Below are positions 1 to 64,000 of a DNA stretch of 64,000 nt, in pieces (within the stretch, counting starts at the first letter, position 1; the number at the start of each line of letters is the position of its first letter). The position numbers were made by a program, and so were the translations under genes. The stretch is from positions 124,001-188,000 of the forward strand of contig JAAFIP010000008.1 in the NCBI GenBank assembly GCA_013297865.1, written 5' to 3'. The notes beneath the pieces were generated by a model that made no database searches, was not told where the DNA came from, and saw nothing but the letters and a program-made list of their open reading frames with translations. The DNA is from Polaromonas sp. (GTDB lineage Bacteria; Pseudomonadota; Gammaproteobacteria; Burkholderiales; Burkholderiaceae_C).

Positions 1-241
1 GGTCGCCGTCCGCCGCGCCCACTTCCTGCACCACATAGGTCTTGTCGATGTGCAGATGCACATCCACCATGGCCGATATCAATATGCCATTTGCTATGTT
101 ATTTGTAGCTGCTCCCGCGATATTCCATTGGGCTAGCGCCCCGTTTTCTATATGAATATCGAAGGTGACATGCTCTGGCGTGCCTGCGGGCAGCGCAAAG
201 TCGCGCACACAGGTGGGGATGAGCACGTTGCTGATTTTCAT
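1..241 (-). CDS. Cytosine-deaminase-like amidohydrolase (5' part, cut by window edge)
   Basis: Only the first 80 codons are in the window; the reading frame is open to base 1. It starts at ATG 239-241 and follows the ABC permease by 22 bp, so it is the last visible gene of a minus-strand operon. Residues 60-69 read VDVHLHIDKT, the HxH metal-binding signature and following Asp-Lys of the CodA-type cytosine/isocytosine deaminase branch of the amidohydrolase superfamily, which hydrolyse exocyclic amines of pyrimidines. Residues about 34-51 are encoded by a copy of the dispersed repeat (92-140) and look like an in-frame insertion just before the metal-binding strand. The family call is fairly firm; the substrate is inferred from the operon. 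Confidence 0.72.
   Translation of the reverse strand, partial: MKISNVLIPTCVRDFALPAGTPEHVTFDIHIENGALAQWNIAGAATNNIANGILISAMVDVHLHIDKTYVVQEVGAADGD
92..140 (-). repeat. Dispersed ~45-bp repeat, copy 1 (inside deaminase gene)
   Basis: Contains the core GTAGCTGCTCCCGCGATATT followed by ATTGGGCTAGCGCC, matching eight other copies in the window. In the minus-strand gene it is read in the frame giving ...NIAGAAT..., a different frame from the copies in dsbD and aceE. Confidence 0.85.
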
Positions 242-263
242 GGGGTAGTAATCGTCTTGCGCG

Positions 264-1109
264 CTAGCGGCTGGACTTGACTTCACTCTCGTGCCAGGAG
301 CCCAGCACCAGCTTGGACACCAGGTTGAACATCAGGTAAATCATGATGCCCGTGAGCGAGACCAGCACCAGGGCGGCAAACATTTTGGGGATCTCGGTGC
401 GAAAGCTCGCCTCCAATATGCGCGAAGCCAGCCCCGTCTCTTTGCCTGCCGCGCCTGCGGTAAATTCGGCCACCACCGCGCCGATCAGGCTCAAGCCCCC
501 GGCAATCTTCAGCCCGGCAATAAAGTAGGGCATGGCCGAGGGCACCAGCAAATGGCGCAAGGTCTGCCACGGGCTGGCGCGGTACAGCGTGAACAGGTCG
601 CGCAGGTTATGGTCGGCGCTGCGCAGGCCAATCACGGTGTTGGACAAAATCGGAAAGAAGGCCACAATCCACGCGCACAGCAGCAGCGCGGCGGTGGTGC
701 TGTCGATAAAAATCAAAATCAGCGGCGCAATGGCCACAATCGGTGTGACCTGTAGCACGATGGCAAACGGAAACAGCGTGAGTTCGACCCACTTGTTGAG
801 CGCAAACAGCATGGCCAGCGCCACGCCGCCCACCACCGCCAGCAGCAGCGCGCCAAAGGTGATCTTCATCGTAAACAGCCAGCTGCCCATCAGCGAGCCC
901 AGGTTGTCCCACAGGGTTTTAGCTACCAGCGTGGGCGCGGGCAGGATGTAGTGCGGGATCTGGTTGATGCGCACCACCGCCTCCCAGGCTGCCAGCGCGA
1001 TGAAAAACACGACAAACGGCAGTATTTTTTGAAGAAAACGGCCTCCAGGCCTCTGGAATGTCGCGGGAGCAGCTATATTATTTGTAGCAATTGTGTTGTC
1101 GTTATCCAT
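264..1109 (-). CDS. ABC transporter permease (SsuC/TauC/ThiX type)
   Basis: A 281-residue inner-membrane permease of the BPD_transp_1 family that would import a small organic nutrient with the neighbouring ATPase. Several hydrophobic helices follow a polar N-terminus, and the coupling-loop region near LYRASPWQTL matches the EAA motif position. ATG 1107-1109 is chosen because it overlaps the ATPase stop by 8 bp, indicating translational coupling; upstream in-frame codons fall inside the ATPase gene. Residues about 6-24 are encoded by a copy of the dispersed repeat. Position between a cytosine-deaminase-like gene and a LysE gene suggests a pyrimidine or related nitrogen compound as substrate (inference). 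No binding protein is visible in this operon within the window. Confidence 0.85.
   Translation of the reverse strand: MDNDNTIATNNIAAPATFQRPGGRFLQKILPFVVFFIALAAWEAVVRINQIPHYILPAPTLVAKTLWDNLGSLMGSWLFTMKITFGALLLAVVGGVALAMLFALNKWVELTLFPFAIVLQVTPIVAIAPLILIFIDSTTAALLLCAWIVAFFPILSNTVIGLRSADHNLRDLFTLYRASPWQTLRHLLVPSAMPYFIAGLKIAGGLSLIGAVVAEFTAGAAGKETGLASRILEASFRTEIPKMFAALVLVSLTGIMIYLMFNLVSKLVLGSWHESEVKSSR
1041..1090 (+). repeat. Dispersed ~45-bp repeat, copy 2 (inside permease N-terminus)
   Basis: Core TCGCGGGAGCAGCTATATTA on the plus strand. The minus-strand permease reads it as ...NIAAPATFQ..., the same frame as the copies in dsbD. It lies in the polar N-terminal extension before the first membrane helix. 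Confidence 0.8.
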
Positions 1110-1866
1110 GGTGCTCTCCTGCGTGGGCCAGCGCCTGCGACACCTGCACGCACCACTGCGCATAGCGCGGCATGGTGCGAAACGCGTCGCTGCGCGGATA
1201 CGGCTCGTCAATAGCAATGTCGGCAATCACGCGGCCCGGGCGCGCGGCCATCACGATGATGCGGTTGGATAGGTACACGCTTTCGTACACGCTGTGTGTC
1301 ACAAAAATCGTGGTAAATTTTTTGGCCTGCCACAGCGCCAGCGTGTCGTTGTTCAGCTTAAAGCGCGTCATCTCGTCCAGCGCGGCAAAGGGCTCGTCCA
1401 TCAGCAGCAGGCGCGGCTGGGTCACCATGGCGCGGGCAATCGACACGCGCATCTTCATGCCGCCTGAGAGCTCGCGCGGGTACACATGGCTAAACTGCTC
1501 CAGCCCCACTTTGGCCAGCGCTTCGTCCACCTGCGCCCTGGCCGCATCACGCGAGATGCCTTTGAGCCGCAGCGGCATCCACACGTTCTCAAACACCTTG
1601 GCCCAGGGCATCAGCGTGGGTTCCTGAAAGACAAAGCTGATGTCTTTGGCATGGTCCTGGCCTGTGCTGCCCGGCCAGGCGATCTGCCCCTTGCTCACGT
1701 TGGACAGCCCCGCAATCATCTTCAGCGCCGTGCTCTTGCCACAGCCCGAAGGCCCCAGCAGGCTGACAAACTCATGCTCGCCAATCGCCAGGTCTACACC
1801 CTGCAAGGCCAGCGTGCCGTTGTCGTAGCGTTTGTCAACACCTTGCAATGCCAATAAGGTGCTCAC
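1102..1866 (-). CDS. ABC transporter ATP-binding protein (SsuB/TauB type)
   Basis: A 254-residue cytoplasmic ATPase. Walker A is GPSGCGKST near residue 38, the Q-loop FQEPTLMPW near 80, the signature LSGGMKMR near 133, Walker B LLLMDEPFAALD near 153 and the H-loop VTHSV near 190. This pattern is typical of nitrate/sulfonate/taurine/HMP-type importers. The GTG start (1864-1866) overlaps the LysE stop by 4 bp, and its 3' end overlaps the permease start by 8 bp, so the genes are tightly coupled. It energises the adjacent permease; the substrate is not shown by the sequence. Confidence 0.88.
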   Translation of the reverse strand: MSTLLALQGVDKRYDNGTLALQGVDLAIGEHEFVSLLGPSGCGKSTALKMIAGLSNVSKGQIAWPGSTGQDHAKDISFVFQEPTLMPWAKVFENVWMPLRLKGISRDAARAQVDEALAKVGLEQFSHVYPRELSGGMKMRVSIARAMVTQPRLLLMDEPFAALDEMTRFKLNNDTLALWQAKKFTTIFVTHSVYESVYLSNRIIVMAARPGRVIADIAIDEPYPRSDAFRTMPRYAQWCVQVSQALAHAGEHHG

Positions 1867-2534
1867 CGCTTGCTCACCACGACAGTTTTAGGTTTGGTTG
1901 CATTCATTGCAGAAGCTGTAAGTAAGTCGCGAAGTGAGCCCAGCGCTAGCACCAAAAAGGCTGCAGCGCAAAGCTTATAGGTAATGCGCGCCCATTTGGC
2001 CCCGGCATGGCGAAACAGTCGGTCCACAATGGCAGCACAGACAAAGCACCAGATTACACTGGATGCCATAAACCCGGCAAAAAACACAGCGTAATCTAAT
2101 GGCTGGGGCTCGCTGATGCCCACGGCACCCAGTGCGCTGCCCATGGCAGCCCAATAGGCGATATTTTGTGGATTAGTGACAGACAGCAGCATCCCGGCAC
2201 GCATGGCTTTGCGTTGTGTAGCTGGAGCTCCAGACATATCCACACTGAATTCTTGCGCTGCTGCTTTCCAGCTGTCCCAAGCAAGCCATAGTAAATAAGC
2301 AACACCTGCAATGCCCACTGGCCAGCGCAATACGTCCATCTGCAGCAGGAAGCCAACGCCAATCAAGCCTAACAAGGCCCATAGCGCATCGCCTACCAGC
2401 GAACCCACTTGCACGGCAAGCGCAGGCCGATAGCCGCCGCGCACACCCTGCCGCACTGTTTCGGCAAAGACGGCGCCCGGTGCGGCATTGAAAATCAATC
2501 CTAAAACAAATGCAGAAATAAAGAGGGTAATCAT
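1863..2534 (-). CDS. LysE/RhtB family exporter
   Basis: A 223-residue membrane protein with about six hydrophobic segments and the family N-terminus (FNAAPGAVFAETVRQG...GGYRPAL), so it belongs to the LysE/RhtB/ArgO amino-acid and metabolite exporters. Its start (ATG 2532-2534) lies 21 bp after the creatininase gene, and its stop overlaps the ATPase GTG start. An exporter within an uptake and hydrolysis operon may remove a toxic intermediate or excess amino acid; that role is inference. Local base composition is somewhat lower in GC than the flanking genes. Confidence 0.82.
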   Translation of the reverse strand: MITLFISAFVLGLIFNAAPGAVFAETVRQGVRGGYRPALAVQVGSLVGDALWALLGLIGVGFLLQMDVLRWPVGIAGVAYLLWLAWDSWKAAAQEFSVDMSGAPATQRKAMRAGMLLSVTNPQNIAYWAAMGSALGAVGISEPQPLDYAVFFAGFMASSVIWCFVCAAIVDRLFRHAGAKWARITYKLCAAAFLVLALGSLRDLLTASAMNATKPKTVVVSKR

Positions 2535-2555
2535 GGTAGTGATTCAGACAGGCGC

Positions 2556-3392
2556 TTAACTCGGTATGACAGGACTAGGGTTTAGCGTAGTGAGTGGCAG
2601 GCTGCTCACTTCTTGCAAGAACTTTGCCAGTTGCAAGCCTGCTGCATCAATAATGGCATGGCCCTTGGCCGCCGTGGCGGCGGTGGCGTTGCCCGCTGCG
2701 CCCATGGGGTTGTAGTCCTGCACCTGCCAGCCCAGCTTGGCCGAGCTGCCGTTGCCCAAGATGGGGTAGTTGTCAGCGCGCTCCTGCGCTGTGCTTTGAA
2801 AGTTGCGCGCCTGCGCCATGTCCACATACTTCTCTCGCAGGGCCAGCATCATCGAGGTTTCCATATCCCCCGCGTGGATACCAAAGCGGTGCTCCTCGGG
2901 GGGGAAGAGGTTCATCACCGCGTCGCCCAGCGGCAGGGTGTACCAGTTGGTGCTATAGACGATCAAGTCATGGGCAGTGCGCAGGTCGCGCGCCACAATG
3001 TCCATCACACTCACCTGCCCGCCATGGCTATTGAGCAGCACCAGCTTTTTAAAGCCCGCACGCGCCACGCAGGCCCCCAGCTCCATCCACATACTGATCA
3101 GCGTCTGCGCACTCAAAGTGAGCGTGCCTGGAAAGCGGATGTGCTCATTGCTCTTGCCTACCTGCTGGGTCGGCAAAAACAGCACCGGCAGGTCGGCAGG
3201 CAGATGCGCCAGCGAGGCGTCCACCACACCGTTCACCAGCGTGGTGTCCACCGATACTGGCAAATGTGGCCCATGCTGCTCAATGGCCGCTACCGGCAGC
3301 ACAGCCACGGCTTTGTCGATCAGCGGGCTGGCGGCAAGTTGCGCAAAATGGCGGCTGGTCAGGTCCGCCCAAAACCGGGATGGGAGTTGCAT
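2556..3392 (-). CDS. Creatininase-family amidohydrolase
   Basis: About 278 residues. Creatininase-family hallmarks are visible: VAAIEQHGPHLPVSVDT near residue 37 (Glu, His and Asp metal ligands), LPTQQVGKSNEH near 76, NSHGGQ near 123 and HAGDMETS near 175 (metal-binding Glu). The family opens cyclic amides such as creatinine, and members also act in riboflavin/F420 and mycofactocin pathways. As the first gene of a minus-strand operon with LysE, ABC and cytosine-deaminase genes, a role in cyclic ureide or creatinine-like nitrogen use is likely but not proven. ATG 3390-3392 is preferred; an in-frame GTG two codons upstream (3398) is possible. Neither has a clear Shine-Dalgarno sequence. Confidence 0.82.
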   Translation of the reverse strand: MQLPSRFWADLTSRHFAQLAASPLIDKAVAVLPVAAIEQHGPHLPVSVDTTLVNGVVDASLAHLPADLPVLFLPTQQVGKSNEHIRFPGTLTLSAQTLISMWMELGACVARAGFKKLVLLNSHGGQVSVMDIVARDLRTAHDLIVYSTNWYTLPLGDAVMNLFPPEEHRFGIHAGDMETSMMLALREKYVDMAQARNFQSTAQERADNYPILGNGSSAKLGWQVQDYNPMGAAGNATAATAAKGHAIIDAAGLQLAKFLQEVSSLPLTTLNPSPVIPS

Positions 3393-3515
3393 GGGCACAT
3401 CTTAATCGCAAGCCTGTCACAGTTGCATACAAAGCCGCGTATTTCCCCGGCGTGCATTGGGCAGGGCTTGTGCCTATACTGGTGTGTGAACTTGTTTCAC
3501 GCCACTGGAGGCCTT

Positions 3516-3944
3516 ATGAAACCCATTATGGAACTGCTTAAAAAGCGTGACACCCCTTTGTATAAGGTGGCGCCAGACGTGATGGTGTTTGACGGGCTCA
3601 AGCTGCTGGCCAGCTATGGGGTGGGCGCTATTGTGGTGATGGAAGGCGATGCCATGGTGGGCATCTTCTCCGAGCGCGACTACACCCGCAAGGTGGCGCT
3701 GCAGGGCAAAAACTCGCGCGAGATCACCATTGCCGAGATCATGACCCGCGAGGTGATTGCGGTGCCACCCACTGCAGGCACCCGGGTGTGCATGACGCTG
3801 ATGAGCCAGAACAAAATCCGCCACCTGCCCGTGGTGCAAAGCGGCAAGGTGCTGGGCCTGATCTCGATCCGCGACATCATGGACGACATCATTGCCGACC
3901 ACGAGATCACCATTAACCAGCTGCAGACCTATATTACGGGATGA
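3516..3944 (+). CDS. CBS-domain protein
   Basis: A 142-residue cytoplasmic protein made almost entirely of two CBS repeats (about residues 8-65 and 72-135), with typical motifs: GVGAIVVMEGDAMVGIFSERD in the first and HLPVVQSGKVLGLISIRD in the second. Stand-alone CBS pairs bind adenosine nucleotides and act as energy or redox sensors. ATG 3516 is preceded by CTGGAGG at the right spacing. It is divergent from the creatininase operon. A dispersed repeat follows about 90 bp downstream. No partner is evident from the context. Confidence 0.88.
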   Translation: MKPIMELLKKRDTPLYKVAPDVMVFDGLKLLASYGVGAIVVMEGDAMVGIFSERDYTRKVALQGKNSREITIAEIMTREVIAVPPTAGTRVCMTLMSQNKIRHLPVVQSGKVLGLISIRDIMDDIIADHEITINQLQTYITG

Positions 3945-4032
3945 CTGCGCGCGTCTATGTCGCCGCGGTGTGCTGTCAAAGAGTTGCGCTGATGTTTGCA
4001 CGCTATCTGTAGAGCTGTTTTACAGTGTTTTT

Positions 4033-4085
4033 GAGCGCCAGCCCAATAAAATATCGCGGGAGCAGCTATTATTTTAATAGTAAAA
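4033..4085 (+). repeat. Dispersed ~45-bp repeat, copy 3 (intergenic)
   Basis: Lies in the gap between the convergent CBS and Liv-type binding-protein genes. Core ATATCGCGGGAGCAGCTATT preceded by CCAGCCCAATAAA and followed by an imperfect CTATT...AATAG palindrome. Confidence 0.85.
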
Positions 4086-4099
4086 ACAGCCTGCGGGTA

Positions 4100-5221
4100 C
4101 TAACTCACTACCCGTTGCTCCGTGACCATGGCCACATCCACATAGCGTGAGCCAGTGCGGTTGCCGCTGCCGTATTCCACTTCGAAGCCGCCCAGATCCA
4201 GCTTGTTGATCGACTCCAGTGCATTAACTAAGGCGTTGGGATCACCGCCGCGCATGCGCGCCAGGCCTGCTGCCAGCACTTTCATTTCAATGTACGCCTC
4301 CAGACCATAGCTGGTGAGCGGCCTTTGGGCGGCAGTGCAGGCGCTGGCATATTCGCGCACGATGATGGACGCCTGGCGCGTAGCGGGCGGTACCACCAGC
4401 GAGGTGGACACGCCACGCACAGCGGCCTGCAGCTTGCTGGCCATGATGGCGGTGTCAACTGCAGAAAGGCACCACAGCTGCTGCGCAGGTGAGACACGTC
4501 GTAGGCTTTGCACCATGGCGATGGCGCTGGGCGTGTGCAGAGCAAGCAGCACTGTGCCCGCACTGCGCAGCGCTGCAGTGGCCTCGGCCAAGTTGCTGAT
4601 ATCGGCCTTGATTTCAACAGGCGTAGCCAGCTTGAGGTCCTGTTCCCTGGCTGCAGCCTCAAAGCTTGACTTAGCCAGCTGGCCAAACGGGATGTTAACG
4701 AAGGCAATGACTGCATCCTTCAACCCCGTAGTTTTAAGGTGTCGCACGATGGCCGCGGTCTCTTGCGCAAAGCTGGCCCGCACGGGGAACACCTCGCGCT
4801 GAGGCTTGGTGCGAAACGCGTTGGAACCCGTGGTAAAGCCCACGCCTGGCACTTTGATCTGGTCCAGCCCCTTGGCCGCGGCCACGCAGTGCGGGGCACC
4901 AAAAAAACCTGTGTAGGCAATGGGGCGGCTTTTTTCGTGCAAGGCCAGCACGTTGTCCAGTGTGCGCGCCTCGACGTAGGCATCGTCCAGGGTGATCAGC
5001 TCCAGCTTGCGTCCGGACAAACCGCCGCGCTGGTTGATGCTGGCGGCAAACACGTCACCGCCATCGCGCTTGGCTTCGCCGTAGGACGCTTGTGCGCCAG
5101 TGAGCGGCAGGACACGGCCGATGCGCCAGGTACCCGGTGTTGACTGCGCCAAAGCAGGCGCTGCGCACAGCGCCGCAGTGTGGGTAATAAAAAGCCGACG
5201 GTTGCTGGGAGTAAGTTTCAT
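4100..5221 (-). CDS. Liv-type ABC substrate-binding protein (orphan)
   Basis: A 373-residue periplasmic type I binding protein of the LivJ/Peripla_BP_6 family. The N-terminus has a basic region and hydrophobic stretch ending ALAQ (cleavage near residue 25). The mature start WRIGRVLPLTGAQASYGEAKRDGGDVF and GGLSGRKLELITLDDAY match the family. No permease or ATPase genes adjoin it, so it may use a transporter encoded elsewhere or act as a sensor domain partner. An 8-bp-arm palindrome lies about 55 bp upstream of the start (5277-5295). Substrate unknown; branched-chain amino acids, amides and urea are typical for the family. Confidence 0.85.
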   Translation of the reverse strand: MKLTPSNRRLFITHTAALCAAPALAQSTPGTWRIGRVLPLTGAQASYGEAKRDGGDVFAASINQRGGLSGRKLELITLDDAYVEARTLDNVLALHEKSRPIAYTGFFGAPHCVAAAKGLDQIKVPGVGFTTGSNAFRTKPQREVFPVRASFAQETAAIVRHLKTTGLKDAVIAFVNIPFGQLAKSSFEAAAREQDLKLATPVEIKADISNLAEATAALRSAGTVLLALHTPSAIAMVQSLRRVSPAQQLWCLSAVDTAIMASKLQAAVRGVSTSLVVPPATRQASIIVREYASACTAAQRPLTSYGLEAYIEMKVLAAGLARMRGGDPNALVNALESINKLDLGGFEVEYGSGNRTGSRYVDVAMVTEQRVVS

Positions 5222-5276
5222 ACGCCAAATATTAAGACTTTCGTTATTGAATGTGATCGCTGAATTTTGCGTTTTT

Positions 5277-5295
5277 ATGAATAAGCATTATTCAT
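5277..5295. promoter_or_regulatory. Perfect-arm palindrome in divergent intergenic region
   Basis: ATGAATAA-GCA-TTATTCAT, two perfect 8-bp arms around three bases, between the Liv-type binding protein and osmC. The length and AT content suit a dimeric repressor or LysR-type site. No regulator gene adjoins it, so the cognate protein is unknown. Confidence 0.45.
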
Positions 5296-5458
5296 AGGGT
5301 GATTGTGGCCATCGCGGCGATTTGCAGGGCTGGGCAGTGCTTACGCACAGAGCGCCTAAAGCAGAACAGTAAAGCCCGTGGCACAAAACAGCACAGTCTG
5401 CTTACATGTCCGCTGACTGCTAATATGCAAATTCACCAGCGTATGAGGAGTTCAGGCC

Positions 5459-5860
5459 ATGACAATCACCGTCACCCGCAACCACCAGCACCCCATGGGC
5501 CACACAGTGCGTATGGGTGCGCATGAGATCACGACAGATGCTACGGCAAGCGAAGGCGGCAGCGATGCCGGGCCTTCGCCGCACGACCTGTACGACGCAG
5601 CGCTAGGGGCGTGCAAAGCCCTGACGGTGCTGTGGTATGCTCAACGCAAAAAAATTGCGGTGCACGACATTGAGGTGCAGGTAGAGCGCGACAGCTCGCA
5701 AGAGCGCCAGGGACTGTATCGACTGAAAACCATACTCAAAGTGACAGGCGACATCAGCGCTGCACAAAAGCAGGAGCTGTTGACAGTGGCAGGCAAATGC
5801 CCGGTGCACAAGCTGATGACCTCGGTGCGCACCGAGGTGGACACCGTACTGGCAGAGTAA
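5459..5860 (+). CDS. OsmC-family peroxidase/redox protein
   Basis: A 133-residue cytoplasmic OsmC/Ohr-family protein. The two redox cysteines are seen in ALGACKALTVLWYA (near residue 51) and AGKCPVHKLM (near 114), the usual arrangement for thiol-dependent hydroperoxide reduction. SPHDLYDAALGAC is the family signature. The start is preceded by GAGGAG at 5444-5449. The pirin gene begins 11 bp after its stop, so the two are probably co-transcribed. The N-terminus is nearer the YhfA-like branch than Ohr, so substrate specificity is open. Confidence 0.88.
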   Translation: MTITVTRNHQHPMGHTVRMGAHEITTDATASEGGSDAGPSPHDLYDAALGACKALTVLWYAQRKKIAVHDIEVQVERDSSQERQGLYRLKTILKVTGDISAAQKQELLTVAGKCPVHKLMTSVRTEVDTVLAE

Positions 5861-5871
5861 GGGGCACGGCG

Positions 5872-6771
5872 ATGGCTGCCATTGTGCAAACCCTGCACGG
5901 CCACACCAAAGACCTGGGCGGCGGCATGCTGGTGCGGCGCATGCTGCCAGCAGCGGCGCAGCGTGCGGTGGGGCCATTTGTGTTTTTTGACCACTTTGGC
6001 CCGGTGACGGTGCATCCTGCCGACCAGCACGATGTGCGGCCCCACCCACATATCGGTCTGGCCACGGTGACCTATCTGTTTGAAGGCGCGATGCAACACC
6101 ATGACAGCCTGGGCTTCAAGCAGTTGATCGAACCCGGTGCCATTAACCTGATGAAGGCCGGGCGCGGCATCGTGCATTCTGAGCGGCGGCCAGCGCATTT
6201 GGCGCAAGCTACTTATGTGAACCACGGCTTGCAGCTTTGGCTGGCCCTGCCGCAAGCGCGCGAGGAAGATGCCCCCAGTTTCAGCCACACGCCCGCCAGT
6301 GCCATTCCGGTGGTGACCAGCGACGACGCGCAGGTGCGTGTGCTGATGGGCCAGGCGCTGGGCGTGCAGTCCCCCGTGCCTACCTTCAGCCCCACGCTGT
6401 ATCTGGATGTGCAGTTGGCAGCACAAGGGCGCTGGACGCTGCAAGAGACAGCGCAAGAGCTGGCGCTGTACGCAGTCAACGCGCCAGTGTGGGTGGATGG
6501 CGAGCGGCTGGAAACCCACAGCATGGCTGTGCTCCGGCCCGGCCAGCCCGTGCGCATTGAAGTGCGTGATCAGGTGGCTATAGACCGCGTGAGCCTGGTG
6601 GTGCTGGGCGGCGATGCACTGGATGCACCGCGCCACATGTGGTGGAACTTTGTCTCCAGCCGCAAAGACCGCATTGTGCAGGCCGCCAGCGAATGGCAGG
6701 CGCAGGCGATGGGTCAGATCCCAGGCGAGACAGAATTTATCCCATTGCCCCAGCCTGGGCCTCATGCCTAG
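5872..6771 (+). CDS. Pirin family protein
   Basis: A 299-residue bicupin. The N-terminal cupin holds the metal-binding set HPADQHDVRPHPHIGLATVTYLFEG (about residues 47-71, three His) and the pirin motif GRGIVHSE near 99. Pirins include quercetin-2,3-dioxygenases and metal-dependent redox sensors. ATG 5872 is preferred over in-frame upstream starts because it follows the osmC stop and begins the conserved region. Co-transcription with osmC suggests an oxidative or phenolic stress role (inference). Its stop converges on aceE, 25 bp away. Confidence 0.85.
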   Translation: MAAIVQTLHGHTKDLGGGMLVRRMLPAAAQRAVGPFVFFDHFGPVTVHPADQHDVRPHPHIGLATVTYLFEGAMQHHDSLGFKQLIEPGAINLMKAGRGIVHSERRPAHLAQATYVNHGLQLWLALPQAREEDAPSFSHTPASAIPVVTSDDAQVRVLMGQALGVQSPVPTFSPTLYLDVQLAAQGRWTLQETAQELALYAVNAPVWVDGERLETHSMAVLRPGQPVRIEVRDQVAIDRVSLVVLGGDALDAPRHMWWNFVSSRKDRIVQAASEWQAQAMGQIPGETEFIPLPQPGPHA

Positions 6772-6796
6772 GCACGGGGCGTGGCTGATAGCGCTC

Positions 6797-9589
6797 TCAG
6801 GGCCGTAGTCGGCTCAGTTGCGCAAGCGCCGCGTGCACGATGCTGGCAGCATCGACCTTGAAGTAAGCGCGCAACGCCGCCCGCGTGTCGCTGCGGCCAA
6901 AGCCGTCGGTGCCTAGCGTGGTGTAGCTGCGGCCTGCGGGCAGGTAGGCGCGCACGCTCTCGGGCACGGTGCGCACGTAGTCGGTGGCGGCGATGATGGG
7001 GCCGCTGGTTTGCTGCAGCACTTGGGCAATCCACGGGTCTGTGGTGGCAGCCTCGCACATTGCGCCGTCGCGTGCCAGCTCGCTCCAGCTGGTCACGCTG
7101 ACCACGTCCACCTGCATGCCTTGCGCTGTCAGTTGTTCCGCAGCCTTGATCACCTCGGTGAGGATGGCGCCAGAGCCTAAAAGGGTTACTTTTTGAGGTG
7201 TTTTAGTGCTCTGGGCCAATGAAATATCGCGGGAGTAGCTATTATATTTGTAGCATCCTCTAATCACACCTTGGTGTGCATCAGCAGGCAAATTAGGCTG
7301 CGCATAGCTCTCGTTCATCAGCGTGATGTAGTAGAACTCGTCTTTTTGCTCCACCATCATCTCGCGCATGCCTGCGTCCAAAATGACGGCCAGTTCACCT
7401 GCAAAGGCCGGGTCGTAGGCTTTGCAGTTGGGGATGGTGGCGGCGATGAGATGGCTGCTGCCGTCCTGGTGCTGCAGGCCTTCACCGCCCAGCGTGGTGC
7501 GGCCCGAGGTGGCACCTAGCAGAAAGCCGCGTGCGCGCTGGTCGGCGGCGGCCCAGATCGCATCGCCCACGCGCTGAAAGCCGAACATACTGTAGTAAAT
7601 GTAGAACGGCAGCATGGCCAGGCCGTGCACGCTGTAGCTGGTGGCGGCGGCTGTCCAGCTGGCAATGGCTCCGGCCTCTGAGATGCCTTCCTCCAAAATT
7701 TGGCCGTCAAGTGCCTCGCGGTACGACAGCACCGAGCCGATGTCCTCCGGCGCGTAGCGCTGGCCGACGCTGCTGTAGATGCCCACTTGCTTGAACAAAT
7801 TGGCCATGCCAAAGGTGCGCGCCTCGTCGGCCACGATGGGCACAATGCGCGGGCCCAGCTGCGGGTCTTTCAGCAATCCGCCCAGCATGCGCACAAAGGC
7901 CATGGTGGTGGACATGTCTTTGCCGCCGGCTTGCAGGGCAAACTGCGCGTAGCTGTTGCCCGGCCCGCCTTCATCCCTCAAACCTGTTGTGCTGTCTACT
8001 GTCCCCTCCAAGGTGAGTGCAGGCACGGGTACCACCTGCGCAGCCGTGTGCCTTGTGGGCAGGTGGCCGCCTAACGCTGCGCGCCGCTCGTGCAGGTACT
8101 GCATCTCGGCGCTCGTCTCCTCGGGTTTGTAATAGCTCAATGTCTTGGCTTGCTCGTCGGTGAGTGGCAGGTTAAAGCGGTTGCGGTAGGCAATCAGCTC
8201 ATCCTCGTCCAGCTTTTTCTGGCTGTGCGTGGTCATCTTGCCTTGGCCCGCGTTGCCCATGCCGTAGCCTTTTTTGGTGTGCGCCAGGATGACGGTGGGC
8301 TGGCCTTTGTGCGCCGCGGCAGCGGCGTAGGCGGCGTGGATTTTCACGATGTCATGGCCGCCGCGTTTCAGGCGGTCAATCTGCTCGTCCGTCATGCCTT
8401 GGGCCAGCGCGGCCAGCTCGGGGCTTTGGCCAAAAAAGCTGTCGCGGTTGTAGCGCCCGTCTTTGGCGGCAAAGGTTTGCATCTGGCCGTCCACCGTGTT
8501 GGCAAAAGTCTTGGCCAGCGCGCCCGTGATGTCGCGCGCAAACAGGCCGTCCCAGTCGCTGCCCCAAATGAGTTTGATGACGTTCCAGCCCGCGCCGCTG
8601 AACAAACGCTCCAGCTCGTCGATGATGCGGCCATTGCCGCGCACCGGGCCGTCCAGGCGCTGCAAATTGCAGTTGACGACCCATACCAGGTTGTCCAGGC
8701 CTTCGCGGGATGCGAGGGTGAGGGCGCTCATGCTCTCGGGCTCGTCCATCTCGCCATCGCCAAACACGCCCCATACTTTTCTTTGCGTGCAGTCAAGCAA
8801 ATTGCGGTGCGTGAGGTAGCGCATAAAGCGCGCGTGGTAGATACTGCTGATGGGGCCCAGGCCCATCGAGCCGGTGGGGAACTGCCAGAAGTCAGGCATC
8901 AGCCAGGGGTGTGGGTAGCTGGAGAGGCCGCGTGCGCCGTGCTGCGGGGCTTCGATCTCACGACGGTAAAAATTCAAATCCTGTTCCGTCAAACGGCCTT
9001 CGAGAAAAGCGCGGGCATACACCCCTGGCGCGCTGTGCGGCTGAAAGAACACCAAATCGCCACCATGCTGATCGCCATGCGCCACATCGCGCGCTTTGAA
9101 GAAATGGTTGTAGCCCACCTCAAACAAATCCGCCGCGCTGGCATAGCTGGCAATATGCCCGCCCAGTTCGCCATAGGCCGCATTGGCCTTGGCCACCATG
9201 GCCAGCGCGTTCCAGCGCATCAGCGAGCCAAGCTTTTCTTCAATCGCCAAGTCACCAGGAAAACTGGGTTGCGCACTCACATGGATGCTGTTGACGTACG
9301 GCGTGGTCAGCTCGGGTTGCCAGCCCACGCGTTGCTCACGCGACAAAGCCACCAGGCCATCCAAAATCTGCCGCGCACGCTCGGGGCCTTGGGCTGCCAC
9401 CAGCGCTGTAAAGGCATCGCGCCACTCTTGTGTTTCCTGCGGGTCGGGGTCAATATCCTGCGACCGGGCCGATGAGCCTGTCGAAGCCGTCACAAAGCCT
9501 TCGGCCAGGCTGGTCTGTGCAGGATCAAGTGGCTCTGCGCTAACGGGGTTAGACAGGGCTAAAAGATGGGCGGAGGTGGCAGCATTCAT
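6797..9589 (-). CDS. aceE: Pyruvate dehydrogenase E1 component, homodimeric type
   Basis: A 930-residue thiamine-diphosphate enzyme that decarboxylates pyruvate and acetylates the E2 lipoyl domain. The ThDP motif runs from GDGEMDEPES (near residue 276) to NCNLQRLDGPV. KKGYGMG and HRxL-type loops and the transketolase C-terminal region are also present. The protein is longer than the about 890 residues usual for AceE. The extra length is an N-terminal extension of about 45 residues and a segment of about 15 residues (about 778-793, YNSYSRDISLAQS), encoded by dispersed-repeat copy 4 and replacing a short surface loop before LLGSGAIL. The aceF partner is not adjacent. It is divergently transcribed from an Lrp-type regulator across 109 bp. 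Confidence 0.95.
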   Translation of the reverse strand: MNAATSAHLLALSNPVSAEPLDPAQTSLAEGFVTASTGSSARSQDIDPDPQETQEWRDAFTALVAAQGPERARQILDGLVALSREQRVGWQPELTTPYVNSIHVSAQPSFPGDLAIEEKLGSLMRWNALAMVAKANAAYGELGGHIASYASAADLFEVGYNHFFKARDVAHGDQHGGDLVFFQPHSAPGVYARAFLEGRLTEQDLNFYRREIEAPQHGARGLSSYPHPWLMPDFWQFPTGSMGLGPISSIYHARFMRYLTHRNLLDCTQRKVWGVFGDGEMDEPESMSALTLASREGLDNLVWVVNCNLQRLDGPVRGNGRIIDELERLFSGAGWNVIKLIWGSDWDGLFARDITGALAKTFANTVDGQMQTFAAKDGRYNRDSFFGQSPELAALAQGMTDEQIDRLKRGGHDIVKIHAAYAAAAAHKGQPTVILAHTKKGYGMGNAGQGKMTTHSQKKLDEDELIAYRNRFNLPLTDEQAKTLSYYKPEETSAEMQYLHERRAALGGHLPTRHTAAQVVPVPALTLEGTVDSTTGLRDEGGPGNSYAQFALQAGGKDMSTTMAFVRMLGGLLKDPQLGPRIVPIVADEARTFGMANLFKQVGIYSSVGQRYAPEDIGSVLSYREALDGQILEEGISEAGAIASWTAAATSYSVHGLAMLPFYIYYSMFGFQRVGDAIWAAADQRARGFLLGATSGRTTLGGEGLQHQDGSSHLIAATIPNCKAYDPAFAGELAVILDAGMREMMVEQKDEFYYITLMNESYAQPNLPADAHQGVIRGCYKYNSYSRDISLAQSTKTPQKVTLLGSGAILTEVIKAAEQLTAQGMQVDVVSVTSWSELARDGAMCEAATTDPWIAQVLQQTSGPIIAATDYVRTVPESVRAYLPAGRSYTTLGTDGFGRSDTRAALRAYFKVDAASIVHAALAQLSRLRP
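7209..7256 (+). repeat. Dispersed ~45-bp repeat, copy 4 (inside aceE)
   Basis: Core ATATCGCGGGAGTAGCTATT preceded by GGGCCAATGA. The minus-strand aceE reads it as ...NSYSRDIS..., a different frame from the deaminase and dsbD copies. It keeps the gene open and falls in a loop between conserved blocks of the C-terminal domain. Confidence 0.85.
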
Positions 9590-9655
9590 AGACCGTTACT
9601 GTAGAGAAAAAAGTACAAAATGTGCTGCCGTAATCACTTGCAAAAATGAATTTAT

Positions 9656-9697
9656 GAGGCATAAAATGTCGTAAACAAAGTTTTTGAAGCATAAAAA
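9656..9697. promoter_or_regulatory. Candidate Lrp operator: direct repeats 30 bp apart
   Basis: GAGGCATAAAAT (9656-9667) and GAAGCATAAAAA (9686-9697) share 10 of 12 bases and lie 30 bp apart start to start, about three helical turns. The palindrome ATGAATTCAT overlaps the lrp start codon just after. Lrp/AsnC proteins bind phased AT-rich sites, so autoregulation and control of divergent aceE is plausible. Confidence 0.45.
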
Positions 9698-9698
9698 T

Positions 9699-10175
9699 AT
9701 GAATTCATCAATTGATACCGTAGATTTGCGTATTCTGGGTGAGCTCCAGCAGGACGGCAGTCTGAGCAATGTAGAGCTGGCCCGCCGCGTGCACCTAAGC
9801 CCCTCGCCCTGCCTGGCCCGTGTCAAGGCGCTGGAGGCCAACGGCACCATCAGCCGCTATGTGGCGCTGGCCAACGCTGCGGCCCTGGGGCTAGGCCTCA
9901 ACGTCTTTATCAACATCAGCCTGAAGACGCAGAGCAAAGAAGCCCTGGCCGATTTTGAGCGGCGCATCGCCGAGCACGACGAGGTGATGGAGTGCTACCT
10001 GATGACCGGCGACAGCGACTATTTGATCCGCGTAGCCGTGGCCGACATGGCGGCTTTGGAAAAATTCATCTTGGAGCAGCTTTCGCCCATCCCAGGGCTG
10101 GAGAAAATCCGCTCCAGCTTTGCGCTCAAGCAAGTGCGTTATAAAACGGCGTTGCCGCTGCCTAAAAGGAGCTGA
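9699..10175 (+). CDS. Lrp/AsnC family transcriptional regulator
   Basis: A 158-residue DNA-binding protein with an N-terminal winged HTH (about residues 4-60, DLRILGELQQDGSLSNVELA then VHLSPSPCLARVKAL) and a C-terminal RAM/ligand domain (about 65-145, ending IPGLEKIRSSFALKQVRYKT). It is divergent from aceE. Lrp paralogues beside central-carbon genes often control them in response to an amino acid; control of aceE is inferred from position and from the phased repeats in the shared promoter. ATG 9699 is chosen over an in-frame TTG at 9684 because a GAAG lies 9 bases before it. Confidence 0.88.
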   Translation: MNSSIDTVDLRILGELQQDGSLSNVELARRVHLSPSPCLARVKALEANGTISRYVALANAAALGLGLNVFINISLKTQSKEALADFERRIAEHDEVMECYLMTGDSDYLIRVAVADMAALEKFILEQLSPIPGLEKIRSSFALKQVRYKTALPLPKRS

Positions 10176-10254
10176 TTGATGAGCATGCCGTAACTCTGGT
10201 GGATTGCGTTTCTATCTTTCGGCAAGCGAATAAGCGGGCTTTGGGTCTGCGCTT

Positions 10255-10348
10255 GCCCTGGCACTTGGCGTGCACAGCTCCGCGGCTGTCCCCCGGCCTG
10301 CGGCCTCCTCCTTTATGCCGCTGCGCTGTGCACACCAAGCGCCAGGGC
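10255..10348 (-). repeat. Structured hairpin element E1 (94 bp, minus reading)
   Basis: Read on the minus strand, a 24-bp outer helix (ends GCCCTGG...CCAGGGC) encloses a conserved internal region (GCAGCGGCAT..AAGGAGGAG and GGGGGACAGCCGCGGA) and an inner hairpin GGCC-GCA-GGCC. GCGGC can also pair with GCCGC. Compared with E2 it has 16 differences, 14 of them forming seven compensated pairs. Its two non-Watson-Crick pairs are G-U on this strand but A-C on the other, so a minus-strand RNA is suggested. Confidence 0.75.
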
Positions 10349-10495
10349 TGCGTAGCGGGATGGTTGGGGCGATAACGGTTGATTGGCGACTTGGTCAAGT
10401 AAACGAGTAGTCCATATTCGAGCGCCGCGCGCCTGCCATGCCCGATTTCGGCAAGGTAATGGATATTCAACCGCCGCGCGCACACCACGCTCGCT

Positions 10496-10589
10496 GCCCC
10501 GGCGCTTGGGGTGAGTGGCGCAGCGGCATCAAGGAGGAGCCCGAAGGGCGGGGGACAGCCGCGGAGCCACTCACCCCAAGTGCCGGGGC
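10496..10589 (+). repeat. Structured hairpin element E2 (94 bp, plus reading)
   Basis: Inverted homologue of E1. The outer helix runs from GCCCCGG to CCGGGGC, the inner hairpin is GCCC-GAA-GGGC, and the internal sequence is the same as E1 except two unpaired bases. All outer pairs form, one as a G-U wobble on the plus strand. The orientation is divergent from E1, with 147 bp between them. Confidence 0.75.
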
Positions 10590-10621
10590 GTACAAAAAGC
10601 CCAAGTGCTGGGGCGTACAAA
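10575..10621 (+). repeat. Tandem repeat, 25-bp period
   Basis: CCCAAGTGCCGGGGCGTACA at 10575 is repeated as CCCAAGTGCTGGGGCGTACA at 10600. The first copy includes the right arm of hairpin element E2, so the arm end has been duplicated together with a GTACAAA flank. Confidence 0.8.
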
Positions 10622-10725
10622 CCGATGCGATGGCTAAGCAGTTCTGCGCAGGTTTTCGCAGACAGACACAAGACCTATAAATATTTGCGCTTTGGCCCAA
10701 GTATTGCTAGGATAGTAGTAGAAAC

Positions 10726-10741
10726 TTGACCAAACGGTCAG
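10726..10741. promoter_or_regulatory. RutR-type operator upstream of preT
   Basis: TTGACCAAACGGTCAG matches the known RutR palindrome TTGACCAnnTGGTCAA at 14 of 16 positions (n counted as matches). It sits 5 bp before the preT ribosome-binding site, where a bound repressor would block transcription. A RutR-like gene is encoded at 16657-17358. Confidence 0.75.
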
Positions 10742-10760
10742 TTTTAAAAGGAGTACCGAC

Positions 10761-12110
10761 GTGCCCCCTGCTGCCCAACCCGACATCCGCGCTGGCCGCC
10801 TGTCCGCCCAGGACTATGCTGTCCACTTTGGCGACGCCACTCCGCGCCTGACCGCATCCCAGGCGCTGCTCGAAGCCGAGCGCTGCCTCTACTGCTTTGA
10901 TGCGCCCTGCGCCACGGCCTGCCCCACCAGCATCGATGTGCCCTCGTTTATTAAGCGCATTGCCGACGGCAATTTGCGCGGCTCGGCCCGCACTATTCTG
11001 GAGTCCAACCCGCTGGGCGGCATGTGCGCCCGCGTGTGCCCCACCGAGAATCTGTGTGAGGCAGTGTGCGTGAAAAACACCCAGGAAAGCAAACCTGTAG
11101 CCATTGGTCGCCTGCAGCGCTACGCGGTAGACGCGCTGATGGAGAGCGCTAAGCCGCAGATATTCACCCGCGCGCGCGCCACAGGCAAAAAAGTGGCTGT
11201 GGTGGGCGCTGGCCCTGCGGGCCTGGCCTGCGCCTACACACTGGCCCGGCTGGGCCACAGCGTGGTGGTGTTCGATGCCAAGCCCAAACCTGGCGGGCTC
11301 AACGAATACGGCCTGGCCAGCTACAAAACCCCGAACAACTTTGCCCAGCGCGAGGTGCAGTGGCTGCTGGACATTGGCGGTATCGAGATTCAAAACAATT
11401 GGAAACTTGAGAGCCCACAGCAGCTGCAAGCCCTGCGTACGGATTACGACGCCCTGTTTCTGGGCATGGGCCTGTCCAGCACGCACCAGCTTGGCGTGCC
11501 CGGTGAGTCAATGCAGGGCGTGCAGGACGCCGTGGACTTTATTGCCACGCTGCGCCAGACGGCGGACTTGGCTACCTTGCCGGTAGGCCGCACGGTGGTG
11601 GTGATTGGCGGCGGCATGACGGCGGTGGATGCTGCCGTGCAGTCCAAGCTGCTGGGCGCGGAGACGGTGCACATGGTGTACCGGCGCGGACCTGAGACCA
11701 TGACCTCGTCCAGAGACGAACAGGAGTGGGCGCAGACCCATGGCGTCAACATCCAGCACTGGTTGGCCCCGGTCGAGGTGGTCGGCGAGGGCGGCCATGC
11801 CACGGGTGTGCGCTTTGCGCGCCAGGCCATGGTGGGCGGCAAGCTGGCGCCGACAGGCGAGACGCAGGTGATCGCTGCTGACATGGTGCTCAAGGCCATT
11901 GGCCAGCAGCTGGGCAACCCGGTGCTCGCGCAGGCGGGTTTGCAGTTGCAGGGCGGGCGCATTGCCACGGATGCCACGGGTTTGAGCAGCCTGCCGGGCG
12001 TGTGGGCGGGCGGCGACTGCAGGGCAGGCGGGCAAGACCTGACGGTGGAGGCGGTCGAGCACGGCAAGCAGTCGGCCCGCGCCATACATGCGCAGCTCAC
12101 GCGCGGCTGA
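10761..12110 (+). CDS. preT: NAD-dependent dihydropyrimidine dehydrogenase subunit PreT
   Basis: 449 residues. With PreA it reduces uracil and thymine to 5,6-dihydro forms using NADH, the first step of reductive pyrimidine catabolism. The N-terminal domain has two cysteine sets for 4Fe-4S clusters (CLYCFDAPCATACPTS near residue 42 and GGMCARVCPTENLCEAVC near 88), as in glutamate synthase small subunit. FAD-binding VVGAGPAGLACAY (near 150) and NAD-binding VVIGGGMTAVDAA (near 280) follow. The GTG start is preceded by AAAAGGAG. preA follows after 55 bp. A RutR-type operator lies directly upstream. Confidence 0.93.
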   Translation: MPPAAQPDIRAGRLSAQDYAVHFGDATPRLTASQALLEAERCLYCFDAPCATACPTSIDVPSFIKRIADGNLRGSARTILESNPLGGMCARVCPTENLCEAVCVKNTQESKPVAIGRLQRYAVDALMESAKPQIFTRARATGKKVAVVGAGPAGLACAYTLARLGHSVVVFDAKPKPGGLNEYGLASYKTPNNFAQREVQWLLDIGGIEIQNNWKLESPQQLQALRTDYDALFLGMGLSSTHQLGVPGESMQGVQDAVDFIATLRQTADLATLPVGRTVVVIGGGMTAVDAAVQSKLLGAETVHMVYRRGPETMTSSRDEQEWAQTHGVNIQHWLAPVEVVGEGGHATGVRFARQAMVGGKLAPTGETQVIAADMVLKAIGQQLGNPVLAQAGLQLQGGRIATDATGLSSLPGVWAGGDCRAGGQDLTVEAVEHGKQSARAIHAQLTRG

Positions 12111-12165
12111 CCGTTTGCACACTCGCCTGCATGCGCGTAAGCTGTTTCAAGATTTGGAGAACACC

Positions 12166-13479
12166 ATGGCCGATCTTCATTGCACCTTTGCTGGCATCAC
12201 CAGCCCCAACCCCTTCTGGCTGGCCTCTGCGCCGCCCACCGACAAAGCCTATAACGTCAACCGCGCATTCGAGGCGGGCTGGGGCGGCGTGGTGTGGAAA
12301 ACGCTAGGCGAGGCTGGGCCACCGGTGGTCAACGTCAACGGCCCGCGCTATGGCGCACTGCTCACCCCCGACCGCCGCTTGATGGGCTTTAACAATATTG
12401 AACTCATCACCGACCGTGACCTGGAAATCAACCTCAAGGAGATTGCGGAAGTCAAACGCGACTGGCCTGATAGGGCCATGGTGGTGTCGCTGATGGTGCC
12501 CTGCGAAGAAGCCGCATGGAAAGCTATTTTGCCGCGCGTGGAAGACACCGGGGCTGACGGCATTGAACTCAACTTTGGTTGCCCGCACGGCATGAGCGAG
12601 CGCGGCATGGGCGCAGCGGTGGGTCAGGTGCCTGAATACATCGAGATGGTCACTGCCTGGTGCAAGCAGCACTCCAAGTTGCCCGTCATCGTCAAGCTCA
12701 CGCCCAACATCACCGACATCCGCCACCCCGCGCGTGCGGCCCAGCGCGGCGGGGCCGATGCGGTGTCGCTGATCAACACGATTAACTCCATCATGGGTGT
12801 CGACCCGGCCACGCTCACCATGTCGCCGTCCACGGGCGGTAAAGGCTCGCACGGCGGCTACTGCGGCCCGGCCGTCAAGCCGATTGCGCTCAACATGGTG
12901 GCCGAGATCGCGCGCGATGCGCAGACTGCACGCATGCCCATCTCGGGCATCGGCGGCATTGGCAACTGGCGCGACGCGCTGGACTATCTGGCGCTAGGGG
13001 CCAGCAATGTGCAGGTGTGCACGGCCGCCATGGTCTATGGCTTCAAGATCGTGCAGGAGATGACCGACGGCTTGTCCAACTACATGGACGAGATGGGCTT
13101 CAAAAACGTCAGCGACATCGTAGGCAAAGCCCTGCCCACGGTAGCAGCCTGGCAGTACCTGAACCTCAACACCATCTCCAAGGCAGTGATCAACCAGGAC
13201 AGCTGCATCCAGTGTGGCCGCTGCCACATTGCTTGCGAAGACACTTCGCACCAGGCCATCAGCGCCACGAAAGACGGCAAGCGCCATTTTGAGGTGAAGG
13301 AAGACGAATGCGTGGGCTGCAACCTGTGCGTCACCGTCTGCCCTGTGCCCGAGTGCATCACCCTGCGCGACCTGGCCCCCGGCGAGAAAGACCTGCGCAC
13401 TGGCCAAACCGTCAGCAGCCAGCATGCTGACTGGACCACCCACCCCAATAACCCGATGCGTGCAGCCGTGACCGCCTAG
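12166..13479 (+). CDS. preA: NAD-dependent dihydropyrimidine dehydrogenase subunit PreA
   Basis: 437 residues. The N-terminal two thirds is a dihydroorotate-dehydrogenase-like FMN TIM barrel (NPFWLASAPPT near residue 14; ELNFGCPHGMSERGMG near 130; ISGIGGIGNWRDALDYLALGA near 260). The C-terminus carries two 4Fe-4S motifs, CIQCGRCHIAC (about 347-357) and CVGCNLCVTVCP (about 382-393). This is the catalytic subunit that reduces the pyrimidine ring. ATG 12166 follows TTGGAGA; longer in-frame starts fall upstream of the conserved start MADLHC and are not needed. It is in one transcription unit with preT and dihydropyrimidinase. Confidence 0.94.
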   Translation: MADLHCTFAGITSPNPFWLASAPPTDKAYNVNRAFEAGWGGVVWKTLGEAGPPVVNVNGPRYGALLTPDRRLMGFNNIELITDRDLEINLKEIAEVKRDWPDRAMVVSLMVPCEEAAWKAILPRVEDTGADGIELNFGCPHGMSERGMGAAVGQVPEYIEMVTAWCKQHSKLPVIVKLTPNITDIRHPARAAQRGGADAVSLINTINSIMGVDPATLTMSPSTGGKGSHGGYCGPAVKPIALNMVAEIARDAQTARMPISGIGGIGNWRDALDYLALGASNVQVCTAAMVYGFKIVQEMTDGLSNYMDEMGFKNVSDIVGKALPTVAAWQYLNLNTISKAVINQDSCIQCGRCHIACEDTSHQAISATKDGKRHFEVKEDECVGCNLCVTVCPVPECITLRDLAPGEKDLRTGQTVSSQHADWTTHPNNPMRAAVTA

Positions 13480-14967
<1,488 letters not shown>

Positions 14968-14997
14968 CCTTTCGCTAACCGCTTGAAGGAGTCCATC

Positions 14998-16275
14998 ATG
15001 AATACTGCAACCCTGACCGAAGCCCCCGCAGCAGTCGACAGTCTGCGCATCAACGGCGAGCGCCTGTGGGCGTCATTGATGGAGCTGGCGCAGATCGGTG
15101 CCACACCCAAGGGAGGCGTCTGCCGCCTCACGCTGACCGACCTGGACAAGCAGGGCCGCGACCTGGTGATTGGCTGGGCCAAAGAGGCCGGCATGACAGT
15201 GACCATCGACAAAATCGGCAACGGCTTCATGCGCCGCGCCGGGCGCAACAATAGCTTGCCGCCCATCATGACCGGCAGCCATATCGACACCCAGCCCACA
15301 GGCGGCAAGTTTGACGGCAACTATGGTGTGCTGGCTGGCATTGAAGTGGTGCGCACCCTGAACGACCACGGCATTGAAACCGAGGCCCCGATTGAAGTGG
15401 CCTTCTGGACCAATGAAGAAGGCTCGCGCTTTGTGCCGGTGATGATGGGCTCTGGCGTGTTTGCCAAGGCTTTCACCCTGGAGCATGCCTACGCAGCCAA
15501 AGACACCGAGGGCAAGTCGGTCAAAGACGAGCTGGCACGCATTGGCTACATCGGCGCGCAGGAGCCGGGTGACCACCCGATTGGCGCGTATTTTGAAACC
15601 CATATCGAACAAGGCCCGGTGCTGGAAGACAACGACATCACCATCGGTGTAGTGCAAGGTGTGCTGGGTATCCGCTGGTTTGACTGCACCGTGACCGGCA
15701 TGGAAGCGCATGCTGGCCCCACGCCTATGGCTCTGCGCAAAGACGCGCTGCAAGTGGCCACGCATTTGATGCAGGAGGTGGTAGCCAGCGCGCTGCGCCA
15801 TGCCCCGCACGGGCGCGGCACCGTGGGCATGGTGCAGGCATTTCCCAACAGCCGCAATGTGATTCCGGGCCGCGTGAAATTCTCGATGGACTTGCGCAAC
15901 AGCACCGACGCCTTGGTGGACCAAATGGTGGACGAGGTGAAAGCCTTTGCAGCTAAACTGAGCAAGAGCTCGGGTCTGGATATTCAGATCGAGATGGTGT
16001 CGAGCTATTCGGCGATTGGTTTTCATTCACCATGCATTGACGCGGTGGCGCGTGCAGCCAAGAAGCTGGGCTACACCAATATGCCAGTCGTCTCGGGTGC
16101 AGGGCACGATGCGGTGTATATGGCCCGCTTGGCGCCCAGCGGCATGATATTTATTCCCTGCAAGGACGGCATCAGCCACAACGAGATTGAAGACGCCAAG
16201 CCAGAACACATCACGGCGGGCTGCAATGTGCTGTTGCATGCGATGTTGGAGCGGGCTGGGGTGGTTCAAGGTTGA
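14998..16275 (+). CDS. hyuC: N-carbamoyl-beta-alanine amidohydrolase (beta-ureidopropionase, M20 type)
   Basis: 425 residues of the M20 peptidase / allantoate amidohydrolase family (HyuC/AmaB). Metal ligands are seen in GSHIDTQPTGGKFDGNYGVLAG (near residue 92), WTNEEGSRF (near 140), HIEQGPVLE (near 203) and a C-terminal GAGHDA (near 367). It would hydrolyse N-carbamoyl-beta-alanine to beta-alanine, CO2 and ammonia, the last pathway step. The preferred start ATG 14998 has GAAGGAG upstream. Allantoate or other carbamoyl substrates are possible for the family, but the gene order favours the pyrimidine role. Confidence 0.9.
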   Translation: MNTATLTEAPAAVDSLRINGERLWASLMELAQIGATPKGGVCRLTLTDLDKQGRDLVIGWAKEAGMTVTIDKIGNGFMRRAGRNNSLPPIMTGSHIDTQPTGGKFDGNYGVLAGIEVVRTLNDHGIETEAPIEVAFWTNEEGSRFVPVMMGSGVFAKAFTLEHAYAAKDTEGKSVKDELARIGYIGAQEPGDHPIGAYFETHIEQGPVLEDNDITIGVVQGVLGIRWFDCTVTGMEAHAGPTPMALRKDALQVATHLMQEVVASALRHAPHGRGTVGMVQAFPNSRNVIPGRVKFSMDLRNSTDALVDQMVDEVKAFAAKLSKSSGLDIQIEMVSSYSAIGFHSPCIDAVARAAKKLGYTNMPVVSGAGHDAVYMARLAPSGMIFIPCKDGISHNEIEDAKPEHITAGCNVLLHAMLERAGVVQG

Positions 16276-16352
16276 GGTTTATCCAACACTCGATATCTGC
16301 TTCGCTAAAGGGTTTTTGACGTACTCCGCGCCTTGACTGCTACTTCGCTACG

Positions 16353-16426
16353 GGCGACAGAGCGTATGCCAAACGCCCTCATACTGGAGTACCAGAAATC
16401 GGTCGTTCGGCACACGCTCTATCGCC
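16353..16426 (-). repeat. Structured hairpin element A (74 bp, minus reading)
   Basis: On the minus strand a 23-bp outer helix, all positions paired (three as G-U wobbles), closes a 28-nt region ACCGATTTCTGG...CCAGTATGAGGG that contains an inner CTGG/CCAG hairpin. Element B has the same 28 nt with one change, but a stem differing by seven compensated pairs. Confidence 0.75.
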
Positions 16427-16506
16427 TTCACACAAGGTAGCGCACTACCGGTATTGAAATCCAGCGCTTTCAGGAAACTACGGGTAGCGCGCCAAGATGT
16501 GTACGA

Positions 16507-16580
16507 GGTGGGATTGCGTATGCAAATCGACCGATTTCTGGTACCCCAGTATGAGGGCGATTTGCATACGCAATCCCACC
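16507..16580 (+). repeat. Structured hairpin element B (74 bp, plus reading)
   Basis: Inverted homologue of element A, 80 bp away. The 23-bp outer helix is fully Watson-Crick (GGTGGGATTGCGTATGCAAA with its complement). The loop region matches A except one base in the inner tetraloop. The A/B arrangement (minus copy, spacer, plus copy) is the same as E1/E2 at the other end of the cluster. Confidence 0.75.
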
Positions 16581-16656
16581 CGAGACCAAACCAGCCCCCC
16601 GTCTTCAAAAGCGCAGCTCAGGCCGATCTAAACAAAAAAAGCGACCAAGCTAAAAC

Positions 16657-17358
16657 CTACAACCCACATCCACGCAAAATCAACGACACCACATGCTCCG
16701 TCGCCCGAGCATGTTCCTTGGCGCTCAAATTTTTACGGCCTAGAACAGCAGACACCTGCACATCAAAGTCCGCATAGGTCTGCGTCGCTGCCCAAATGGT
16801 GAAAAACAAATGCATACCATCCACCGGGGCCATGCGCCCCGCGTCTACCCAGGCCTGCACAACGGCGGCCTTGCCTTGCACCAGCTTGCGCAGATCGGTG
16901 GACAGCAGCTCCTTGACCACCGGCGCACCATGTAGCAACTCGTTGGCAAACACCTTCGAGCCATCTGGCCGTTGGGCTGACAAAGCCATTTTGGCGCGTA
17001 TGTACTGCTCCAGCGCCTTGCGCGGGTCAGCGTCCAGTGTGATGCCGTGGGTAGGCACCAGCCAGTCGTTGAGAATGCGCGCCAGCACTGTGCGGTACAG
17101 CGCCTCTTTGCTGCCAAAGTAATAGTGCAAGTTGGCCTTGGGCAGCCCACTCGCCTGCGCAATGGCGGCCATGGTGGCGCCGCCAAAGCCTGCGCGCGCA
17201 AAAATGCTCTCTGCTGCCGCCAGAATCACGCGCTCGTTGGCCTGGCGGATCTGACCCTGGCTGCTGTCACTGTCCAGCGCCGGGTCAGCTTTGGCCTTGG
17301 CCTCGGGAGCGGTTCTCCTGGCTGTCACCACAGCATTTACTTTTGCGCTGCTTCCCAC
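16657..17358 (-). CDS. rutR: RutR-like TetR family regulator of pyrimidine use
   Basis: A 233-residue repressor with an N-terminal TetR HTH (about residues 39-90: ILAAAESIFARAGFGGATMA then GLPKANLHYYFGSKEALY) and a C-terminal ligand domain matching the RutR branch (WAATQTYADFD near the end). RutR binds uracil or thymine and releases its operator. Two sequences close to the RutR box occur at 10726 and 21122, in front of the catabolic and transporter units. It is the last gene of the minus-strand transporter operon; its start overlaps the end of the binding-protein gene by 22 bp. A GTG a few codons downstream is an alternative start. Confidence 0.82.
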   Translation of the reverse strand: MGSSAKVNAVVTARRTAPEAKAKADPALDSDSSQGQIRQANERVILAAAESIFARAGFGGATMAAIAQASGLPKANLHYYFGSKEALYRTVLARILNDWLVPTHGITLDADPRKALEQYIRAKMALSAQRPDGSKVFANELLHGAPVVKELLSTDLRKLVQGKAAVVQAWVDAGRMAPVDGMHLFFTIWAATQTYADFDVQVSAVLGRKNLSAKEHARATEHVVSLILRGCGL

Positions 17359-18347
17359 ACAGCATGCGAATAAGCAGCCTTGCCTGGGTCCTTCTTGATC
17401 ACGGGCGAGCTGCCGGTAGCGCCGGTCATCAGCACCTTGACAGTACGCTCATAAGCGGCTGGCTCCAAGTAGCCCATTTTTGGTGAGTTGGCATTGCCAA
17501 TGAGTTTGGCAATGTTTTCCATCTGGCGCGTTTGCACTTTCAGATTCGCGCTGCCAGACTTGTCCGCTGTCACCACTATTTTTGCCGCTTCGGCTGGGTT
17601 TTTCACCGCTTCATTCCAGCCTTTGAGTGTGGCTTTCACGAATTTGCCCATGCGTGCTACGAAGGCAGGGTCTTTCAAGTTAGCTTCCATCACATACAGG
17701 CCATCTTCCAGAGAAGCCACGCCCTGGTCTTCATAGAAGAAGGTGATCAGATCGCTTTCTTTTACGCCGGCATCAATGACCTGCCAGTATTCGTTGTAGA
17801 TCATGGTGGAGATGCAAGCGGCTTGGTTTTGCAGCAGCGGATCCACGTTGAAGCCTTGCTTCAAGACCTTCACGTCTTTGGTGGTGTCCAGGCCAAGCTT
17901 GGCCATGTAGCTCATGAACGGATATTCATTGCCGCCAAACCACACGCCCAGGGTCTTGCCTTTGAGGTCTTTCGGGCCCGTCACGCCACTGGCTTTTTTG
18001 CAGGTGAGCATCAGACCAGATTTGTTGAAAATCTGCGCCACGTTGACCAAGCCTGAGCCTGCTTCACGCGCGGCTAAGGCATCAGGCATCCAGTTCACGG
18101 CGATATCGGCTTGCTTGCCTACAAGGGCTTGCACCGGCGAAATATCCGGGCCACCGGGGCGGATCGTGACATCCAAGCCTGCTTCTTTGTAATAGCCTTT
18201 GGCGGCGGCAACGTAATAGCCTGCAAACTGGCTTTGCGCGACCCATTTCAGCTGGACAGTGACTTTCTCCTGCGCACTGGCTGCGAGGGCACTAAGGCCG
18301 ATTGCGCTGGCCAACAATGTCTTCATCAATTGGGAACTCATCTTCAT
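17337..18347 (-). CDS. ABC substrate-binding protein, NMT1/THI5-like
   Basis: 336 residues with a cleavable signal peptide ending near ALAASAQE (about residue 25). The mature part starts VTVQLKWVAQSQFAGYYVAAAKGYYKEAGLDVTI, the classic NMT1/THI5-like signature of periplasmic binding proteins for pyrimidine-type compounds (hydroxymethylpyrimidine, formylaminopyrimidine, riboflavin precursors, cytosine-like bases). It is followed in the operon by the RutR-like gene and preceded by two permeases and an ATPase. With RutR and PreTA next door, uracil, thymine or another pyrimidine is the likely ligand (inference). SD-like AAGGAG precedes the start. Confidence 0.86.
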   Translation of the reverse strand: MKMSSQLMKTLLASAIGLSALAASAQEKVTVQLKWVAQSQFAGYYVAAAKGYYKEAGLDVTIRPGGPDISPVQALVGKQADIAVNWMPDALAAREAGSGLVNVAQIFNKSGLMLTCKKASGVTGPKDLKGKTLGVWFGGNEYPFMSYMAKLGLDTTKDVKVLKQGFNVDPLLQNQAACISTMIYNEYWQVIDAGVKESDLITFFYEDQGVASLEDGLYVMEANLKDPAFVARMGKFVKATLKGWNEAVKNPAEAAKIVVTADKSGSANLKVQTRQMENIAKLIGNANSPKMGYLEPAAYERTVKVLMTGATGSSPVIKKDPGKAAYSHAVWEAAQK

Positions 18348-18406
18348 AAAAACTCCTTTGAATTAAACAAACAGACTTACCGAAACCACCTCAAAACCTT
18401 TTACTT

Positions 18407-19363
18407 TCATTTGACCCCTCGCACCGAAGGATGCCAAAACGCTGCCCTGCGCTCCAACTGCACTAGCAAGGAATAGGCCAGTGAACCCACCACCGCGGCC
18501 ACCACAATCGAGCTCCACACCAAAGGCATATTCATCTTGCCAGCCTCCGACGAAATCCGAAAACCGATGCCCTGTGTGGGCGAGCCGAAAAACTCGGCCA
18601 CGATGGCTCCAATCAAAGCCAGTGTCGCGTTCACCTTGAGCGCACCAAACATAAACGGCATGGCGGCTGGCAGCCTGAGCGCGAGCAAGGTTCGCCAGTA
18701 GCTGGCAGCGTAGCCGTGCATCAATTCAAGCTCTAGTTTGCCAGCCGCCTTGAGCCCGGCAAGGGTAGAAACCAGCATAGGAAAAAAGGTCATGAGCACC
18801 ACCACAGCAGCCTTGCTTTGCCATTCAAAGCCAAACCACATCACGGCAATTGGCGCCACACCGACCAAAGGAATCGCGCTGGTAAGTGACGCAATCGGCA
18901 GCAAGCCGCGCTGCAAAAAAGGCAAACGGTCAATCGCCACCGCCACCGCAAAGCCCAAGGCACAGCCCATCGCCCAGCCAAGCAAAACCGACTTGATCAC
19001 GGTCTGCACAAAGTCGCCCCACAGCTTGGGTGCGTGCTCGACCATGGACTGCACAATCATCGACGGCGGCGGCAAGATCACGCGTGGCACACCAAAAGCC
19101 ACCACCAGCACTTGCCAGAAATACACCAACCACAGCCCAAACAGCGCGGCGGTCAGTAGTCCTACAAAGCGATCACCATACCTCACTGCATCCAGCGCCG
19201 CCACGCGCTGAACGCTGTAAACAGCAGCAACGGCTATGCACAAACAGCCCAACCAAAATACGGGGCTGATCTTCGCTTCGCTGTCCCCCGGCGCAGGCAG
19301 CGCGAGCAGCAGAAGCAGCGCGAATACCGCGCACGCCAACACCAGCAGCACCGTCTTTTTCAT
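18407..19363 (-). CDS. ABC transporter permease (second of pair)
   Basis: A 318-residue BPD_transp_1 permease with an N-terminal hydrophobic helix (VLLVLACAVFALLLLLAL), a second helix and the core permease domain (ILPPPSMIVQSMVEHAPKLW, then ALIGAIVAEFFGS near residue 250). The start ATG 19361-19363 overlaps the stop of the first permease by 4 bp (ATGA). Longer in-frame starts lie inside that gene and are rejected. It pairs with the 295-residue permease to form a heterodimeric channel, as in other NMT1-linked systems. Confidence 0.87.
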   Translation of the reverse strand: MKKTVLLVLACAVFALLLLLALPAPGDSEAKISPVFWLGCLCIAVAAVYSVQRVAALDAVRYGDRFVGLLTAALFGLWLVYFWQVLVVAFGVPRVILPPPSMIVQSMVEHAPKLWGDFVQTVIKSVLLGWAMGCALGFAVAVAIDRLPFLQRGLLPIASLTSAIPLVGVAPIAVMWFGFEWQSKAAVVVLMTFFPMLVSTLAGLKAAGKLELELMHGYAASYWRTLLALRLPAAMPFMFGALKVNATLALIGAIVAEFFGSPTQGIGFRISSEAGKMNMPLVWSSIVVAAVVGSLAYSLLVQLERRAAFWHPSVRGVK

Positions 19364-20247
19364 CGGCCACCCCGCGATCTGAGCACCATGCGCTCCACCA
19401 GTGCAACCGCTCCAGTCAGCGTAAGCCCCAGCAAGGCTGACATCACCAGCGCAGACCAGATCTGTACCGTATTGCCGTAGTAAGAGCCCGTGAGCAGTCG
19501 GGCACCCAGCCCCGCTTCTGCGCCCGTGGGCAGCTCTGCCACCATCGCCCCCACCAGCCCCGCGGCCACGCCCACACGCAGCGCAGGAAACAAAAATGGC
19601 AGTGCTGCAGGCAAGCGCAGCCACCACAGGCTTTGCCATTTGCTGGCGGCATAGGTATGCATCATTTCGGTTTCAATCACCTGCGGCGAGCGCAGGCCCT
19701 GCACCATCGCCACCGTGACCGGGAAGAAGCACAAATACATCGCAATCGTGGCCTTGGGCGCGATGCCTGAAAACCCCAAGCTGCCCAGAATAATCAGCAC
19801 AATCGGTGCAATCGCCAGCACCGGCACCGTCTGCGAAGCCACGATCCACGGCAACAAGGCGCGGTCCAGCGTGCGTGAATGCACAATCAGCACGGCCAGC
19901 ACCAAGCCCAGCGCCGTGCCCATCACGAAGCCTGCGAGCGTGGATTGCGCGGTGATAAAGGTATGAAACAGCAAGTTGCGCGGCGAATCCAGCGGCCAAT
20001 CCACCAGGCTTTCCCACAAGTCCATTGCCACCTGATGCGGCGTGGGCATCATCGGGCGCTCCATGCCCATTGTCACGACGAGCAAATCCTGCCAGCCCCA
20101 GCCACCGTCCCGGTTATTCAGCACTCGCTCAATCGCCCCTTGAGCATTGAGCACCCACGCTGCCACATACCAAATCAGCATCAACGCCCCTGCGACCACC
20201 GCAATCGGCAAGCCTTGGTGCATCAGCGTAGCGCGCGATTTACTCAT
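19360..20247 (-). CDS. ABC transporter permease (first of pair)
   Basis: A 295-residue BPD_transp_1 permease with an N-terminal helix (LPIAVVAGALMLIWYVAAWV) and the core domain with TLAGFVMGTALGLVLAVLI and the EAA-type loop HTYAASKWQSLWWLRLP near residue 200. ATG 20245-20247 overlaps the ATPase stop by 8 bp, the same arrangement as in the other transporter at 1102-1109, so the two operons may share ancestry. Upstream in-frame starts lie inside the ATPase gene. Confidence 0.87.
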   Translation of the reverse strand: MSKSRATLMHQGLPIAVVAGALMLIWYVAAWVLNAQGAIERVLNNRDGGWGWQDLLVVTMGMERPMMPTPHQVAMDLWESLVDWPLDSPRNLLFHTFITAQSTLAGFVMGTALGLVLAVLIVHSRTLDRALLPWIVASQTVPVLAIAPIVLIILGSLGFSGIAPKATIAMYLCFFPVTVAMVQGLRSPQVIETEMMHTYAASKWQSLWWLRLPAALPFLFPALRVGVAAGLVGAMVAELPTGAEAGLGARLLTGSYYGNTVQIWSALVMSALLGLTLTGAVALVERMVLRSRGGR

Positions 20248-21082
20248 GGTGGCCGTCTGCCAAAGCCTCGCGCACTTCATGCGCCAGCGCGATAAATTGC
20301 GGACTGTCGCGCAGCCCCAAATGCCGCGCATCGGGCAAGGTGGATTCGATCACCTTGACGATGCGCCCTGGCCGTGGTGACATCACCACGATGCGGGTGG
20401 AGAGATAGACGGCCTCGGCAATCGAGTGCGTCACAAACACCACCGTGCGCTTTTCGCGCTGCCACAGCTGCTGCAATTGCTCATTGAGCCGGTCTCGGGT
20501 GATCTCATCGAGTGCGCCGAAGGGCTCGTCCATCATCAACAGCTTGGGCTCAAACGAAAGCGCGCGCGCGATCGAGACGCGCTGCTGCATGCCGCCCGAG
20601 AGCTGCCAGGGGTATTTGTTTTCAAAACCGTTCAGGCTCACGCGCGCCAGATGCTCGGTGGCAATGCTGCGCGCTTTGTCCTTGGAATGCCCCATGATTT
20701 GCAAAGGAAGCGTCACATTGGCCAGCACTGTGCGCCAGGGAAACAGCGCTGGCGCTTGAAACACATAGCCATAAGCCCGCGCCAGCCGCGCATCATGGGG
20801 CGACACGCCATTGACCAAGACCGAGCCCGCGCTGATTTGCTCCAAGTCGGCAATCACGCGCATCAAGGTGGTTTTGCCGCAGCCAGACGGCCCGATCAGG
20901 GACACGAACTCGCCTTGGCCGATATCCAGATCAATATCGCTCAAGGCATGCACAGGATGGTCGACCGTTTGGTAGACCACGCTGGCGTTGCGCACCTGCA
21001 CCGCCATGCTTTTGGCATGACTGGTTGCCAGCGGGACGGTGGTGTTGCCTGCCTGTGCGTTAGGAGTTTCAGAAATCGTCAT
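20240..21082 (-). CDS. ABC transporter ATP-binding protein for NMT1-type importer
   Basis: 280 residues. Walker A GPSGCGKTT near residue 70, Q-loop FQAPALFPW near 112, signature LSGGMQQR near 165, Walker B LLMMDEPFGALD near 184 and VTHSIAEAVYLS near 220. It is the first gene of the transporter operon. ATG 21080-21082 is chosen over a TTG two codons upstream. About 40 bp further upstream lies a RutR-type palindrome, so the operon is probably induced by pyrimidines. Confidence 0.88.
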   Translation of the reverse strand: MTISETPNAQAGNTTVPLATSHAKSMAVQVRNASVVYQTVDHPVHALSDIDLDIGQGEFVSLIGPSGCGKTTLMRVIADLEQISAGSVLVNGVSPHDARLARAYGYVFQAPALFPWRTVLANVTLPLQIMGHSKDKARSIATEHLARVSLNGFENKYPWQLSGGMQQRVSIARALSFEPKLLMMDEPFGALDEITRDRLNEQLQQLWQREKRTVVFVTHSIAEAVYLSTRIVVMSPRPGRIVKVIESTLPDARHLGLRDSPQFIALAHEVREALADGHHE

Positions 21083-21121
21083 GGCCAAGGTAAAAATTTG
21101 CTTTCGTGACAGGTCGAAAAG

Positions 21122-21137
21122 CTAACCAATTGGTCAA
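21122..21137. promoter_or_regulatory. RutR-type operator upstream of the ABC transporter operon
   Basis: On the minus strand it reads TTGACCAATTGGTTAG, matching the RutR palindrome TTGACCAnnTGGTCAA at 14 of 16 positions (n counted as matches). It is about 40 bp before the ATPase start. Together with the site before preT, it links uptake and catabolism in one regulon. Confidence 0.75.
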
Positions 21138-21274
21138 CATTTCAAACAAATGTAAGCGATTTTCGTGCCAGAAAGCACAGCGAAAACCCCGATTCCAGTC
21201 CGTAGCTGGTCACTCAGCGCTGCAGAGCTACGCGATTAACATTTGCACGCAGTTGCGGTGGCTTCGGCAAGCGC

Positions 21275-21709
21275 TTACCAGCCCAGCGCTTTCAAATCCT
21301 CTGCGTCCAAACGATCAGGCACGCCATTGCGAATGAGCGCGGCAAATTCTTCATCGGGAATCATGCTGGTCAGGCAATACAGGCGCGTGCTGCCGGTGTT
21401 CTTCACCACATGGGTGCCACCGGGGCGCACGAGCAAGGTGGAGCCGGGCTGCAAAGGGATTTGCCCTGCATCGGTGATGGCGATGCCCTGGCCGTGCAGC
21501 ACGACGAAGGTCTCGTGCGCGGCGCGGTGCGCGTTGGGCGGGGTTTCTCCGCCTACGTCAAAAATCTCGATCACCTGCACGAAATCCACCCCATCGGTGG
21601 TCGGGTCTACCAGCAGCACGAATTTGTTGGTCTCCCCTGTGGCGATGCGAAAGACGGGGTGTTGGGTAGCGCTTTTGTAAACGTCTGCGAGGGCGGCGGC
21701 GGGTGTCAT
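21275..21709 (-). CDS. Small cupin-domain protein
   Basis: A 144-residue single-cupin protein. The cupin motif positions are seen as GGETPPNAHRAAHETFVVLHGQG (near residue 54, His and Glu metal ligands) and a second block PGSTLLVRPGGTHVVKNTG (near 88, His). Its ATG overlaps the stop of the upstream isochorismatase-family gene by 4 bp, so the two proteins are made together. Function is unknown. In a pyrimidine locus it might process an unstable ring-opening intermediate or act as a sensor, but nothing in the sequence settles this. Confidence 0.8.
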   Translation of the reverse strand: MTPAAALADVYKSATQHPVFRIATGETNKFVLLVDPTTDGVDFVQVIEIFDVGGETPPNAHRAAHETFVVLHGQGIAITDAGQIPLQPGSTLLVRPGGTHVVKNTGSTRLYCLTSMIPDEEFAALIRNGVPDRLDAEDLKALGW

Positions 21710-22500
21710 GCGATTCCTTGAAATTCTGTGCTGAGTGTGGTGAAGCCAAAGCATTGGCGCACGTTGTACAAAGTGGCTTGCCAGCAAAACTCGGGTGATG
21801 TGGTGGCGCTGGCATCTTCCAGAAGAATCGTGTCGTAACCCGCGAAATTGGCATCCATCAGCGTGGCCAGCACGCATTGATCCGCATTCACGCCCGCAAA
21901 GAGCAAGGTCTGCATGCCCATTTGCCGCAAGCTGCTGTCCAGCGGCGTATCCCAAAAGCCGCTCATGCGGAATTTGTCGATGCAGATGTCGGTGGAGTGC
22001 GGCTTTAGTTCATCGACCACGGCTGCGCCCCAGCTGTCCTTCTCCAGCACTTTGGTCGATAGAGCAGTGGCCTTTGCCCCCACGCCAGGGGATTGGCCAT
22101 CGGGGTTGTACACATGCAGCGCAGCGGGGCTCAGGTTGGCGCGGTCTGGCCGGTTGCCCCAGTTGACCCACAACACGGGCAGGCCTTGGCTGCGCCAGGA
22201 GGGCAGCAGCCGGGCCAGCGGCGCTATCGGCTGGCGCGCAGCAGAAATATCCACGCCAATCGATGCAAGCCAGCCCTGCGGGTGACAGAAATCGTTTTGC
22301 ATGTCAATCACGATCAGTGCCGTGCGGTTCAAATCCAGTGTGAGCGTTTTGCCATGCGCGGCAATCGTATGTGCTCGAGGCGCGGGCGCTGTGCGGCGTG
22401 TGAGGTCGGCATGGGTTGCGTTGACTTGCCATGCGTTGGCTGCGTGGCTGCCCAATCTGAGCAGAGCGGGCAGCGGGGCGGTAGGGTCAGAATCGGGCAT
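21706..22500 (-). CDS. Isochorismatase-family cysteine hydrolase, RutB-like
   Basis: 264 residues. Catalytic Asp in ALIVIDMQNDF (near residue 66), Lys in TDICIDKFRMSGFWDTPLDS (near 170) and nucleophilic Cys in GVNADQCVLATLMDA (near 203) form the Asp-Lys-Cys triad. KFRMSGF.NTPLDS-like residues match the RutB ureidoacrylate/peroxyureidoacrylate amidohydrolase branch. No rutA gene is visible in the window, so it probably acts on another ureido or carbamoyl compound. It is first in a two-gene unit with the cupin and divergent from dsbD. Confidence 0.8.
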   Translation of the reverse strand: MPDSDPTAPLPALLRLGSHAANAWQVNATHADLTRRTAPAPRAHTIAAHGKTLTLDLNRTALIVIDMQNDFCHPQGWLASIGVDISAARQPIAPLARLLPSWRSQGLPVLWVNWGNRPDRANLSPAALHVYNPDGQSPGVGAKATALSTKVLEKDSWGAAVVDELKPHSTDICIDKFRMSGFWDTPLDSSLRQMGMQTLLFAGVNADQCVLATLMDANFAGYDTILLEDASATTSPEFCWQATLYNVRQCFGFTTLSTEFQGIA

Positions 22501-22659
22501 GGGTCAGCAAAGCGGTGCGTCGGTTAGGATGATGAAGGATTAAACTCAAATACGCTGTGGGTCAGCTTATTGGGGTTTTTGAAGCGATTTCCATGCCAAA
22601 GCTGACGTTGTAAACCTTGTTACGGAACTTCCAGAGACGTCGCACAGTCGATAACTACT

Positions 22660-24906
22660 ATGGTCAAATTACTACGTCGCAGTCTTTGCGCCGCTCTTTT
22701 TTTAATAGCTGCTCCCGCGGTATTTCATTGGGCTGGAGCCCAGAATCTCTCTCAAAATACAGCCAAAACGGTGGTCACCACACCCCAGGTGCGTGCTGAG
22801 CTGCTGGCCTATGCGCCCGATGGCGTGGAGCCGGGAAAACCCGTGATGGTGGGGCTGCAGATCACCCACAAACCCGAGTGGCACACCTACTGGAAGAACT
22901 CCGGCGACTCGGGCCAGCCCACCGAGCTGCAGTGGACCTTGCCAGCGGGCGTGACCGCGGGGGAAGTGCAGTGGCCCACACCCAAGAAGATTCCGATTGG
23001 CACCCTGGCCAACTATGGCTACGAAGGCACCGTGCTGCTGCCCGTGCCGCTGGAAGTCAGCCAGCTGTTCCAGCCCGGTGTGCTCAGCAGCGAGCTGGAG
23101 GTCAAGCTCAAAGCGATCTGGCTGGTGTGCAAGCAGGAGTGCATCCCCGAGGAAGGCGAGTTTGCCATCAAGATTCCGGTCAAGGGCTCTACCGCCTTGA
23201 GCGCCGGTGCCTTTGCCGCCGCCCAGGCCGCCAGCCCGCGCAGCGTGCCTAACCTGGACGTAGGCAGCAGCACCGCCCGTATCCAGGGCGAGCGGCTGGA
23301 GTTCAGCATCCACAATTTGCCGGTGTCGCTGCGCGGCACGCCTTTGGCCCTGTTTCCTGAAACTCCCGAGGTGCTGCACAACGCAGCCGTCGCGGGCAAA
23401 GACTGGACCCAGGCCTGGCAAGGTGCGGTATGGACGGCCAGCATGCCGGTGTCCAGCCAGCGCAGCGCCAGCCCCGGCATGATGCCGGTGGTGCTGGCTA
23501 CTGAAGATGGCAAACAGGCTTACCGCGCCGAAGCCCGCGTCATCGGTGAATGGCCCAAGGTGGCCGCGCCAGCCCAGGTGTCGCCTGAGCTGGCCGCTGC
23601 ACTCAAGGCCAATGCCGCCAGCCAGCAGGCCCCCGTCAATGCCGCAGGTCAGGCGGCCAACGCAAGCGACGCCATGGGTTTGCTGCCCGCGCTGCTGCTG
23701 GCCTTGCTGGGCGGTATGGTGCTGAACCTGATGCCCTGTGTGTTCCCGGTGCTGGCGATCAAGGTGATGGGTTTTACCCAGCAGGCCCATCTGTCCAGCC
23801 GCACCGGCGGCGAGCAGGTCGGTGGCAGATCATCGATGGCCAGCACGGGTCTGGCTTACACCGTGGGCGTGGTGCTGAGCTTTGTGGCGCTGGGCGGCCT
23901 GATGCTGGCGCTGCGTGCAGGCGGCGAGGCCCTGGGCTGGGGCTTTCAGCTGCAGTCGCCCGTGGTGGTGGCGGTGCTGGCGGCGCTGTTCACCCTGATC
24001 GGGCTGAACCTGCTGGGCGTGTTTGAGGTGGCCAATGTGCTGCCTTCGAGCCTGGCCACGTTGCAGGCCAAGAATCCGCAGATCGATGCCCTGCTCTCGG
24101 GTGTGCTGGCGGTGGCTGTGGCCTCGCCGTGCACCGCGCCTTTCATGGGGGCCTCGCTGGGCTTTGCACTGGGCCTGCCCGCTTGGCAAGCCCTGTCGGT
24201 GTTTGCCGTGCTGGGCCTGGGCATGGCCTTGCCCTATCTGGCGGCCAGCCTGTCACCAGCGGTTGCGCGCCTGTTGCCAAGGCCCGGTGCCTGGATGGAT
24301 GTGTTCAAAAAGCTCATGGCCTTTCCCATGTTTGCCACGGTGGCGTGGCTGGTGTGGGTGCTGGGCCAGCAAAGCGGTGTGGACGGCGCAGGGGCGCTGC
24401 TCTTGCTGCTGGTGGGCATCAGCATGCTGGCCTGGGGGCTGTCACTGCGCGGGCGCTCAAAGGCTACAGTTGCTACACTTTCAGTAGCTGCCCTCGCGGC
24501 ATTTTATTGGGCTGCAGGCTCCTACATTACCCAAAATGCACCTGACAATGTCGCTGCAGCCACGCCCCAGGGCTGGCAGGCTTGGCAGCCAGGCAAGGTG
24601 GATCAAATCCTGGCCCAAGGTCAGCCTGCATTTGTAGACTTCACCGCAGCTTGGTGCGTGACCTGCCAGCTGAACAAAAAAACCACCTTGAATGATGCCC
24701 AGGTGCTGGCTGATTTCAGCGCCAAGAAGGTGCAGCTGCTGCGCGCCGACTGGACGCGCCGTGACCCCGCCATCACCCAGGCACTGGCCGCATTGGGTCG
24801 CCAGGGCGTACCGGTGTATGTGCTGTACAAACCTGGCAGTGCCCCTGTGGTGATGTCGGAAATTCTGAGCGCAGGCGAAGTACGCGCCGCCATCGCTAAA
24901 CTGTGA
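22660..24906 (+). CDS. dsbD: Thiol:disulfide interchange protein DsbD
   Basis: 748 residues. It carries electrons from cytoplasmic thioredoxin across the inner membrane to periplasmic thiol proteins. It has an N-terminal periplasmic domain with CKQEC near residue 157. The membrane domain of about eight helices has redox Cys in LMPCVFP (near 360) and SPCTAPF (near 488). The C-terminal thioredoxin domain has WCVTC (665 and 668). Two dispersed-repeat copies are translated in frame: one makes up the signal peptide core and cleavage region (about 14-27, LIAAPAVFHWAGAQ), the other most of the last membrane helix (about 607-620). A redoxin gene follows after 27 bp. Confidence 0.92.
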   Translation: MVKLLRRSLCAALFLIAAPAVFHWAGAQNLSQNTAKTVVTTPQVRAELLAYAPDGVEPGKPVMVGLQITHKPEWHTYWKNSGDSGQPTELQWTLPAGVTAGEVQWPTPKKIPIGTLANYGYEGTVLLPVPLEVSQLFQPGVLSSELEVKLKAIWLVCKQECIPEEGEFAIKIPVKGSTALSAGAFAAAQAASPRSVPNLDVGSSTARIQGERLEFSIHNLPVSLRGTPLALFPETPEVLHNAAVAGKDWTQAWQGAVWTASMPVSSQRSASPGMMPVVLATEDGKQAYRAEARVIGEWPKVAAPAQVSPELAAALKANAASQQAPVNAAGQAANASDAMGLLPALLLALLGGMVLNLMPCVFPVLAIKVMGFTQQAHLSSRTGGEQVGGRSSMASTGLAYTVGVVLSFVALGGLMLALRAGGEALGWGFQLQSPVVVAVLAALFTLIGLNLLGVFEVANVLPSSLATLQAKNPQIDALLSGVLAVAVASPCTAPFMGASLGFALGLPAWQALSVFAVLGLGMALPYLAASLSPAVARLLPRPGAWMDVFKKLMAFPMFATVAWLVWVLGQQSGVDGAGALLLLLVGISMLAWGLSLRGRSKATVATLSVAALAAFYWAAGSYITQNAPDNVAAATPQGWQAWQPGKVDQILAQGQPAFVDFTAAWCVTCQLNKKTTLNDAQVLADFSAKKVQLLRADWTRRDPAITQALAALGRQGVPVYVLYKPGSAPVVMSEILSAGEVRAAIAKL
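22700..22740 (-). repeat. Dispersed ~45-bp repeat, copy 5 (dsbD signal peptide)
   Basis: Plus-strand core AATAGCTGCTCCCGCGGTAT then CATTGGGCTGGAGCC. Read in frame it encodes IAAPAVFHWAGA, the hydrophobic end and cleavage region of the DsbD signal peptide. Confidence 0.87.
24466..24520 (-). repeat. Dispersed ~45-bp repeat, copy 6 (dsbD last membrane helix)
   Basis: A diverged copy: AGTAGCTGCCCTCGCGGCAT then TTATTGGGCTGCAGGC. Read in the same frame as copy 5 it encodes VAALAAFYWAAG within the last hydrophobic segment before the thioredoxin domain. Confidence 0.75.
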
Positions 24907-24933
24907 CTGTAGTTTTATGAACGGAGTATCACC

Positions 24934-25557
24934 ATGCAACGTCGCCGCCTCATCACCCACAGCTGTAGCCTGCTGGCTGCCGCATTGCTGACAGCCTCTC
25001 CCGCCCTGTGGGCCGCCACGGTGGGCCAGAAAGCCCCTGAATTCACTGCCAAAGACACCGCCGGCAAAACCGTCAATCTGTCCGACTTCAAGGGCAAGAC
25101 CGTGGTGCTGGAATGGGTCAACCCCAACTGCCCGTATGTGAAAAAACACTATGGCGCAAGCAACATGCAGTCCACGCAAAAAGACGCGGTAGACAAAGGC
25201 GTGGTGTGGCTGGCTATCAACTCCACCGAGACCGGCCACAGCGACTACATGGCACCCGCGGCCTTGCAAAAATGGATGGGCGAGCAGAAAGCGCTTGCCA
25301 CGCACACGCTCATGGATGAGAGCGGCAAGATCGGTCAGCAGTATGCCGCCCGCACCACGCCGCATATGTACATCATCAACGCCCAGGGCAATCTGGTTTA
25401 CGCAGGGGGTATCGACAGCATCGCCAGCGCGCGCGCTGATGACATCAAGACCGCGACCAATTACGTCAAACAGTCGCTGGGTGAGACCCTGGCGGGTAAA
25501 CCCATCAGCATGGCCAACACCCGGCCCTATGGCTGTTCGGTGAAATACAAGTCCTGA
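24934..25557 (+). CDS. Periplasmic thioredoxin-like (redoxin/AhpC-TSA) protein
   Basis: 207 residues with a signal peptide ending near LWAA (about residue 28) and a redoxin fold: VGQKAPEFTAKDTAGKTVNL, then EWVNPNCPYVKKHY (single Cys near 68 instead of CxxC), and the cis-Pro region ARTTPHMYIIN near 145. A second Cys lies close to the C-terminus (YGCSVKY). Position right after dsbD suggests DsbD keeps it reduced. Its stop overlaps the next start (TGATG). Exact activity unknown; a peroxiredoxin-like or thiol reductase role is possible. Confidence 0.85.
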   Translation: MQRRRLITHSCSLLAAALLTASPALWAATVGQKAPEFTAKDTAGKTVNLSDFKGKTVVLEWVNPNCPYVKKHYGASNMQSTQKDAVDKGVVWLAINSTETGHSDYMAPAALQKWMGEQKALATHTLMDESGKIGQQYAARTTPHMYIINAQGNLVYAGGIDSIASARADDIKTATNYVKQSLGETLAGKPISMANTRPYGCSVKYKS

Positions 25558-26015
25558 TGCCCGCTGCTACTGACAGTGCAGCGCTGGAGCCAGCGCAGAT
25601 CATGCAGCTGCTGCGCGATGCCCGCACCATCGCCATCGTCGGCCTGAGCCCCAAGCCACACCGCGACAGCTTTGATGTGGCCCGCTATCTGCAAGCGGCG
25701 GGCTATCGCATCATCCCCGTCAACCCGGTGGTGGCGGCCTCTGCCCAGCAGCAGATTCTGGGCGAGCACTGCCATGCCACGCTGGCTGAGGCCGCGCAGG
25801 CGCTGGGTGCGCAGCGCATCGATGTGGTGAATATTTTTCGCAACAGCGATGACGTGCCGCCCGTCGTGGATGAAGCCATCGCCGTGCGCGCAGCTGCGGT
25901 GTGGATGCAACTGGGCATTGCCCACCCGCAGGCAGCAGCCAAGGCCCAGGCTGCGGGCCTGGCAGTGGTGCAGGACCGCTGCATCAAGATCGATCATCGC
26001 CAGTGGCTGCGCTAG
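25557..26015 (+). CDS. CoA-binding domain protein (YccU-like)
   Basis: A 152-residue cytoplasmic Rossmann-fold protein of the CoA_binding_2 family: IAIVGLSPKPHRDSFDVARYLQ near residue 25, YRIIPVNPVV near 49, VVNIFRNSDDVPPVVDEAI near 90 and WMQLGI near 119. The family resembles the N-terminal domain of succinyl-CoA synthetase alpha; the physiological role is not known. Start overlaps the redoxin stop, so it is in the dsbD operon. Downstream lie a GC-rich hairpin and a palindrome (26056-26088). Confidence 0.87.
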   Translation: MPAATDSAALEPAQIMQLLRDARTIAIVGLSPKPHRDSFDVARYLQAAGYRIIPVNPVVAASAQQQILGEHCHATLAEAAQALGAQRIDVVNIFRNSDDVPPVVDEAIAVRAAAVWMQLGIAHPQAAAKAQAAGLAVVQDRCIKIDHRQWLR

Positions 26016-26055
26016 CAGCGCGCAGATTGGCGCTGCGTTCCCATACCTGATGTAA

Positions 26056-26088
26056 GCACGCCACGAAGGCGTGCAATGTGCGCACATT
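26056..26088 (+). terminator. GC-rich hairpin followed by a 14-bp palindrome
   Basis: GCACGCC-ACGAA-GGCGTGC (26056-26074) lies 40 bp after the CoA-binding gene and is directly followed by the perfect palindrome AATGTGCGCACATT (26075-26088). There is no long U tract, so termination by the first hairpin is only possible; the palindrome could be a regulator site. Confidence 0.45.
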
Positions 26089-26152
26089 TCGCAGACATCC
26101 ACGTCTTGTTTGAGCGAAACGCAGAAAATCACCTAACAAGATGTAAAATTTC

Positions 26153-26165
26153 GTACGGACCGTAC
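26153..26165. promoter_or_regulatory. Candidate GntR operator
   Basis: GTACGGACCGTAC is a perfect 13-bp palindrome about a central A, 122 bp upstream of the GntR-family gene. Size and symmetry suit a HutC-subfamily winged-helix dimer; autoregulation is likely (inference). Confidence 0.5.
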
Positions 26166-26287
26166 CGTAAATGCCTTAAGTATTCGTTATGTCATACGGG
26201 CCAATCTTCATCAAAACGGTGGAGGGCGCCAGGTTTCTGGCCCCTGCATTGTTGTGATCTGACCACTTTTGGAACCATCTTCCCGCT

Positions 26288-27073
26288 ATGAAAAAGGCAT
26301 TGAACGCAGTTTCCGGCTACCAAGACCTAGGCTTGCCTTTTGCAGGCCTGCGCTTGGACCATACCGTACCGGAACCATTCTGGCGCCAGCTCTACACCCA
26401 GATCACCGCCCTGATCGGCTCTGGCGTGGTGGCTGAGGGCAAAAGCCTGCCGCCCGAGCGCGATCTGGCCCAGGCCTTGGGTGTGAGCCGCGCCACCGTC
26501 AAGCGCTGCTACGACGTGCTGCGCAATGCGCAGATTCTGGGCGGCAAAGGCCGCGCAGGCAGCGTGGTGCAGGCTGTGAACCGCGTGGAGCCTACACTGG
26601 GCAAACTCAAAGGTTTCACCCAGGAAATGCGCGAACTGGGCATGACCCCCTCCACCGAGCTGCAGGAGCGCTCCGTGGTGTGTGACCGCATGATTGCCTC
26701 GGTGTTTGGCCGTCCCTCCACAGCAGAATTTTTGCGTCTGGTACGGGTGCGCAAGGGCGATGGTGCGCCCATGACCCGCGAAGTGGCCTGGTATGACCTG
26801 ACTGTGGCCCCGGGCCTGGCCCAATGGGACGCGCTGGGTTCGGCCTATGGCTACATCAAAACCGTGTGCGGCGTGCCGCTGGACTGGGCCGAGCAGACGG
26901 TAGAAGCCGTGCTCAGCTCAGCGCAGGAGTCCTACACCTTCGGTTTTGACAAGCCCGCCCCCTGCCTGCTGTTCAAACGCAAAACCTACACAGAGCAGCA
27001 ACAGCTGGTGGAGTATGTCGAAGGCACTTTCCGCGGCGATGCCTACGTCTACAAGCTCAAACTGGAAGCGTAG
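26288..27073 (+). CDS. GntR/HutC-family transcriptional regulator
   Basis: 261 residues. An N-terminal GntR winged HTH (about residues 18-95: FWRQLYTQITALIGSGVV, LPPERDLAQALGVSRATVKR, GKGRAGSVV) is followed by a UTRA-like ligand domain (about 100-258, ending VEYVEGTFRGDAYVYKLKL). UTRA regulators typically sense sugars, sugar phosphates or histidine-like effectors. The neighbouring convergent genes encode a PfkB kinase and a SemiSWEET transporter, so control of sugar use is likely. A palindrome at 26153-26165 is the best operator candidate. Confidence 0.85.
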   Translation: MKKALNAVSGYQDLGLPFAGLRLDHTVPEPFWRQLYTQITALIGSGVVAEGKSLPPERDLAQALGVSRATVKRCYDVLRNAQILGGKGRAGSVVQAVNRVEPTLGKLKGFTQEMRELGMTPSTELQERSVVCDRMIASVFGRPSTAEFLRLVRVRKGDGAPMTREVAWYDLTVAPGLAQWDALGSAYGYIKTVCGVPLDWAEQTVEAVLSSAQESYTFGFDKPAPCLLFKRKTYTEQQQLVEYVEGTFRGDAYVYKLKLEA

Positions 27074-27100
27074 AGCCGTTCCCTCAGCTCTGTTGAACAG

Positions 27101-28096
27101 CTATCCCAGCATCTGCACTGCAGGCACAGCGCCACTCGCCAGTTGCTGCGCCAGACCGGTAGCGTCCGGCAGCGCATCCAACACGCCTGCGCGCGAGGCC
27201 ACCTGGGCACCGCCCGCATTGCCCCAGCGCAGGGCCTCAGCCAGGCTGTGGCCCGCAAGCACCGCGCTGCAATAGGCGCTGGCAAACGCATCGCCCGCTC
27301 CGACGGTATCAACCGCGGTGATCGCCATCGCCGGTGCGTAGCATGCCAGCGTCTGCGAGCGCGCAAAGCCCATGCTGCCCAATGCCCCCAAGGTCACCAC
27401 CAGGTGCTGCAGTGCGGGCCACTGGGCCCACAGCGCTGGCAGCGCCTGCGCGATGGCCCGCGCACAGGCATCGGCCTGCGCGGGCAAGGCCACAGTGCAT
27501 TGCAGCAGCGATTGCGCCTCCACCTCGTTGACGACCAAGGTGCCTGTGCTGCTGCGCAGGGCGGCACTGGCCTCCTGCCAGGGCGAAGGGTTGAGCACCG
27601 TGGGGATGCCCAGCCCGTGCGCATAGGCAAACGCTGTCTCGACTGCCTCCAGCGAGGTTTCAAACTGGCCGTAAACCAGCTGGGCGGCGCTGATGGCGTC
27701 TCGAGCGGCTGCGGCATGGCCCGCAGTGAGCAGCAGGTTGGCGCCCGGATAGACCGCAATCGCATTGCGCCCGTCAGCACCAATCCAGCCCGAGCCCCAG
27801 CCCGATGCGCCCGCAAGCCGCTGCACATGGACCGTGCTGATGCCTTCGCGGCGCAGCAGCTCCAGCAACGTGTCTCCTGCTGCATCACTGCCACAGCCAA
27901 TCAGTGTCTCCACCTGCGCGCCCAGGCGCTGTAGGCAGACCGCCACGTTCAGCCCTTTGCCACCCGGCTCGATATGCAACCCAGTGGCCACCAAGGTCTC
28001 GCCCGGCTGCGGCAGGCGCGGCACGCTCCAGCAGCAGGCCTGGACAAAGTTGCCCAGCACAAACACGCGCGGGCCTGGCATGGCAGAAGCAGCCAT
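27101..28096 (-). CDS. PfkB/ribokinase-family carbohydrate kinase
   Basis: 331 residues. PfkB signatures are present: the N-terminal EPGGKGLNVAVCLQRLGAQV (near residue 42) and the C-terminal DTVGAGDAFASAY (near 258) with the catalytic Asp and anion hole. It would phosphorylate a sugar or nucleoside with ATP in the cytosol. It starts 7 bp after the SemiSWEET gene and is convergent with the GntR regulator. Ribose, a sugar analogue or a nucleoside is possible; the substrate cannot be read from the sequence. Confidence 0.88.
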   Translation of the reverse strand: MAASAMPGPRVFVLGNFVQACCWSVPRLPQPGETLVATGLHIEPGGKGLNVAVCLQRLGAQVETLIGCGSDAAGDTLLELLRREGISTVHVQRLAGASGWGSGWIGADGRNAIAVYPGANLLLTAGHAAAARDAISAAQLVYGQFETSLEAVETAFAYAHGLGIPTVLNPSPWQEASAALRSSTGTLVVNEVEAQSLLQCTVALPAQADACARAIAQALPALWAQWPALQHLVVTLGALGSMGFARSQTLACYAPAMAITAVDTVGAGDAFASAYCSAVLAGHSLAEALRWGNAGGAQVASRAGVLDALPDATGLAQQLASGAVPAVQMLG

Positions 28097-28103
28097 GTCC
28101 GGG

Positions 28104-28361
28104 CTAACGGCTAAAACGAATTTTCATGACCGTGATGGCGCCTGTGAGCACCACCATCACCGAATTGGCCACCACCAAAGGCATGTCCGACTTGAGCACG
28201 CCATACGCCAGCCACAATGCGAGGCCCACGGTAATGATGATGTAGGTGGGCAGCGAAATGGCCGATACATCACGGGTTTTCCAGATGCGCCAGACCTGCG
28301 GTACAAATGACGAGGTCGTAAAGCAGGTAGCAATCAAGCCCAGCAGGTCCAATGCGTTCAT
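28104..28361 (-). CDS. SemiSWEET-type sugar transporter
   Basis: An 85-residue membrane protein with three hydrophobic segments. The PQ motif SFVPQVWRIWKTRDVSAIS lies in the first third, with the TYIIITVGLALWLAYGVL and VVANSVMVVLTGAITVMKI helices after it. This is the three-helix bundle of bacterial SemiSWEETs, which dimerise to move sugars down a gradient. It is the first gene of a two-gene unit with the PfkB kinase, suggesting uptake by diffusion with trapping by phosphorylation. Confidence 0.86.
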   Translation of the reverse strand: MNALDLLGLIATCFTTSSFVPQVWRIWKTRDVSAISLPTYIIITVGLALWLAYGVLKSDMPLVVANSVMVVLTGAITVMKIRFSR

Positions 28362-28511
28362 TGTTGTCTCTCGTGCAGTAGGAGGGTGCTGACATTGTAG
28401 ATGCGCCGTGTGGGCACTAATTCACGCTTGCTACATGCCTGCTGCAGTCCTGCCATACCAGCGCAGCGACAGAGTTTGCGCCTAGGCAGCGGTGGGCATG
28501 GGCCGGCAGGG

Positions 28512-28517
28512 GATAAT
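28512..28517 (+). promoter_or_regulatory. Candidate -10 box right before hemE
   Basis: GATAAT ends six bases before the hemE ATG, and no Shine-Dalgarno lies between. If it is the -10 box, the transcript begins at or next to the start codon (leaderless). Confidence 0.35.
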
Positions 28518-28523
28518 CAGCCC

Positions 28524-29645
28524 ATGCATTTTGACCATCTCCACAATCCGACCTTCCTGCAAGCCTGCCTGGGCCTGGCCACGCCCTACACCCCCGTGTG
28601 GCTGATGCGACAGGCGGGGCGCTATTTGCCAGAGTACTGCGCCACGCGCGCCAAGGCTGGCAGCTTCATGGGGCTGGCCACCAACCGCGACTTTGCCACC
28701 GAAGTGACCTTGCAGCCGCTGGCGCGCTATCCGCTGGACGCAGCCATTTTGTTCAGCGACATTCTCACAGTGCCTGATGCGATGGGGCTGGGTCTGAGTT
28801 TTGCGCAGGGCGAAGGCCCCCGGTTTGCGCACCCGGTGCGCGACGAAGCGGCCGTCAAGGCCTTGCAGGTGCCCGACATGCACAATCTGCAATATGTGTT
28901 CGACGCGGTGTCGTCCATCCGCAAAGCCTTGACGCAGGACGGCAAAAGCACGGTGCCTCTGATTGGCTTTTCGGGCAGCCCATGGACACTGGCATGCTAT
29001 ATGGTGGAGGGCGCAGGCAGTGACGACTACCGTCTGGTCAAGTCCATGCTGTATGCGCGGCCTGATCTGATGCACCATATGCTGGCGATCAATGCCGATG
29101 CGGTGGCCGCCTACCTGAATGCACAGATTGATGCGGGCGCGCAGGCGGTGATGGTGTTTGACAGCTGGGGTGGGGTGCTGGCGGACGGGGCTTTTCAGGC
29201 CTTCAGCCTGGCTTATACGCGCCGTGTGCTGGATCAGCTCAAGCGTACCGATGCCCAGGGCCGCACTGTGCCCCGGATCGTCTTTACCAAAGGTGGTGGT
29301 CTGTGGCTGCAGGAAATGAAAAGCCTGCCCTGCGACGTGCTGGGCGTGGACTGGACAGCCAATCTGCGCAGCGCACGGGCGCTGGTGGGCCATGGGCAGG
29401 GGGCCAAGGCGTTGCAGGGCAATATCGACCCGAATGTGTTGTTTGCGCCGCCTGCAGCGATTGAGGCCGAGGTAGGCAAGGTGCTGGCCGCGTTTGGTGC
29501 GCCGCATCAGGCTCAGGGCCCTGGCTCCACCCATATTTTCAACCTCGGTCATGGCATCAGCCAGCACACGCCGCCGGATCGTGTATCTGCTTTGGTGGCG
29601 GCGGTTCACAGCCAATCTCGGGCGATGCGGGCCGTCACAGCGTAA
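28524..29645 (+). CDS. hemE: Uroporphyrinogen decarboxylase
   Basis: 373 residues. It decarboxylates uroporphyrinogen III to coproporphyrinogen III in haem synthesis. Signatures: [15 protein letters not shown] (near residue 25), [16 protein letters not shown] (near 78), [16 protein letters not shown] (near 150) and VQ-like FDSWGG (near 213). ATG 28524 matches the conserved N-terminus; a longer in-frame start at 28401 is not supported. hemE followed by priA is a conserved order in Burkholderiales. Confidence 0.95.
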
Positions 29646-29717
29646 GATGCGGCCGGGGCACTAGATTTGGCGCGGCTTGGCACGGAAATTGGTCCAAAAA
29701 ACCGCGCCAAGCTTGAC

Positions 29718-29726
29718 TTATGCACA
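29718..29726 (+). promoter_or_regulatory. DnaA-box match
   Basis: TTATGCACA fits the DnaA consensus TTATNCACA exactly. Confidence 0.45.
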
Positions 29727-29904
29727 AAATCCTTGCTGCGCTGCGAAAAAATATTGGACAGTGGGCCTGCATCGCTATCAATGCTGTAGCTATTGTAAGT
29801 ACTTGATTTATAAGGGTTTTAATTTTTGCTTTTTTTGCAGGCAATGTACTGAAAGCCTTGATTTTCAAGGGTTTGCGGACGGCCTTCAGGACATATCAAC
29901 AAAG

Positions 29905-29913
29905 TTATCCACA
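29905..29913 (+). promoter_or_regulatory. DnaA-box match (strong R1 type)
   Basis: TTATCCACA is identical to the high-affinity DnaA box. It lies 87 bp upstream of the priA start in the same orientation as the other box. Confidence 0.5.
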
Positions 29914-29999
29914 ATTTCTTGGGATGAATGACAATTGTGTGACGAATCAAGCACTTAGGCTATTTATTGCAAGTGCATTTTAGGAATAAAGGCTAAAAA

Positions 30000-32267
30000 G
30001 TGGAGTTTTGGTGGGCTGTGGTGGTTGCCACACCTGCGCACAGTGGCGTCGCGCAGCTATTGACATACCGAAGTGAGCAAATGCTTGCTGCGGGGTGCTT
30101 GGTGCGTGTGCCACTGGGCCAGCGCGAGGTGCTGGGCATTGTCTGGGGTGGCGCCGAGCCACCGGACGCAGCCCAGCGCGCCAAGACCAAAGCCATCATC
30201 GCGGCGCTGGAGGGCATCGCACCGCTGGACGCTGCCTGGCGTGCCCTGGTGGAGTTTGCGGCACGGTACTACCAGCGCGCCATCGGCGAGGTCGCGCTGG
30301 CTGCGCTACCCCCGCAGCTGCGTGAGCTCGATGGCGAACAGCTGGCACGCAGGCAAAAGCTGCTGGCCCAGCGCGCTGCCAAGCCCGTGAGCGCTGCGCC
30401 GCAGGGTGCAGTCGACAGCGAGGACGGGGTGACGCTGTCTGCCCAGCAGAGCCAGGCCATCACAGATTTCTTCGCCCAGACCCCGGCCAAGCCTGCGCTG
30501 CTGTTCGGTGCTACGGGCAGCGGCAAGACCGAGGTGTATCTGCGCTGCGCGGCCCAAGTGTTGCAAACCTCGCACCAGGCCCAGGTGCTGGTCATGGTGC
30601 CGGAGATCAACCTGACTGCCCAGCTACTGGCACGATTTAACAGCCGTTTTGAGCCGATTTACGGCCCGCAGGCGGTGGTGGCGATGCACAGTGGCATGAC
30701 CCCTGCCCAGCGGCTGAAAAGCTGGCTGGCGGCCCACACCGGGGCTGCACGCATCGTGCTGGGCACGCGCATGGCGATTTTTGCGTCCATGCCCGGGCTG
30801 CAGCTGCTGGTGGTGGACGAAGAGCATGACCCCAGTTACAAAAGCCAGGACGGTGCGCGGCATTCAGCGCGCGACCTGGCAGTGCTGCGCGCCAAGTACC
30901 AGGGTGCGCAGGCTGGTTCAGACTGCCGCGTGCTGCTGGGCTCGGCCACGCCGTCGCTGGAAACCTGGCATGCCTGCGAGCAGGGCCGCTACCTGCGCCT
31001 GGCCATGCCCGAGCGCGTGGGCCGCGGGGCACCAGCGGCGCTGTGCGTGGTGGACATGCGCCAGCTGCCGAAAAAAACACTGTTTGCACCCGCCTTGCTG
31101 CAGGCCATTGCCCAGCGCGTGGCGCGCGGTGAGCAGGCGCTGGTGTTCCTCAACCGCCGCGGCTACGCGCCTGTGCTGGCCTGCAGCGCCTGCGACTGGA
31201 AATCACAGTGCCCGCACTGCAGCGCTTACCGCGTGTTCCACAAAACCGACCGCACCCTGCGCTGCCACCACTGCGGCACTACTGATCGTGTGCCACGGGC
31301 CTGCCCTGAGTGCGGTAACGTGGATATTGCACCGATCGGCCGCGGCACCCAAAAGCTCGAAGAGCAGTTGGCGCAGGCCCTGGGTATCCACATCGTGGTG
31401 CAGGCCAGGCAGGGGACGAATGTGTTGACCGGGATGGGTATGGCTGCAACCGATGCGACAACCGACGGGCCGCCTGCCGCCTTGCCAGGGCCGGCGAGCC
31501 CGCCTGACGGCTCGCCCACCGCACTGCAACGCCCAGAGGGCTCGCCCGCCGCATTGTTACGCCCTGACGGCTCGCTCGCCGTCATCGCCCGCATGGACGC
31601 GGATACCACCCGTTTGAAGGGCGCGCTGGAGCAGCAGCTGGCCAACGTGCACAGCGGTGAGGTAGACATTTTGGTAGGCACGCAGATGATCGCCAAAGGC
31701 CATGATTTCCGCCGTATTACCCTGGTGGCTGCTGTCAACCCGGACAGCGCGTTGTACAGCAGCGATTTTCGTGCGCCCGAGCGTTTGTTCAGCCTGCTGA
31801 TGCAGGCGGCTGGCCGCGCCGGGCGTGACGCGCAGCTGCTGGGCGCGCAGATGTGGGTGCAGACCTTTCATCCCGAGCACCCGCTGTTTGCGTCGCTCAA
31901 GGCTCACGACTACCCGGGCTTTGCCGCCCAGCAGCTGCGCGAGCGCACGCAGGCGGGGCTGCCGCCAATGAGCTACCAGGCCCTGATCCGCGCGGAAGCG
32001 CGCAGCCAAGAGGCGGCGCAGGCGTTTTTACAGGCAGCCAGCGAGGCGGCGGGCGCGGTGGAGGCGTTTGAGCATGTCACGCTCTACCCCAGCGTGCCCA
32101 TGAGCATCCAGCGCATTGCCGATGTGGAGCGTGCGCAGATGCTGGTCGAGTCCAGCTCGCGCGCGGCCCTGCAAAAGTTCCTGTCTTCTTGGCAGGCCAG
32201 TCTGCGTGCCACCAAAGTGCAGGGCATGATCCGCTGGGCCATGGATGTTGATCCGCTATTAATTTAA
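30000..32267 (+). CDS. priA: Primosomal replication protein N' (PriA helicase)
   Basis: 755 residues. It restarts stalled replication forks. The 3'-DNA-binding N-terminus is followed by Walker A GATGSGKT (170-177), DEEHD (near 272), zinc-binding cysteines CSACDWKSQCPHC...CHHCG...CPECG (about 397-440) and the helicase C motif GTQMIAKGHDF (near 560). Between GTQKLEEQ and MDADTTR there is an extra segment of about 45 residues with three 10-residue repeats. The last residues and the stop codon come from a dispersed-repeat copy right after the conserved DVDPL. The start is GTG 30000, preceded by AT-rich sequence. Confidence 0.93.
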   Translation: MEFWWAVVVATPAHSGVAQLLTYRSEQMLAAGCLVRVPLGQREVLGIVWGGAEPPDAAQRAKTKAIIAALEGIAPLDAAWRALVEFAARYYQRAIGEVALAALPPQLRELDGEQLARRQKLLAQRAAKPVSAAPQGAVDSEDGVTLSAQQSQAITDFFAQTPAKPALLFGATGSGKTEVYLRCAAQVLQTSHQAQVLVMVPEINLTAQLLARFNSRFEPIYGPQAVVAMHSGMTPAQRLKSWLAAHTGAARIVLGTRMAIFASMPGLQLLVVDEEHDPSYKSQDGARHSARDLAVLRAKYQGAQAGSDCRVLLGSATPSLETWHACEQGRYLRLAMPERVGRGAPAALCVVDMRQLPKKTLFAPALLQAIAQRVARGEQALVFLNRRGYAPVLACSACDWKSQCPHCSAYRVFHKTDRTLRCHHCGTTDRVPRACPECGNVDIAPIGRGTQKLEEQLAQALGIHIVVQARQGTNVLTGMGMAATDATTDGPPAALPGPASPPDGSPTALQRPEGSPAALLRPDGSLAVIARMDADTTRLKGALEQQLANVHSGEVDILVGTQMIAKGHDFRRITLVAAVNPDSALYSSDFRAPERLFSLLMQAAGRAGRDAQLLGAQMWVQTFHPEHPLFASLKAHDYPGFAAQQLRERTQAGLPPMSYQALIRAEARSQEAAQAFLQAASEAAGAVEAFEHVTLYPSVPMSIQRIADVERAQMLVESSSRAALQKFLSSWQASLRATKVQGMIRWAMDVDPLLI
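31503..31592 (+). repeat. 30-bp tandem repeat, three units, inside priA
   Basis: Units at 31503, 31533 and 31563 encode PDGSPTALQR, PEGSPAALLR and PDGSLAVIAR. The third unit runs into the conserved MDADTTR helicase motif, so the repeat looks like expansion of a native segment. The reading frame is kept. Confidence 0.85.
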
Positions 32268-32303
32268 TAGCTGTTCCTGCGATATTCTATTGGGCTGGAG
32301 GCC
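32255..32303 (-). repeat. Dispersed ~45-bp repeat, copy 7 (priA stop codon)
   Basis: CTATTAATTTAATAG palindrome then CTGTTCCTGCGATATTCTAT and TGGGCTGGAGGCC. The TAA stop of priA lies within the palindrome. Confidence 0.87.
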
Positions 32304-32318
32304 TGAAAGGCTTGTAAA

Positions 32319-32744
32319 TCAGCCCTTGTGAGGGCATTTATCCTTGGTGCAATGGGCGTACAGACTCAGTGAATGGTCGGCAATGGTAAAGCCTTTGGCT
32401 TTGGCCACCGCATGCTGGCGTTTTTCGATCTCGGCGTCGTAAAACTCCTCGACACGCCCACAGTCCAGGCATACCAGATGGTCGTGGTGCTGGCCTTCGT
32501 TAAGCTCGTAGGTGGCTTTGCCCGATTCAAAATGGTTGCGGCTCAAAATACCGGCTTGCTCGAACTGGGTGAGCACGCGGTAGACCGTGGCCAGGCCGAT
32601 ATCGGTGCGCTCCTGCAGCAGCACGCGAAACACGTCCTCGGCAGTCATATGCCGCTGGCTGCTGGACTGGAAAATCTCCATGATCTTCAGGCGCGGCAGC
32701 GTGGCTTTGAGGCCCGTATTTTTCAGTTCGTCAATATTGGACAT
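32319..32744 (-). CDS. fur: Ferric uptake regulator Fur
   Basis: A 141-residue metal-dependent repressor. The N-terminal winged HTH (about residues 10-80: [44 protein letters not shown]) is followed by the metal and dimer domain with [16 protein letters not shown] (near 87) and a C-terminal [10 protein letters not shown] zinc site. ATG 32742-32744 is the usual Fur start; an in-frame start 8 codons upstream is less likely. It is divergent from bamE, a conserved arrangement in Betaproteobacteria. Confidence 0.94.
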
Positions 32745-32854
32745 GGGTGACTCGCTCCGTAGCGACACATCTACGCCCTCATGGGGCAGGTAGAGCCGCT
32801 ACAATGGATCAATCATAACCTTTACACCGGGTTCTCGCGCCCTGTGACGCTGCA

Positions 32855-33415
32855 ATGTCTGTGCTTTTTACTGCTCTTTTGCCCCGGATTTCACGCGCCT
32901 GTGCGCTGACTCTGGCCTGCGCCGCGCTGGGCGCCTGCGGCAGCTTCAACACCGCCTCCAATAGCCTGGCGTCCATCATCACGCCCTATAAAGTCGAGGT
33001 AGTGCAGGGCAATTTTGTCTCCAAAGAGCAGGTCGATGCCCTGCGCCCCGGCATGAGCCGCGCGCAGGTGCGCGAAGTGCTGGGCTCGCCTTTGGTGACC
33101 AGCGCCTTCCACGCCGACCGCTGGGACTACGTTTTCACCATCCGCCGCAAGGGCATTGAGGCCCAAAACCGCAGGCTGACCGTATTTTTCAAAGAAGACG
33201 ATCTGGAGAAGTTTGAGGGTGACACCATGCCTTCGGAGGCTGAATTTGTCGCCACCCTGGATACCAACCGCAAGCTGGGCAAGGTGCCCAAGCTGGAAGC
33301 CAGCGAAGAAGAGTTGAGCAAAACCCGTGGCAGCACGGACACCCCCCCGGCTGCGCCTGCCAGCCCCACTGCAGGCTCCAAGGTGTATCCACCGCTTGAG
33401 CCGCCTGCACGCTAG
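32855..33415 (+). CDS. bamE: Outer membrane assembly lipoprotein BamE
   Basis: A 186-residue lipoprotein of the BAM complex. The signal peptide ends in a lipobox with Cys28 (ALGAC). The SmpA/OmlA domain covers about residues 48-120 ([29 protein letters not shown]). The C-terminal tail is rich in Ser, Pro and Ala. A -10-like TACAAT lies at 32800-32805. It is divergent from fur, and dapB begins 8 bp after its stop. Confidence 0.92.
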
Positions 33416-33423
33416 GGGCCGCC

Positions 33424-34230
33424 ATGCAACATCGTATCTGCATTGCTGGTGCCAGCGGCCGCATGGGTCGTATGCTGATTGAGGCGATTCACCACGCAGA
33501 CGACTGCGTGCTCGGCGGCGCGCTGGACATGCCCGACAGCCCCGGGATTGGCCTGGATGCCAGCGGTTTTCTGGGCCATGCCAGTGGCGTGACGATCACC
33601 AGCGACGTGCGCCATGGCCTCAAGGGCTGTGACGTGCTGATTGACTTCACACGCCCAGAAGGCACCATGGTCCATCTGGCGCAGTGCCAGAGCATGGGCG
33701 TGAAGATGGTGATTGGCACCACCGGGTTCAGCGAGGCGCAAAAAGCCGCCATCCAGGCCGCCAGCAAGAACATTGCCATCATGATGGCCCCAAACATGAG
33801 CGTGGGCGTCAATGTCACCCTCAAGCTGCTGGAGATGGCCGCCCGGGCGATGCGCGAGGGCTACGATATTGAAGTCATCGAGGCGCACCACCGCCACAAG
33901 GTGGATGCGCCCAGTGGCACTGCGCTCAAGATGGGCGAAGTGATGGCCCAGGCCATGGGCCGCGACCTCAAGCAATGTGCGGTGTACTCGCGCGAGGGCC
34001 ATACCGGCGAGCGCGACCCCTCCAGTATCGGCTTTGCCACCATCCGCGGCGGTGATATTGTGGGCGACCACACCGTGCTGTTTGCTGGCACGGGCGAGCG
34101 TATCGAAATCACCCACAAATCCTCCAGCCGCAGCACCTATGCCCAGGGCGGGCTGCGCGCAGTGCGTTTTCTCTCTGGCAAGCCGGCTGGCATGTTCGAT
34201 ATGTTCGATGTGCTAGGCTTGCACTCATGA
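33424..34230 (+). CDS. dapB: 4-hydroxy-tetrahydrodipicolinate reductase
   Basis: 268 residues of the lysine/diaminopimelate pathway. NAD(P)-binding [15 protein letters not shown] lies at the N-terminus, GTTGF near residue 100, PNMSVGVNV near 125 and the catalytic/substrate motif [16 protein letters not shown] near 155. Length is normal. It is immediately downstream of bamE and likely co-transcribed, followed by the ExbB/ExbD pair. Confidence 0.95.
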
Positions 34231-34258
34231 TTCTTTTGCATACAAACCACTTTGACCT

Positions 34259-34909
34259 ATGAGCGCATTCCAATTCATCGCCCAGGGCGACGCCATCAGT
34301 AAGTTTGTTGCCTTCCTGCTGCTGGCCATGTCGGTCGCCAGCTGGGTGGTGATCCTGTGGAAAGCCTGGGTCATCAAGCGTGCAGTGCCCGATGTGGCGC
34401 GCAGCATTGGGGCCTTCTGGCAGGCGGGTGACCTGGCCCAGGCCAAGGCCACGGTGGCAGGCTTTGACCGCGAAGGCCTGGTGTTGCCCTTGATTGAAGC
34501 CAGCCAGGCGCGCGCCGCAGGCACCCTGGCCAGCGTGGGCGACAAGGCGCAGCAACTCACCCGCGTGCTGCGCGACGCATTGCACGCGGTGCTGCTCAAG
34601 CTGCAGTTTGGTCAGGTCTTGCTGGCCACGGTGGGCTCTACCGCGCCGTTTGTGGGTTTGCTGGGCACCGTATGGGGCATCTACCATGCGCTGATTGGCA
34701 TCAGCGGTGCGGGGCAGATCTCCATTGACAAAATTGCCGGCCCGGTGGGCGAGGCCCTGATCATGACCGCCGCAGGACTGGCCGTAGCCATCCCCGCTGT
34801 GCTGGCGTACAACCTGTTTGGCCGCTACGTGGCCCGGATTGAGGCCGACCTGGAAGGCTTTGCGCGCGATTTGCGCGAGCTGCTGGCCCAGCATGAGGTG
34901 AAGGGATAA
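34259..34909 (+). CDS. exbB: ExbB/TolQ/MotA-type proton channel subunit
   Basis: A 216-residue inner-membrane protein with an N-terminal helix (FVAFLLLAMSVASWVVILW), a cytoplasmic loop and two more helices. The MotA/TolQ/ExbB signature is APFVGLLGTVWGIYHAL (near residue 125) and GEALIMTAAGLAVAIPAVLAYN (near 163). With the ExbD/TolR protein 10 bp downstream it converts proton motive force into work on TonB- or TolA-type partners. No tonB or tolA adjoins, so the partner is not shown; exbB is the more likely name from gene context. Confidence 0.87.
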   Translation: MSAFQFIAQGDAISKFVAFLLLAMSVASWVVILWKAWVIKRAVPDVARSIGAFWQAGDLAQAKATVAGFDREGLVLPLIEASQARAAGTLASVGDKAQQLTRVLRDALHAVLLKLQFGQVLLATVGSTAPFVGLLGTVWGIYHALIGISGAGQISIDKIAGPVGEALIMTAAGLAVAIPAVLAYNLFGRYVARIEADLEGFARDLRELLAQHEVKG

Positions 34910-34919
34910 GGGGGAAGCT

Positions 34920-35339
34920 ATGGGTTTTGGCCGCCTCGAACGCAGCAAGGGCTCCGAGCCCATGAGCGAGATCAACGTGACACCGCTGGTGGACGTGATG
35001 CTGGTGCTGGTGGTGATTTTCATCATCACCGCGCCCCTTTTGGCCAGCTCCATCAAGCTTGACTTGCCCAAAACTGACGCCGCCAAGCCCAGCGACGTGC
35101 CCAAATTTGTGACAGTAGTGGTTGATAAATCGGCCAAAGTGTTTCTCAATGACAAGCCCATTGAGCTGCCAGCCCTGGCCGAATCGTTGGCGGCATCTGC
35201 CAAGCTCAACCCCGACACCGAGGTGCAGCTGCGCGCTGACGAAACCGTGCCCTACGGCAAGGTGGTCGAGGTCATGGGGGTCGCGCAAAAGGCCGGCTTG
35301 AACCGCATCGGCTTTGTGGCAGACCCCAAAAAGCCCTGA
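34920..35339 (+). CDS. exbD: ExbD/TolR family protein
   Basis: A 139-residue protein with a single N-terminal helix (VMLVLVVIFIITAPLLASS). It includes the conserved proton-path Asp in NVTPLVDVMLVLVVIF (near residue 24). The C-terminal periplasmic domain has the KVVEVMGVAQKAGLNRIGFV end typical of ExbD. It pairs with ExbB just upstream. A 112-bp gap follows before leuS. Confidence 0.88.
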   Translation: MGFGRLERSKGSEPMSEINVTPLVDVMLVLVVIFIITAPLLASSIKLDLPKTDAAKPSDVPKFVTVVVDKSAKVFLNDKPIELPALAESLAASAKLNPDTEVQLRADETVPYGKVVEVMGVAQKAGLNRIGFVADPKKP

Positions 35340-35439
35340 AGTCGCCCCAGCGCTGCGGCAAGCCGCGTAGCAGTGCAAAACCTGGTTTTGTACGCAGCGC
35401 TTTCTAACTGCAAGCCCAGGCCAGCCACTGCCCAGGCCT

Positions 35440-35445
35440 TAAAAT
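35440..35445 (+). promoter_or_regulatory. Candidate -10 box right before leuS
   Basis: TAAAAT ends six bases before the leuS ATG with no Shine-Dalgarno between, as with hemE. It suggests a leaderless or very short leader transcript. Confidence 0.35.
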
Positions 35446-35451
35446 CAAATC

Positions 35452-38097
35452 ATGCAAGACAAATACGACCATTTAGCCGTTGAACAATCGGCCCAAGCGC
35501 ACTGGAGCGCGCAAGATGCCTACCGCGTGACTGAAAACGCCCTGGATGCCCACGGCAAACCCAAACCCAAATACTACGCCTGCTCCATGTTGCCCTACCC
35601 CAGCGGCAAGCTGCACATGGGCCATGTGCGTAACTACACCATCAACGACATGATGGCGCGCCAGCTGCGCATGAAGGGCTATAACGTGCTGATGCCGATG
35701 GGCTGGGACGCGTTTGGCATGCCCGCAGAAAACGCAGCCATTGCCAACAATGTGCCGCCCGAAAAATGGACGCGCGCCAATATTGCCGATATGAAACAGC
35801 AGTTCGAGCCGCTGGGCCTGTCGTTTGACTGGACGCGTGAAGTCGCCACCTGCGACCCGAGCTACTACCAATGGAACCAGTGGATGTTTTTGAAAATGCT
35901 CGAAAAGGGCATTGCCTACCGCAAGACGCAGGTCGTCAACTGGGACCCGGTGGACCAAACCGTGCTGGCCAATGAGCAGGTGATTGATGGCAAAGGCTGG
36001 CGCAGTGGTGCGCCTGTGGAGAAGCGCGAGATTCCGGGCTACTACCTGCGCATTACCGACTACGCCGAAGAGCTGCTGGACCACACGCTGCACAAACTGC
36101 CCGGCTGGCCCGAGCGGGTGCGCATCATGCAGGAAAACTGGATTGGCAAGAGCGAAGGTGTGCGCTTTGCTTTCCCGCATGACATCAAGGACGCTGCTGG
36201 TCAGTTGGTGCAGGGCGGCAAGATGTACGTCTTCACCACCCGGGCTGACACCATCATGGGCGTCACTTTTGTCGCGGTCGCGCCCGAGCACCCGATTGCC
36301 GTGCGGGCTGCAGAGCTGTCTGCCGCCTTGGCTGCAAAAATTGAAGCCTTGAAGCAAGGTGGCACGACCGAAGCCGAAATGGCCACCAAAGAAAAAGAAG
36401 GCGTGGCCACGGGCTTGTTTGTGACCCATCCATTGACCGGCGAGAAGGTGCAGGTGTGGGTGGGCAACTATGTGCTGATCAGCTATGGCGACGGCGCAGT
36501 GATGGGCGTGCCTGGGCATGATGAGCGGGACTTTGCGTTTGCCAAAAAATACAGTTTGCCGATTGCGCAGGTGGTAGCCGTTGCAAGCAAAGACTACTCC
36601 ACCGACGCGTGGCAAGAATGGTATGCCGACAAATCTGGCACTGCCAGTGTCCATTCCGGCAAGTACAACGGTTTGGATTTCAAATCCTGCGTCCATGCGG
36701 TGGCGGCCGATCTGGCTGCCAAGCAATTGGGTGAGAAAAAAACCACCTGGCGCCTGCGTGACTGGGGCATCAGCCGCCAGCGGTATTGGGGCACGCCGAT
36801 CCCGATCATCCATTGCGACGAGCATGGCGCGGTGCCGGTGCCAGAAAAAGACCTGCCGGTCATTCTGCCGCCGGATCTGGTGCCCGATGGCTCCGGCAAT
36901 CCGCTGAACAAGTGTGAGGCGTTTGTGCATGCGGCCTGCCCGATCTGCGGCAAAGCCGCGCGGCGCGAAACCGACACGATGGACACCTTTGTAGACAGCG
37001 CCTGGTACTACATGCGCTACGCCTGCCCCGACGCTGCCAGCATGGTGGATGCGCGCAACGACTACTGGATGCCGATGGACCAGTATATTGGCGGCATTGA
37101 GCATGCGGTGTTGCACCTGCTGTACGCCCGCTTTTGGACCAAGGTGATGCGTGATATGGGCCTGGTCAAATTTGACGAGCCGTTTACCAATCTGTTCACC
37201 CAGGGCATGCTGCTGCACGACTGCTACTACCGCGAGGAAGCGGGTGGCGGCAAGCGCTGGTTCTATCCCAATGAGGTGGTGATAGAACACGACGACAAAG
37301 GCCGCCCCACCCGCACCACGGCCAAAGAAGATGGCCAGCCGGTGCTGTATGGCGGCACTGAAAAAATGTCCAAGAGCAAGAACAACGTGGTCGAGCCACG
37401 GGAGTTCATTGGCCGGTTTGGCGCTGACACGGCGCGCGCGTTTGTGATGTTTGCCGGGCCGCCGGACCAGAGCGCGGCCTGGAGTGATTCGGGTGCAGAG
37501 GGTGCGTTCCGGTTTTTAAAGCGGGTCTGGTCGTTTGGCGTGAAGCTGGGCGCTGCCGGTGCGGTGGCTGCTCCAGCGAGCAGTCAACTGGGTCCTCAAG
37601 CTAAAAAACTGCGCTTTGAGCTGCACAGTGTGCTCAAGCAAGTGGACTTTGACTACCAGCGCATGCAGTACAACACCGTGGTCAGCGGTGCTATGAAGCT
37701 GCTCAACGCGCTGGAAGACTTCAAAACCGATGGCAGTGCGGGCGACCATGCGGCCATGGCGGAAGGTTTGAGCATTTTGCTGCGCGTGCTGTACCCGGTC
37801 ACGCCCCATATCAGCCATGTGCTGTGGCAGGACCTTGGCTTTGCGAAACTGCACGGCGATCTGCTGGACGCGCCATGGCCCGCTGTTGACAGCAGTGCCT
37901 TGAAGCAGGACGAAATTGAACTCATGCTGCAGATCAACGGCAAGCTGCGCGGCGCGATCACTGTGCCTGCAGGCGCTGGCAAGGAAGCGATAGAGCAGAT
38001 TGCTTTGGCTAACGAAGCCTTCATCAAGCAAGCAGCAGGTGCAGCGGCCAAAAAGGTGGTGGTGGTGCCGGGGCGGCTGGTGAATATCGTGGTGTAA
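35452..38097 (+). CDS. leuS: Leucyl-tRNA synthetase
   Basis: A class I synthetase of 881 residues that charges tRNA-Leu. HIGH motif is [11 protein letters not shown] (ends at residue 58), the CP1 editing domain is in the middle ([20 protein letters not shown] near 260) and KMSKS lies at 638-642. The anticodon-binding domain and the C-terminal tail ending [13 protein letters not shown] are complete. lptE follows after 19 bp, the conserved leuS-lptE order. Confidence 0.96.
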
Positions 38098-38116
38098 ACC
38101 TCAGCGAAAAACTCTT

Positions 38117-38647
38117 ATGCAGCATACGGCCTCATCCTCCACACCATTGCGTCGACGCACTGTGCTTGGCACAGGGGCTTTGTCACTGCTGCTGGCAGGT
38201 TGCGGCTTCAAGCTGCGGGGCGCGCAGGAATTTAGCTTCACGAGCATCTATTTCAACGGCGGCGAGAGCTCGCTGGTGCTGGGTGAATTGCGCCGCACCA
38301 TGCAAAGCAATGCACAGCTGCAGGTGATCACCGATGCAAAGCAATTGAACAGCGCACAGGTTGTGCTGGATGTGCTGCAGGACCAGCGGGAAAAAACTGT
38401 GGTGGGTGTGACTTCCAGCGGGCAGGTGCGTGAATTTCAGCTGCGGCTGCGCTTCAAGTTCAAGTTGCGCAACCAGGCTGGCAGGGAACTTATTGCGGAG
38501 AGCGAGATTTTGCAGCAGCGCGACATCAGCTTCAATGAAACAGCGGTATTGTCCAAGGAAGCCGAAGAGGCGCAGCTGTATCGCAATATGCAAAGCGACA
38601 TCGTCCAGCAGGTCCAGCGCCGCCTGGCTGCCGTGCGCAGCGTGTAG
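38117..38647 (+). CDS. lptE: LPS assembly lipoprotein LptE
   Basis: 176 residues. Signal peptide with lipobox LLAGC (Cys29), then GFKLRGAQEFSFTSIYFNGG, the usual LptE start. It plugs the LptD barrel in the outer membrane. The basic RRR before the hydrophobic segment is consistent with export. In many Betaproteobacteria holA follows directly; here holA is 6.2 kb away, behind an RpiR/ABC transporter module. Confidence 0.92.
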   Translation: MQHTASSSTPLRRRTVLGTGALSLLLAGCGFKLRGAQEFSFTSIYFNGGESSLVLGELRRTMQSNAQLQVITDAKQLNSAQVVLDVLQDQREKTVVGVTSSGQVREFQLRLRFKFKLRNQAGRELIAESEILQQRDISFNETAVLSKEAEEAQLYRNMQSDIVQQVQRRLAAVRSV

Positions 38648-38670
38648 GCAGCCTGCGGCCCCTTCCCTGG

Positions 38671-39639
38671 TCAGCGCTTTTTGCGGCCGTTGCTTGGGGT
38701 GTAGAGGTAGTTGGAGATGGCCTCGGTCAGCCTGCCAGCCTGCTGCAGGTACTCTTTCTTGCTGACCATCAGGCTGGTGACCAGAGCTTCAATCACCAAC
38801 ACCGCAGATACCGAGCTGCTGGATATGACGGGGTGGGTAGCCGCGGCCAGCAAGGTGCTGTTGGCCATGGGCACCAGTGGTGATGCCATGGAGTCTGTCA
38901 GCGCGACCACATAAGCGCCCCGATCCTTGGCATAGCTGGCCAGCTGGATGGCGTCCTGGGCATAGCGCGGAAAACTGATGGCCAGCAGCAAATCCTTGCT
39001 CTGGATATTCATCAACCGTCCCGCAGCCACCTCAGTACCGCCGAATTCCACGACGTTGACCACATGCTGGCAAAAGGGCTGCAGATCCAGCGCCAGCATG
39101 GCTGCCAGGTGGGAGCTCACGCCAAACCCCATGATGTAGACCACCCGGGCATGGCCCAGGCGTTCGCTGATGTCTGCCAACGCGGCTGTGTCCAGGTTGT
39201 GGGCCGTAGTGCGCGCATTGTTGAGCCCGGATTCCAGGCTTTGTGTGGTGGCCACCGATTTGGAGTTGGGTTGCAGCATCACATCGCGCAGCTTCTCCAC
39301 TGGCTGCAGCATGCCTTGCAGCACCTGGGCCATATCGTCGCGCATGGCGGCAAAGCCGCTGTAGCCCAATGTACGTGCAAACCGGCTGAGGGTGGCGGCC
39401 GACGTGTGGGCGTGCGCTGCCAGCTCCTCAATGCCCCATGCCGTGGCGCGCACGGGATTGCGCAGCAGTTGCTCGGCCACGGCGCAGTTGGCACTGCTGG
39501 TGGCGGGGTCAGACAGGGTGGCCATCAGCTTGCGGCCCAAGGCAGACTGTGCAAAGGCGGTGTCTGCTGAACCGCCGGGTCGCACGTTATTGGCTGCTGG
39601 GGAGGATTTTCTTGTAGTGGCCTGATTAGGTTTTTTCAT
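38671..39639 (-). CDS. RpiR/MurR family transcriptional regulator
   Basis: 322 residues. An N-terminal HTH_6 domain (about 30-110: AVAEQLLRNPVRATAWGIEE, HTSAATLSRFARTLGYSGF) and a C-terminal SIS domain (about 150-290: VVYIMGFGVSSHLAAMLALDL, LLAISFPRYAQDAIQLASYA, VVALTDSMASPLVP). RpiR proteins sense sugar phosphates, but several control amino-acid or opine transport. It is divergent from an amino-acid ABC operon, which it probably controls. It is convergent with lptE. Confidence 0.88.
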   Translation of the reverse strand: MKKPNQATTRKSSPAANNVRPGGSADTAFAQSALGRKLMATLSDPATSSANCAVAEQLLRNPVRATAWGIEELAAHAHTSAATLSRFARTLGYSGFAAMRDDMAQVLQGMLQPVEKLRDVMLQPNSKSVATTQSLESGLNNARTTAHNLDTAALADISERLGHARVVYIMGFGVSSHLAAMLALDLQPFCQHVVNVVEFGGTEVAAGRLMNIQSKDLLLAISFPRYAQDAIQLASYAKDRGAYVVALTDSMASPLVPMANSTLLAAATHPVISSSSVSAVLVIEALVTSLMVSKKEYLQQAGRLTEAISNYLYTPSNGRKKR

Positions 39640-39640
39640 A

Positions 39641-39700
39641 TTTCAATTTTATGAAAATTATGGTACAAACGGTGTTGTGATTTTCACAGCCCATTTTCAC
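39641..39700. promoter_or_regulatory. Candidate RpiR operator region
   Basis: TTTCA-ATTTTA-TGAAA (39641-39656) lies beside the rpiR start codon, and two direct ATTTTCAC repeats follow at 39680 and 39693, 13 bp apart. Both fit symmetric or phased binding in the divergent promoter. Confidence 0.4.
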
Positions 39701-39745
39701 GTGTTGGTTAAGTGTATTTGTTTGTTGACTATTTTGGAGAAATTC

Positions 39746-40531
39746 ATGATGCGTAAAATTCTTGGCGTTTCTGCCCTGCTGGCCACTCTGTGCCTGGCCG
39801 TCTCTGCCCATGCCCAAGCGCCCAGCTGGGGCAAAATCCGTATTGGTGTGGAAGCCAACTACCCCCCGTTTTCGCAAATGTCGCCAGACGGCAAGTTTTC
39901 TGGTTTTGACATTGACATTGCCAATGCCATTTGCGCCGAGATGAAAGCAGAGTGCACCCTGGTAGCCCAGGAGTGGGATGGCATGATGCCCGCGCTCAAT
40001 GCCAGGAAGTTTGACATGATCGTGGCATCCATGTCGATCACGGAAGAACGCAAGAAGAACGCGGACTTCAGCGATTCATACTACGACATTCCTTCCACCT
40101 TCATTGCCAAGACCGGCAGCTTCACCAAGGTGGATGCCGCTGCACTCAAAGGCAAGAAGATCATTGTGACGCGCAACACCCCGCGCGCCAAGTATGTGCA
40201 GGACAACTACAAGGACAGCGAAGTCCTGCAAGTGGCCAAAGAAGCCGAAGTGACGATGGAGCTGGCTGCCGGACGCGGCGACATTGGTTTTGGCTCTTCG
40301 CTGGCAGCAACCGCAGCGTTTCTGAAATCGCCTGAAGGCAAGAGTTTCAGCCGCGTAGGCCCCCCGATCAACCCCAGTGGTGTTCAAAACGGTGGTGTAG
40401 GCATTGCCATGCGCAAAGGTGAAGACAGCCTGCGCACCAAAATCAACGCTGCGCTGAAAACCATCACCGCCAATGGCGTGTACAAAACCATCAACGACAA
40501 GTACTTCGATGTGAATATTCGCGGCGAATAA
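39746..40531 (+). CDS. Amino-acid ABC substrate-binding protein (first)
   Basis: A 261-residue periplasmic SBP_bac_3 protein with a signal peptide ending SAHAQ (about residue 24). Mature motifs IRIGVEANYPPFSQMSPDG, GFDIDIANAICAEMKAECTLV and SITEERKKNADFSDSYYD are typical of lysine/arginine/ornithine/octopine binding proteins. Start ATG 39746 has TTGGAGA upstream; a second ATG follows directly. It is the first gene of the operon with two permeases, a deacylase-family gene, a second binding protein and an ATPase. Confidence 0.9.
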   Translation: MMRKILGVSALLATLCLAVSAHAQAPSWGKIRIGVEANYPPFSQMSPDGKFSGFDIDIANAICAEMKAECTLVAQEWDGMMPALNARKFDMIVASMSITEERKKNADFSDSYYDIPSTFIAKTGSFTKVDAAALKGKKIIVTRNTPRAKYVQDNYKDSEVLQVAKEAEVTMELAAGRGDIGFGSSLAATAAFLKSPEGKSFSRVGPPINPSGVQNGGVGIAMRKGEDSLRTKINAALKTITANGVYKTINDKYFDVNIRGE

Positions 40532-40602
40532 CAGCCGAGTTGCCTGCGGGTGATGCAGACGATCTCTGCATCACCGCGCTGGATGGATAACACCACTACA
40601 AC

Positions 40603-41292
40603 ATGATTCTCTACGGTTATTTGCCCGCCATTTTGGAAGGGCTGGTGCTTACTTTGCAGGTGTCTGCACTGTCACTGGCCATTGCCTGCGTATTCGGCAT
40701 GCTTGGTGCCACGGCCAAGCTGTCCCAATCCAGGGCATGGCGCTGGCTGGCCGAGACCTACACCACGCTGATCCGTGGCTTGCCCGAGCTGGTGTTGATG
40801 TTGCTGATTTTTTATGGCGGTCAGATCGGCATCAACCGGTTGGCTGATGCACAGGGCTGGGGGTACATCGACATCCCGCCGTTTATTGCAGGTGTGCTGA
40901 CCATCGGATTTATCTATGGTGCCTACCTCACCGAAACCTTTCGTGGCGCTATCCTGGCAGTGCCCAAGGGGCAGTCTGAGGCGGCATTGTCCTTTGGTAT
41001 GTCGCAGGGCAGGGTGCTCTGGCGCATTGTGCTGCCGCAGATGGTGCGCCATGCCATTCCAGGGTTTTCCAACAACTGGCTCATCATGATCAAGGCCTCG
41101 GCGCTGGTGTCCATCATCGGTCTGGACGACATGATTCACCGCGCGGGCTTGGCATCGGCCACGACCCGCGCGCCATTTACCTTCTATCTGGCCGTGGCCT
41201 TGATCTATCTGGCCCTGACCACGATTTCCATTGTGGTGCTCTCGCGCATCGAAGCGCGCTACAGCCTGGGCGTGAAGAAAGTGCAGTTCTAG
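40603..41292 (+). CDS. Amino-acid ABC transporter permease (HisQ type)
   Basis: A 229-residue inner-membrane permease with about five helices. EAA-loop motif EAALSFGMSQGRVLWRIVLP near residue 125, and AIPGFSNNWLIMIKASALVSIIGL after it, as in HisQ/OccQ. Its stop is one base from the next start. Part of the operon with the two binding proteins; it would pair with the HisM-type permease. Confidence 0.9.
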   Translation: MILYGYLPAILEGLVLTLQVSALSLAIACVFGMLGATAKLSQSRAWRWLAETYTTLIRGLPELVLMLLIFYGGQIGINRLADAQGWGYIDIPPFIAGVLTIGFIYGAYLTETFRGAILAVPKGQSEAALSFGMSQGRVLWRIVLPQMVRHAIPGFSNNWLIMIKASALVSIIGLDDMIHRAGLASATTRAPFTFYLAVALIYLALTTISIVVLSRIEARYSLGVKKVQF

Positions 41293-41293
41293 C

Positions 41294-42004
41294 ATGCAAT
41301 GGCAAATCATCATCGATAGCCTGCCGCTGTATGTGCAGGGCATTCGCACCACGCTGGTGTTGTTGGTCATCAGTCTGCTGAGCGCGTCCCTGATCGCAGT
41401 GGCGCTGGCCATGGCGCGCATATCACCACGGCATTGGCTAAGCAAACCTGTCTGGCTGTTTACCTATGTGATGCGCGGTACGCCGCTCTTGGTACAGCTG
41501 TTTCTCATCTACCACGGCCTTGCGCAGTTTGAGGCCGTGCGCGAGAGCGCGGCCTGGGTGCTACTGAAAAACGCCTGGTTCTGCGCCTGGCTGGCCTTTA
41601 CGCTCAATTCAGCGGCCTACACCACCGAAATTTTCGCAGGTGCGCTCAAAGCCACAGCAGTCGGCGAAATCGAAGCAGCACGCAGCTATGGTTTGAGTGG
41701 TTTTAAACTCTACAGCCGCATTCTGCTGCCCAGTGCACTGCGCCGCGCGCTGCCACAGTACAGCAACGAAGTGGTGGGTCTGATGCATGCAACGGCCATT
41801 GCCAGCACGGTGACTCTGGTAGACATCACACGCGTTGCACGCGATGTGAATGCGCAGCACCTGCTGGTGACAGAGTCTTTTGGCGTGGCAGCGGCCATTT
41901 ATTTTGTACTGACCTTCACCCTGGTGGGCCTGTTCAAGCTGCTGGAGAAAAAATACATGAAGCATCTGCAGGTTCAGCAGAGCCCAGCGAAATCTGCAGC
42001 ATAA
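41294..42004 (+). CDS. Amino-acid ABC transporter permease (HisM type)
   Basis: A 236-residue permease. Motifs FTYVMRGTPLLVQLFLIYHG near residue 53, and EIEAARSYGLSGFKLYSRILLP near 125 as the EAA loop, then YSNEVVGLMHATAIASTVTLVDITRVA. These match HisM/OccM. It forms the second half of the membrane channel, coupled to the preceding permease with a single base between stop and start. Confidence 0.9.
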   Translation: MQWQIIIDSLPLYVQGIRTTLVLLVISLLSASLIAVALAMARISPRHWLSKPVWLFTYVMRGTPLLVQLFLIYHGLAQFEAVRESAAWVLLKNAWFCAWLAFTLNSAAYTTEIFAGALKATAVGEIEAARSYGLSGFKLYSRILLPSALRRALPQYSNEVVGLMHATAIASTVTLVDITRVARDVNAQHLLVTESFGVAAAIYFVLTFTLVGLFKLLEKKYMKHLQVQQSPAKSAA

Positions 42005-42018
42005 AAAAGCAAAACCCT

Positions 42019-43146
42019 ATGCAAGTTGAATACATGGAATTGATGGCACCTGCGCCGGGGCACAGTGTGCGCTTGCAGGTGTTGCGGTTTGGCCAGCCAG
42101 GCCAAGGGCCCAAGGCCTACATCCAGGCCGCTTTGCATGCCGACGAGGTGCCTGCCATGCTGGCCGCACTCGAGCTGAAAAAACTGCTTCTGCAGGCCGA
42201 AAGCAGCAACGAACTGCTGGGCGAAGTGGTGCTGGTGCCTTATGCCAATCCTCTGGGGCTGTCACAGCATCTGCATGGCCAGCACCATGGGCGGTTTGCC
42301 TTGAATGATGGCATGAATTTCAACCGCGGCTATCCAGAGCTGGCGCCCGCGGTGCTCGAGCAGGTGCGCACACTGGTAAGCGCTGATGCGCAGGCCAACC
42401 AGCGCATCATCCGCACGGCACTAAAGGAGGCTGCAGACAAGCTGGGTGCCACCAGCAGTGTGCAGGACTTGAAGCGGCGACTGCTGCAGTTGGCTATCGA
42501 CGCGGACATCGTGCTGGACCTGCACTGTGACAGCGATGCGGTGATGCATCTGTACAGCATGACTGCGCACGCAGGTATTGCGCAGGAGCTGGGTGCACAG
42601 CTGGGGGCGCACGCGGTGCTGCTGGCCAGCGAGTCGGGCGATTCGCCTTTTGACGAGGCCTGCAGCAGGCCCTGGCTTGATCTGCAGCGCCAGCTGATCC
42701 CACAATCAGGCAGCCAAAGCATTCCGCTGGCTTGCTTTGCGGCCACTGTGGAATTGCGTGGCGAGGCAGATGTGTCGCACACGCTGGCGCAGCAGGATGC
42801 CCTGGCGTTGATGAATTTTCTGCGCCTGCGGGGCTTGGCCAGTGCACAGGCGGTGCAGGAAAAGCAAGCCCTGTGTGATCCCACGCCCTTGTCGGGTTCA
42901 GAGCCGATCACGGCCCCGTGCGCAGGCGTCATTGTGTTCCACCGCCAAAGCGGCGAGCGGGTTAGCGCGGGCGACGCCATCGCTGATATTGTCAATCCCG
43001 ATACGGGCGATGTTCTGACACTGCATTGCAAATCGGCAGGTGTCATGTATGCTCGCTGCAGCACCCGCTGGGCGCATGCAGGCAAGCGCCTGGCCAAGAT
43101 TGCTGGTACTTCGCTGGCTCGAACAGGCAAGCTGCTCAGCCCCTGA
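42019..43146 (+). CDS. Succinylglutamate desuccinylase/aspartoacylase-family protein
   Basis: A 375-residue zinc carboxypeptidase-like protein (AstE/AspA family). Zn ligands are seen in YIQAALHADEVPAMLAALELK (His and Glu near residue 37) and VLDLHCDSDAVMH (His near 172), with NPLG and NRGYPE between. The C-terminal part (about 290-370) resembles a biotinyl-lipoyl-like fold (CAGVIVFHRQSGERVSAGDAIADIVNP). The family removes acyl groups from N-acyl amino acids. In an amino-acid ABC operon it may deacylate an imported N-acyl or opine-like amino acid, but this is inference. Confidence 0.85.
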   Translation: MQVEYMELMAPAPGHSVRLQVLRFGQPGQGPKAYIQAALHADEVPAMLAALELKKLLLQAESSNELLGEVVLVPYANPLGLSQHLHGQHHGRFALNDGMNFNRGYPELAPAVLEQVRTLVSADAQANQRIIRTALKEAADKLGATSSVQDLKRRLLQLAIDADIVLDLHCDSDAVMHLYSMTAHAGIAQELGAQLGAHAVLLASESGDSPFDEACSRPWLDLQRQLIPQSGSQSIPLACFAATVELRGEADVSHTLAQQDALALMNFLRLRGLASAQAVQEKQALCDPTPLSGSEPITAPCAGVIVFHRQSGERVSAGDAIADIVNPDTGDVLTLHCKSAGVMYARCSTRWAHAGKRLAKIAGTSLARTGKLLSP

Positions 43147-43192
43147 GGCTGACTGTTCCTGCACATCCACCCCATTCTCTGGAGATACCACC

Positions 43193-43975
43193 ATGCGCCG
43201 ACTGATCTATCCCTTGCTTGTTCTTTTGGTGCTGGTGGCCTTGGCAATGATGGCCTGGCCATTTCGCAACTATGTGGTGCCATTGAAAGTGGGCATCGAG
43301 GGCAATTACCCGCCATTTACCAAAACCGAAGCCGACGGCAGGGTGACGGGATTTGAGGTGGATCTGGCCAATGCCTTTTGCAGCCAGATGCTGGCGCGAT
43401 GCGAGCTGGTCAATACCAAGTTTGACGACCTGATTCCACATCTACAGTCGGGCAAATTGGATGCTGTCATGGCCTCCCTGACCATCACTGAAAAACGGCT
43501 CAAAGAAGTGGATTTTTCAGACAGTTATTACACCGTGCCCAGCGCCTGGGTAGCGCCCAAAGGCAGTTTTACCTCGCTGTTGCCAGGCACGCTGGCGGGC
43601 AAGAAAGTGGCGGTGCTCAAAGGCTCGCCGCGTGAGACCTGGATCAAGACCAATTACCCCGAGCTGGAGCTGATTTCCGTGCCCAAGGAAACCGAGGTGT
43701 ATGTTGAGCTGACGAGCCGCCGCGCGGATCTGGCGATGTCTTCCATGCTGGTGGCCAAAACCAAGTTCCTCAACCTGCCGGAAGGCAAGGATTTTGCGGT
43801 GGTGGGCGATGGTGTCTACATTGGCGGCGGCGGGGGTGTGGGCGTGGCAGTGCAGAAGGGAAACAGCAGCCTTCGCAAGCGTTACAGCGTGGCCATCAAC
43901 GAGACTATCAAAAGCGGTGAATACAAAAGCCTGGCCAACCGCTATTTCGACTTTAATTTAATTGACAGAAAGTAA
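43193..43975 (+). CDS. Amino-acid ABC substrate-binding protein (second)
   Basis: A 260-residue SBP_bac_3 protein. The N-terminal hydrophobic segment YPLLVLLVLVALAMMAWPF has no clear cleavage site, so it may be membrane-anchored. The mature part has VGIEGNYPPFTKTEADGRV, GFEVDLANAFC and SLTITEKRLKEVDFSDSYYT. It resembles the first binding protein of the operon. ATG 43193 has TGGAGA upstream. A paralogous second binding protein may broaden the ligand range. Confidence 0.88.
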   Translation: MRRLIYPLLVLLVLVALAMMAWPFRNYVVPLKVGIEGNYPPFTKTEADGRVTGFEVDLANAFCSQMLARCELVNTKFDDLIPHLQSGKLDAVMASLTITEKRLKEVDFSDSYYTVPSAWVAPKGSFTSLLPGTLAGKKVAVLKGSPRETWIKTNYPELELISVPKETEVYVELTSRRADLAMSSMLVAKTKFLNLPEGKDFAVVGDGVYIGGGGGVGVAVQKGNSSLRKRYSVAINETIKSGEYKSLANRYFDFNLIDRK

Positions 43976-43978
43976 ACT

Positions 43979-44770
43979 GTGGCTTCCCTACCGACAGCAT
44001 CCACAACGCCAGTTCTGCAGGCGATTGATATCCACAAGCGTTTTGGCTCCAATGAGGTGCTCAAGGGTTTGAGCATCCAGGCCCATGCGGGCGATGTGAT
44101 CTCCATGATCGGCTCCAGCGGTTCGGGCAAAAGCACGTTTTTGCGCTGTCTCAACCTGCTGGAGCAGCCCAACAGTGGCCGCATCATTCTGGATGGCAAC
44201 GAACTGCAGCTGCAAATGGCCAAGGACGGCTCGCTGCAGGCAGCCGATGCCAGCCAGCTGCAACAGCTGCGCAGCCAGGTATCGATGGTGTTCCAGCATT
44301 TCAATCTGTGGGCGCACATGACCGCTCTGGATAACGTGATGGAGGCGCCCGTCCATGTGCTGGGCCTGAGCAAGGCGCAGGCGCGTGAGCGCGCGGAGGC
44401 CTATCTGCAGCGGGTTGGGGTGCATCACCGCAAAGACGCCTATCCGGCGCATCTCTCGGGAGGCGAGCAGCAGCGTGTAGCCATTGCCCGGGCGCTGGCC
44501 ATGGAGCCCAAGGTCATGCTGTTTGACGAGCCTACGTCGGCGCTAGACCCTGAGCTGGTGGGCGAAGTGTTGCGTGTCATGCGCAGTGTGGCCCAGGATG
44601 GGCGTACCATGATTGTGGTGACGCACGAGATGAGCTTTGCACGCGAGGTGAGCAACCATGTGGTGTTCCTGCACAAGGGTTGCATTGAAGAGCAAGGCAA
44701 TCCTGCAGAGGTCCTGCTGCGGCCCCAGACCGAGCGCCTGCAGGCGTTTTTGTCGAACAGTCTGAAGTAA
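43979..44770 (+). CDS. Amino-acid ABC transporter ATP-binding protein
   Basis: A 263-residue HisP-type ATPase. Walker A GSSGSGKST near residue 43, Q-loop VFQHFNLWAHMTALDNVMEAPV near 104, signature LSGGEQQRVAIARAL near 158 and Walker B VMLFDEPTSALDPELVGEVL near 177. The GTG start lies three bases after the second binding-protein gene. It completes the transporter. holA follows after a 73-bp gap with its own promoter-like sequence. Confidence 0.92.
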   Translation: MASLPTASTTPVLQAIDIHKRFGSNEVLKGLSIQAHAGDVISMIGSSGSGKSTFLRCLNLLEQPNSGRIILDGNELQLQMAKDGSLQAADASQLQQLRSQVSMVFQHFNLWAHMTALDNVMEAPVHVLGLSKAQARERAEAYLQRVGVHHRKDAYPAHLSGGEQQRVAIARALAMEPKVMLFDEPTSALDPELVGEVLRVMRSVAQDGRTMIVVTHEMSFAREVSNHVVFLHKGCIEEQGNPAEVLLRPQTERLQAFLSNSLK

Positions 44771-44817
44771 GCCTGCGTCAGGCGCGCGGCAAGGCCGCCC
44801 TCCCTTCAGGCGGCGAC

Positions 44818-44845
44818 ATAAGTCCCCATTAGAATCGGGACTTAT
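44818..44845 (+). promoter_or_regulatory. Hairpin across the holA start codon, with a -10-like box
   Basis: ATAAGTCCC (44818-44826) and GGGACTTAT (44837-44845) form a perfect 9-bp stem with a 10-base loop; the right arm ends inside the holA ATG (44844-44846). The loop holds TAGAAT (44830-44835), a good -10 match, which would place the transcript start near the ATG. Confidence 0.45.
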
Positions 44846-45905
44846 GCAACTTGCCGCCCCACAGCTTACGCAACACCTGCAGCGCGGTCTGCGCTCGCTG
44901 TACACCTTGCACGGCGATGAGCCCTTGCTGATCCAGGAGGCTGCTGACGCGATTCGCCTGGCCGCCAAACAGCAAGGCTACACAGAGCGCACGGTGCACA
45001 CGGCAGCGGGGGCGCGCTTTGACTGGAGCGAGGTGCTGGCTGCGGGCGGTTCGCTGAGCCTGTTTGCTGACAAGCAGATCATCGAGGTGCGCATACCCAC
45101 TGGCAAACCCGGCAAGGAAGGCAGCCCGGCGATCCAGCAGCTGGCGCAAAGCGCGCAGAACAACGACAGCACACTCACCCTGTTTGTGCTGCCCAAGCTG
45201 GACAAGATGACCCGCACAGGGGCATGGTTTGCTGCATTGGAGAGTTTTGGCGTCACCGTGCAGATCGACAGTATTGAGCGGCGCGTATTGCCGCAGTGGA
45301 TTGCCCAGAGGTTGCAGGCCCTGCATCTGTGCGTGAAAGCAGGCGAAGAGGGCGAGCGAACACTGAAGTTTTTTGCCGAGCGTGTGGAAGGCAATCTGCT
45401 GGCGGCGCATCAGGAGATGCAAAAACTGGCTTTGCTGCTGCCTGGCAATGCAGACCATCCCCGGGAGCTGAGTTTTGACGAGGTAGAGGCTGCGGTACTG
45501 AACGTAGCGCGCTACGATGTGTTCAAGCTGTCCGAGGCGGTGCTTGCGGGCAACCAGGCCCGGGTACAGCGCATGCTGGACGGCCTGCAAGCTGAGGGCG
45601 AGGCGACCGTACTGGTGCACTGGGCGCTGTCGGAGGATATCCGCACGCTGCAGCGGCTGCGCAGCCTGATGGACGACGGCAAGCCGCTGCCGATGGCGCT
45701 GCAGGAGGCGCGGGTATGGGGGCTCAAGCAAAAGCTGTTCGAGCGCATTTTGCCGCGCCTGTCCTCGGTGGACGCAGCCAACTTGCTGCACGCTGCGCAC
45801 CAGGTGGACGGGATTGTGAAGGGGCTCAAGCAGCCTGGTTGGCCCAGCGATGCGTGGGTGGCTTTGCACCAGCTGGCGATGATGCTGTGCAAGGCGGTGG
45901 GATAG
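44844..45905 (+). CDS. holA: DNA polymerase III subunit delta
   Basis: A 353-residue clamp-loader subunit. The N-terminal half has LYTLHGDEPLLIQEAADAIR (near residue 21) and LFADKQIIEVRIPTGKPG (near 72), and the middle has AEAVL-type SEAVLAGNQARVQRMLDGL (near 232), as in HolA. It opens the beta clamp and bridges clamp loader to DnaB polymerase assembly. It normally sits after lptE in this group; here a transporter module is between. No Shine-Dalgarno is seen before the ATG. Confidence 0.92.
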   Translation: MQLAAPQLTQHLQRGLRSLYTLHGDEPLLIQEAADAIRLAAKQQGYTERTVHTAAGARFDWSEVLAAGGSLSLFADKQIIEVRIPTGKPGKEGSPAIQQLAQSAQNNDSTLTLFVLPKLDKMTRTGAWFAALESFGVTVQIDSIERRVLPQWIAQRLQALHLCVKAGEEGERTLKFFAERVEGNLLAAHQEMQKLALLLPGNADHPRELSFDEVEAAVLNVARYDVFKLSEAVLAGNQARVQRMLDGLQAEGEATVLVHWALSEDIRTLQRLRSLMDDGKPLPMALQEARVWGLKQKLFERILPRLSSVDAANLLHAAHQVDGIVKGLKQPGWPSDAWVALHQLAMMLCKAVG

Positions 45906-45965
45906 TCGTCTGGCCCTGCAGCTGACCATCCTGGCCGTACAAGCCTGCTTTTTATAGGTGTTTTG

Positions 45966-46013
45966 GCCTGCAGCCCAATAGAATATTGCGGGAGCAGCTA
46001 TCGAATTGATAGT
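45966..46013 (+). repeat. Dispersed ~45-bp repeat, copy 8 (upstream of proA)
   Basis: CCTGCAGCCCAATAGAATAT then TGCGGGAGCAGCTAT, ending in CTATCGAATTGATAG. Relative to the other copies the palindrome has T-A pairs replaced by C-G (CTATC/GATAG), a compensated change. It lies between holA and proA. Confidence 0.87.
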
Positions 46014-46120
46014 GTCTATGCACTCATTCGAGCAACCATATCGCCTAGCTACTGGCCCGTGCCAGCCCAGCGGCAATACCCCAACCCAGTAGCGCGCAGC
46101 AAAAGTGCGAAAATAAGGCT

Positions 46121-47413
46121 ATGAACGCGATTTCCACTACCGAGTTGATGCAAGCCCTTGGATGGCAGGCTAAAACGGCCTCCACCGCCATGGCGCGCGC
46201 GACTTCGGCTGTCAAAAGCGCTGCCTTGCGCCGCCTGGCAGCGCTGCTGCGCGAGAACACTGCTGCGCTGCAGGTTGACAACGCCAAAGACCTTGAGCGC
46301 GCCAGTGCTGCTGGCCTGGCAGAACCCATGGTGGACCGCCTCAAGCTCACTGCCAAGGTGCTGGAAACCTGCGCGCTGGGCTGCGAGCAGCTGGCTAGCA
46401 TGCCCGACATCATTGGCGATGTGATCGGCCTGAAACAGCAACCTAGTGGCATCCGCGTGGGGCAGATGCGGGTGCCCATTGGCGTCTTTGGCATGATCTA
46501 CGAAAGCAGGCCCAACGTCACCATTGAAGCGGCATCACTGTCGATCAAAAGCGGCAATGCCTGCATCCTGCGTGGTGGCTCCGAAGCGATTGACTCCAAC
46601 CGTGCATTGGCCAGCCTGGTGCGCCAGGCCTTGCGCGAAAGCGGACTGCCCGAAGACGCCGTGCAGCTCGTGCCCACCACCGACCGCGAGGCCGTGGGCC
46701 AGTTGATCACCATGCCGCAGTATGTGGATGTGATCATCCCACGTGGTGGCAAAGGCCTGATTGAGCGCATCAGCCGCGACGCCAAGGTCCCGGTGATCAA
46801 ACACCTGGACGGCAACTGCCATGTGTATGTGGACGCGCAGACCGATATCGCCATGGCAGTGAAGGTGGCAGACAACGCCAAAACCCAGAAATACAGCCCG
46901 TGCAACGCTATTGAAGGGCTGCTGGTGGCCAAAGACGTGGCCGCAGAGTTTTTGCCATTGATCGCCAAGGTGTATGCGGGCAAGGGGGTGGAAATGCGCT
47001 GCGACGCCGCCTCGAAGGCGATCATCCAGGCGCAGGCTGCGCTTGCGTCGGCTGCCAAGGTGGTCGGTGCCACCGAGCAGGACTGGTTTGAAGAATACCT
47101 GGCGCCGATTATCAGTATCAGGGTGGTCGATGGCCTGGACGCAGCGATTGCACACATCAACCACTATTCGTCGCACCACACGGACGCCATCATCACTACC
47201 AACCATATCCACGCGCAGCGCTTTTTGCGCGAGGTGGACTCGGCCAGCGTGATGGTCAATGCCAGCCCGCGGTTTGCCGATGGATTTGAGTTCGGCCTGG
47301 GCGCAGAGATTGGTATCAGTACCGACAAGTTCCATGCGCGCGGACCGGTGGGGATTGAGGGGCTGACCTCGCTGAAGTATGTGGTGTACGGCGAAGGTGA
47401 AGTGCGTAGTTGA
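46121..47413 (+). CDS. proA: Gamma-glutamyl phosphate reductase
   Basis: 430 residues, second step of proline synthesis. Catalytic Cys in [14 protein letters not shown] (near residue 264), the [10 protein letters not shown] and [17 protein letters not shown] nucleotide-binding motifs near 130-150, and [14 protein letters not shown] near 206. Length is normal. It is flanked on both sides by dispersed-repeat copies in the same orientation, 1.47 kb apart. proB is not adjacent. Confidence 0.95.
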
Positions 47414-47432
47414 CCATTTTAGGCATTCAATC

Positions 47433-47484
47433 GGCCTCCAGCCCAATAGAATATCGCGGGAGCAGCTATTAAATTAATAGTAAA
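47433..47484 (+). repeat. Dispersed ~45-bp repeat, copy 9 (downstream of proA)
   Basis: The most complete copy: GGCCTCCAGCCCAATAGAAT then ATCGCGGGAGCAGCTATTAA, ending in the perfect palindrome CTATTAA-A-TTAATAG. It lies directly before the class II amidotransferase gene. Confidence 0.9.
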
Positions 47485-47498
47485 CAAGGTGATCTAGC

Positions 47499-48290
47499 AT
47501 GTGCCAGCTGCTGGGGATGAACTGCAATACACCGACGGACATCACGTTCAGCTTCACGGGTTTTGCGCAGCGCGGGGGCCATACTGACCACCACGCAGAC
47601 GGCTGGGGCGTTGCATTTTTTGAAAGCGGTGCACAGCATGACGGCATCCCTACGGGCAAAGGCCTGCGGCATTTTGTAGACCACACCAGCGCAGCGACAT
47701 CACCCATTGCCAGGCTGATCAGTAGCTACCCGATCAAAAGCCATAACGTCATCGCGCATATCCGCAAGGCCACCCAAGGCGTGGTGGCGCTGGAGAACTG
47801 TCACCCCTTTGTGCGCGAGCTGTGGGGACGCTACTGGGTGTTTGCACACAATGGTGATTTGAAGGATTTTTCGCCGCGCCTGCATGGCAGCTTCCGGCCT
47901 GTGGGCAGCACTGATAGCGAGCGCGCATTTGCCTACATCATGCAGGAGCTGGCCAAGTCGCATGCGGGTGTGCCCAGTGTGGCAGAGCTGACACTGACGC
48001 TGCGCGAGATCGCCGCTGAAATTCACCGCTTTGGCACCTTCAATTTTCTGCTTTCCAATGGCCAGGCGCTGTGGGCGCATGCGTCCACCCAATTGCACTA
48101 TGTACTGCGCCAGCATCCTTTCAGCCACGCGGCATTGGTGGACGACGATATGCAGGTGAACTTTGCCGAGCACACCCATGTGAATGACCGGGTGGCTGTG
48201 GTGGTGACCACACCATTGACAAGCAATGAGGCCTGGGTGCCTATGCAGCGTGGCGAGCTGCTCGCCTTTGTAGACGGTCTGGTGTTGTAA
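47499..48290 (+). CDS. Class II glutamine amidotransferase (YafJ-like)
   Basis: 263 residues with catalytic Cys2 (MCQLLGMNCNTP) of the N-terminal nucleophile amidotransferase fold. HHADGWGVAFF lies near residue 28 and HIRKATQGVVALENCHPF near 86, with FAHNGDL near 112. YafJ-type enzymes occur alone, and their substrate is not settled (ergothioneine or glutathione derivative processing has been proposed for relatives). It is convergent with gshB, leaving six bases between. Confidence 0.88.
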   Translation: MCQLLGMNCNTPTDITFSFTGFAQRGGHTDHHADGWGVAFFESGAQHDGIPTGKGLRHFVDHTSAATSPIARLISSYPIKSHNVIAHIRKATQGVVALENCHPFVRELWGRYWVFAHNGDLKDFSPRLHGSFRPVGSTDSERAFAYIMQELAKSHAGVPSVAELTLTLREIAAEIHRFGTFNFLLSNGQALWAHASTQLHYVLRQHPFSHAALVDDDMQVNFAEHTHVNDRVAVVVTTPLTSNEAWVPMQRGELLAFVDGLVL

Positions 48291-48296
48291 GCGCGC

Positions 48297-49250
48297 TCAG
48301 CAGGCCGCTTCCAGCGCGTCGATAAACATGCTGGCAACATCAAAGCCAGCCTGGTCGTTGATCTCCTGAAAACAGGTGGGGCTGGTCACATTGATTTCGG
48401 TCATGTAGTCACCGATGATGTCCAGGCCCACCAGCAGCAAGCCACGTGCTGCCAGCACAGGCCCCAAAGCCTCGGCAATCTCATAGTCACGTGCCGTCAG
48501 CGGCTGGGCTACGCCTTTGCCGCCTGCAGCCAGGTTGCCCCGCACTTCGGTGCCTTGTGGTATGCGCGCCAGGCTAAACGGCACAGGCTTGCCGCCAATC
48601 ACCAGCACGCGCTTGTCGCCCTGTTTGATTTCAGGAACAAACTTTTGCACCATCAGTGTTTGCGCGCCGTCTTTATTGAGCGTCTCGATAATTCCGCCCA
48701 GGTTCAACGCGTCGTCTTTCACACGGAAAATGCCCATGCCGCCCATGCCGTCCAACGGTTTCAAAATGATATCGCGGTGCTCTGCGTGAAAGCGTTTGAC
48801 GTCTTCGGCGTCGCGTGTCACCAGTGTGGGGCTGATGAACTTTGCAAACTCCATAATGGCAAGTTTTTCGGGGTGGTCACGCAATGCGCGTGGCTTGTTG
48901 AATACCTTGGCGCCCTCACGCTCGGCTTGCTCGAGCAAGTGCGTGGCGTAAAAATACTCGCTGTCAAAAGGCGGGTCTTTGCGCATCAATACAGCGCCAA
49001 AATCCTTCAGTGCCTGCGGGCGCTCATGGGGCGTCGACTGCGAAGCGGTAAACCACACATCAGGCTTGCCGGTGAGTGTGATGTCGCGCACATAAGCGGT
49101 GACGCAGCTGCCTTGCTGCCACATGATGTCCTGTGGGCCGCAGACCGACAGTGCATGGCCCCGGCGCTGCGCCTCGCGCATCATGGCGAAAGTAGTGTCT
49201 TTGTAGATCTTGAAAGACTCTAAGGGATCGGCGATGAAAAGTAGATGCAT
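48297..49250 (-). CDS. gshB: Glutathione synthetase
   Basis: 317 residues. It joins gamma-glutamylcysteine and glycine using ATP. N-terminal MHLLFIADPLESFKIYKDTT; ATP-grasp motifs DIILKPLDGMGGMGIFRV near residue 158, and FVPEIKQGDKRVLVIGG near 198; C-terminal GLDIIGDYMTEINVTSPT near 275. ATG 49248-49250 is the family start; an in-frame extension of 34 codons is not supported. gshA is not adjacent. Confidence 0.94.
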   Translation of the reverse strand: MHLLFIADPLESFKIYKDTTFAMMREAQRRGHALSVCGPQDIMWQQGSCVTAYVRDITLTGKPDVWFTASQSTPHERPQALKDFGAVLMRKDPPFDSEYFYATHLLEQAEREGAKVFNKPRALRDHPEKLAIMEFAKFISPTLVTRDAEDVKRFHAEHRDIILKPLDGMGGMGIFRVKDDALNLGGIIETLNKDGAQTLMVQKFVPEIKQGDKRVLVIGGKPVPFSLARIPQGTEVRGNLAAGGKGVAQPLTARDYEIAEALGPVLAARGLLLVGLDIIGDYMTEINVTSPTCFQEINDQAGFDVASMFIDALEAAC

Positions 49251-49291
49251 AAGAGAGAGGGTAGAGCGCTTGGTGGTGGGTTGGGCGAGGA

Positions 49292-50461
49292 TTACTCGGA
49301 ACGCCGCAAGTTTTGCACAAAAAGCGCCAACGTGCCCGCTACCACTCCCCAAAAGGCCGAGCCTACTCCGGCGATAACTACACCACTGAGCGTTACCAAA
49401 AACGTGATGATGGCGGCTTCGCGGTGTTTTTCATCGCCCAAGGCCGACGCCAGTCCTGCAGAAATGGTGCCCAGCAAAGCCAGACCTGCAATCGCAGCGA
49501 TCAGCTCTTTCGGAAATGCCGCAAGCAAGGCAGTGACGACTGCGCCAAACAAGCCAATGCCGATGTAGATCACCCCGCAGGTGACCGCAGCGGTGTAGCG
49601 CCTGGCGGGGTCTGGGTGGGCCTCCTTGCCCATACAGATGGCGGCAGTGATGGCGCTTAAGTTGAGGGCGAAGCCGCCGAAAGGGGCCAATACCAAGGTG
49701 GCGATACCCGTCATGCTGATGATTTTGGACAAAGGCATGTCGTAGCCTGCAGCGCGGATAGCCGCAACGCCGGGCAGGTTTTGCGAAGCCATTGTCACAA
49801 TAAACAAAGGCAAGGCCAAACTGACCGCCGCGCTGAAGCTGAACTGTGGTGCAGTGAACACAGGCATGGCCAATGACAGCTGCAGCCCGGTTACATTGAA
49901 CTGCCCTCGTGCCACGACGTAGACCACGCCCACCAGCAAGGTCAGTGGCACGGCATAGCGCCCTGCAAAGCGCTTGCCCAGCAGATAGGCCAGCAGCATC
50001 AGCAGAACCAGGGGTAGGGCGCTTTGCGCCGCCGCAAAGCCTTGCAAACCAAAGCGCGCCAACACACCTGCGAGCAGGGCAGACGCAATGGCCACCGGAA
50101 TGCGGTGCATCAGCTTTTCGAACACGCCCGTCACACCACACAAGGTAATGAGCAGCGCACTGACCATGAACGCGCCAACTGCATCGGCCATGTTGAACCC
50201 TGCTGCAGCCACTGCCAGCACTGCGGCGCCCGGCGTGCTCCATGCGACCATCACCGGCTTGCGCAGCCACAACGAGGGCAACACCGAACACAAGCCCATG
50301 CCCAAGCCCAAAGCCCACATCCACGAAGTGATCTGTGCGGGCGTGGCGCTAAATGCCAACGCAGCCTGGAAGACGATGGCAACCGAGCTGGTAAAACCCA
50401 CCAGCACGGCGACAAAACCTGCAGTGGCGGTTGAAAGTGATAAGTCTTTGAAAAATGGCAT
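49292..50461 (-). CDS. benE: BenE-family benzoate/H+ symporter-like protein
   Basis: A 389-residue membrane protein with about twelve hydrophobic segments. BenE features include the N-terminal GFVAVLVGFTSSVAIVFQAA, WSTPGAAVL near residue 74 and ASQNLPGVAAIRAAGY near 225 with FGGFALNLSAITAAICMG near 260. BenE proteins import benzoate-type aromatic acids with protons. No benzoate catabolic genes adjoin it in the window, apart from the acyl-CoA ligase at 62.3 kb, so the substrate is tentative. Confidence 0.85.
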   Translation of the reverse strand: MPFFKDLSLSTATAGFVAVLVGFTSSVAIVFQAALAFSATPAQITSWMWALGLGMGLCSVLPSLWLRKPVMVAWSTPGAAVLAVAAAGFNMADAVGAFMVSALLITLCGVTGVFEKLMHRIPVAIASALLAGVLARFGLQGFAAAQSALPLVLLMLLAYLLGKRFAGRYAVPLTLLVGVVYVVARGQFNVTGLQLSLAMPVFTAPQFSFSAAVSLALPLFIVTMASQNLPGVAAIRAAGYDMPLSKIISMTGIATLVLAPFGGFALNLSAITAAICMGKEAHPDPARRYTAAVTCGVIYIGIGLFGAVVTALLAAFPKELIAAIAGLALLGTISAGLASALGDEKHREAAIITFLVTLSGVVIAGVGSAFWGVVAGTLALFVQNLRRSE

Positions 50462-50537
50462 GCTTGTATTTCACCCCAGGCAGCAAAGACCAGGCACCCT
50501 GCAGGCTTATCTGGCCCGCTGTGCTGAACCTGCTGGA

Positions 50538-52406
50538 TCAGATTTCGATTTTCGAGCCCAGCTCAACGACCGCGTTGTTGGGCAGGCGCAAGAAATCAGC
50601 GGCTGCGCCAGCATTGTGGTGCATCTGCGCAAACAGCTTTTCACGCCACTGGGCCATACCACTGCCGATCGTAGGTACCACGGTATCCCGCGACAGGAAG
50701 TAGCTGGTTTGCATGGGGTCAAGCTCGCATCCGCGCCCAGTGATCTGCTGCAGCGCCTCGGGCACATCGGGATCGTTCTTGAAACCGAAATTCAGGATCA
50801 CCTGCCAGCAGTCATGGCCCAGTGCTTCAATCTCCACGCGCTTGTTCAGGCCGACCCAGGGAACCTCTTTGCTGCGCACCGTCACAAACAGATTGTGTAC
50901 ATGCAGCACTTTGTTGTGTTTGAGGTTATGCAGCAGGGCGTTGGGCACAGTGCCGGGCTCAGCTGTCAAAAACACGGCAGTGCCTTCAACGCGTACCGGA
51001 GGGCTGATGAACACGGCCTCCAGAAAAGACTTGAGCTCCATGCCCTCGGCTTTTTGCTTTTCGTGCATGATCCTGCGACCTTGCTTCCAGGTGAACATCA
51101 ATGTAAAGATGGCGCCACCGATCAACAGCGGGAACCACCCGCCATCAAGCAGCTTGAGCATATTGGATGCCCAGAACGCAAAGTCGATCACAAAGAAAAT
51201 GCCGGTTGCCGCTATGCATAGCCACAAAGGATACTTCCAGCTGTAGCGGATGACATAAAAAGTCAGCAGCGTAGTGATCAGCATGTCGGTGCACACGGCG
51301 ATGCCATATGCAGATGCAAGGGCACCAGACGACTTGAACATGATCACCGCCAGGGCAATGGTGACAAAAAGCGCCCAGTTGACGAAAGGAATATAGATCT
51401 GCCCCGTGTCTTTGGTGGAGGTGTGCAGCATGCGCAGGCGTGGCAAAAAGCCCAGTTGCACGACTTGCTTGGTCACTGAGAAGGCCCCTGAGATCAGTGC
51501 CTGCGATGCAATCACTGCAGCCATGGTGGCTAGTATTACCAGAGGTATCAAAAACCAATCGGGAGCCATCATGTAGAAAGGGTTTTTGACGGTTTCGGGT
51601 TTGGCCAGCAGCAGCGCGCCTTGGCCAAAGTAGTTCAATGTCAGGCAGGGCATCACCACAGAGAACCACGCCATGCGGATGGGACGTTTACCGAAATGCC
51701 CCATATCAGCATACAGTGCTTCGGCGCCGGTGACACACAGCACCACAGCACCCAGAATAATGAATGCCGTATGGGTGTTGTACCAGATAAACATCAGCGC
51801 ATAGTGGGGGCTGAGGGCCTTCAAAATAATGGGGTTCTGAAGGATGTGTGTAATGCCGAGTACGGCCAGAACAAAAAACCACACCAAGGTAATGGGCCCA
51901 AAAAATTTGCCGATGCCTCCAGTCCCTCTTTTTTGAACGCTGAACAGAGCCAGCAAAATCAGCAGCGAGAGCGGGACGACATATTTCTTGAATTGTGGCG
52001 AGATCACCTCCAGGCCCTCAACAGCGCCCAGCACGGAGATTGCGGGAGTAATCACCCCATCCCCGTAGAACAGGCAGGTACCGAAGATGCCAATAATCAG
52101 CAGATTGCGCCGCAATTGCGGTTTGTCCTTTACCGCATTGGAAGCCAATGTCAGCATGGCCACCAAGCCCCCTTCGCCTTCGTTGTCAGCGCGCAATACC
52201 AGAGCTACATACTTGATCGACACGATCACGGTCAGTGTCCAAAAAATAATGGACAAGATTCCGTAGATGTTGTCGGGCGTGAATGCTACATGCCCTGATC
52301 CGAAAATCTCCTTCATGGCATACAGCACACTGGTGCCTATATCGCCATACACCACGCCAATGGCACCCAGGGTTAACGTGGCAAGAGACGATTTTGAAGA
52401 TTGCAT
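50538..52406 (-). CDS. kup: Potassium uptake protein Kup
   Basis: 622 residues. A K+/H+ symporter with twelve membrane helices in the first about 430 residues and a cytoplasmic C-terminal domain. N-terminal [23 protein letters not shown] is the family signature; [19 protein letters not shown] near residue 110 and [18 protein letters not shown] near 290 also match. ATG 52404-52406 is preferred to a TTG six codons upstream. Faces a long AT-rich gap shared with the divergent surface operon. Confidence 0.94.
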
Positions 52407-52966
52407 AGTGTGCGGGGTAATCAAGCACCAAGCCTAGTCTGTTAACAACCATTCACAGAAACTAAAGCGGTGACAGAAGACAGCATTGTGCTCGCAAGCT
52501 GGGCCCGAGAAGTCATACTGCTTTGGTAAAAAAATAGTGCGTTGTACAAAGCAATATTCTGTTGCAATTCAACAACTCCCGGGCGATTGGTCCGTCCGGC
52601 CTAGTCTGTCGGGATGAACAATGTAAAAATCTCTCCGCGTCTAGTTGTCTGAAATAGCGATGAAACTCACTAATACTGACGAATCGCATGAATTTATGTA
52701 ACTGCAAACGAAAAGATTGTTGCATAGCTGCATTTTGTAGTACATTTGTAGTCTAAATGTAGTGTTGTAAAATCGGTGTGCAACAGTAATACGTCTTTTT
52801 GCACACATTTTGATAATTTTCCGAAGAATCTTTGTGACGAGATACTTGGTTGCACTCAGCAAACTATAGACTCAGCGCAAAGCTGGTCATATTTTTTAAC
52901 TTAACAAAGCTGGAGTATTCGTTGGTATTGCCTAGGGTTTGTTGCTCACTGAGTCTATTCGTGAGT
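52407..52966. other. 560-bp AT-rich divergent region between kup and the surface operon
   Basis: No gene is supported. It holds an inverted repeat TACATTT-(7 bp)-AAATGTA at 52741-52761, then TGTAAAAT (52766-52773) as a possible extended -10 box. The region is clearly richer in A and T than the neighbouring coding DNA, as often seen for promoters of surface operons or acquired DNA. In-frame codons from 52850 precede the surface protein start but encode no signal peptide. Confidence 0.5.
52741..52761. promoter_or_regulatory. Inverted repeat upstream of the surface operon
   Basis: TACATTT and AAATGTA arms of 7 bp around GTAGTCT, followed by a -10-like TGTAAAAT. Candidate operator for the operon; the regulator is unknown. 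Confidence 0.35.
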
Positions 52967-55900
52967 ATGTTTGCGAAATGTTCGCGCTCAATCGCTTTTG
53001 CGACTGCGCTAGCATTTGCTTTTCTATTGCCTTCTCTGTCTTTTGCGCAAACCCAGATAACTAACACGGCCTCCATCACTGCGCCTGCAAGCGTTACCAA
53101 TACCAACACAGCAACCAGCTGTATCGCGGGTACCTGTACCGCCTCAGACACAGACACCGTAACCCCCAGTCTTCCGCAGGTATCCAAGACCTTCACTCCC
53201 ACTTCCATTAGTGCTGGCGGCACATCACTGCTGGTAATTACATTTACCAACAGCCACCGTCTCGTATCTGCCACGTTTACTGCAGCCTTTACAGATGCCT
53301 ACCCCTCGGGTCTTGTGAATGCTTCGCCAACCAATGTGGCGACGACCTGTTCTGGTCCCGCACCGTCTGCCAACCCGGGTCAGGGTACCTTGACTGTAGC
53401 TATTGGCACCGTGGTTGCTCCCAATTCAAGCTGCTCTGTATCAGCTGTAGTCACCTCCATACAGTCGCCCCAGGTAATCAACACTATCCCTGCCGGTTCA
53501 TTGTCAACCTCCGTTGGCTCCAATCCCACATTGGTAACTGCAACTCTGACAGTCAATCCTTCCGCTGACTTGGCTATTACCAAAACCGCCAGCATTGGTA
53601 ATGTCACACCGGGCAGTACCTTTACTTATACCGTTGTCATCGCCAACAACGGCCCTAGTGCTGTCAACGGTGCAACATGGACGGACACCCTGCCTTCAGG
53701 CCTGGGCACTATTACCAATATTGTTCCAAGTGCGGGTATCACTGCGGCGGCGGCGGGCACTACCATCAGTGGTACCACTACTTTAGCCAGCGGTGCGCGC
53801 GCTACCGTTACTTTCCAGGTCACGGTGGCCAATAATGCCAGCGGCGCATTGGTTAACGTGGCCAGCGTTCTTCCTCCGGGCGGAACCACTGATCCAATCT
53901 CGAGCAACAACAGCTCCACGGCTACGGTCACAGTAACTTTCGCCGACGTCACCACCGCCATTGACCTGCCGGCCAATGCGCCTGGCGGCTCGGTCGTCAC
54001 CGGCACCGTCAGCTTCACCAACGCCAGCACCGCCACGGCCACCGCCACGGCCGTGATCGGCACCGTCACGCTGAGCAACGGCGAGGTCAAGACCTTCACC
54101 GTGCCAGGCAGCCTGGCCCCGGGCCAGAGCTTCACCAGCACCTTCACCACCACGGTGCCCAACAACACCGCCACGCCGACCCTGGTGGGCACCTCCACCG
54201 TGGCCACGGCCACGCCAGAGAGCAACAACGCCAACAACAGCGCCAACGACACCCTGGTGGTGCTCTACGCTGACCCGGCCGTCACGGTCAACCCGATCCC
54301 TGCGGGCACGCCAGGCTCGACCGTCACGGCCAGCGTGACCCTGAGCAACAACGGCTCGACCACGGTGACCTTCACCCCGGTGGTGGTGGTCAACGGCGTG
54401 ACCCAGACCCTGGCGCCTGTGACCCTGGCGCCCGGCGCGACCCAGTCGGTACCGGTGCTGGTGACCATCACCGCCAGCGGCGCGACCGTCACTGGCCTGG
54501 TGACCAACCCGAGCGTGGCCGACAGCAACCCAGCCAACAACAGCGACACGAAGTCCACCGGCACCTTGCTGGCCGACGTCACCACCGCCATTGACCTGCC
54601 GGCCAATGCGCCTGGCGGCTCGGTCGTCACCGGCACCGTCAGCTTCACCAACGCCAGCACCGCCACGGCCACCGCCACGGCCGTGATCGGCACCGTCACG
54701 CTGAGCAACGGCGAGGTCAAGACCTTCACCGTGCCAGGCAGCCTGGCCCCGGGCCAGAGCTTCACCAGCACCTTCACCACCACGGTGCCCAACAACACCG
54801 CCACGCCGACCCTGGTGGGCACCTCCACCGTGGCCACGGCCACGCCAGAGAGCAACAACGCCAACAACAGCGCCAACGACACCCTGGTGGTGCTCTACGC
54901 TGACCCGGCCGTCACGGTCAACCCGATCCCTGCGGGCACGCCAGGCTCGACCGTCACGGCCAGCGTGACCCTGAGCAACAACGGCTCGACCACGGTGACC
55001 TTCACCCCGGTGGTGGTGGTCAACGGCGTGACCCAGACCCTGGCGCCTGTGACCCTGGCGCCCGGCGCGACCCAGTCGGTACCGGTGCTGGTGACCATCA
55101 CCGCCAGCGGCGCGACCGTCACTGGCCTGGTGACCAACCCGAGCGTGGCCGACAGCAACCCAGCCAACAACAGCGACACGAAGTCCACCGGCACCTTGCT
55201 GGCCGATGTTTCCGTGCTGATAGCAGTGCCAGCAAATGCAACGCCTGGTCAGACAATCACGGCGGTTGTGACTATTGCAAACAATGGAACCACACCTGCG
55301 CAGAACGTGTCGGTAACTGTCACACTGCCAAACGGATCCATCACAACGGTGTTTACAGTTGGTACGCTGGCTACGGGTGCTAGCAGCACGGTGTCCATCG
55401 CTTATCTGGTTCCGCCTGCTCAGACGGCTACCATGACCTGGAAAGCAGATGTCACTACAACAACTCCAGATAGTGTTCCGCAGAACAATACATCTGTAGG
55501 AACGACTACTGTGGTCAAAGTGTTTAACGCCAGCCTGTCAGGCCGGGTGTGGTTGGACACTAATAGTGACAAGATCTACACATCTGGCACTGATTTCGAC
55601 TTGTCTGGTTGGAGAGTTGAACTTCTGCAGGGCACCACCATTGTGGGTACCGCCACCACAGCAGCAGATGGCCGTTACACGATAGGTAGTCAAGTACCTG
55701 GCGGTGGCTATTCTGTGAGGTTCAAGAACCCTGCAGGTCAAGTGGTTGTATCGACTCCGTTTAACCAAGGCCCTGTGGCAGTTGGTGGCAGAACAACGCA
55801 AAACGGTAATCCATCAGTGGGTACTACAACAAGCGTAGTTACTGGTACCACGATTGTGGGCGGCGCTATCGACAATGTGTTCCTCTATGCTGGTGACAAT

Positions 55901-57331
55901 ACCATTGAGCAAAACCTGCCGATTGACCCAAGCGGTGTGGTGTACGACTCCGTCACACGTAAGCCTGTACCGGGCGCGGTAGTGACTTTGATTGGTCCTG
56001 ACGGCAATCCAGTGCCTGGAACTAATTTGCTGCAAGGCTCCTCAGTCATTACTACAGACGCAAGTGGCGTATACCAATTCGATCTGTTGCCTGCAGCACC
56101 TAGTGGCGTCTATCGCCTGCAGGTTGTTCCACCTCAGGGCTATAGCGCACCTCCTGCATCACAGGGTGGTGTATCGCAGCCTGGACTTGCGCCTAACACA
56201 ACACAAGGCACTGTCAATGCAGGTGTCTACACGCCACCAGACAATGTAGCGTTTGTTGCAATGCAGCCTAACGCCCTGGCTCCTGCAGTAGGCGTCAACG
56301 GTGCCGGAGCAGTCGGCGGCAACGGTACGCAGTACTTCCTTGGTTTCAATCTGACTCTGGGCGCTGGCCAGTCTGCAGGTGTGATACACAACCATATTCC
56401 GTTAGATCCACCATTGGCAGCGGGCGCAATTCTGATCAGCAAAGTGGGCGATAAGTCTGTTGCTGAAATCGCAGACTCGGTGCGTTACACCATTCGCGTG
56501 CGCAACACGACAGGTGCTCCGATAGGTGGGGTCACCATAGAAGACATGTTGCCTGCTGGCTTCCGCTACGTACTGGGTACGGCGCGCTTTAACTCGGTGA
56601 CTCTGGCTGATCCAGCTGGCGGCGTGGGACGTGCGCTGACATTCAAGTTCGTACAGGATGTCCCTGCTAACACCACCGTGGAGCTGACCTACTTCGTACG
56701 TGTAGGGGTGGGTGCACAACAAGGCGATGGCATCAACCGCGCAACAGCTGTGTATGGTGGTGTTCGTTCGAACACTGCGCAGTACAAAGTAAACGTACAA
56801 GGCGGCGTATTCAGCAATGATGGATGCATCATCGGTAAGGTCTATGTTGACTGTGACGGTACACATACCCAGAACAACGAAAGCGGTTCCCGCGAGTTGG
56901 GTATCCCTGGCGTGCGTCTGGTCATGCTCGACGGCACCTACATGATTACTGACAACGAAGGTAAGTACAGTATTTGCGGTGTCAAACCACAAACACACGT
57001 TATCAAAGTTGATCGCAGTACCTTGCCTAAGGGCTCACGTCTGCTGCCATCGAGCAACCGCAACGCAGGTGTTGGCGACAGTATCTTTGTTGATCTGAAG
57101 GGCGGCGAGCTGGCACGTGCAGACTTCATCGAGGGTTCATGCAGCCCCGAGGTGCTGGACCAAGTTAAGGCACGCCGCGCTCAAGGTGGTGTGCTGGCTC
57201 CTGAAAAAGAACTGCCTGCTGATTTGAAAATTGATAACCGCCCCAACGAAGCGCAACAGCAAATATTGCCTAGCCTGCGTCCTGCCGCACCTTCCGCACC
57301 TGGTGCGATCGTTCCGGGAGGTAAACAGTAA
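52967..57331 (+). CDS. Giant secreted/surface protein with DUF11/CARDB-like and SdrD-like domains
   Basis: 1454 residues, or longer if an upstream TTG/GTG is used; ATG 52967 is chosen because it begins a classic signal peptide (FATALAFAFLLPSLSFAQ). Then Thr/Val/Asn-rich beta domains: DUF11-like (about 60-325), two identical 210-residue units (326-745) each of two CARDB-like subdomains, another such domain, and an SdrD_B-like domain (SGRVWLDTNSDKIY near 860). More carboxypeptidase-regulatory-like Ig folds follow (VVYDSVTRKPVPGAVV near 990), then a DUF11 domain (AILISKVGDKSVAEIADSVRY near 1153), and a Cys-containing C-terminal domain (CIIGKVYVDCDGTHTQ near 1286). No LPXTG or autotransporter barrel is seen. 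Its stop overlaps the next start (TAATG). Likely an exported filamentous or adhesive surface protein; function unknown. Confidence 0.8.
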   Translation: MFAKCSRSIAFATALAFAFLLPSLSFAQTQITNTASITAPASVTNTNTATSCIAGTCTASDTDTVTPSLPQVSKTFTPTSISAGGTSLLVITFTNSHRLVSATFTAAFTDAYPSGLVNASPTNVATTCSGPAPSANPGQGTLTVAIGTVVAPNSSCSVSAVVTSIQSPQVINTIPAGSLSTSVGSNPTLVTATLTVNPSADLAITKTASIGNVTPGSTFTYTVVIANNGPSAVNGATWTDTLPSGLGTITNIVPSAGITAAAAGTTISGTTTLASGARATVTFQVTVANNASGALVNVASVLPPGGTTDPISSNNSSTATVTVTFADVTTAIDLPANAPGGSVVTGTVSFTNASTATATATAVIGTVTLSNGEVKTFTVPGSLAPGQSFTSTFTTTVPNNTATPTLVGTSTVATATPESNNANNSANDTLVVLYADPAVTVNPIPAGTPGSTVTASVTLSNNGSTTVTFTPVVVVNGVTQTLAPVTLAPGATQSVPVLVTITASGATVTGLVTNPSVADSNPANNSDTKSTGTLLADVTTAIDLPANAPGGSVVTGTVSFTNASTATATATAVIGTVTLSNGEVKTFTVPGSLAPGQSFTSTFTTTVPNNTATPTLVGTSTVATATPESNNANNSANDTLVVLYADPAVTVNPIPAGTPGSTVTASVTLSNNGSTTVTFTPVVVVNGVTQTLAPVTLAPGATQSVPVLVTITASGATVTGLVTNPSVADSNPANNSDTKSTGTLLADVSVLIAVPANATPGQTITAVVTIANNGTTPAQNVSVTVTLPNGSITTVFTVGTLATGASSTVSIAYLVPPAQTATMTWKADVTTTTPDSVPQNNTSVGTTTVVKVFNASLSGRVWLDTNSDKIYTSGTDFDLSGWRVELLQGTTIVGTATTAADGRYTIGSQVPGGGYSVRFKNPAGQVVVSTPFNQGPVAVGGRTTQNGNPSVGTTTSVVTGTTIVGGAIDNVFLYAGDNTIEQNLPIDPSGVVYDSVTRKPVPGAVVTLIGPDGNPVPGTNLLQGSSVITTDASGVYQFDLLPAAPSGVYRLQVVPPQGYSAPPASQGGVSQPGLAPNTTQGTVNAGVYTPPDNVAFVAMQPNALAPAVGVNGAGAVGGNGTQYFLGFNLTLGAGQSAGVIHNHIPLDPPLAAGAILISKVGDKSVAEIADSVRYTIRVRNTTGAPIGGVTIEDMLPAGFRYVLGTARFNSVTLADPAGGVGRALTFKFVQDVPANTTVELTYFVRVGVGAQQGDGINRATAVYGGVRSNTAQYKVNVQGGVFSNDGCIIGKVYVDCDGTHTQNNESGSRELGIPGVRLVMLDGTYMITDNEGKYSICGVKPQTHVIKVDRSTLPKGSRLLPSSNRNAGVGDSIFVDLKGGELARADFIEGSCSPEVLDQVKARRAQGGVLAPEKELPADLKIDNRPNEAQQQILPSLRPAAPSAPGAIVPGGKQ
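53942..55201 (+). repeat. Two tandem 630-bp units with no difference visible
   Basis: Unit 1 is 53942-54571 and unit 2 is 54572-55201. By eye they agree at every base, including synonymous positions, and each encodes 210 residues. Identity stops abruptly on both sides (only GCCGA continues). Third codon positions are almost all G or C (ACC, GCC, GGC, GTG), unlike the mixed codons just outside. Confidence 0.93.
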
Positions 57332-60300
57332 TGATCTCGACATCTAAATTACAAACCATGGGCAAGGTGCTAGTGCAAAGAACGCCGGTAGCGATTGCCA
57401 TTGCGCTGATGTACAGCCTGGCGTCCGCACAGCCCGCTCAAAACACAACCAGTGCAGATGTGCTTGAATCAAAAAGCCCATTTGAAACTGGCGGCCAGGC
57501 TGGCATTGGCCCGCGCCCCTTCACGTCCTTTTTTGAACGCCTGAGTTCGCCAGTAGAGAAGATCAAGATTGCTGTCGCTGCAGATAATCTGCCAGCAGAT
57601 GGCGTCAGCTCCACTGAAGTAAAAGTGCAGCTGCTCGATGCCAAAGGGCAGCCTTTAAAAGGCGAGCAGGAGATCACGATTGAAGTCAATGGCGGTGCCC
57701 GCATCGCTATCGCGGGCCGCCTGACGACAGAGTCTGGCGCTGACCGCAGCGATGTCGATCGGATCACTCCTGGTGTTCAGGCCAAGGTAGTCGATGGCAA
57801 TTTGACCTTCAGATTGATTGCGCCATACCAGCCTGAGGCGATCAACCTACGTGTGAGCGTGCGCGGCGTTGCCGAGAAGGTGATAGTGCGGTATGTTCCT
57901 GATCTGAGAGAAATGATCGCAGTTGGCCTCATTGAAGGACGTTTGCGGTCAGACAAATTTGATCCGCGTACGATCGTGCCAGTGCGCGAAAATGATGGCT
58001 TCGATAACGAGTTGCGTGGCCTCACCAAAGAATTTAGCGGTGGGAAGAATAATTTCGGTGCCCGTGCAGCGATGTATCTCAAAGGTAAAGTCAAAGGCGA
58101 ATACCTGTTGACGATGTCTTACGATTCAGATAAGGATACGCGCAAGCAGCTGTTCGAGTCGATTGATCCCAATGCGTTTTATCCTGTGTATGGAGACTCA
58201 AGCATTCGCGGTGTGGATGCACAAAGCTCCAGCAAACTGTATGTGCGCATTGACAAGAACCGCAGCTACCTGCTGTATGGTGATTACACCACCAACGATG
58301 ACAACCCTGCACGTTCGCTCAGCCAATACAACCGCACGCTGCCTGGTCTGCGCGGTCGCTACGAAGAAGGCAATGTCACAGCCAATGCATTTGTAGCACA
58401 GCAAAGCTTCAGGCAAGTGGTGGATGAGTATCCAGCACGTGGCGTATCGGGACCTTATTCCGTATCCAATCCCAACGGCATCAAGGGTAGCGAAAAGATT
58501 GAAATTGTTGTTCGCAGCAAAAACCAGACAACAGTCATTCTGAAGACCACTGCGCTAGCGCGTGAGGCTGACTATCAGTTTGAACCGTTCAGTGGTCAGA
58601 TACTTTTCCGTTCGCCTGTCCCCAGTGTTGACGATCAGGGTAACCCTGTTTCCATCCGCGTGACATACGAAGTTGAGCAGGGTGGAGAACGTTTTACGGT
58701 GTATGGCGGTGATGTGCGCCTGAAAATCGCTGACAGCCTGACGGTAGGAGTGGCTGCAGCCAAAGACAATAACCCTGCAGCACCACAAACCGTGGTCGGA
58801 GCGAACGTACAGCTGAAGTTGAGCAAAAATACCGAAGTGCTGGCGGAAGTCGCACGCTCCAGTAGCGTCGTAAATACCAACGCCAATGGTTTCAATACCA
58901 ACAACAGCGCAAACTTTGCCGGTAAAAGTGGTAGCTTCGACGGAACAGCATCAAGGGTTGAAATCCGCCATGCCGATGAGGCGCTGCGCGGCAATGCGTA
59001 TGTCTTGCGGGCTGACAAGGAATTCAATAATTCATCCAGCGGTATCACTGGTGGTCAACAGGAATTGGGCGGCGCGGTGACCTACAAGATCACCAATAGC
59101 ATCACCTTGAGTGCGGATGCCAAGCGATCAGAAGATACCATCATCAACAGCAAGAACGAAGCAGCCTCGATTGCTGGTGATTTGAAGCTCACTGAACGAC
59201 TGACAGTCGGTATGGGTGCACGCTACGTGCAGCAAAACGCTGTCAGTCTGTCGCAGCAAGCGACCAGCAATTGCCTGAACAATCCCTCGGTGACTTACTC
59301 CGGCAACGTAGTGGGGTACAACTCAGGCTATGGCATTGTGCCTACTACGGGCCAAAACATTGATCCTGCCACTGGCTTGCCAGTGATCTGCAATACAGCG
59401 ATCAATCCAGTGCCTGCACCTGCCAATGGTTTGGACAGAAAATCCGTCTTTGGCCGTTTGGCCTACAAAGCGACTGACAAGCTAACCCTTGAAGGTGAGC
59501 TGCAGCACATTACCGGTACAGACCCTGGCAATACCATCAAGCTAGGCGCGAAATACGCTGCGACTGACACTTTGAACTTTACGGGCGAAGTGCAGCGCGA
59601 GATTGGTGGCGATAAAGACGACAACCTGTATCGAGTTGGCGCAGACTGGCGCGTGGCAGACAAGACGCGCATCTACTCGCGCTACGAGTATGGCCGTCAA
59701 TACACAGGTGCCTATGGCCTGGGCACTGGCTCGCTCAACCGCACTTTTGCCTTGGGCATTGACACCCAGTATATGCAGGACGGTACGCTGTACAACGAGT
59801 ACCGCCTGGCGGACGGCAGCTCTGGCAAGTCAGTGCAAAACGCCATAGGTCTGCGCAATGGCTGGAACGTAGCCGAAGGTCTGCGCTTGATCACCAACAT
59901 TGAGCGCCTGAAGAGCACAGCAGGCGACAGTACCGCAGCAGGTGTGGGTGTTGAGTACACCGCTAGCGAGCTGTGGAAAGGCTCTGGCCGCGTGGAATGG
60001 CGTGAAGATACTGCCAACACCAATTGGTTGGTGACAGCTGGCATCGCCCGCAAACTCGATCGCAACTGGACATTTATCGGCCGTGACTATTTCAACTGGA
60101 TCAATCCTCGCGATGGTTCAGCGGACACACGCCAGAACAGGTTGCAGTTGGGCTTTGCCTACCGTCCTGTAGACAACAACCGTTTTGACGCGCTGGGTCT
60201 GTATGAGCGCAAGAGCGAGAACACGCCAACCAAGCAAAACGCCACTGACATTGTGAGTCTGCGTGGTAACTACCATCCTTCACGACCCTGGTTTATTTCA

Positions 60301-60708
60301 GGGCGCTTCGCGACCAAGAATGTCAATGAAACCCTTGAGGGTGTGAATGATTCCTATCGTGCTTCACTGCTTGGTGGACGCATCACCTATGACATCACCA
60401 ATCGATGGTCTGTGGGCGGTATAACGACCCTGCTGGTCGGCTCTGGTGGCGCAAAACAGTATGCTTATGGTCTGGAGGTGGGCTATACCTTGATGGATAA
60501 CTTATTGGTCACTTTGGGCTACAACTGGCGCGGCTTCCGCGATGACGACCTGACGGGCAGTGATTACACTAACCGTGGTTGGGTACTTGGTGTGCGCTAC
60601 AAGTTCGATGAAGATCTTTTCAAGCGCGACGATGCACGGGTGAACCGTGCCTTGAGCCCCACCGCCACACCAGCTATCGGTACCGGTGCTGCACCGGCCA
60701 AACCATGA
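57331..60708 (+). CDS. Large outer-membrane beta-barrel protein with N-terminal Ig-like domain
   Basis: 1125 residues. Signal peptide ending LASAQ (about residue 34). An invasin/Big_1-like domain follows (about 75-190: IAVAADNLPADGVSSTEVKV, GQPLKGEQEITIEVNGG). The remainder is alternating short beta strands typical of an outer-membrane barrel (YLLYGDYTTND, LYVRIDKNRSY, LRVEWRED-like, GVGVEYTAS), and the end LGVRYKFDEDLF is the usual aromatic-terminated strand, with a Pro/Ala tail after it. No TonB box or plug is evident. It has a good ribosome-binding site (GGAGG) and overlaps the preceding stop. It probably anchors or exports the giant protein (inference). Confidence 0.75.
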   Translation: MISTSKLQTMGKVLVQRTPVAIAIALMYSLASAQPAQNTTSADVLESKSPFETGGQAGIGPRPFTSFFERLSSPVEKIKIAVAADNLPADGVSSTEVKVQLLDAKGQPLKGEQEITIEVNGGARIAIAGRLTTESGADRSDVDRITPGVQAKVVDGNLTFRLIAPYQPEAINLRVSVRGVAEKVIVRYVPDLREMIAVGLIEGRLRSDKFDPRTIVPVRENDGFDNELRGLTKEFSGGKNNFGARAAMYLKGKVKGEYLLTMSYDSDKDTRKQLFESIDPNAFYPVYGDSSIRGVDAQSSSKLYVRIDKNRSYLLYGDYTTNDDNPARSLSQYNRTLPGLRGRYEEGNVTANAFVAQQSFRQVVDEYPARGVSGPYSVSNPNGIKGSEKIEIVVRSKNQTTVILKTTALAREADYQFEPFSGQILFRSPVPSVDDQGNPVSIRVTYEVEQGGERFTVYGGDVRLKIADSLTVGVAAAKDNNPAAPQTVVGANVQLKLSKNTEVLAEVARSSSVVNTNANGFNTNNSANFAGKSGSFDGTASRVEIRHADEALRGNAYVLRADKEFNNSSSGITGGQQELGGAVTYKITNSITLSADAKRSEDTIINSKNEAASIAGDLKLTERLTVGMGARYVQQNAVSLSQQATSNCLNNPSVTYSGNVVGYNSGYGIVPTTGQNIDPATGLPVICNTAINPVPAPANGLDRKSVFGRLAYKATDKLTLEGELQHITGTDPGNTIKLGAKYAATDTLNFTGEVQREIGGDKDDNLYRVGADWRVADKTRIYSRYEYGRQYTGAYGLGTGSLNRTFALGIDTQYMQDGTLYNEYRLADGSSGKSVQNAIGLRNGWNVAEGLRLITNIERLKSTAGDSTAAGVGVEYTASELWKGSGRVEWREDTANTNWLVTAGIARKLDRNWTFIGRDYFNWINPRDGSADTRQNRLQLGFAYRPVDNNRFDALGLYERKSENTPTKQNATDIVSLRGNYHPSRPWFISGRFATKNVNETLEGVNDSYRASLLGGRITYDITNRWSVGGITTLLVGSGGAKQYAYGLEVGYTLMDNLLVTLGYNWRGFRDDDLTGSDYTNRGWVLGVRYKFDEDLFKRDDARVNRALSPTATPAIGTGAAPAKP

Positions 60709-60719
60709 TGAGGTTCGCC

Positions 60720-61799
60720 ATGCGACATATTTATGCACTGATCTTGCCGCTTGCCATCATTGGCTGTGGCTCCACCGCCAAGAACGAAGCACCAGGGCCT
60801 ACTGCGCAAGCTACTGGCTTGGTGCCCCAGCAAAACCGCATCACATACACACCTGTATTGGCTGACCGCAAGAATATTGAGGCTCTGCAGGACCGCCTGC
60901 GCAAGCTCAATGAGGCTGGCATTCCCCAGAACAACTATTCGCTTGCCAAAGCCCAGTGCTGGCTGGATACCGCCAAAACCCAATACCATGAAAATGACCG
61001 CACGGGCTACATCGAAGAGTCGATGACCGAGTCGCAAAAAATCATTCAGGCACTCGAAGCCAACAAAGCGGCCAAAGTGGGATATGAAACACCCTTGGTA
61101 GCACGCAGCACACGTCTGCGTGATGATCTGTGGGCTGAGTTGTCCAAATTCAAAGGCAATGAAAGCACCCTGGCATGCAACGCACGCACGGTGGCCTGCT
61201 CAGAGGTGCGTTTGGTGCGTGCTGGTCACGCAGAAGAGCAAACTGGTTGGCGTGCTGCCACGCCGCACGTCATGATGGCTGAAGACGGCATACGCCGTGC
61301 AGGTCAAGAGGCAGCGGCCTGTGCGGCCCCGGTTGTAGCGCGTGCTGCTCCAGCACCTGTTCCAACCCCTGCACCGGTAGCGCCTGCACCAGTGGCACCT
61401 GCCGTAACCAAGGAGACATTTGTCTTGCTGTCCGACACCTTGTTCAGATTCGACAAATCGGGCCGCGACGAAATGCTGCCTGGTGGCCGCGAGCGTCTGA
61501 ACGCCATCGCGCAGCGCCTGAAAGGCTACCAGTCGATTGCGACGCTCAATGTAGTGGGCCATACCGACCGTTTGGGTTCTGACCAGTACAACGACCCACT
61601 ATCGGCCAATCGCGCCGCAACCGTCAAAGCGCTGCTGGAGTCCTTGAGTGTCAAAGCTGCCAGCGCGCAGGCCAGTGGCAAGGGCAAGCGCGAACCAGTC
61701 ACCACAGCGTGCAGCGACAAACTGCCTCGCGAGAAGCTGATTCAATGCCTGCAGCCGGACCGCCGCGTGACGATTGAAGTCACAGGTGTTGTGCGCTAA
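60720..61799 (+). CDS. OmpA-family lipoprotein
   Basis: About 359 residues. The lipobox LAIIGC makes it a lipoprotein. A helical region (about 40-150, NIEALQDRLRKLNEAGIPQN, YIEESMTESQKIIQALE), a Pro/Ala linker and a C-terminal OmpA peptidoglycan-binding domain (about 235-355: LFRFDKSGRDEM, NVVGHTDRLGSDQYNDPLSANRA) follow. ATG 60720 has TGAGG upstream; an ATG at 60705 overlapping the preceding stop is an alternative. It is the third gene of the surface operon and would tie the barrel or giant protein to the cell wall (inference). A rho-independent terminator follows. Confidence 0.87.
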   Translation: MRHIYALILPLAIIGCGSTAKNEAPGPTAQATGLVPQQNRITYTPVLADRKNIEALQDRLRKLNEAGIPQNNYSLAKAQCWLDTAKTQYHENDRTGYIEESMTESQKIIQALEANKAAKVGYETPLVARSTRLRDDLWAELSKFKGNESTLACNARTVACSEVRLVRAGHAEEQTGWRAATPHVMMAEDGIRRAGQEAAACAAPVVARAAPAPVPTPAPVAPAPVAPAVTKETFVLLSDTLFRFDKSGRDEMLPGGRERLNAIAQRLKGYQSIATLNVVGHTDRLGSDQYNDPLSANRAATVKALLESLSVKAASAQASGKGKREPVTTACSDKLPREKLIQCLQPDRRVTIEVTGVVR

Positions 61800-61819
61800 G
61801 CTGCAAGCTTCGACCACAG

Positions 61820-61845
61820 AAAAAAGGCTCTCACGGGCCTTTTTT
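61820..61845 (+). terminator. Rho-independent terminator of the surface operon
   Basis: AAAAAAGGC and GCCTTTTTT form a 9-bp stem with an 8-base loop, ending in a run of T, 20 bp after the OmpA-family gene. The A run on the left makes it possibly bidirectional for the convergent ridA gene. Confidence 0.85.
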
Positions 61846-61877
61846 CATATGTACGCGGCACAAGACTGGATGGAGAT

Positions 61878-62273
61878 TCAATCTGGCACCACTGCAGTGA
61901 CCTCAATTTCCACCTGCGCGCGCTCTTCCATCAGGCCTGAGACTTCCAGGCAGCTCATGGCAGGAAAGTGCCTGCCCATGACTTCGCGGTAGACCACGCC
62001 AAGTTCTGCAAGGCGGGCGTTGTATTCTTTGCGGTTGATCACATACCACGTCATCCGAACCATATGCTGTGGCTGCGCGTTACCCGCATGCAGCACAGCC
62101 AGGACATTGCGCAGTGCCTGTGCACACTGCGCGATGAAGTCATCGCTGTCAAATTGTTGCTGGGCGTTCCAGCCGATCTGGCCACCCACAAAAATTAGGG
62201 TGCCACGCGCAGCGATGCCGTTGGCGTAGCCTTTGGGTTGAGCCCAGTCGGGCGGTTGAAGTCGTTGCAGCAT
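61878..62273 (-). CDS. RidA/YjgF family enamine/imine deaminase-like protein
   Basis: 131 residues. RidA-fold motifs: GIAARGTLIFVGGQIGWNA near residue 20, FDSDDFIAQCAQALRNVLAVL near 41, MVRMTWYVINRKEYNARLAEL near 70 and HFPAMSCLEVSGLMEERAQVEIEVTAV at the end. RidA proteins hydrolyse reactive enamines/imines; this is nearer the Rid4-7 type since the usual arginine context differs. ATG 62271-62273 is preferred to a TTG two codons upstream. It lies between the terminator and the acyl-CoA ligase gene, which is on the same strand. Confidence 0.87.
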   Translation of the reverse strand: MLQRLQPPDWAQPKGYANGIAARGTLIFVGGQIGWNAQQQFDSDDFIAQCAQALRNVLAVLHAGNAQPQHMVRMTWYVINRKEYNARLAELGVVYREVMGRHFPAMSCLEVSGLMEERAQVEIEVTAVVPD

Positions 62274-62342
62274 AGTCAATGAAAAATAAGGTGGGTGATC
62301 TGGGCTTGAGATAGATGGGTACAGTGCGGGAGCCGACAGCTT

Positions 62343-64000
62343 TCAGGAGGCAGCAGCTGGTTGCGCTGTCTGCCGCAATTTGAAGCGCTGCAGCTTGCCG
62401 GTTTCGGTGCGGGGTAAGGCGGTTAAAAATTCAATTTCGCGAGGGTATTTATAGGGCGCCAAATGGATCTTGACGTGCTCCTGCAGGGCCTGTGTGAGGG
62501 CCATGTCGCCAACAAAGCCAGCACGCAATACGCAATACGCTTTGACGATCATGCCGCGCTCGGCATCAGGCTGCCCGACCACACCACACTCGGCCACTGC
62601 CGCATGTTTGAGCAGACAGTCCTCCACCTCCGGGCCGCCAATGTTGTAGCCTGCGCTGATGATCATGTCGTCAGCACGGGATTGGTAGAAAAAATAGCCT
62701 TCCTCGTCCTGCAGGAACGCGTCGCCCGGATAGTTCCAGCCGTTTTTGACGTAATTACTCTGGCGTGCATCGTCCAGATACTTGCAGCTGGTGGGGCCAA
62801 TGACGGCCAGTTTGCCGACCGTGCCGCGTGGCAGCTCCTGGCCTTGGTCATCCACCACTTTGGCCGTGTAGCCGGGCACAACCTTGCCAATCGGTGTGCC
62901 TGGCAAGCCCAGATGCCTGAGCGCGCCGCGCCGCGCCACTGCCAGCTCGCCGACAGAAGAGATGAAAATATGGAACATCTCCGTTGCGCCGATACCATCC
63001 AGCAGATGCAGCCCAGAGGCCTCGTGCCAGAGGATACGGGTGGCATCTGGCAGGCCTTCGCCTGCGCTGACACAGGTTCGCAGGCTGGCAATGCCTTTGG
63101 CCTGCGCAAACGCGGCCATCTGCCGGTAAAAAGTAGGCGCGGTGTAGCAAATGGTGGCGCCCACCGCATGGATGGTGTCCACCATGCTCTCGGGCGTATA
63201 GGGCGCGTCGGGAAAGTAGACCGAGCAACCAGCCCACATGGGGAAGATCAGCAGGCCGCCCAAACCAAACGTAAAAGCCAAGGGGGGCGAGCCAATCACG
63301 ATGTCGTCTGTGCGTGCCTGCAGCACATGGCGTGGCCAGGCCTCGCAGGCCGCCAGAATGTCGCGGTGCGTGTGCACAGCTGCTTTGGGCTGGCCTGTGG
63401 TGCCTGAGGTAAACGCCATCATGGCAGGGTCATCGGCCGCGGTGGCGCAGGCTGTAAATTCGCCGGACTTTTGCGCCGCGCGTGCGGCCAACCCTTCGGG
63501 ATTGTCGATCTGATTGAAGGCGATGATGGTGCGCAGCACGCCGTGCTGCTGCTGCGCTGTCTCCAGCTCGCTGAGCAGCCGGTAGTCGCACAGGGCCACG
63601 GTGGGTTGTGCTTTGTTGATGATCTCGCCCAGCTCTTTGGCGCGCAGCAAGGGCATGGTGGCCACCGCCACCATGCCTGCCTTGACCACAGCCAACCAAG
63701 CCAGCGCCATCCCGATCGAGTTGCCCCCACGCAGCAGCACGCGGTTGCCTGGCACCAGCTGCAGGTCTTCAGTCAGCACCTGCGCGATGCGGTTGACACG
63801 CTCAAGCACATCGGCGTAGCTCAGGGTGATATGGGCTGAGCGCATCAGCACATGGTCAGCCCAGCCTTTGTGGCTGACAGCCTGGTCCAGCAGTGCTTGC
63901 ACCAGGTTGGCTGAATCTGCGATCTGCAGCGGTGGCAAGTCATAGCGCGTGTGCGCACGCTGCGCCAGAGGCGGCAGGCGCTCCATGACAAAACGGTCGA
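62343..64000 (-). CDS. AMP-dependent acyl-CoA ligase, 2-aminobenzoate-/benzoate-CoA ligase type (5' end beyond the window)
   Basis: The frame runs open to the window edge. ATG 63984-63986 is in frame, but the upstream codons DRFV before MERLPP match the family N-terminus, so the true start is probably outside. At least 547 residues. Adenylation motifs MAFTSGTTGQPKAAVH (near residue 189) and LDGIGATEMFHIFIS (near 335), YFFYQSRADDMIISAGYNIGGPEVED (near 430) and the C-terminal lysine region PRTETGKLQRFKL. It would activate an aromatic acid as its CoA thioester. A RidA gene follows 70 bp downstream on the same strand. BenE at 50 kb may import the acid, but the link is speculative. Confidence 0.85.
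   Translation of the reverse strand, partial: DRFVMERLPPLAQRAHTRYDLPPLQIADSANLVQALLDQAVSHKGWADHVLMRSAHITLSYADVLERVNRIAQVLTEDLQLVPGNRVLLRGGNSIGMALAWLAVVKAGMVAVATMPLLRAKELGEIINKAQPTVALCDYRLLSELETAQQQHGVLRTIIAFNQIDNPEGLAARAAQKSGEFTACATAADDPAMMAFTSGTTGQPKAAVHTHRDILAACEAWPRHVLQARTDDIVIGSPPLAFTFGLGGLLIFPMWAGCSVYFPDAPYTPESMVDTIHAVGATICYTAPTFYRQMAAFAQAKGIASLRTCVSAGEGLPDATRILWHEASGLHLLDGIGATEMFHIFISSVGELAVARRGALRHLGLPGTPIGKVVPGYTAKVVDDQGQELPRGTVGKLAVIGPTSCKYLDDARQSNYVKNGWNYPGDAFLQDEEGYFFYQSRADDMIISAGYNIGGPEVEDCLLKHAAVAECGVVGQPDAERGMIVKAYCVLRAGFVGDMALTQALQEHVKIHLAPYKYPREIEFLTALPRTETGKLQRFKLRQTAQPAAAS

Follow-up and report, generated by a model that had tools for sequence, protein, structure and literature searches.

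Upstream of preT, a 64,000-nucleotide stretch of Polaromonas sp. DNA (the window) contains two inverted 94-bp hairpin units, E1 and E2. The locus raises the question of what kind of element these units form, and whether their shape is maintained as RNA or as DNA. The features of the region are as follows.

10255..10348, minus strand: E1 hairpin unit, with a 24-bp outer helix, conserved core and 4-bp inner hairpin; stem type 'A', subfamily II
10496..10589, plus strand: E2 hairpin unit, architecture as in E1; stem type 'A', subfamily I
10349..10495, no strand: spacer between E1 and E2, 147 bp, largely degenerate ~49-bp repeats
10407..10493, plus strand: ~49-bp spacer repeat, in two copies (10407-10444 and 10456-10493, 74% shared)
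10575..10621, plus strand: E2 outer end, present twice in tandem (CCCAAGTGCNGGGGCGTACAAA at 10575-10596 and 10600-10621, 95%)
10240..10600, no strand: mobile element, approximate limits; copies cease to be homologous ~5-13 bp beyond the hairpins
9684..10175, plus strand: flanking gene for an Lrp/AsnC-type regulator, named from its sequence; outside the element
10761..12110, plus strand: flanking gene preT, named from its sequence; outside the element

Fold and strand specificity of the hairpin unit

The aligned copies of E1 and E2 differed at 16 of 94 positions, and the coordinates and counts given by an earlier, sequence-only reading were exact. In the predicted fold, 14 of the 16 differences formed seven compensatory pairs that all remained paired, as that reading had claimed: six in the outer helix (5-90, 15-80, 19-76, 20-75, 21-74 and 22-73) and one in the inner hairpin (45-53). 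The other two, at 35 and 49, were unpaired. The non-Watson-Crick pairs of the outer helix were G-U on the read strand. This strand folded into 24 outer plus 5 and 4 further pairs, with energies of -69.8 and -74.3 kcal/mol for E1 and E2 (z -8.2 and -9.0; no shuffle was equally good), and the complement strand of E1 folded less well (-61.9 kcal/mol).

We then considered many copies. All 24 outer pairs had changed on both sides, with 597 two-sided cells versus 152 in shuffles. Two-sided change was found in 29 of 32 pairs among 70 units, and the covariation score was 0.765 versus 0.222 in shuffled sequences; these units were picked for diversity and pairing (at least 18 of 24), a selection that inflates the percentage paired. 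Without that selection, 85% of cells still paired (136 units from other genomes). A set of 40 units taken from other genomes and other families showed covariation at 31 of 32 pairs, in an alignment that was made on the model and leans toward it. Free-energy folding of single sequences without the model gave the same architecture in nearly all cases. The covariation first noticed in two copies was therefore upheld in both the 70-unit set and the 40 other-genome units.

The outer pairs varied around a fixed core, AUNAAGGAGGAG-hairpin-GGGGGACA, and the internal region described earlier as almost unchanged turned out to be the most invariant part of the unit. The 3x3 'loop' GCA/GGA holds a C-G pair, which becomes A-U in three units. 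At the purine loop positions 40/76, A/G occurred 181 times, G/A 13, A/A 4 and G/G once (Fisher p 4e-16). This swap of A40/G76 for G40/A76 fits a genuine purine-purine contact, as expected. These results showed that the hairpin is maintained as a specific fold, with a freely changing 24-bp outer helix and inner hairpin and a fixed purine-rich internal loop. The shape is kept while most of the sequence changes, so what counts must be how one particular strand folds.

Wobble pairs were used to examine the strand. The ratio of G-U to A-C on the read strand was 229:44 in 83 dissimilar units, and 298:174 in mispaired arms of the same composition. Arm composition by itself already yields 1.7:1, which makes a 1:1 expectation too generous; the composition-corrected excess of G-U, ~7 standard deviations, is real yet smaller than the 1:1 expectation suggests. 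G-U beyond composition indicated that the read-strand fold is under selection. In single-stranded DNA, too, a hairpin is more stable with a G-T wobble than with A-C. The excess therefore argues that a symmetric cruciform of double-stranded DNA is not the only selected form; it does not argue against a hairpin of single-stranded DNA. Of the earlier proposal of RNA rather than a DNA cruciform, the strand-specific wobble was upheld beyond composition; the selected fold may be RNA or single-stranded DNA.

Dispersal of the paired hairpins

A 20-base core search of the 4.0-Mb genome identified ~62 units, and a reversed control pattern gave 0 matches; counts inside one genome are linked by shared ancestry. 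The units formed 30 head-to-head pairs and 2 singles. Their intra-pair spacers measured 48-198 bp, mostly in steps of ~49, because each spacer is made of one to four degenerate repeats. Three subfamilies could be distinguished by their stems, and every pair except one joined stem types A and B (29/30). The pair E1/E2 was atypical in that both halves had the same stem type, and it was mixed, the A stem of E1 coming from one subfamily and that of E2 from another.

Whole pairs at unrelated loci were up to 94-96% identical, and homology between copies ended ~5-13 bp past the hairpins, or further out where the outer end was tandemly repeated. Such near-identity between unrelated loci, together with the sharp ends, showed that the pair spreads as a unit. 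E1 and E2 are halves of one copy of a dispersed mobile repeat. The outer end was tandemly multiplied in 22-25 bp steps in several copies (window 10575-10621, L025 and L039). According to a simple codon-usage gene call, all 32 loci examined in this genome were intergenic; their flanking genes were tandem in 24 cases, convergent in 5, divergent in 2 and unclear in 1, and no rule was seen that linked A/B stem order to flanking gene direction.

The pairing of unlike stems was general. Among 72 distinct neighbouring pairs, 68 were head-to-head, with spacers of 15-150 bp in that set. The left arms of partners in these 68 pairs shared 7-16 of 24 bases, the window pair alone reaching 18; at least 18 of 24 were shared by 44% of arbitrary unit pairs in this genome. 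Unlike stems would let each partner fold alone rather than pair with the other; alternatively, they may avoid an unstable long inverted repeat. Four loci (L074, L091, L131 and L260) contained three units or directly repeated neighbours in place of a single divergent pair.

Exact cores were found, among the matches listed, in many records titled Rhodoferax, Hydrogenophaga, Polaromonas, Comamonas and others. Within the family, 68 of 151 genomes gave a match to the covariance model (R1); at the level of the order it was 18 of 399, among them members of two other families. A search with the short pattern AAGGAGGAG-N(3,32)-GGGGGACA likewise gave 18/399, with almost no control matches, and extended the range to one more family, in the same class but not in the order, where head-to-head pairs were again found. 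Counts from searches spanning over 40 genomes are lower bounds because few candidates per genome were scored. Occurrence was patchy, with 0 and >20 units in genomes of one genus. The aceE-lrp arrangement at the window site is kept in 29 other genera, and none of the loci read had the hairpin pair after lrp; one aceE-lrp locus (L229) gave a weak, single regex match with ten mismatches. Distant matches occurred on three Variovorax megaplasmid records. A phage or viral origin was rejected, as viral contigs had no exact core and phages gave no match.

Known repeats and competing explanations

The window and 13 other loci gave 0 Rfam 15 matches above the gathering threshold, so that the unit is not a known Rfam family, in line with the earlier reading. 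Sub-threshold matches to miRNA precursors were weak and were put down to chance from the strong hairpin. The unit is not a riboswitch either: it has no constant leader orientation and occurs in both orientations, in tandem, convergent and divergent contexts. It resembles Rfam structured RNAs in its helix covariation and conserved internal loop.

With REPINs/BIMEs (PMC3116915, PMC2817692, PMC3733652) the repeat shares inverted palindrome pairs, intergenic and dispersed placement and several subfamilies per genome, and it is itself a multi-copy intergenic inverted palindrome pair. It differs in having units of 90-113 nt, ~3 times longer than the 20-40 nt REP palindromes, a fixed internal loop, rewritten stems and partners that are nearly always unlike. 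No conserved tetranucleotide of the GTAG/CGTC type lies directly beside the hairpin. DDE-transposase MITEs of the Correia/NEMIS type share a length of a few hundred bp, inverted ends and a non-autonomous nature; in the present element, however, the outer ends are unconserved between genomes, each end is a complete hairpin, and conserved terminal inverted repeat tips were not found.

The BRE repeat comes close. The available text of Hot et al. (2011; PMC3110155) describes it as ~90 bp, intergenic and G+C rich, present in Bordetella and Comamonadaceae (29 copies in Polaromonas sp. JS666, 4 in Rhodoferax ferrireducens), with partial matches conserved over 40-60 bp, possibly mobile and of unexplained function; copies lie in tandem with no or few bases between them, and BRE overlaps the sRNAs bprJ1/bprJ2 of Bordetella pertussis. 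Compared by description, not letters, the two repeats agree in size (~90 bp), intergenic placement, host genera (Polaromonas and Rhodoferax) and variable copy number. The present core of ~50 nt fits the conserved part, and among the matches listed it is abundant in Rhodoferax and Polaromonas. The tandem arrays of BRE differ from the spaced head-to-head pairs seen here (68/72), and the available text reports no fold or covariation. The element may well be BRE, although we stop short of calling this probable. This is a matter of identity and compatible with a mobile repeat, a reading that stands whether or not the two are the same.

We favour, as the probable explanation, a REPIN/BIME-like non-autonomous mobile repeat with fold-specific hairpin ends, mobilised by an enzyme in trans. 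E1 and E2 would be the two ends of one element of ~250-410 bp (about 300), in which a short spacer separates two large, outward-facing hairpins, in REPIN/BIME fashion. Copying and insertion between genes involve the pair as a whole. A trans-acting enzyme or binding protein would recognise the fold, whether it forms in single-stranded DNA or in RNA, and this putative recogniser would read the internal loop of fixed, purine-rich sequence (AUNAAGGAGGAG / GGGGGACA) and the helix geometry, not the helix sequence. An element of the REPIN type that is moved in trans would be expected to disperse as a unit and to have shape- and strand-specific ends, as seen here. An autonomous copy, with a transposase that several pairs have in common, was not found; we therefore infer mobilisation in trans from dispersal only.

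The mobilising enzyme appears to be other than the usual REP transposase. A true REPIN/BIME moved by a RAYT (Y1_Tnp) transposase would account for the inverted, intergenic, multi-copy pairs, and the genome does have one Y1_Tnp gene; however, besides the length of the units, neither linkage nor co-occurrence ties RAYT to the repeat in this genome or across the 151 genomes. The Y1_Tnp gene lies >60 kb from the nearest copy, such genes are about equally common in genomes with the element (53/68) and without it (60/83), and one genome (G021) has 21 element matches and 0 Y1_Tnp. We therefore consider RAYT mobilisation very unlikely. A relative without the hairpin repeat (G016) has ~20 Y1_Tnp matches, some identical, probably an active IS200-like element.

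A structured RNA useful to the host, whose hairpins act in transcripts (3' end protection, protein binding or processing) and whose copies spread and are tolerated or useful, would explain the read-strand G-U excess beyond composition and the A-G/G-A swap, which is typical of a packed internal loop. With a divergent pair, transcription from either side also meets a unit in the read orientation, and if the element is BRE, the overlap with bprJ1/bprJ2 given in the available text (PMC3110155) would fit as well. The mostly tandem flanking genes (24/5/2), with stem order free of gene direction, the patchy presence between species and a sigma-70 scan with no promoter-like match in 10150-10780 speak against it. 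It is still a reasonable rival, albeit an unlikely one, and the element could be a useful RNA that also spreads. Quasipalindrome correction, an established process, makes both arms match by template switching in imperfect palindromes, and could yield compensatory changes with no structural selection. It restores Watson-Crick pairs and has no one-strand G-U preference, yet such an excess is present, and it would neither conserve the internal loop nor yield the A-G/G-A swap, which makes it highly improbable. Intrinsic terminators, possibly bidirectional, would also be strong intergenic hairpins; a T-tract is absent after either unit, the outer flanks read GTACAAA or CGCGAAGC, and neither of the two terminator-like sites detected corresponds to a unit, so that this explanation is hardly credible.

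The mobile repeat read as REPIN/BIME-like bears on a wider question. Helices rewritten per lineage around a fixed fold and loop point to a dedicated, as yet unnamed recogniser. Because the repeat is shared by several families within the phylum, identifying the enzyme would account for a widespread repeat and might uncover a new system of mobilisation or RNA binding. A more ambitious version, which we regard as doubtful, would be a widespread mobile family recognised by shape and not by sequence, with paired hairpins, a core rich in purines (its eight G, in GGAGG/GGGGG, possibly forming a two-layer G-quadruplex), a single-strand-specific mobilising enzyme and accessory-gene cassettes in some hosts.

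Hairpin pairs enclosing other DNA

The cassette question is directly testable at Hydrogenophaga-like loci. In a Hydrogenophaga-like genus, the proC-ubiA gap was 0-21 bp in eight species and contained the element in others (loci L107, L111, L070, L145, L192-L203, L278 and L279). There the hairpin pair encloses species-dependent DNA, from 31 bp (L196) to 2.5 kb. Between these lie classes of ~0.4 kb and of 0.8-1.0 kb, one of the latter with a trypsin-like protein; the 2.5-kb cargo encodes a DDE transposase and a Phd/YefM antitoxin. Several of these loci had broken half-hairpins, and some hairpins were halved at the cargo junction. The count made for the orthologous unit on the ubiA side was obscured by one broken and one shifted copy and carries no weight here. 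A second pair of this kind (L277 688-3516; G562 C1:1003022-1006297) lies ~3 kb apart around deaminase and oxygenase genes, a cytidine-deaminase-domain protein (570 aa) and a Rieske oxygenase-like ORF.

No transposase was common to the gene-enclosing pairs, and defence families in the cargo amounted to just one weak dCTPase-like match. These pairs are at most candidates for a cassette role, and the proC-ubiA variation may be that of a plain insertion hotspot. A Phd/YefM antitoxin gene adjoins half-hairpins or hairpins at the proC-ubiA gap in L202, L190, L145 and L203, with a CcdB toxin as well in L202. In L107, at ~5510-5590, the cargo end resembles, by eye, an integron attC site (GCCTAAC ... 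GTTGGAC).

Follow-up and report, generated by a model that had tools for sequence, protein, structure and literature searches.

Hairpins A and B, found in the genome of a freshwater-type Polaromonas sp., form a unit that we regard, with roughly even confidence, as a non-coding, non-autonomous interspersed element of REP/REPIN-like type, which is read as a folded single strand by a putative factor, has multiplied in some genomes and is kept at gene junctions in others. The fold, its upkeep and its strand preference were observed directly, as were the outward arrangement, the number of copies, the presence or absence at orthologous sites and the retention at junctions.

Structure of the A/B hairpin pair

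The window is the whole stretch of DNA that was analysed (64,000 nucleotides). In it, the pair sits between two convergent genes, those of an M20-family amidohydrolase (end at 16275) and a TetR regulator (end at 16657). The features are as follows.

14983..16275, plus strand: M20-family amidohydrolase gene (flank, context), which stops 77 bp before A
16353..16426, minus strand: hairpin A, 74 bp, with a 23-bp stem, an A.G mismatch, C-C/G-G, an internal loop GATTT/TATGA and an apical CTGG-TACT-CCAG
16378..16401, minus strand: core of hairpin A, 24 nt, CGATTTCTGGTACTCCAGTATGAG
16427..16506, no strand: linker between A and B, 80 bp, with symmetric arms GGTAGCGCACTACCGGTA ... TACGGGTAGCGCGC flanking a short centre
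16507..16580, plus strand: hairpin B, 74 bp, with a 23-bp stem, the inner region as in A, and perfect pairing outside the core
16532..16555, plus strand: core of hairpin B, 24 nt, CGATTTCTGGTACCCCAGTATGAG
16657..17358, minus strand: TetR regulator gene with a TetR_C_3 (YcdC-like) domain (flank, context), convergent

The sequence-only reading had described A and B as two inverted 74-bp hairpins 80 bp apart, which was correct base for base, coordinates included. Its comparison of the two was reproduced when the stems were read again pair by pair. Each stem has 23 pairs, and seven positions differ on both sides with pairing kept; two further changes are from G.U to A-U, A holds three G.U pairs, and the 28-nt loop region contains a single difference (T/C). 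Folded as RNA, A reached -53.3 kcal/mol on the minus strand vs -38.7 kcal/mol on the plus strand, and with DNA parameters the values were -28.9 and -21.6, respectively. Folding z-scores against shuffles ranged from -6.1 to -12.4. The 24-nt core had two matches in the window at up to three mismatches and none in 100 shuffles, indicating that it is no chance match. A covariance model (R1), built from 48 hairpins, gave 73.5 bits for A, which lies outside its rows, and 78.2 bits for B, which is one of them. Elsewhere in the window, an 82-bp palindrome with 26-bp arms (28853-28934) has a weak covariance-model score and an unrelated core.

Copies in the host genome

With the complete A/B unit as query, 69 match rows were obtained in the host genome, linker included, and the core occurs there 61 times (31 forward and 30 reverse). 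The two hairpins of the sequence-only reading are thus real but not the full extent of the family, as 29 doublets were alignable in this genome, with loop spacings of 154 bp (23 doublets), 153 bp (2) and 155 bp (4). Most of these doublets combine two stem types. Relative to the ends or hairpin types, the linker centre occurred either way round, in about 11 copies each (e.g. L004 and L005), and six copies had neither; this is a motif count, in which one (L030) of a raw 12 and 11 was judged a false match. In two examples, 33 of 41 columns matched in reverse complement vs 21 of 40 in the direct comparison. The two orientations may represent inversion or end exchange, and the sole explanation that we can offer is that the two inverted arms recombined or exchanged strands.

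No target-site duplication was detected among the 29 host copies (6-mers in 3/29, control mean 1.66; 8-mers in 0/29), which fits HUH-type movement rather than DDE. An autonomous form, with a gene between two hairpins far apart, was sought in eleven wide intervals, and no recurrent transposase was found. The longest open reading frames there presumably encode, judging from their translations, a host-like superoxide dismutase, a metallo-beta-lactamase-fold protein, a DNA methyltransferase and others.

The host genome contains another interspersed motif, about 45 bp long and often close to hairpin elements:

L035:708-756, L016:879-926, L039:4546-4596 and L039:11202-11251: copies of the motif AGCCCAATAGAATATCGCGGGAGCAGCTAT ... 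ATAGC

Conserved apex and covarying stem

The part that does not vary between genera is an internal loop, C-GATTT ... YATGA-G. The apical stem above it varies (CGG/CCG; variant forms in G259; CGC/GCG in G042; CTGC/GCAG in G069), and the stem of about 23-31 bp (median 28-29 aligned positions) drifts freely in sequence with its pairing kept, so that it is apparently the fold that counts.

The covarying stem proposed from A and B was borne out in the family, and the copies without stem complementarity that had been named as evidence to the contrary were not encountered as a pattern. Of 250 distinct cores, 245 formed 18 or more of the 22 stem pairs, and 11 did so when given the 3' flank of a randomly chosen other copy; these cores had up to two mismatches and complete flanks, and one-base bulges were allowed. 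Covariation was scored in 45 hairpins. They came from a non-redundant set of 49, less four that had a bulge or offset, and this set had been drawn from 253 hairpins that were already well paired, so the 94.8% of paired positions is partly by construction. The other figures are the informative ones: 412 cells were changed on both sides vs 112 in shuffles, changes on both sides occurred at all 23 outer pairs, and the covariation score was 0.903, compared with 0.178 for shuffles and 0.13-0.16 for a slid alignment.

Limnohabitans-type single hairpins (L096, L101, L104, L107, L112, L160-L162) have near-perfect stems of about 31 bp with copy-specific sequence, and share the outer flanks AATTTCCAATC ... 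GATTGACCAAAT.

Distribution among genomes

With one mismatch allowed, 20 of 299 genomes from the host's bacterial family had the core, and 14 of the 141 genera were represented. A scan of named genomes gave at least 111 stretches with the core, from Rhodoferax, Limnohabitans, Polaromonas and Curvibacter as well as Comamonadaceae/Burkholderiales bins. One core was located in a bin labelled 'Singulisphaera' (L163), probably on a contaminant contig.

A covariance search across the order had been suggested as a check. With strict filters and no more than 12 candidates evaluated per genome, settings under which diverged relatives may be missed, R1 did find matches, in 5 of 399 genomes, all of them within the host's own family (f1). 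In two of the five (G042 and G069), the GATTT/ATGAG loop is unchanged and the apical stem is a different one; orthologous copies in G259 show this too. Because of such variant stems, the core pattern behind the 20 of 299 genomes and the named-genome count gives an undercount. No match was found in plasmids (72,556 records) and phages (50,697 records), and the core was absent from viral contigs. The element was confined to one bacterial family in the samples searched, and no description of the A/B hairpin family was found in the open literature searched.

Arrangement and gene settings

All 81 simple doublets were outward and none was inward; besides these, 80 singles and 8 other arrays were counted, with triplets among the non-doublets. 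By this outward inverted design, each DNA strand bears exactly one sense hairpin. The 153 placed groups comprised 101 between codirectional, 40 between convergent and 12 between divergent genes (background: 514, 125 and 127). These counts include related, hence non-independent, loci and omit a further 29 groups, of which 13 were at a contig edge, 12 had no called gene and 4 were called within a gene. Among 331 neighbouring gene ends, 203 were 3' ends.

Long stable hairpins close to 3' ends, in convergent more often than divergent settings, would suit bidirectional intrinsic terminators. We consider this highly improbable, as a T-rich tail was present on the sense side in 2 of 173 hairpins and on the antisense side in 11 of 173, a search for terminator-like sites in this region of the window found none, and about two thirds of the placed copies lie between codirectional genes.

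Retention at gene junctions and change in place

Comparison of the neighbouring proteins revealed that the same junctions recur. From their translations, we take the genes to be boxB (3' end) and boxA (5' end; 13-14 loci), aldehyde dehydrogenase (ALDH, 3' end) next to DUF779 (5' end; 12 and 10 loci), parE and parC (5-6 loci), glyA and nrdR (4), rdgB and hemW (4 and 3), and a MoxR-type ATPase and an acetyltransferase (4), with others besides; some of these loci duplicate one genome under two handles (e.g. L062 = L200). Of these genes, only DUF779 was also traced with a Pfam model, in a search of its own.

The ALDH/DUF779 junction carries the element in at least six genera (g52, g114, g117, g125, g137 and g138), and in G113, G209 and G216 this copy is the sole one found. 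In hairpin A of this junction (11 loci, core directed against the operon), 19 of 22 pairs occur in at least two Watson-Crick types, and G.T mispairs outnumber A.C by 15 to 2; the values for hairpin B (8 loci) are 16 of 22 pairs and 11 to 1. No hairpin was found upstream of 30 other DUF779 loci, the best scoring ones in other genomes. Thus, the element was added at this junction once or a few times, or travels with the gene pair.

In one genus (G079, G183 and G259), orthologous copies persist with linkers that can hardly be aligned. Twelve orthologous hairpins of G079 and G183 provided 288 pair sites: 237 were unchanged, 19 remained paired after changes on both sides, 22 had one-sided changes still paired via G.U, 10 were broken, and none was changed on both sides and unpaired. 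The paired changes were scattered, not in tracts. Two sites filled in G079 (350 and 371 bp) were empty in G183 (about 8 bp), with no recognisable duplication; they could reflect loss from G183 instead of gain by G079.

Quasi-palindrome correction yields matched changes in both arms without selection. If such template switching kept the arms complementary without any function, the arm-matched changes would need no selection and the retained copies no host benefit. We give this mutational artefact a low probability: alone, it leaves the conservation of the 24-nt core across genera and the excess of G.T on one strand (see below) unexplained, and changes dispersed along the stem and passing through G.U intermediates are not the tracts that it would produce.

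The strand that folds

The strand-specific G-U pairs that had been noticed in A proved to be a property of the family, in which G.T mispairs outnumber A.C mispairs on the core-sense strand. The G.T:A.C counts were 86:31 for the host genome, 116:42 for relatives and 199:72 for named genomes, and per hairpin they were 32:4, 44:4 and 78:21, respectively. The arms were scored symmetrically; the relatives and named sets partly overlap and copies are related, so the events are not independent. When hairpins were sorted by crude coding-potential gene calls, the counts were 123:31 with both flanking genes (73 hairpins), 152:28 against them (84 hairpins), 81:19 in convergent settings (53 hairpins) and 28:5 in divergent settings (19 hairpins). 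The ratio is the same in every gene setting, so it is the element or its core that determines which strand folds, and not host transcription; on this basis, single-stranded DNA ranks above mRNA. The G.T excess by itself is no proof of DNA, since G.U in RNA is cheaper than G.T in DNA. No replication-strand bias of single hairpins was detected from local GC skew (37/79), which is a noisy test.

The sequence-only reading had further likened the read strands to RNA, and this part is not supported in the form given. The wobble asymmetry is as strong against both flanking genes as with them, and the single hairpins in codirectional settings do not preferentially run with the genes (16 sense, 24 antisense). 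For both reasons, folded single-stranded DNA is preferred over neighbouring mRNA. The mRNA of the flanking operon was considered as a candidate and is disfavoured by the wobble that is independent of gene direction, by the orientation of the singles and by hairpin A at ALDH/DUF779.

More generally, the sense hairpin could belong to a structured RNA made from its own promoter or as read-through mRNA, and act as a protein-binding site, an mRNA stabiliser or a small RNA. Compensatory changes via G.U intermediates and the far better folding of A in sense than antisense are typical of RNA, many copies lie at gene-to-gene junctions where transcription is expected, and the contexts favour 3' ends. 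We nevertheless regard a structured RNA as rather unlikely, though still a serious possibility, because the wobble asymmetry ignores the direction of neighbouring genes, even in hairpin A against the ALDH/DUF779 operon. In the window region, a promoter-like site was sought and not found. No Rfam family reached its gathering score in the window, and a lax threshold gave three microRNA-precursor models far below theirs.

Relation to RAYT/Y1 genes

Plain REP doublets (REPINs or BIMEs) moved by a RAYT transposase would account for the inverted doublets, the intergenic sites with 3' bias, the singles and triplets and the copy number. The host genome does hold one Y1 transposase gene (PF01797 search). 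A link to A/B was not detected: no core was present within about 1.5 kb of the Y1 genes at 30 loci, and no other large hairpins of the A/B family stood beside them, which answers the suggestion that RAYT genes be looked for nearby. Instead, 23 of the 30 loci bear GGGGTCAG/GGGGACAG, in inverted orientation on both sides in 14. The Y1 gene is about equally common in genomes with the core (18/20) and without it (22/28), although at least two of the 28 (G259 and G042) hold diverged forms. No GTAG/CGTC tag is common to the genera; the 3' flanks resemble CGTAG/CGTAC in the host and are different elsewhere. Movement of A/B as ordinary RAYT-dependent REPs therefore appears improbable.

A GGGGWSAS motif is described for TIRYT genes (PMC3733652). 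The GGGGTCAG/GGGGACAG flanks match this motif, which is absent from the A/B core. Since most of the 30 Y1 loci carry these flanks and none has the A/B core nearby, the resident RAYT-like genes own separate repeats. Y1 genes (L031/L039 and L210-L234) are mostly one per genome in the host's family, and many have AATTGGGGTCAGATCCCAATTA-type flanks and are TIRYT-like.

A second hairpin pair of the window was compared:

10255-10348 and 10496-10589: E1/E2, outward hairpin pair with the conserved inner region GCGGCATMAAGGAGGAG ... CGGGGGACAGCCGC

The common design that had been noted for the two pairs is confirmed, E1/E2 being likewise an outward pair with a conserved inner region. E1/E2 includes GGGGACAG, the motif type that flanks RAYT-like genes in the family. 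Thus, unlike A/B, E1/E2 may belong to the resident Y1 system.

Comparison with known repeats

MITEs of the ERIC and NEMIS (Correia) type are small intergenic fold-back repeats, and DDE-type MITEs usually show target duplications. A/B is also a small intergenic fold-back repeat, but no target duplication was detected for it. No covariance-model match to a structured RNA family of Rfam reached the gathering score.

REPINs and BIMEs are characterised as inverted structured units that are non-coding and extragenic, number many per genome, carry compensatory changes and are predicted to fold as single-stranded DNA or mRNA (PMC3116915). In A/B, the multiplied entity is likewise a doublet of inverted units with compensatory changes. 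A REPIN conserves the REP and forms one hairpin between two REPs, whereas each half of A/B is its own 74-bp hairpin with a conserved apex and a free stem. Furthermore, no RAYT gene among the 30 loci is flanked by the A/B repeat.

Some TIR families of TIRYT genes, termed TIRtrons, are self-complementary, dimeric and moderately abundant (PMC3733652), and A/B shares these three properties. The TIRs flank a tyrosine transposase gene in that description; the A/B hairpins do not, and their core is without GGGGWSAS. The same paper describes GTAG/CGTC-tagged REPs as palindromic, with 5-13 bp stems, compensated stem variants and G.T pairs (PMC3733652). A/B resembles them in its palindromic form, compensated stem changes and G.T pairs. 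It differs in size, with 74-bp hairpins and stems of about 23-31 bp against REP stems of about 6-13 bp in elements of 20-40 bp, and it lacks the tag and conserves the apex instead of the stem.

By host range, the nearest named repeat is the Beta-proteobacterial repeat element (BRE), which is described as interspersed, about 90 bp long, present in Polaromonas, Rhodoferax, Delftia and Bordetella, and unrelated to replication in orientation (PMC3110155). A/B is also interspersed and without replication-linked orientation; in this comparison by description, BRE differs in that it often forms tandem arrays and also occurs in Bordetella, a member of another family. A/B works like a REP-type repeat yet lacks the defining features of REP/RAYT membership that were tested.

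Proposed mechanism and meaning

Returning to the REP/REPIN-like element read as a folded single strand, we propose that a factor, putatively a protein, would recognise the apex of the folded strand, i.e. the internal loop C-GATTT/YATGA-G. Two potential tandem G.A pairs in this apex could form on the sense strand alone. The factor would require a long helix below the apex and not a particular helix sequence; with the helix sequence free, the stem may drift provided that both arms drift together. The single strand would more likely be DNA than mRNA, for example at a replication fork. The same recognition of the apex would spread or maintain the element, which may thus have multiplied in some genomes (about 30 doublets in the host) and been kept at particular gene junctions elsewhere, where the retained copies would have some host use. 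No mobilising protein for A/B was found; Y1_Tnp, the only HUH candidate searched for, is unlinked.

A more specific form of this proposal is tentative, and we place it well short of even probability. A/B would be a strand-discriminating DNA-hairpin signal, family-specific and non-RAYT, whose folded single-stranded DNA is read via the small internal loop with the stems drifting. It would spread in some genomes and elsewhere be a single copy held for long at one operon junction (ALDH/DUF779, boxB/boxA or parE/parC) by selection on the folded DNA strand, not on the operon mRNA. A purely selfish reading has most trouble with the selection for pairing in fixed copies that seem immobile, and an mRNA reading with the absence of any tie to the direction of transcription.

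Most bacterial palindromic repeats get filed as REPs moved by RAYTs. The A/B family has the doublet design of REPs, with conservation turned inside out (apex fixed and stem free) and no RAYT link. It has a measurable preferred folding strand, and several genera have copies fixed at shared junctions. This makes it a testable question what reads single-stranded DNA hairpins in these bacteria, and why some of the copies stay.
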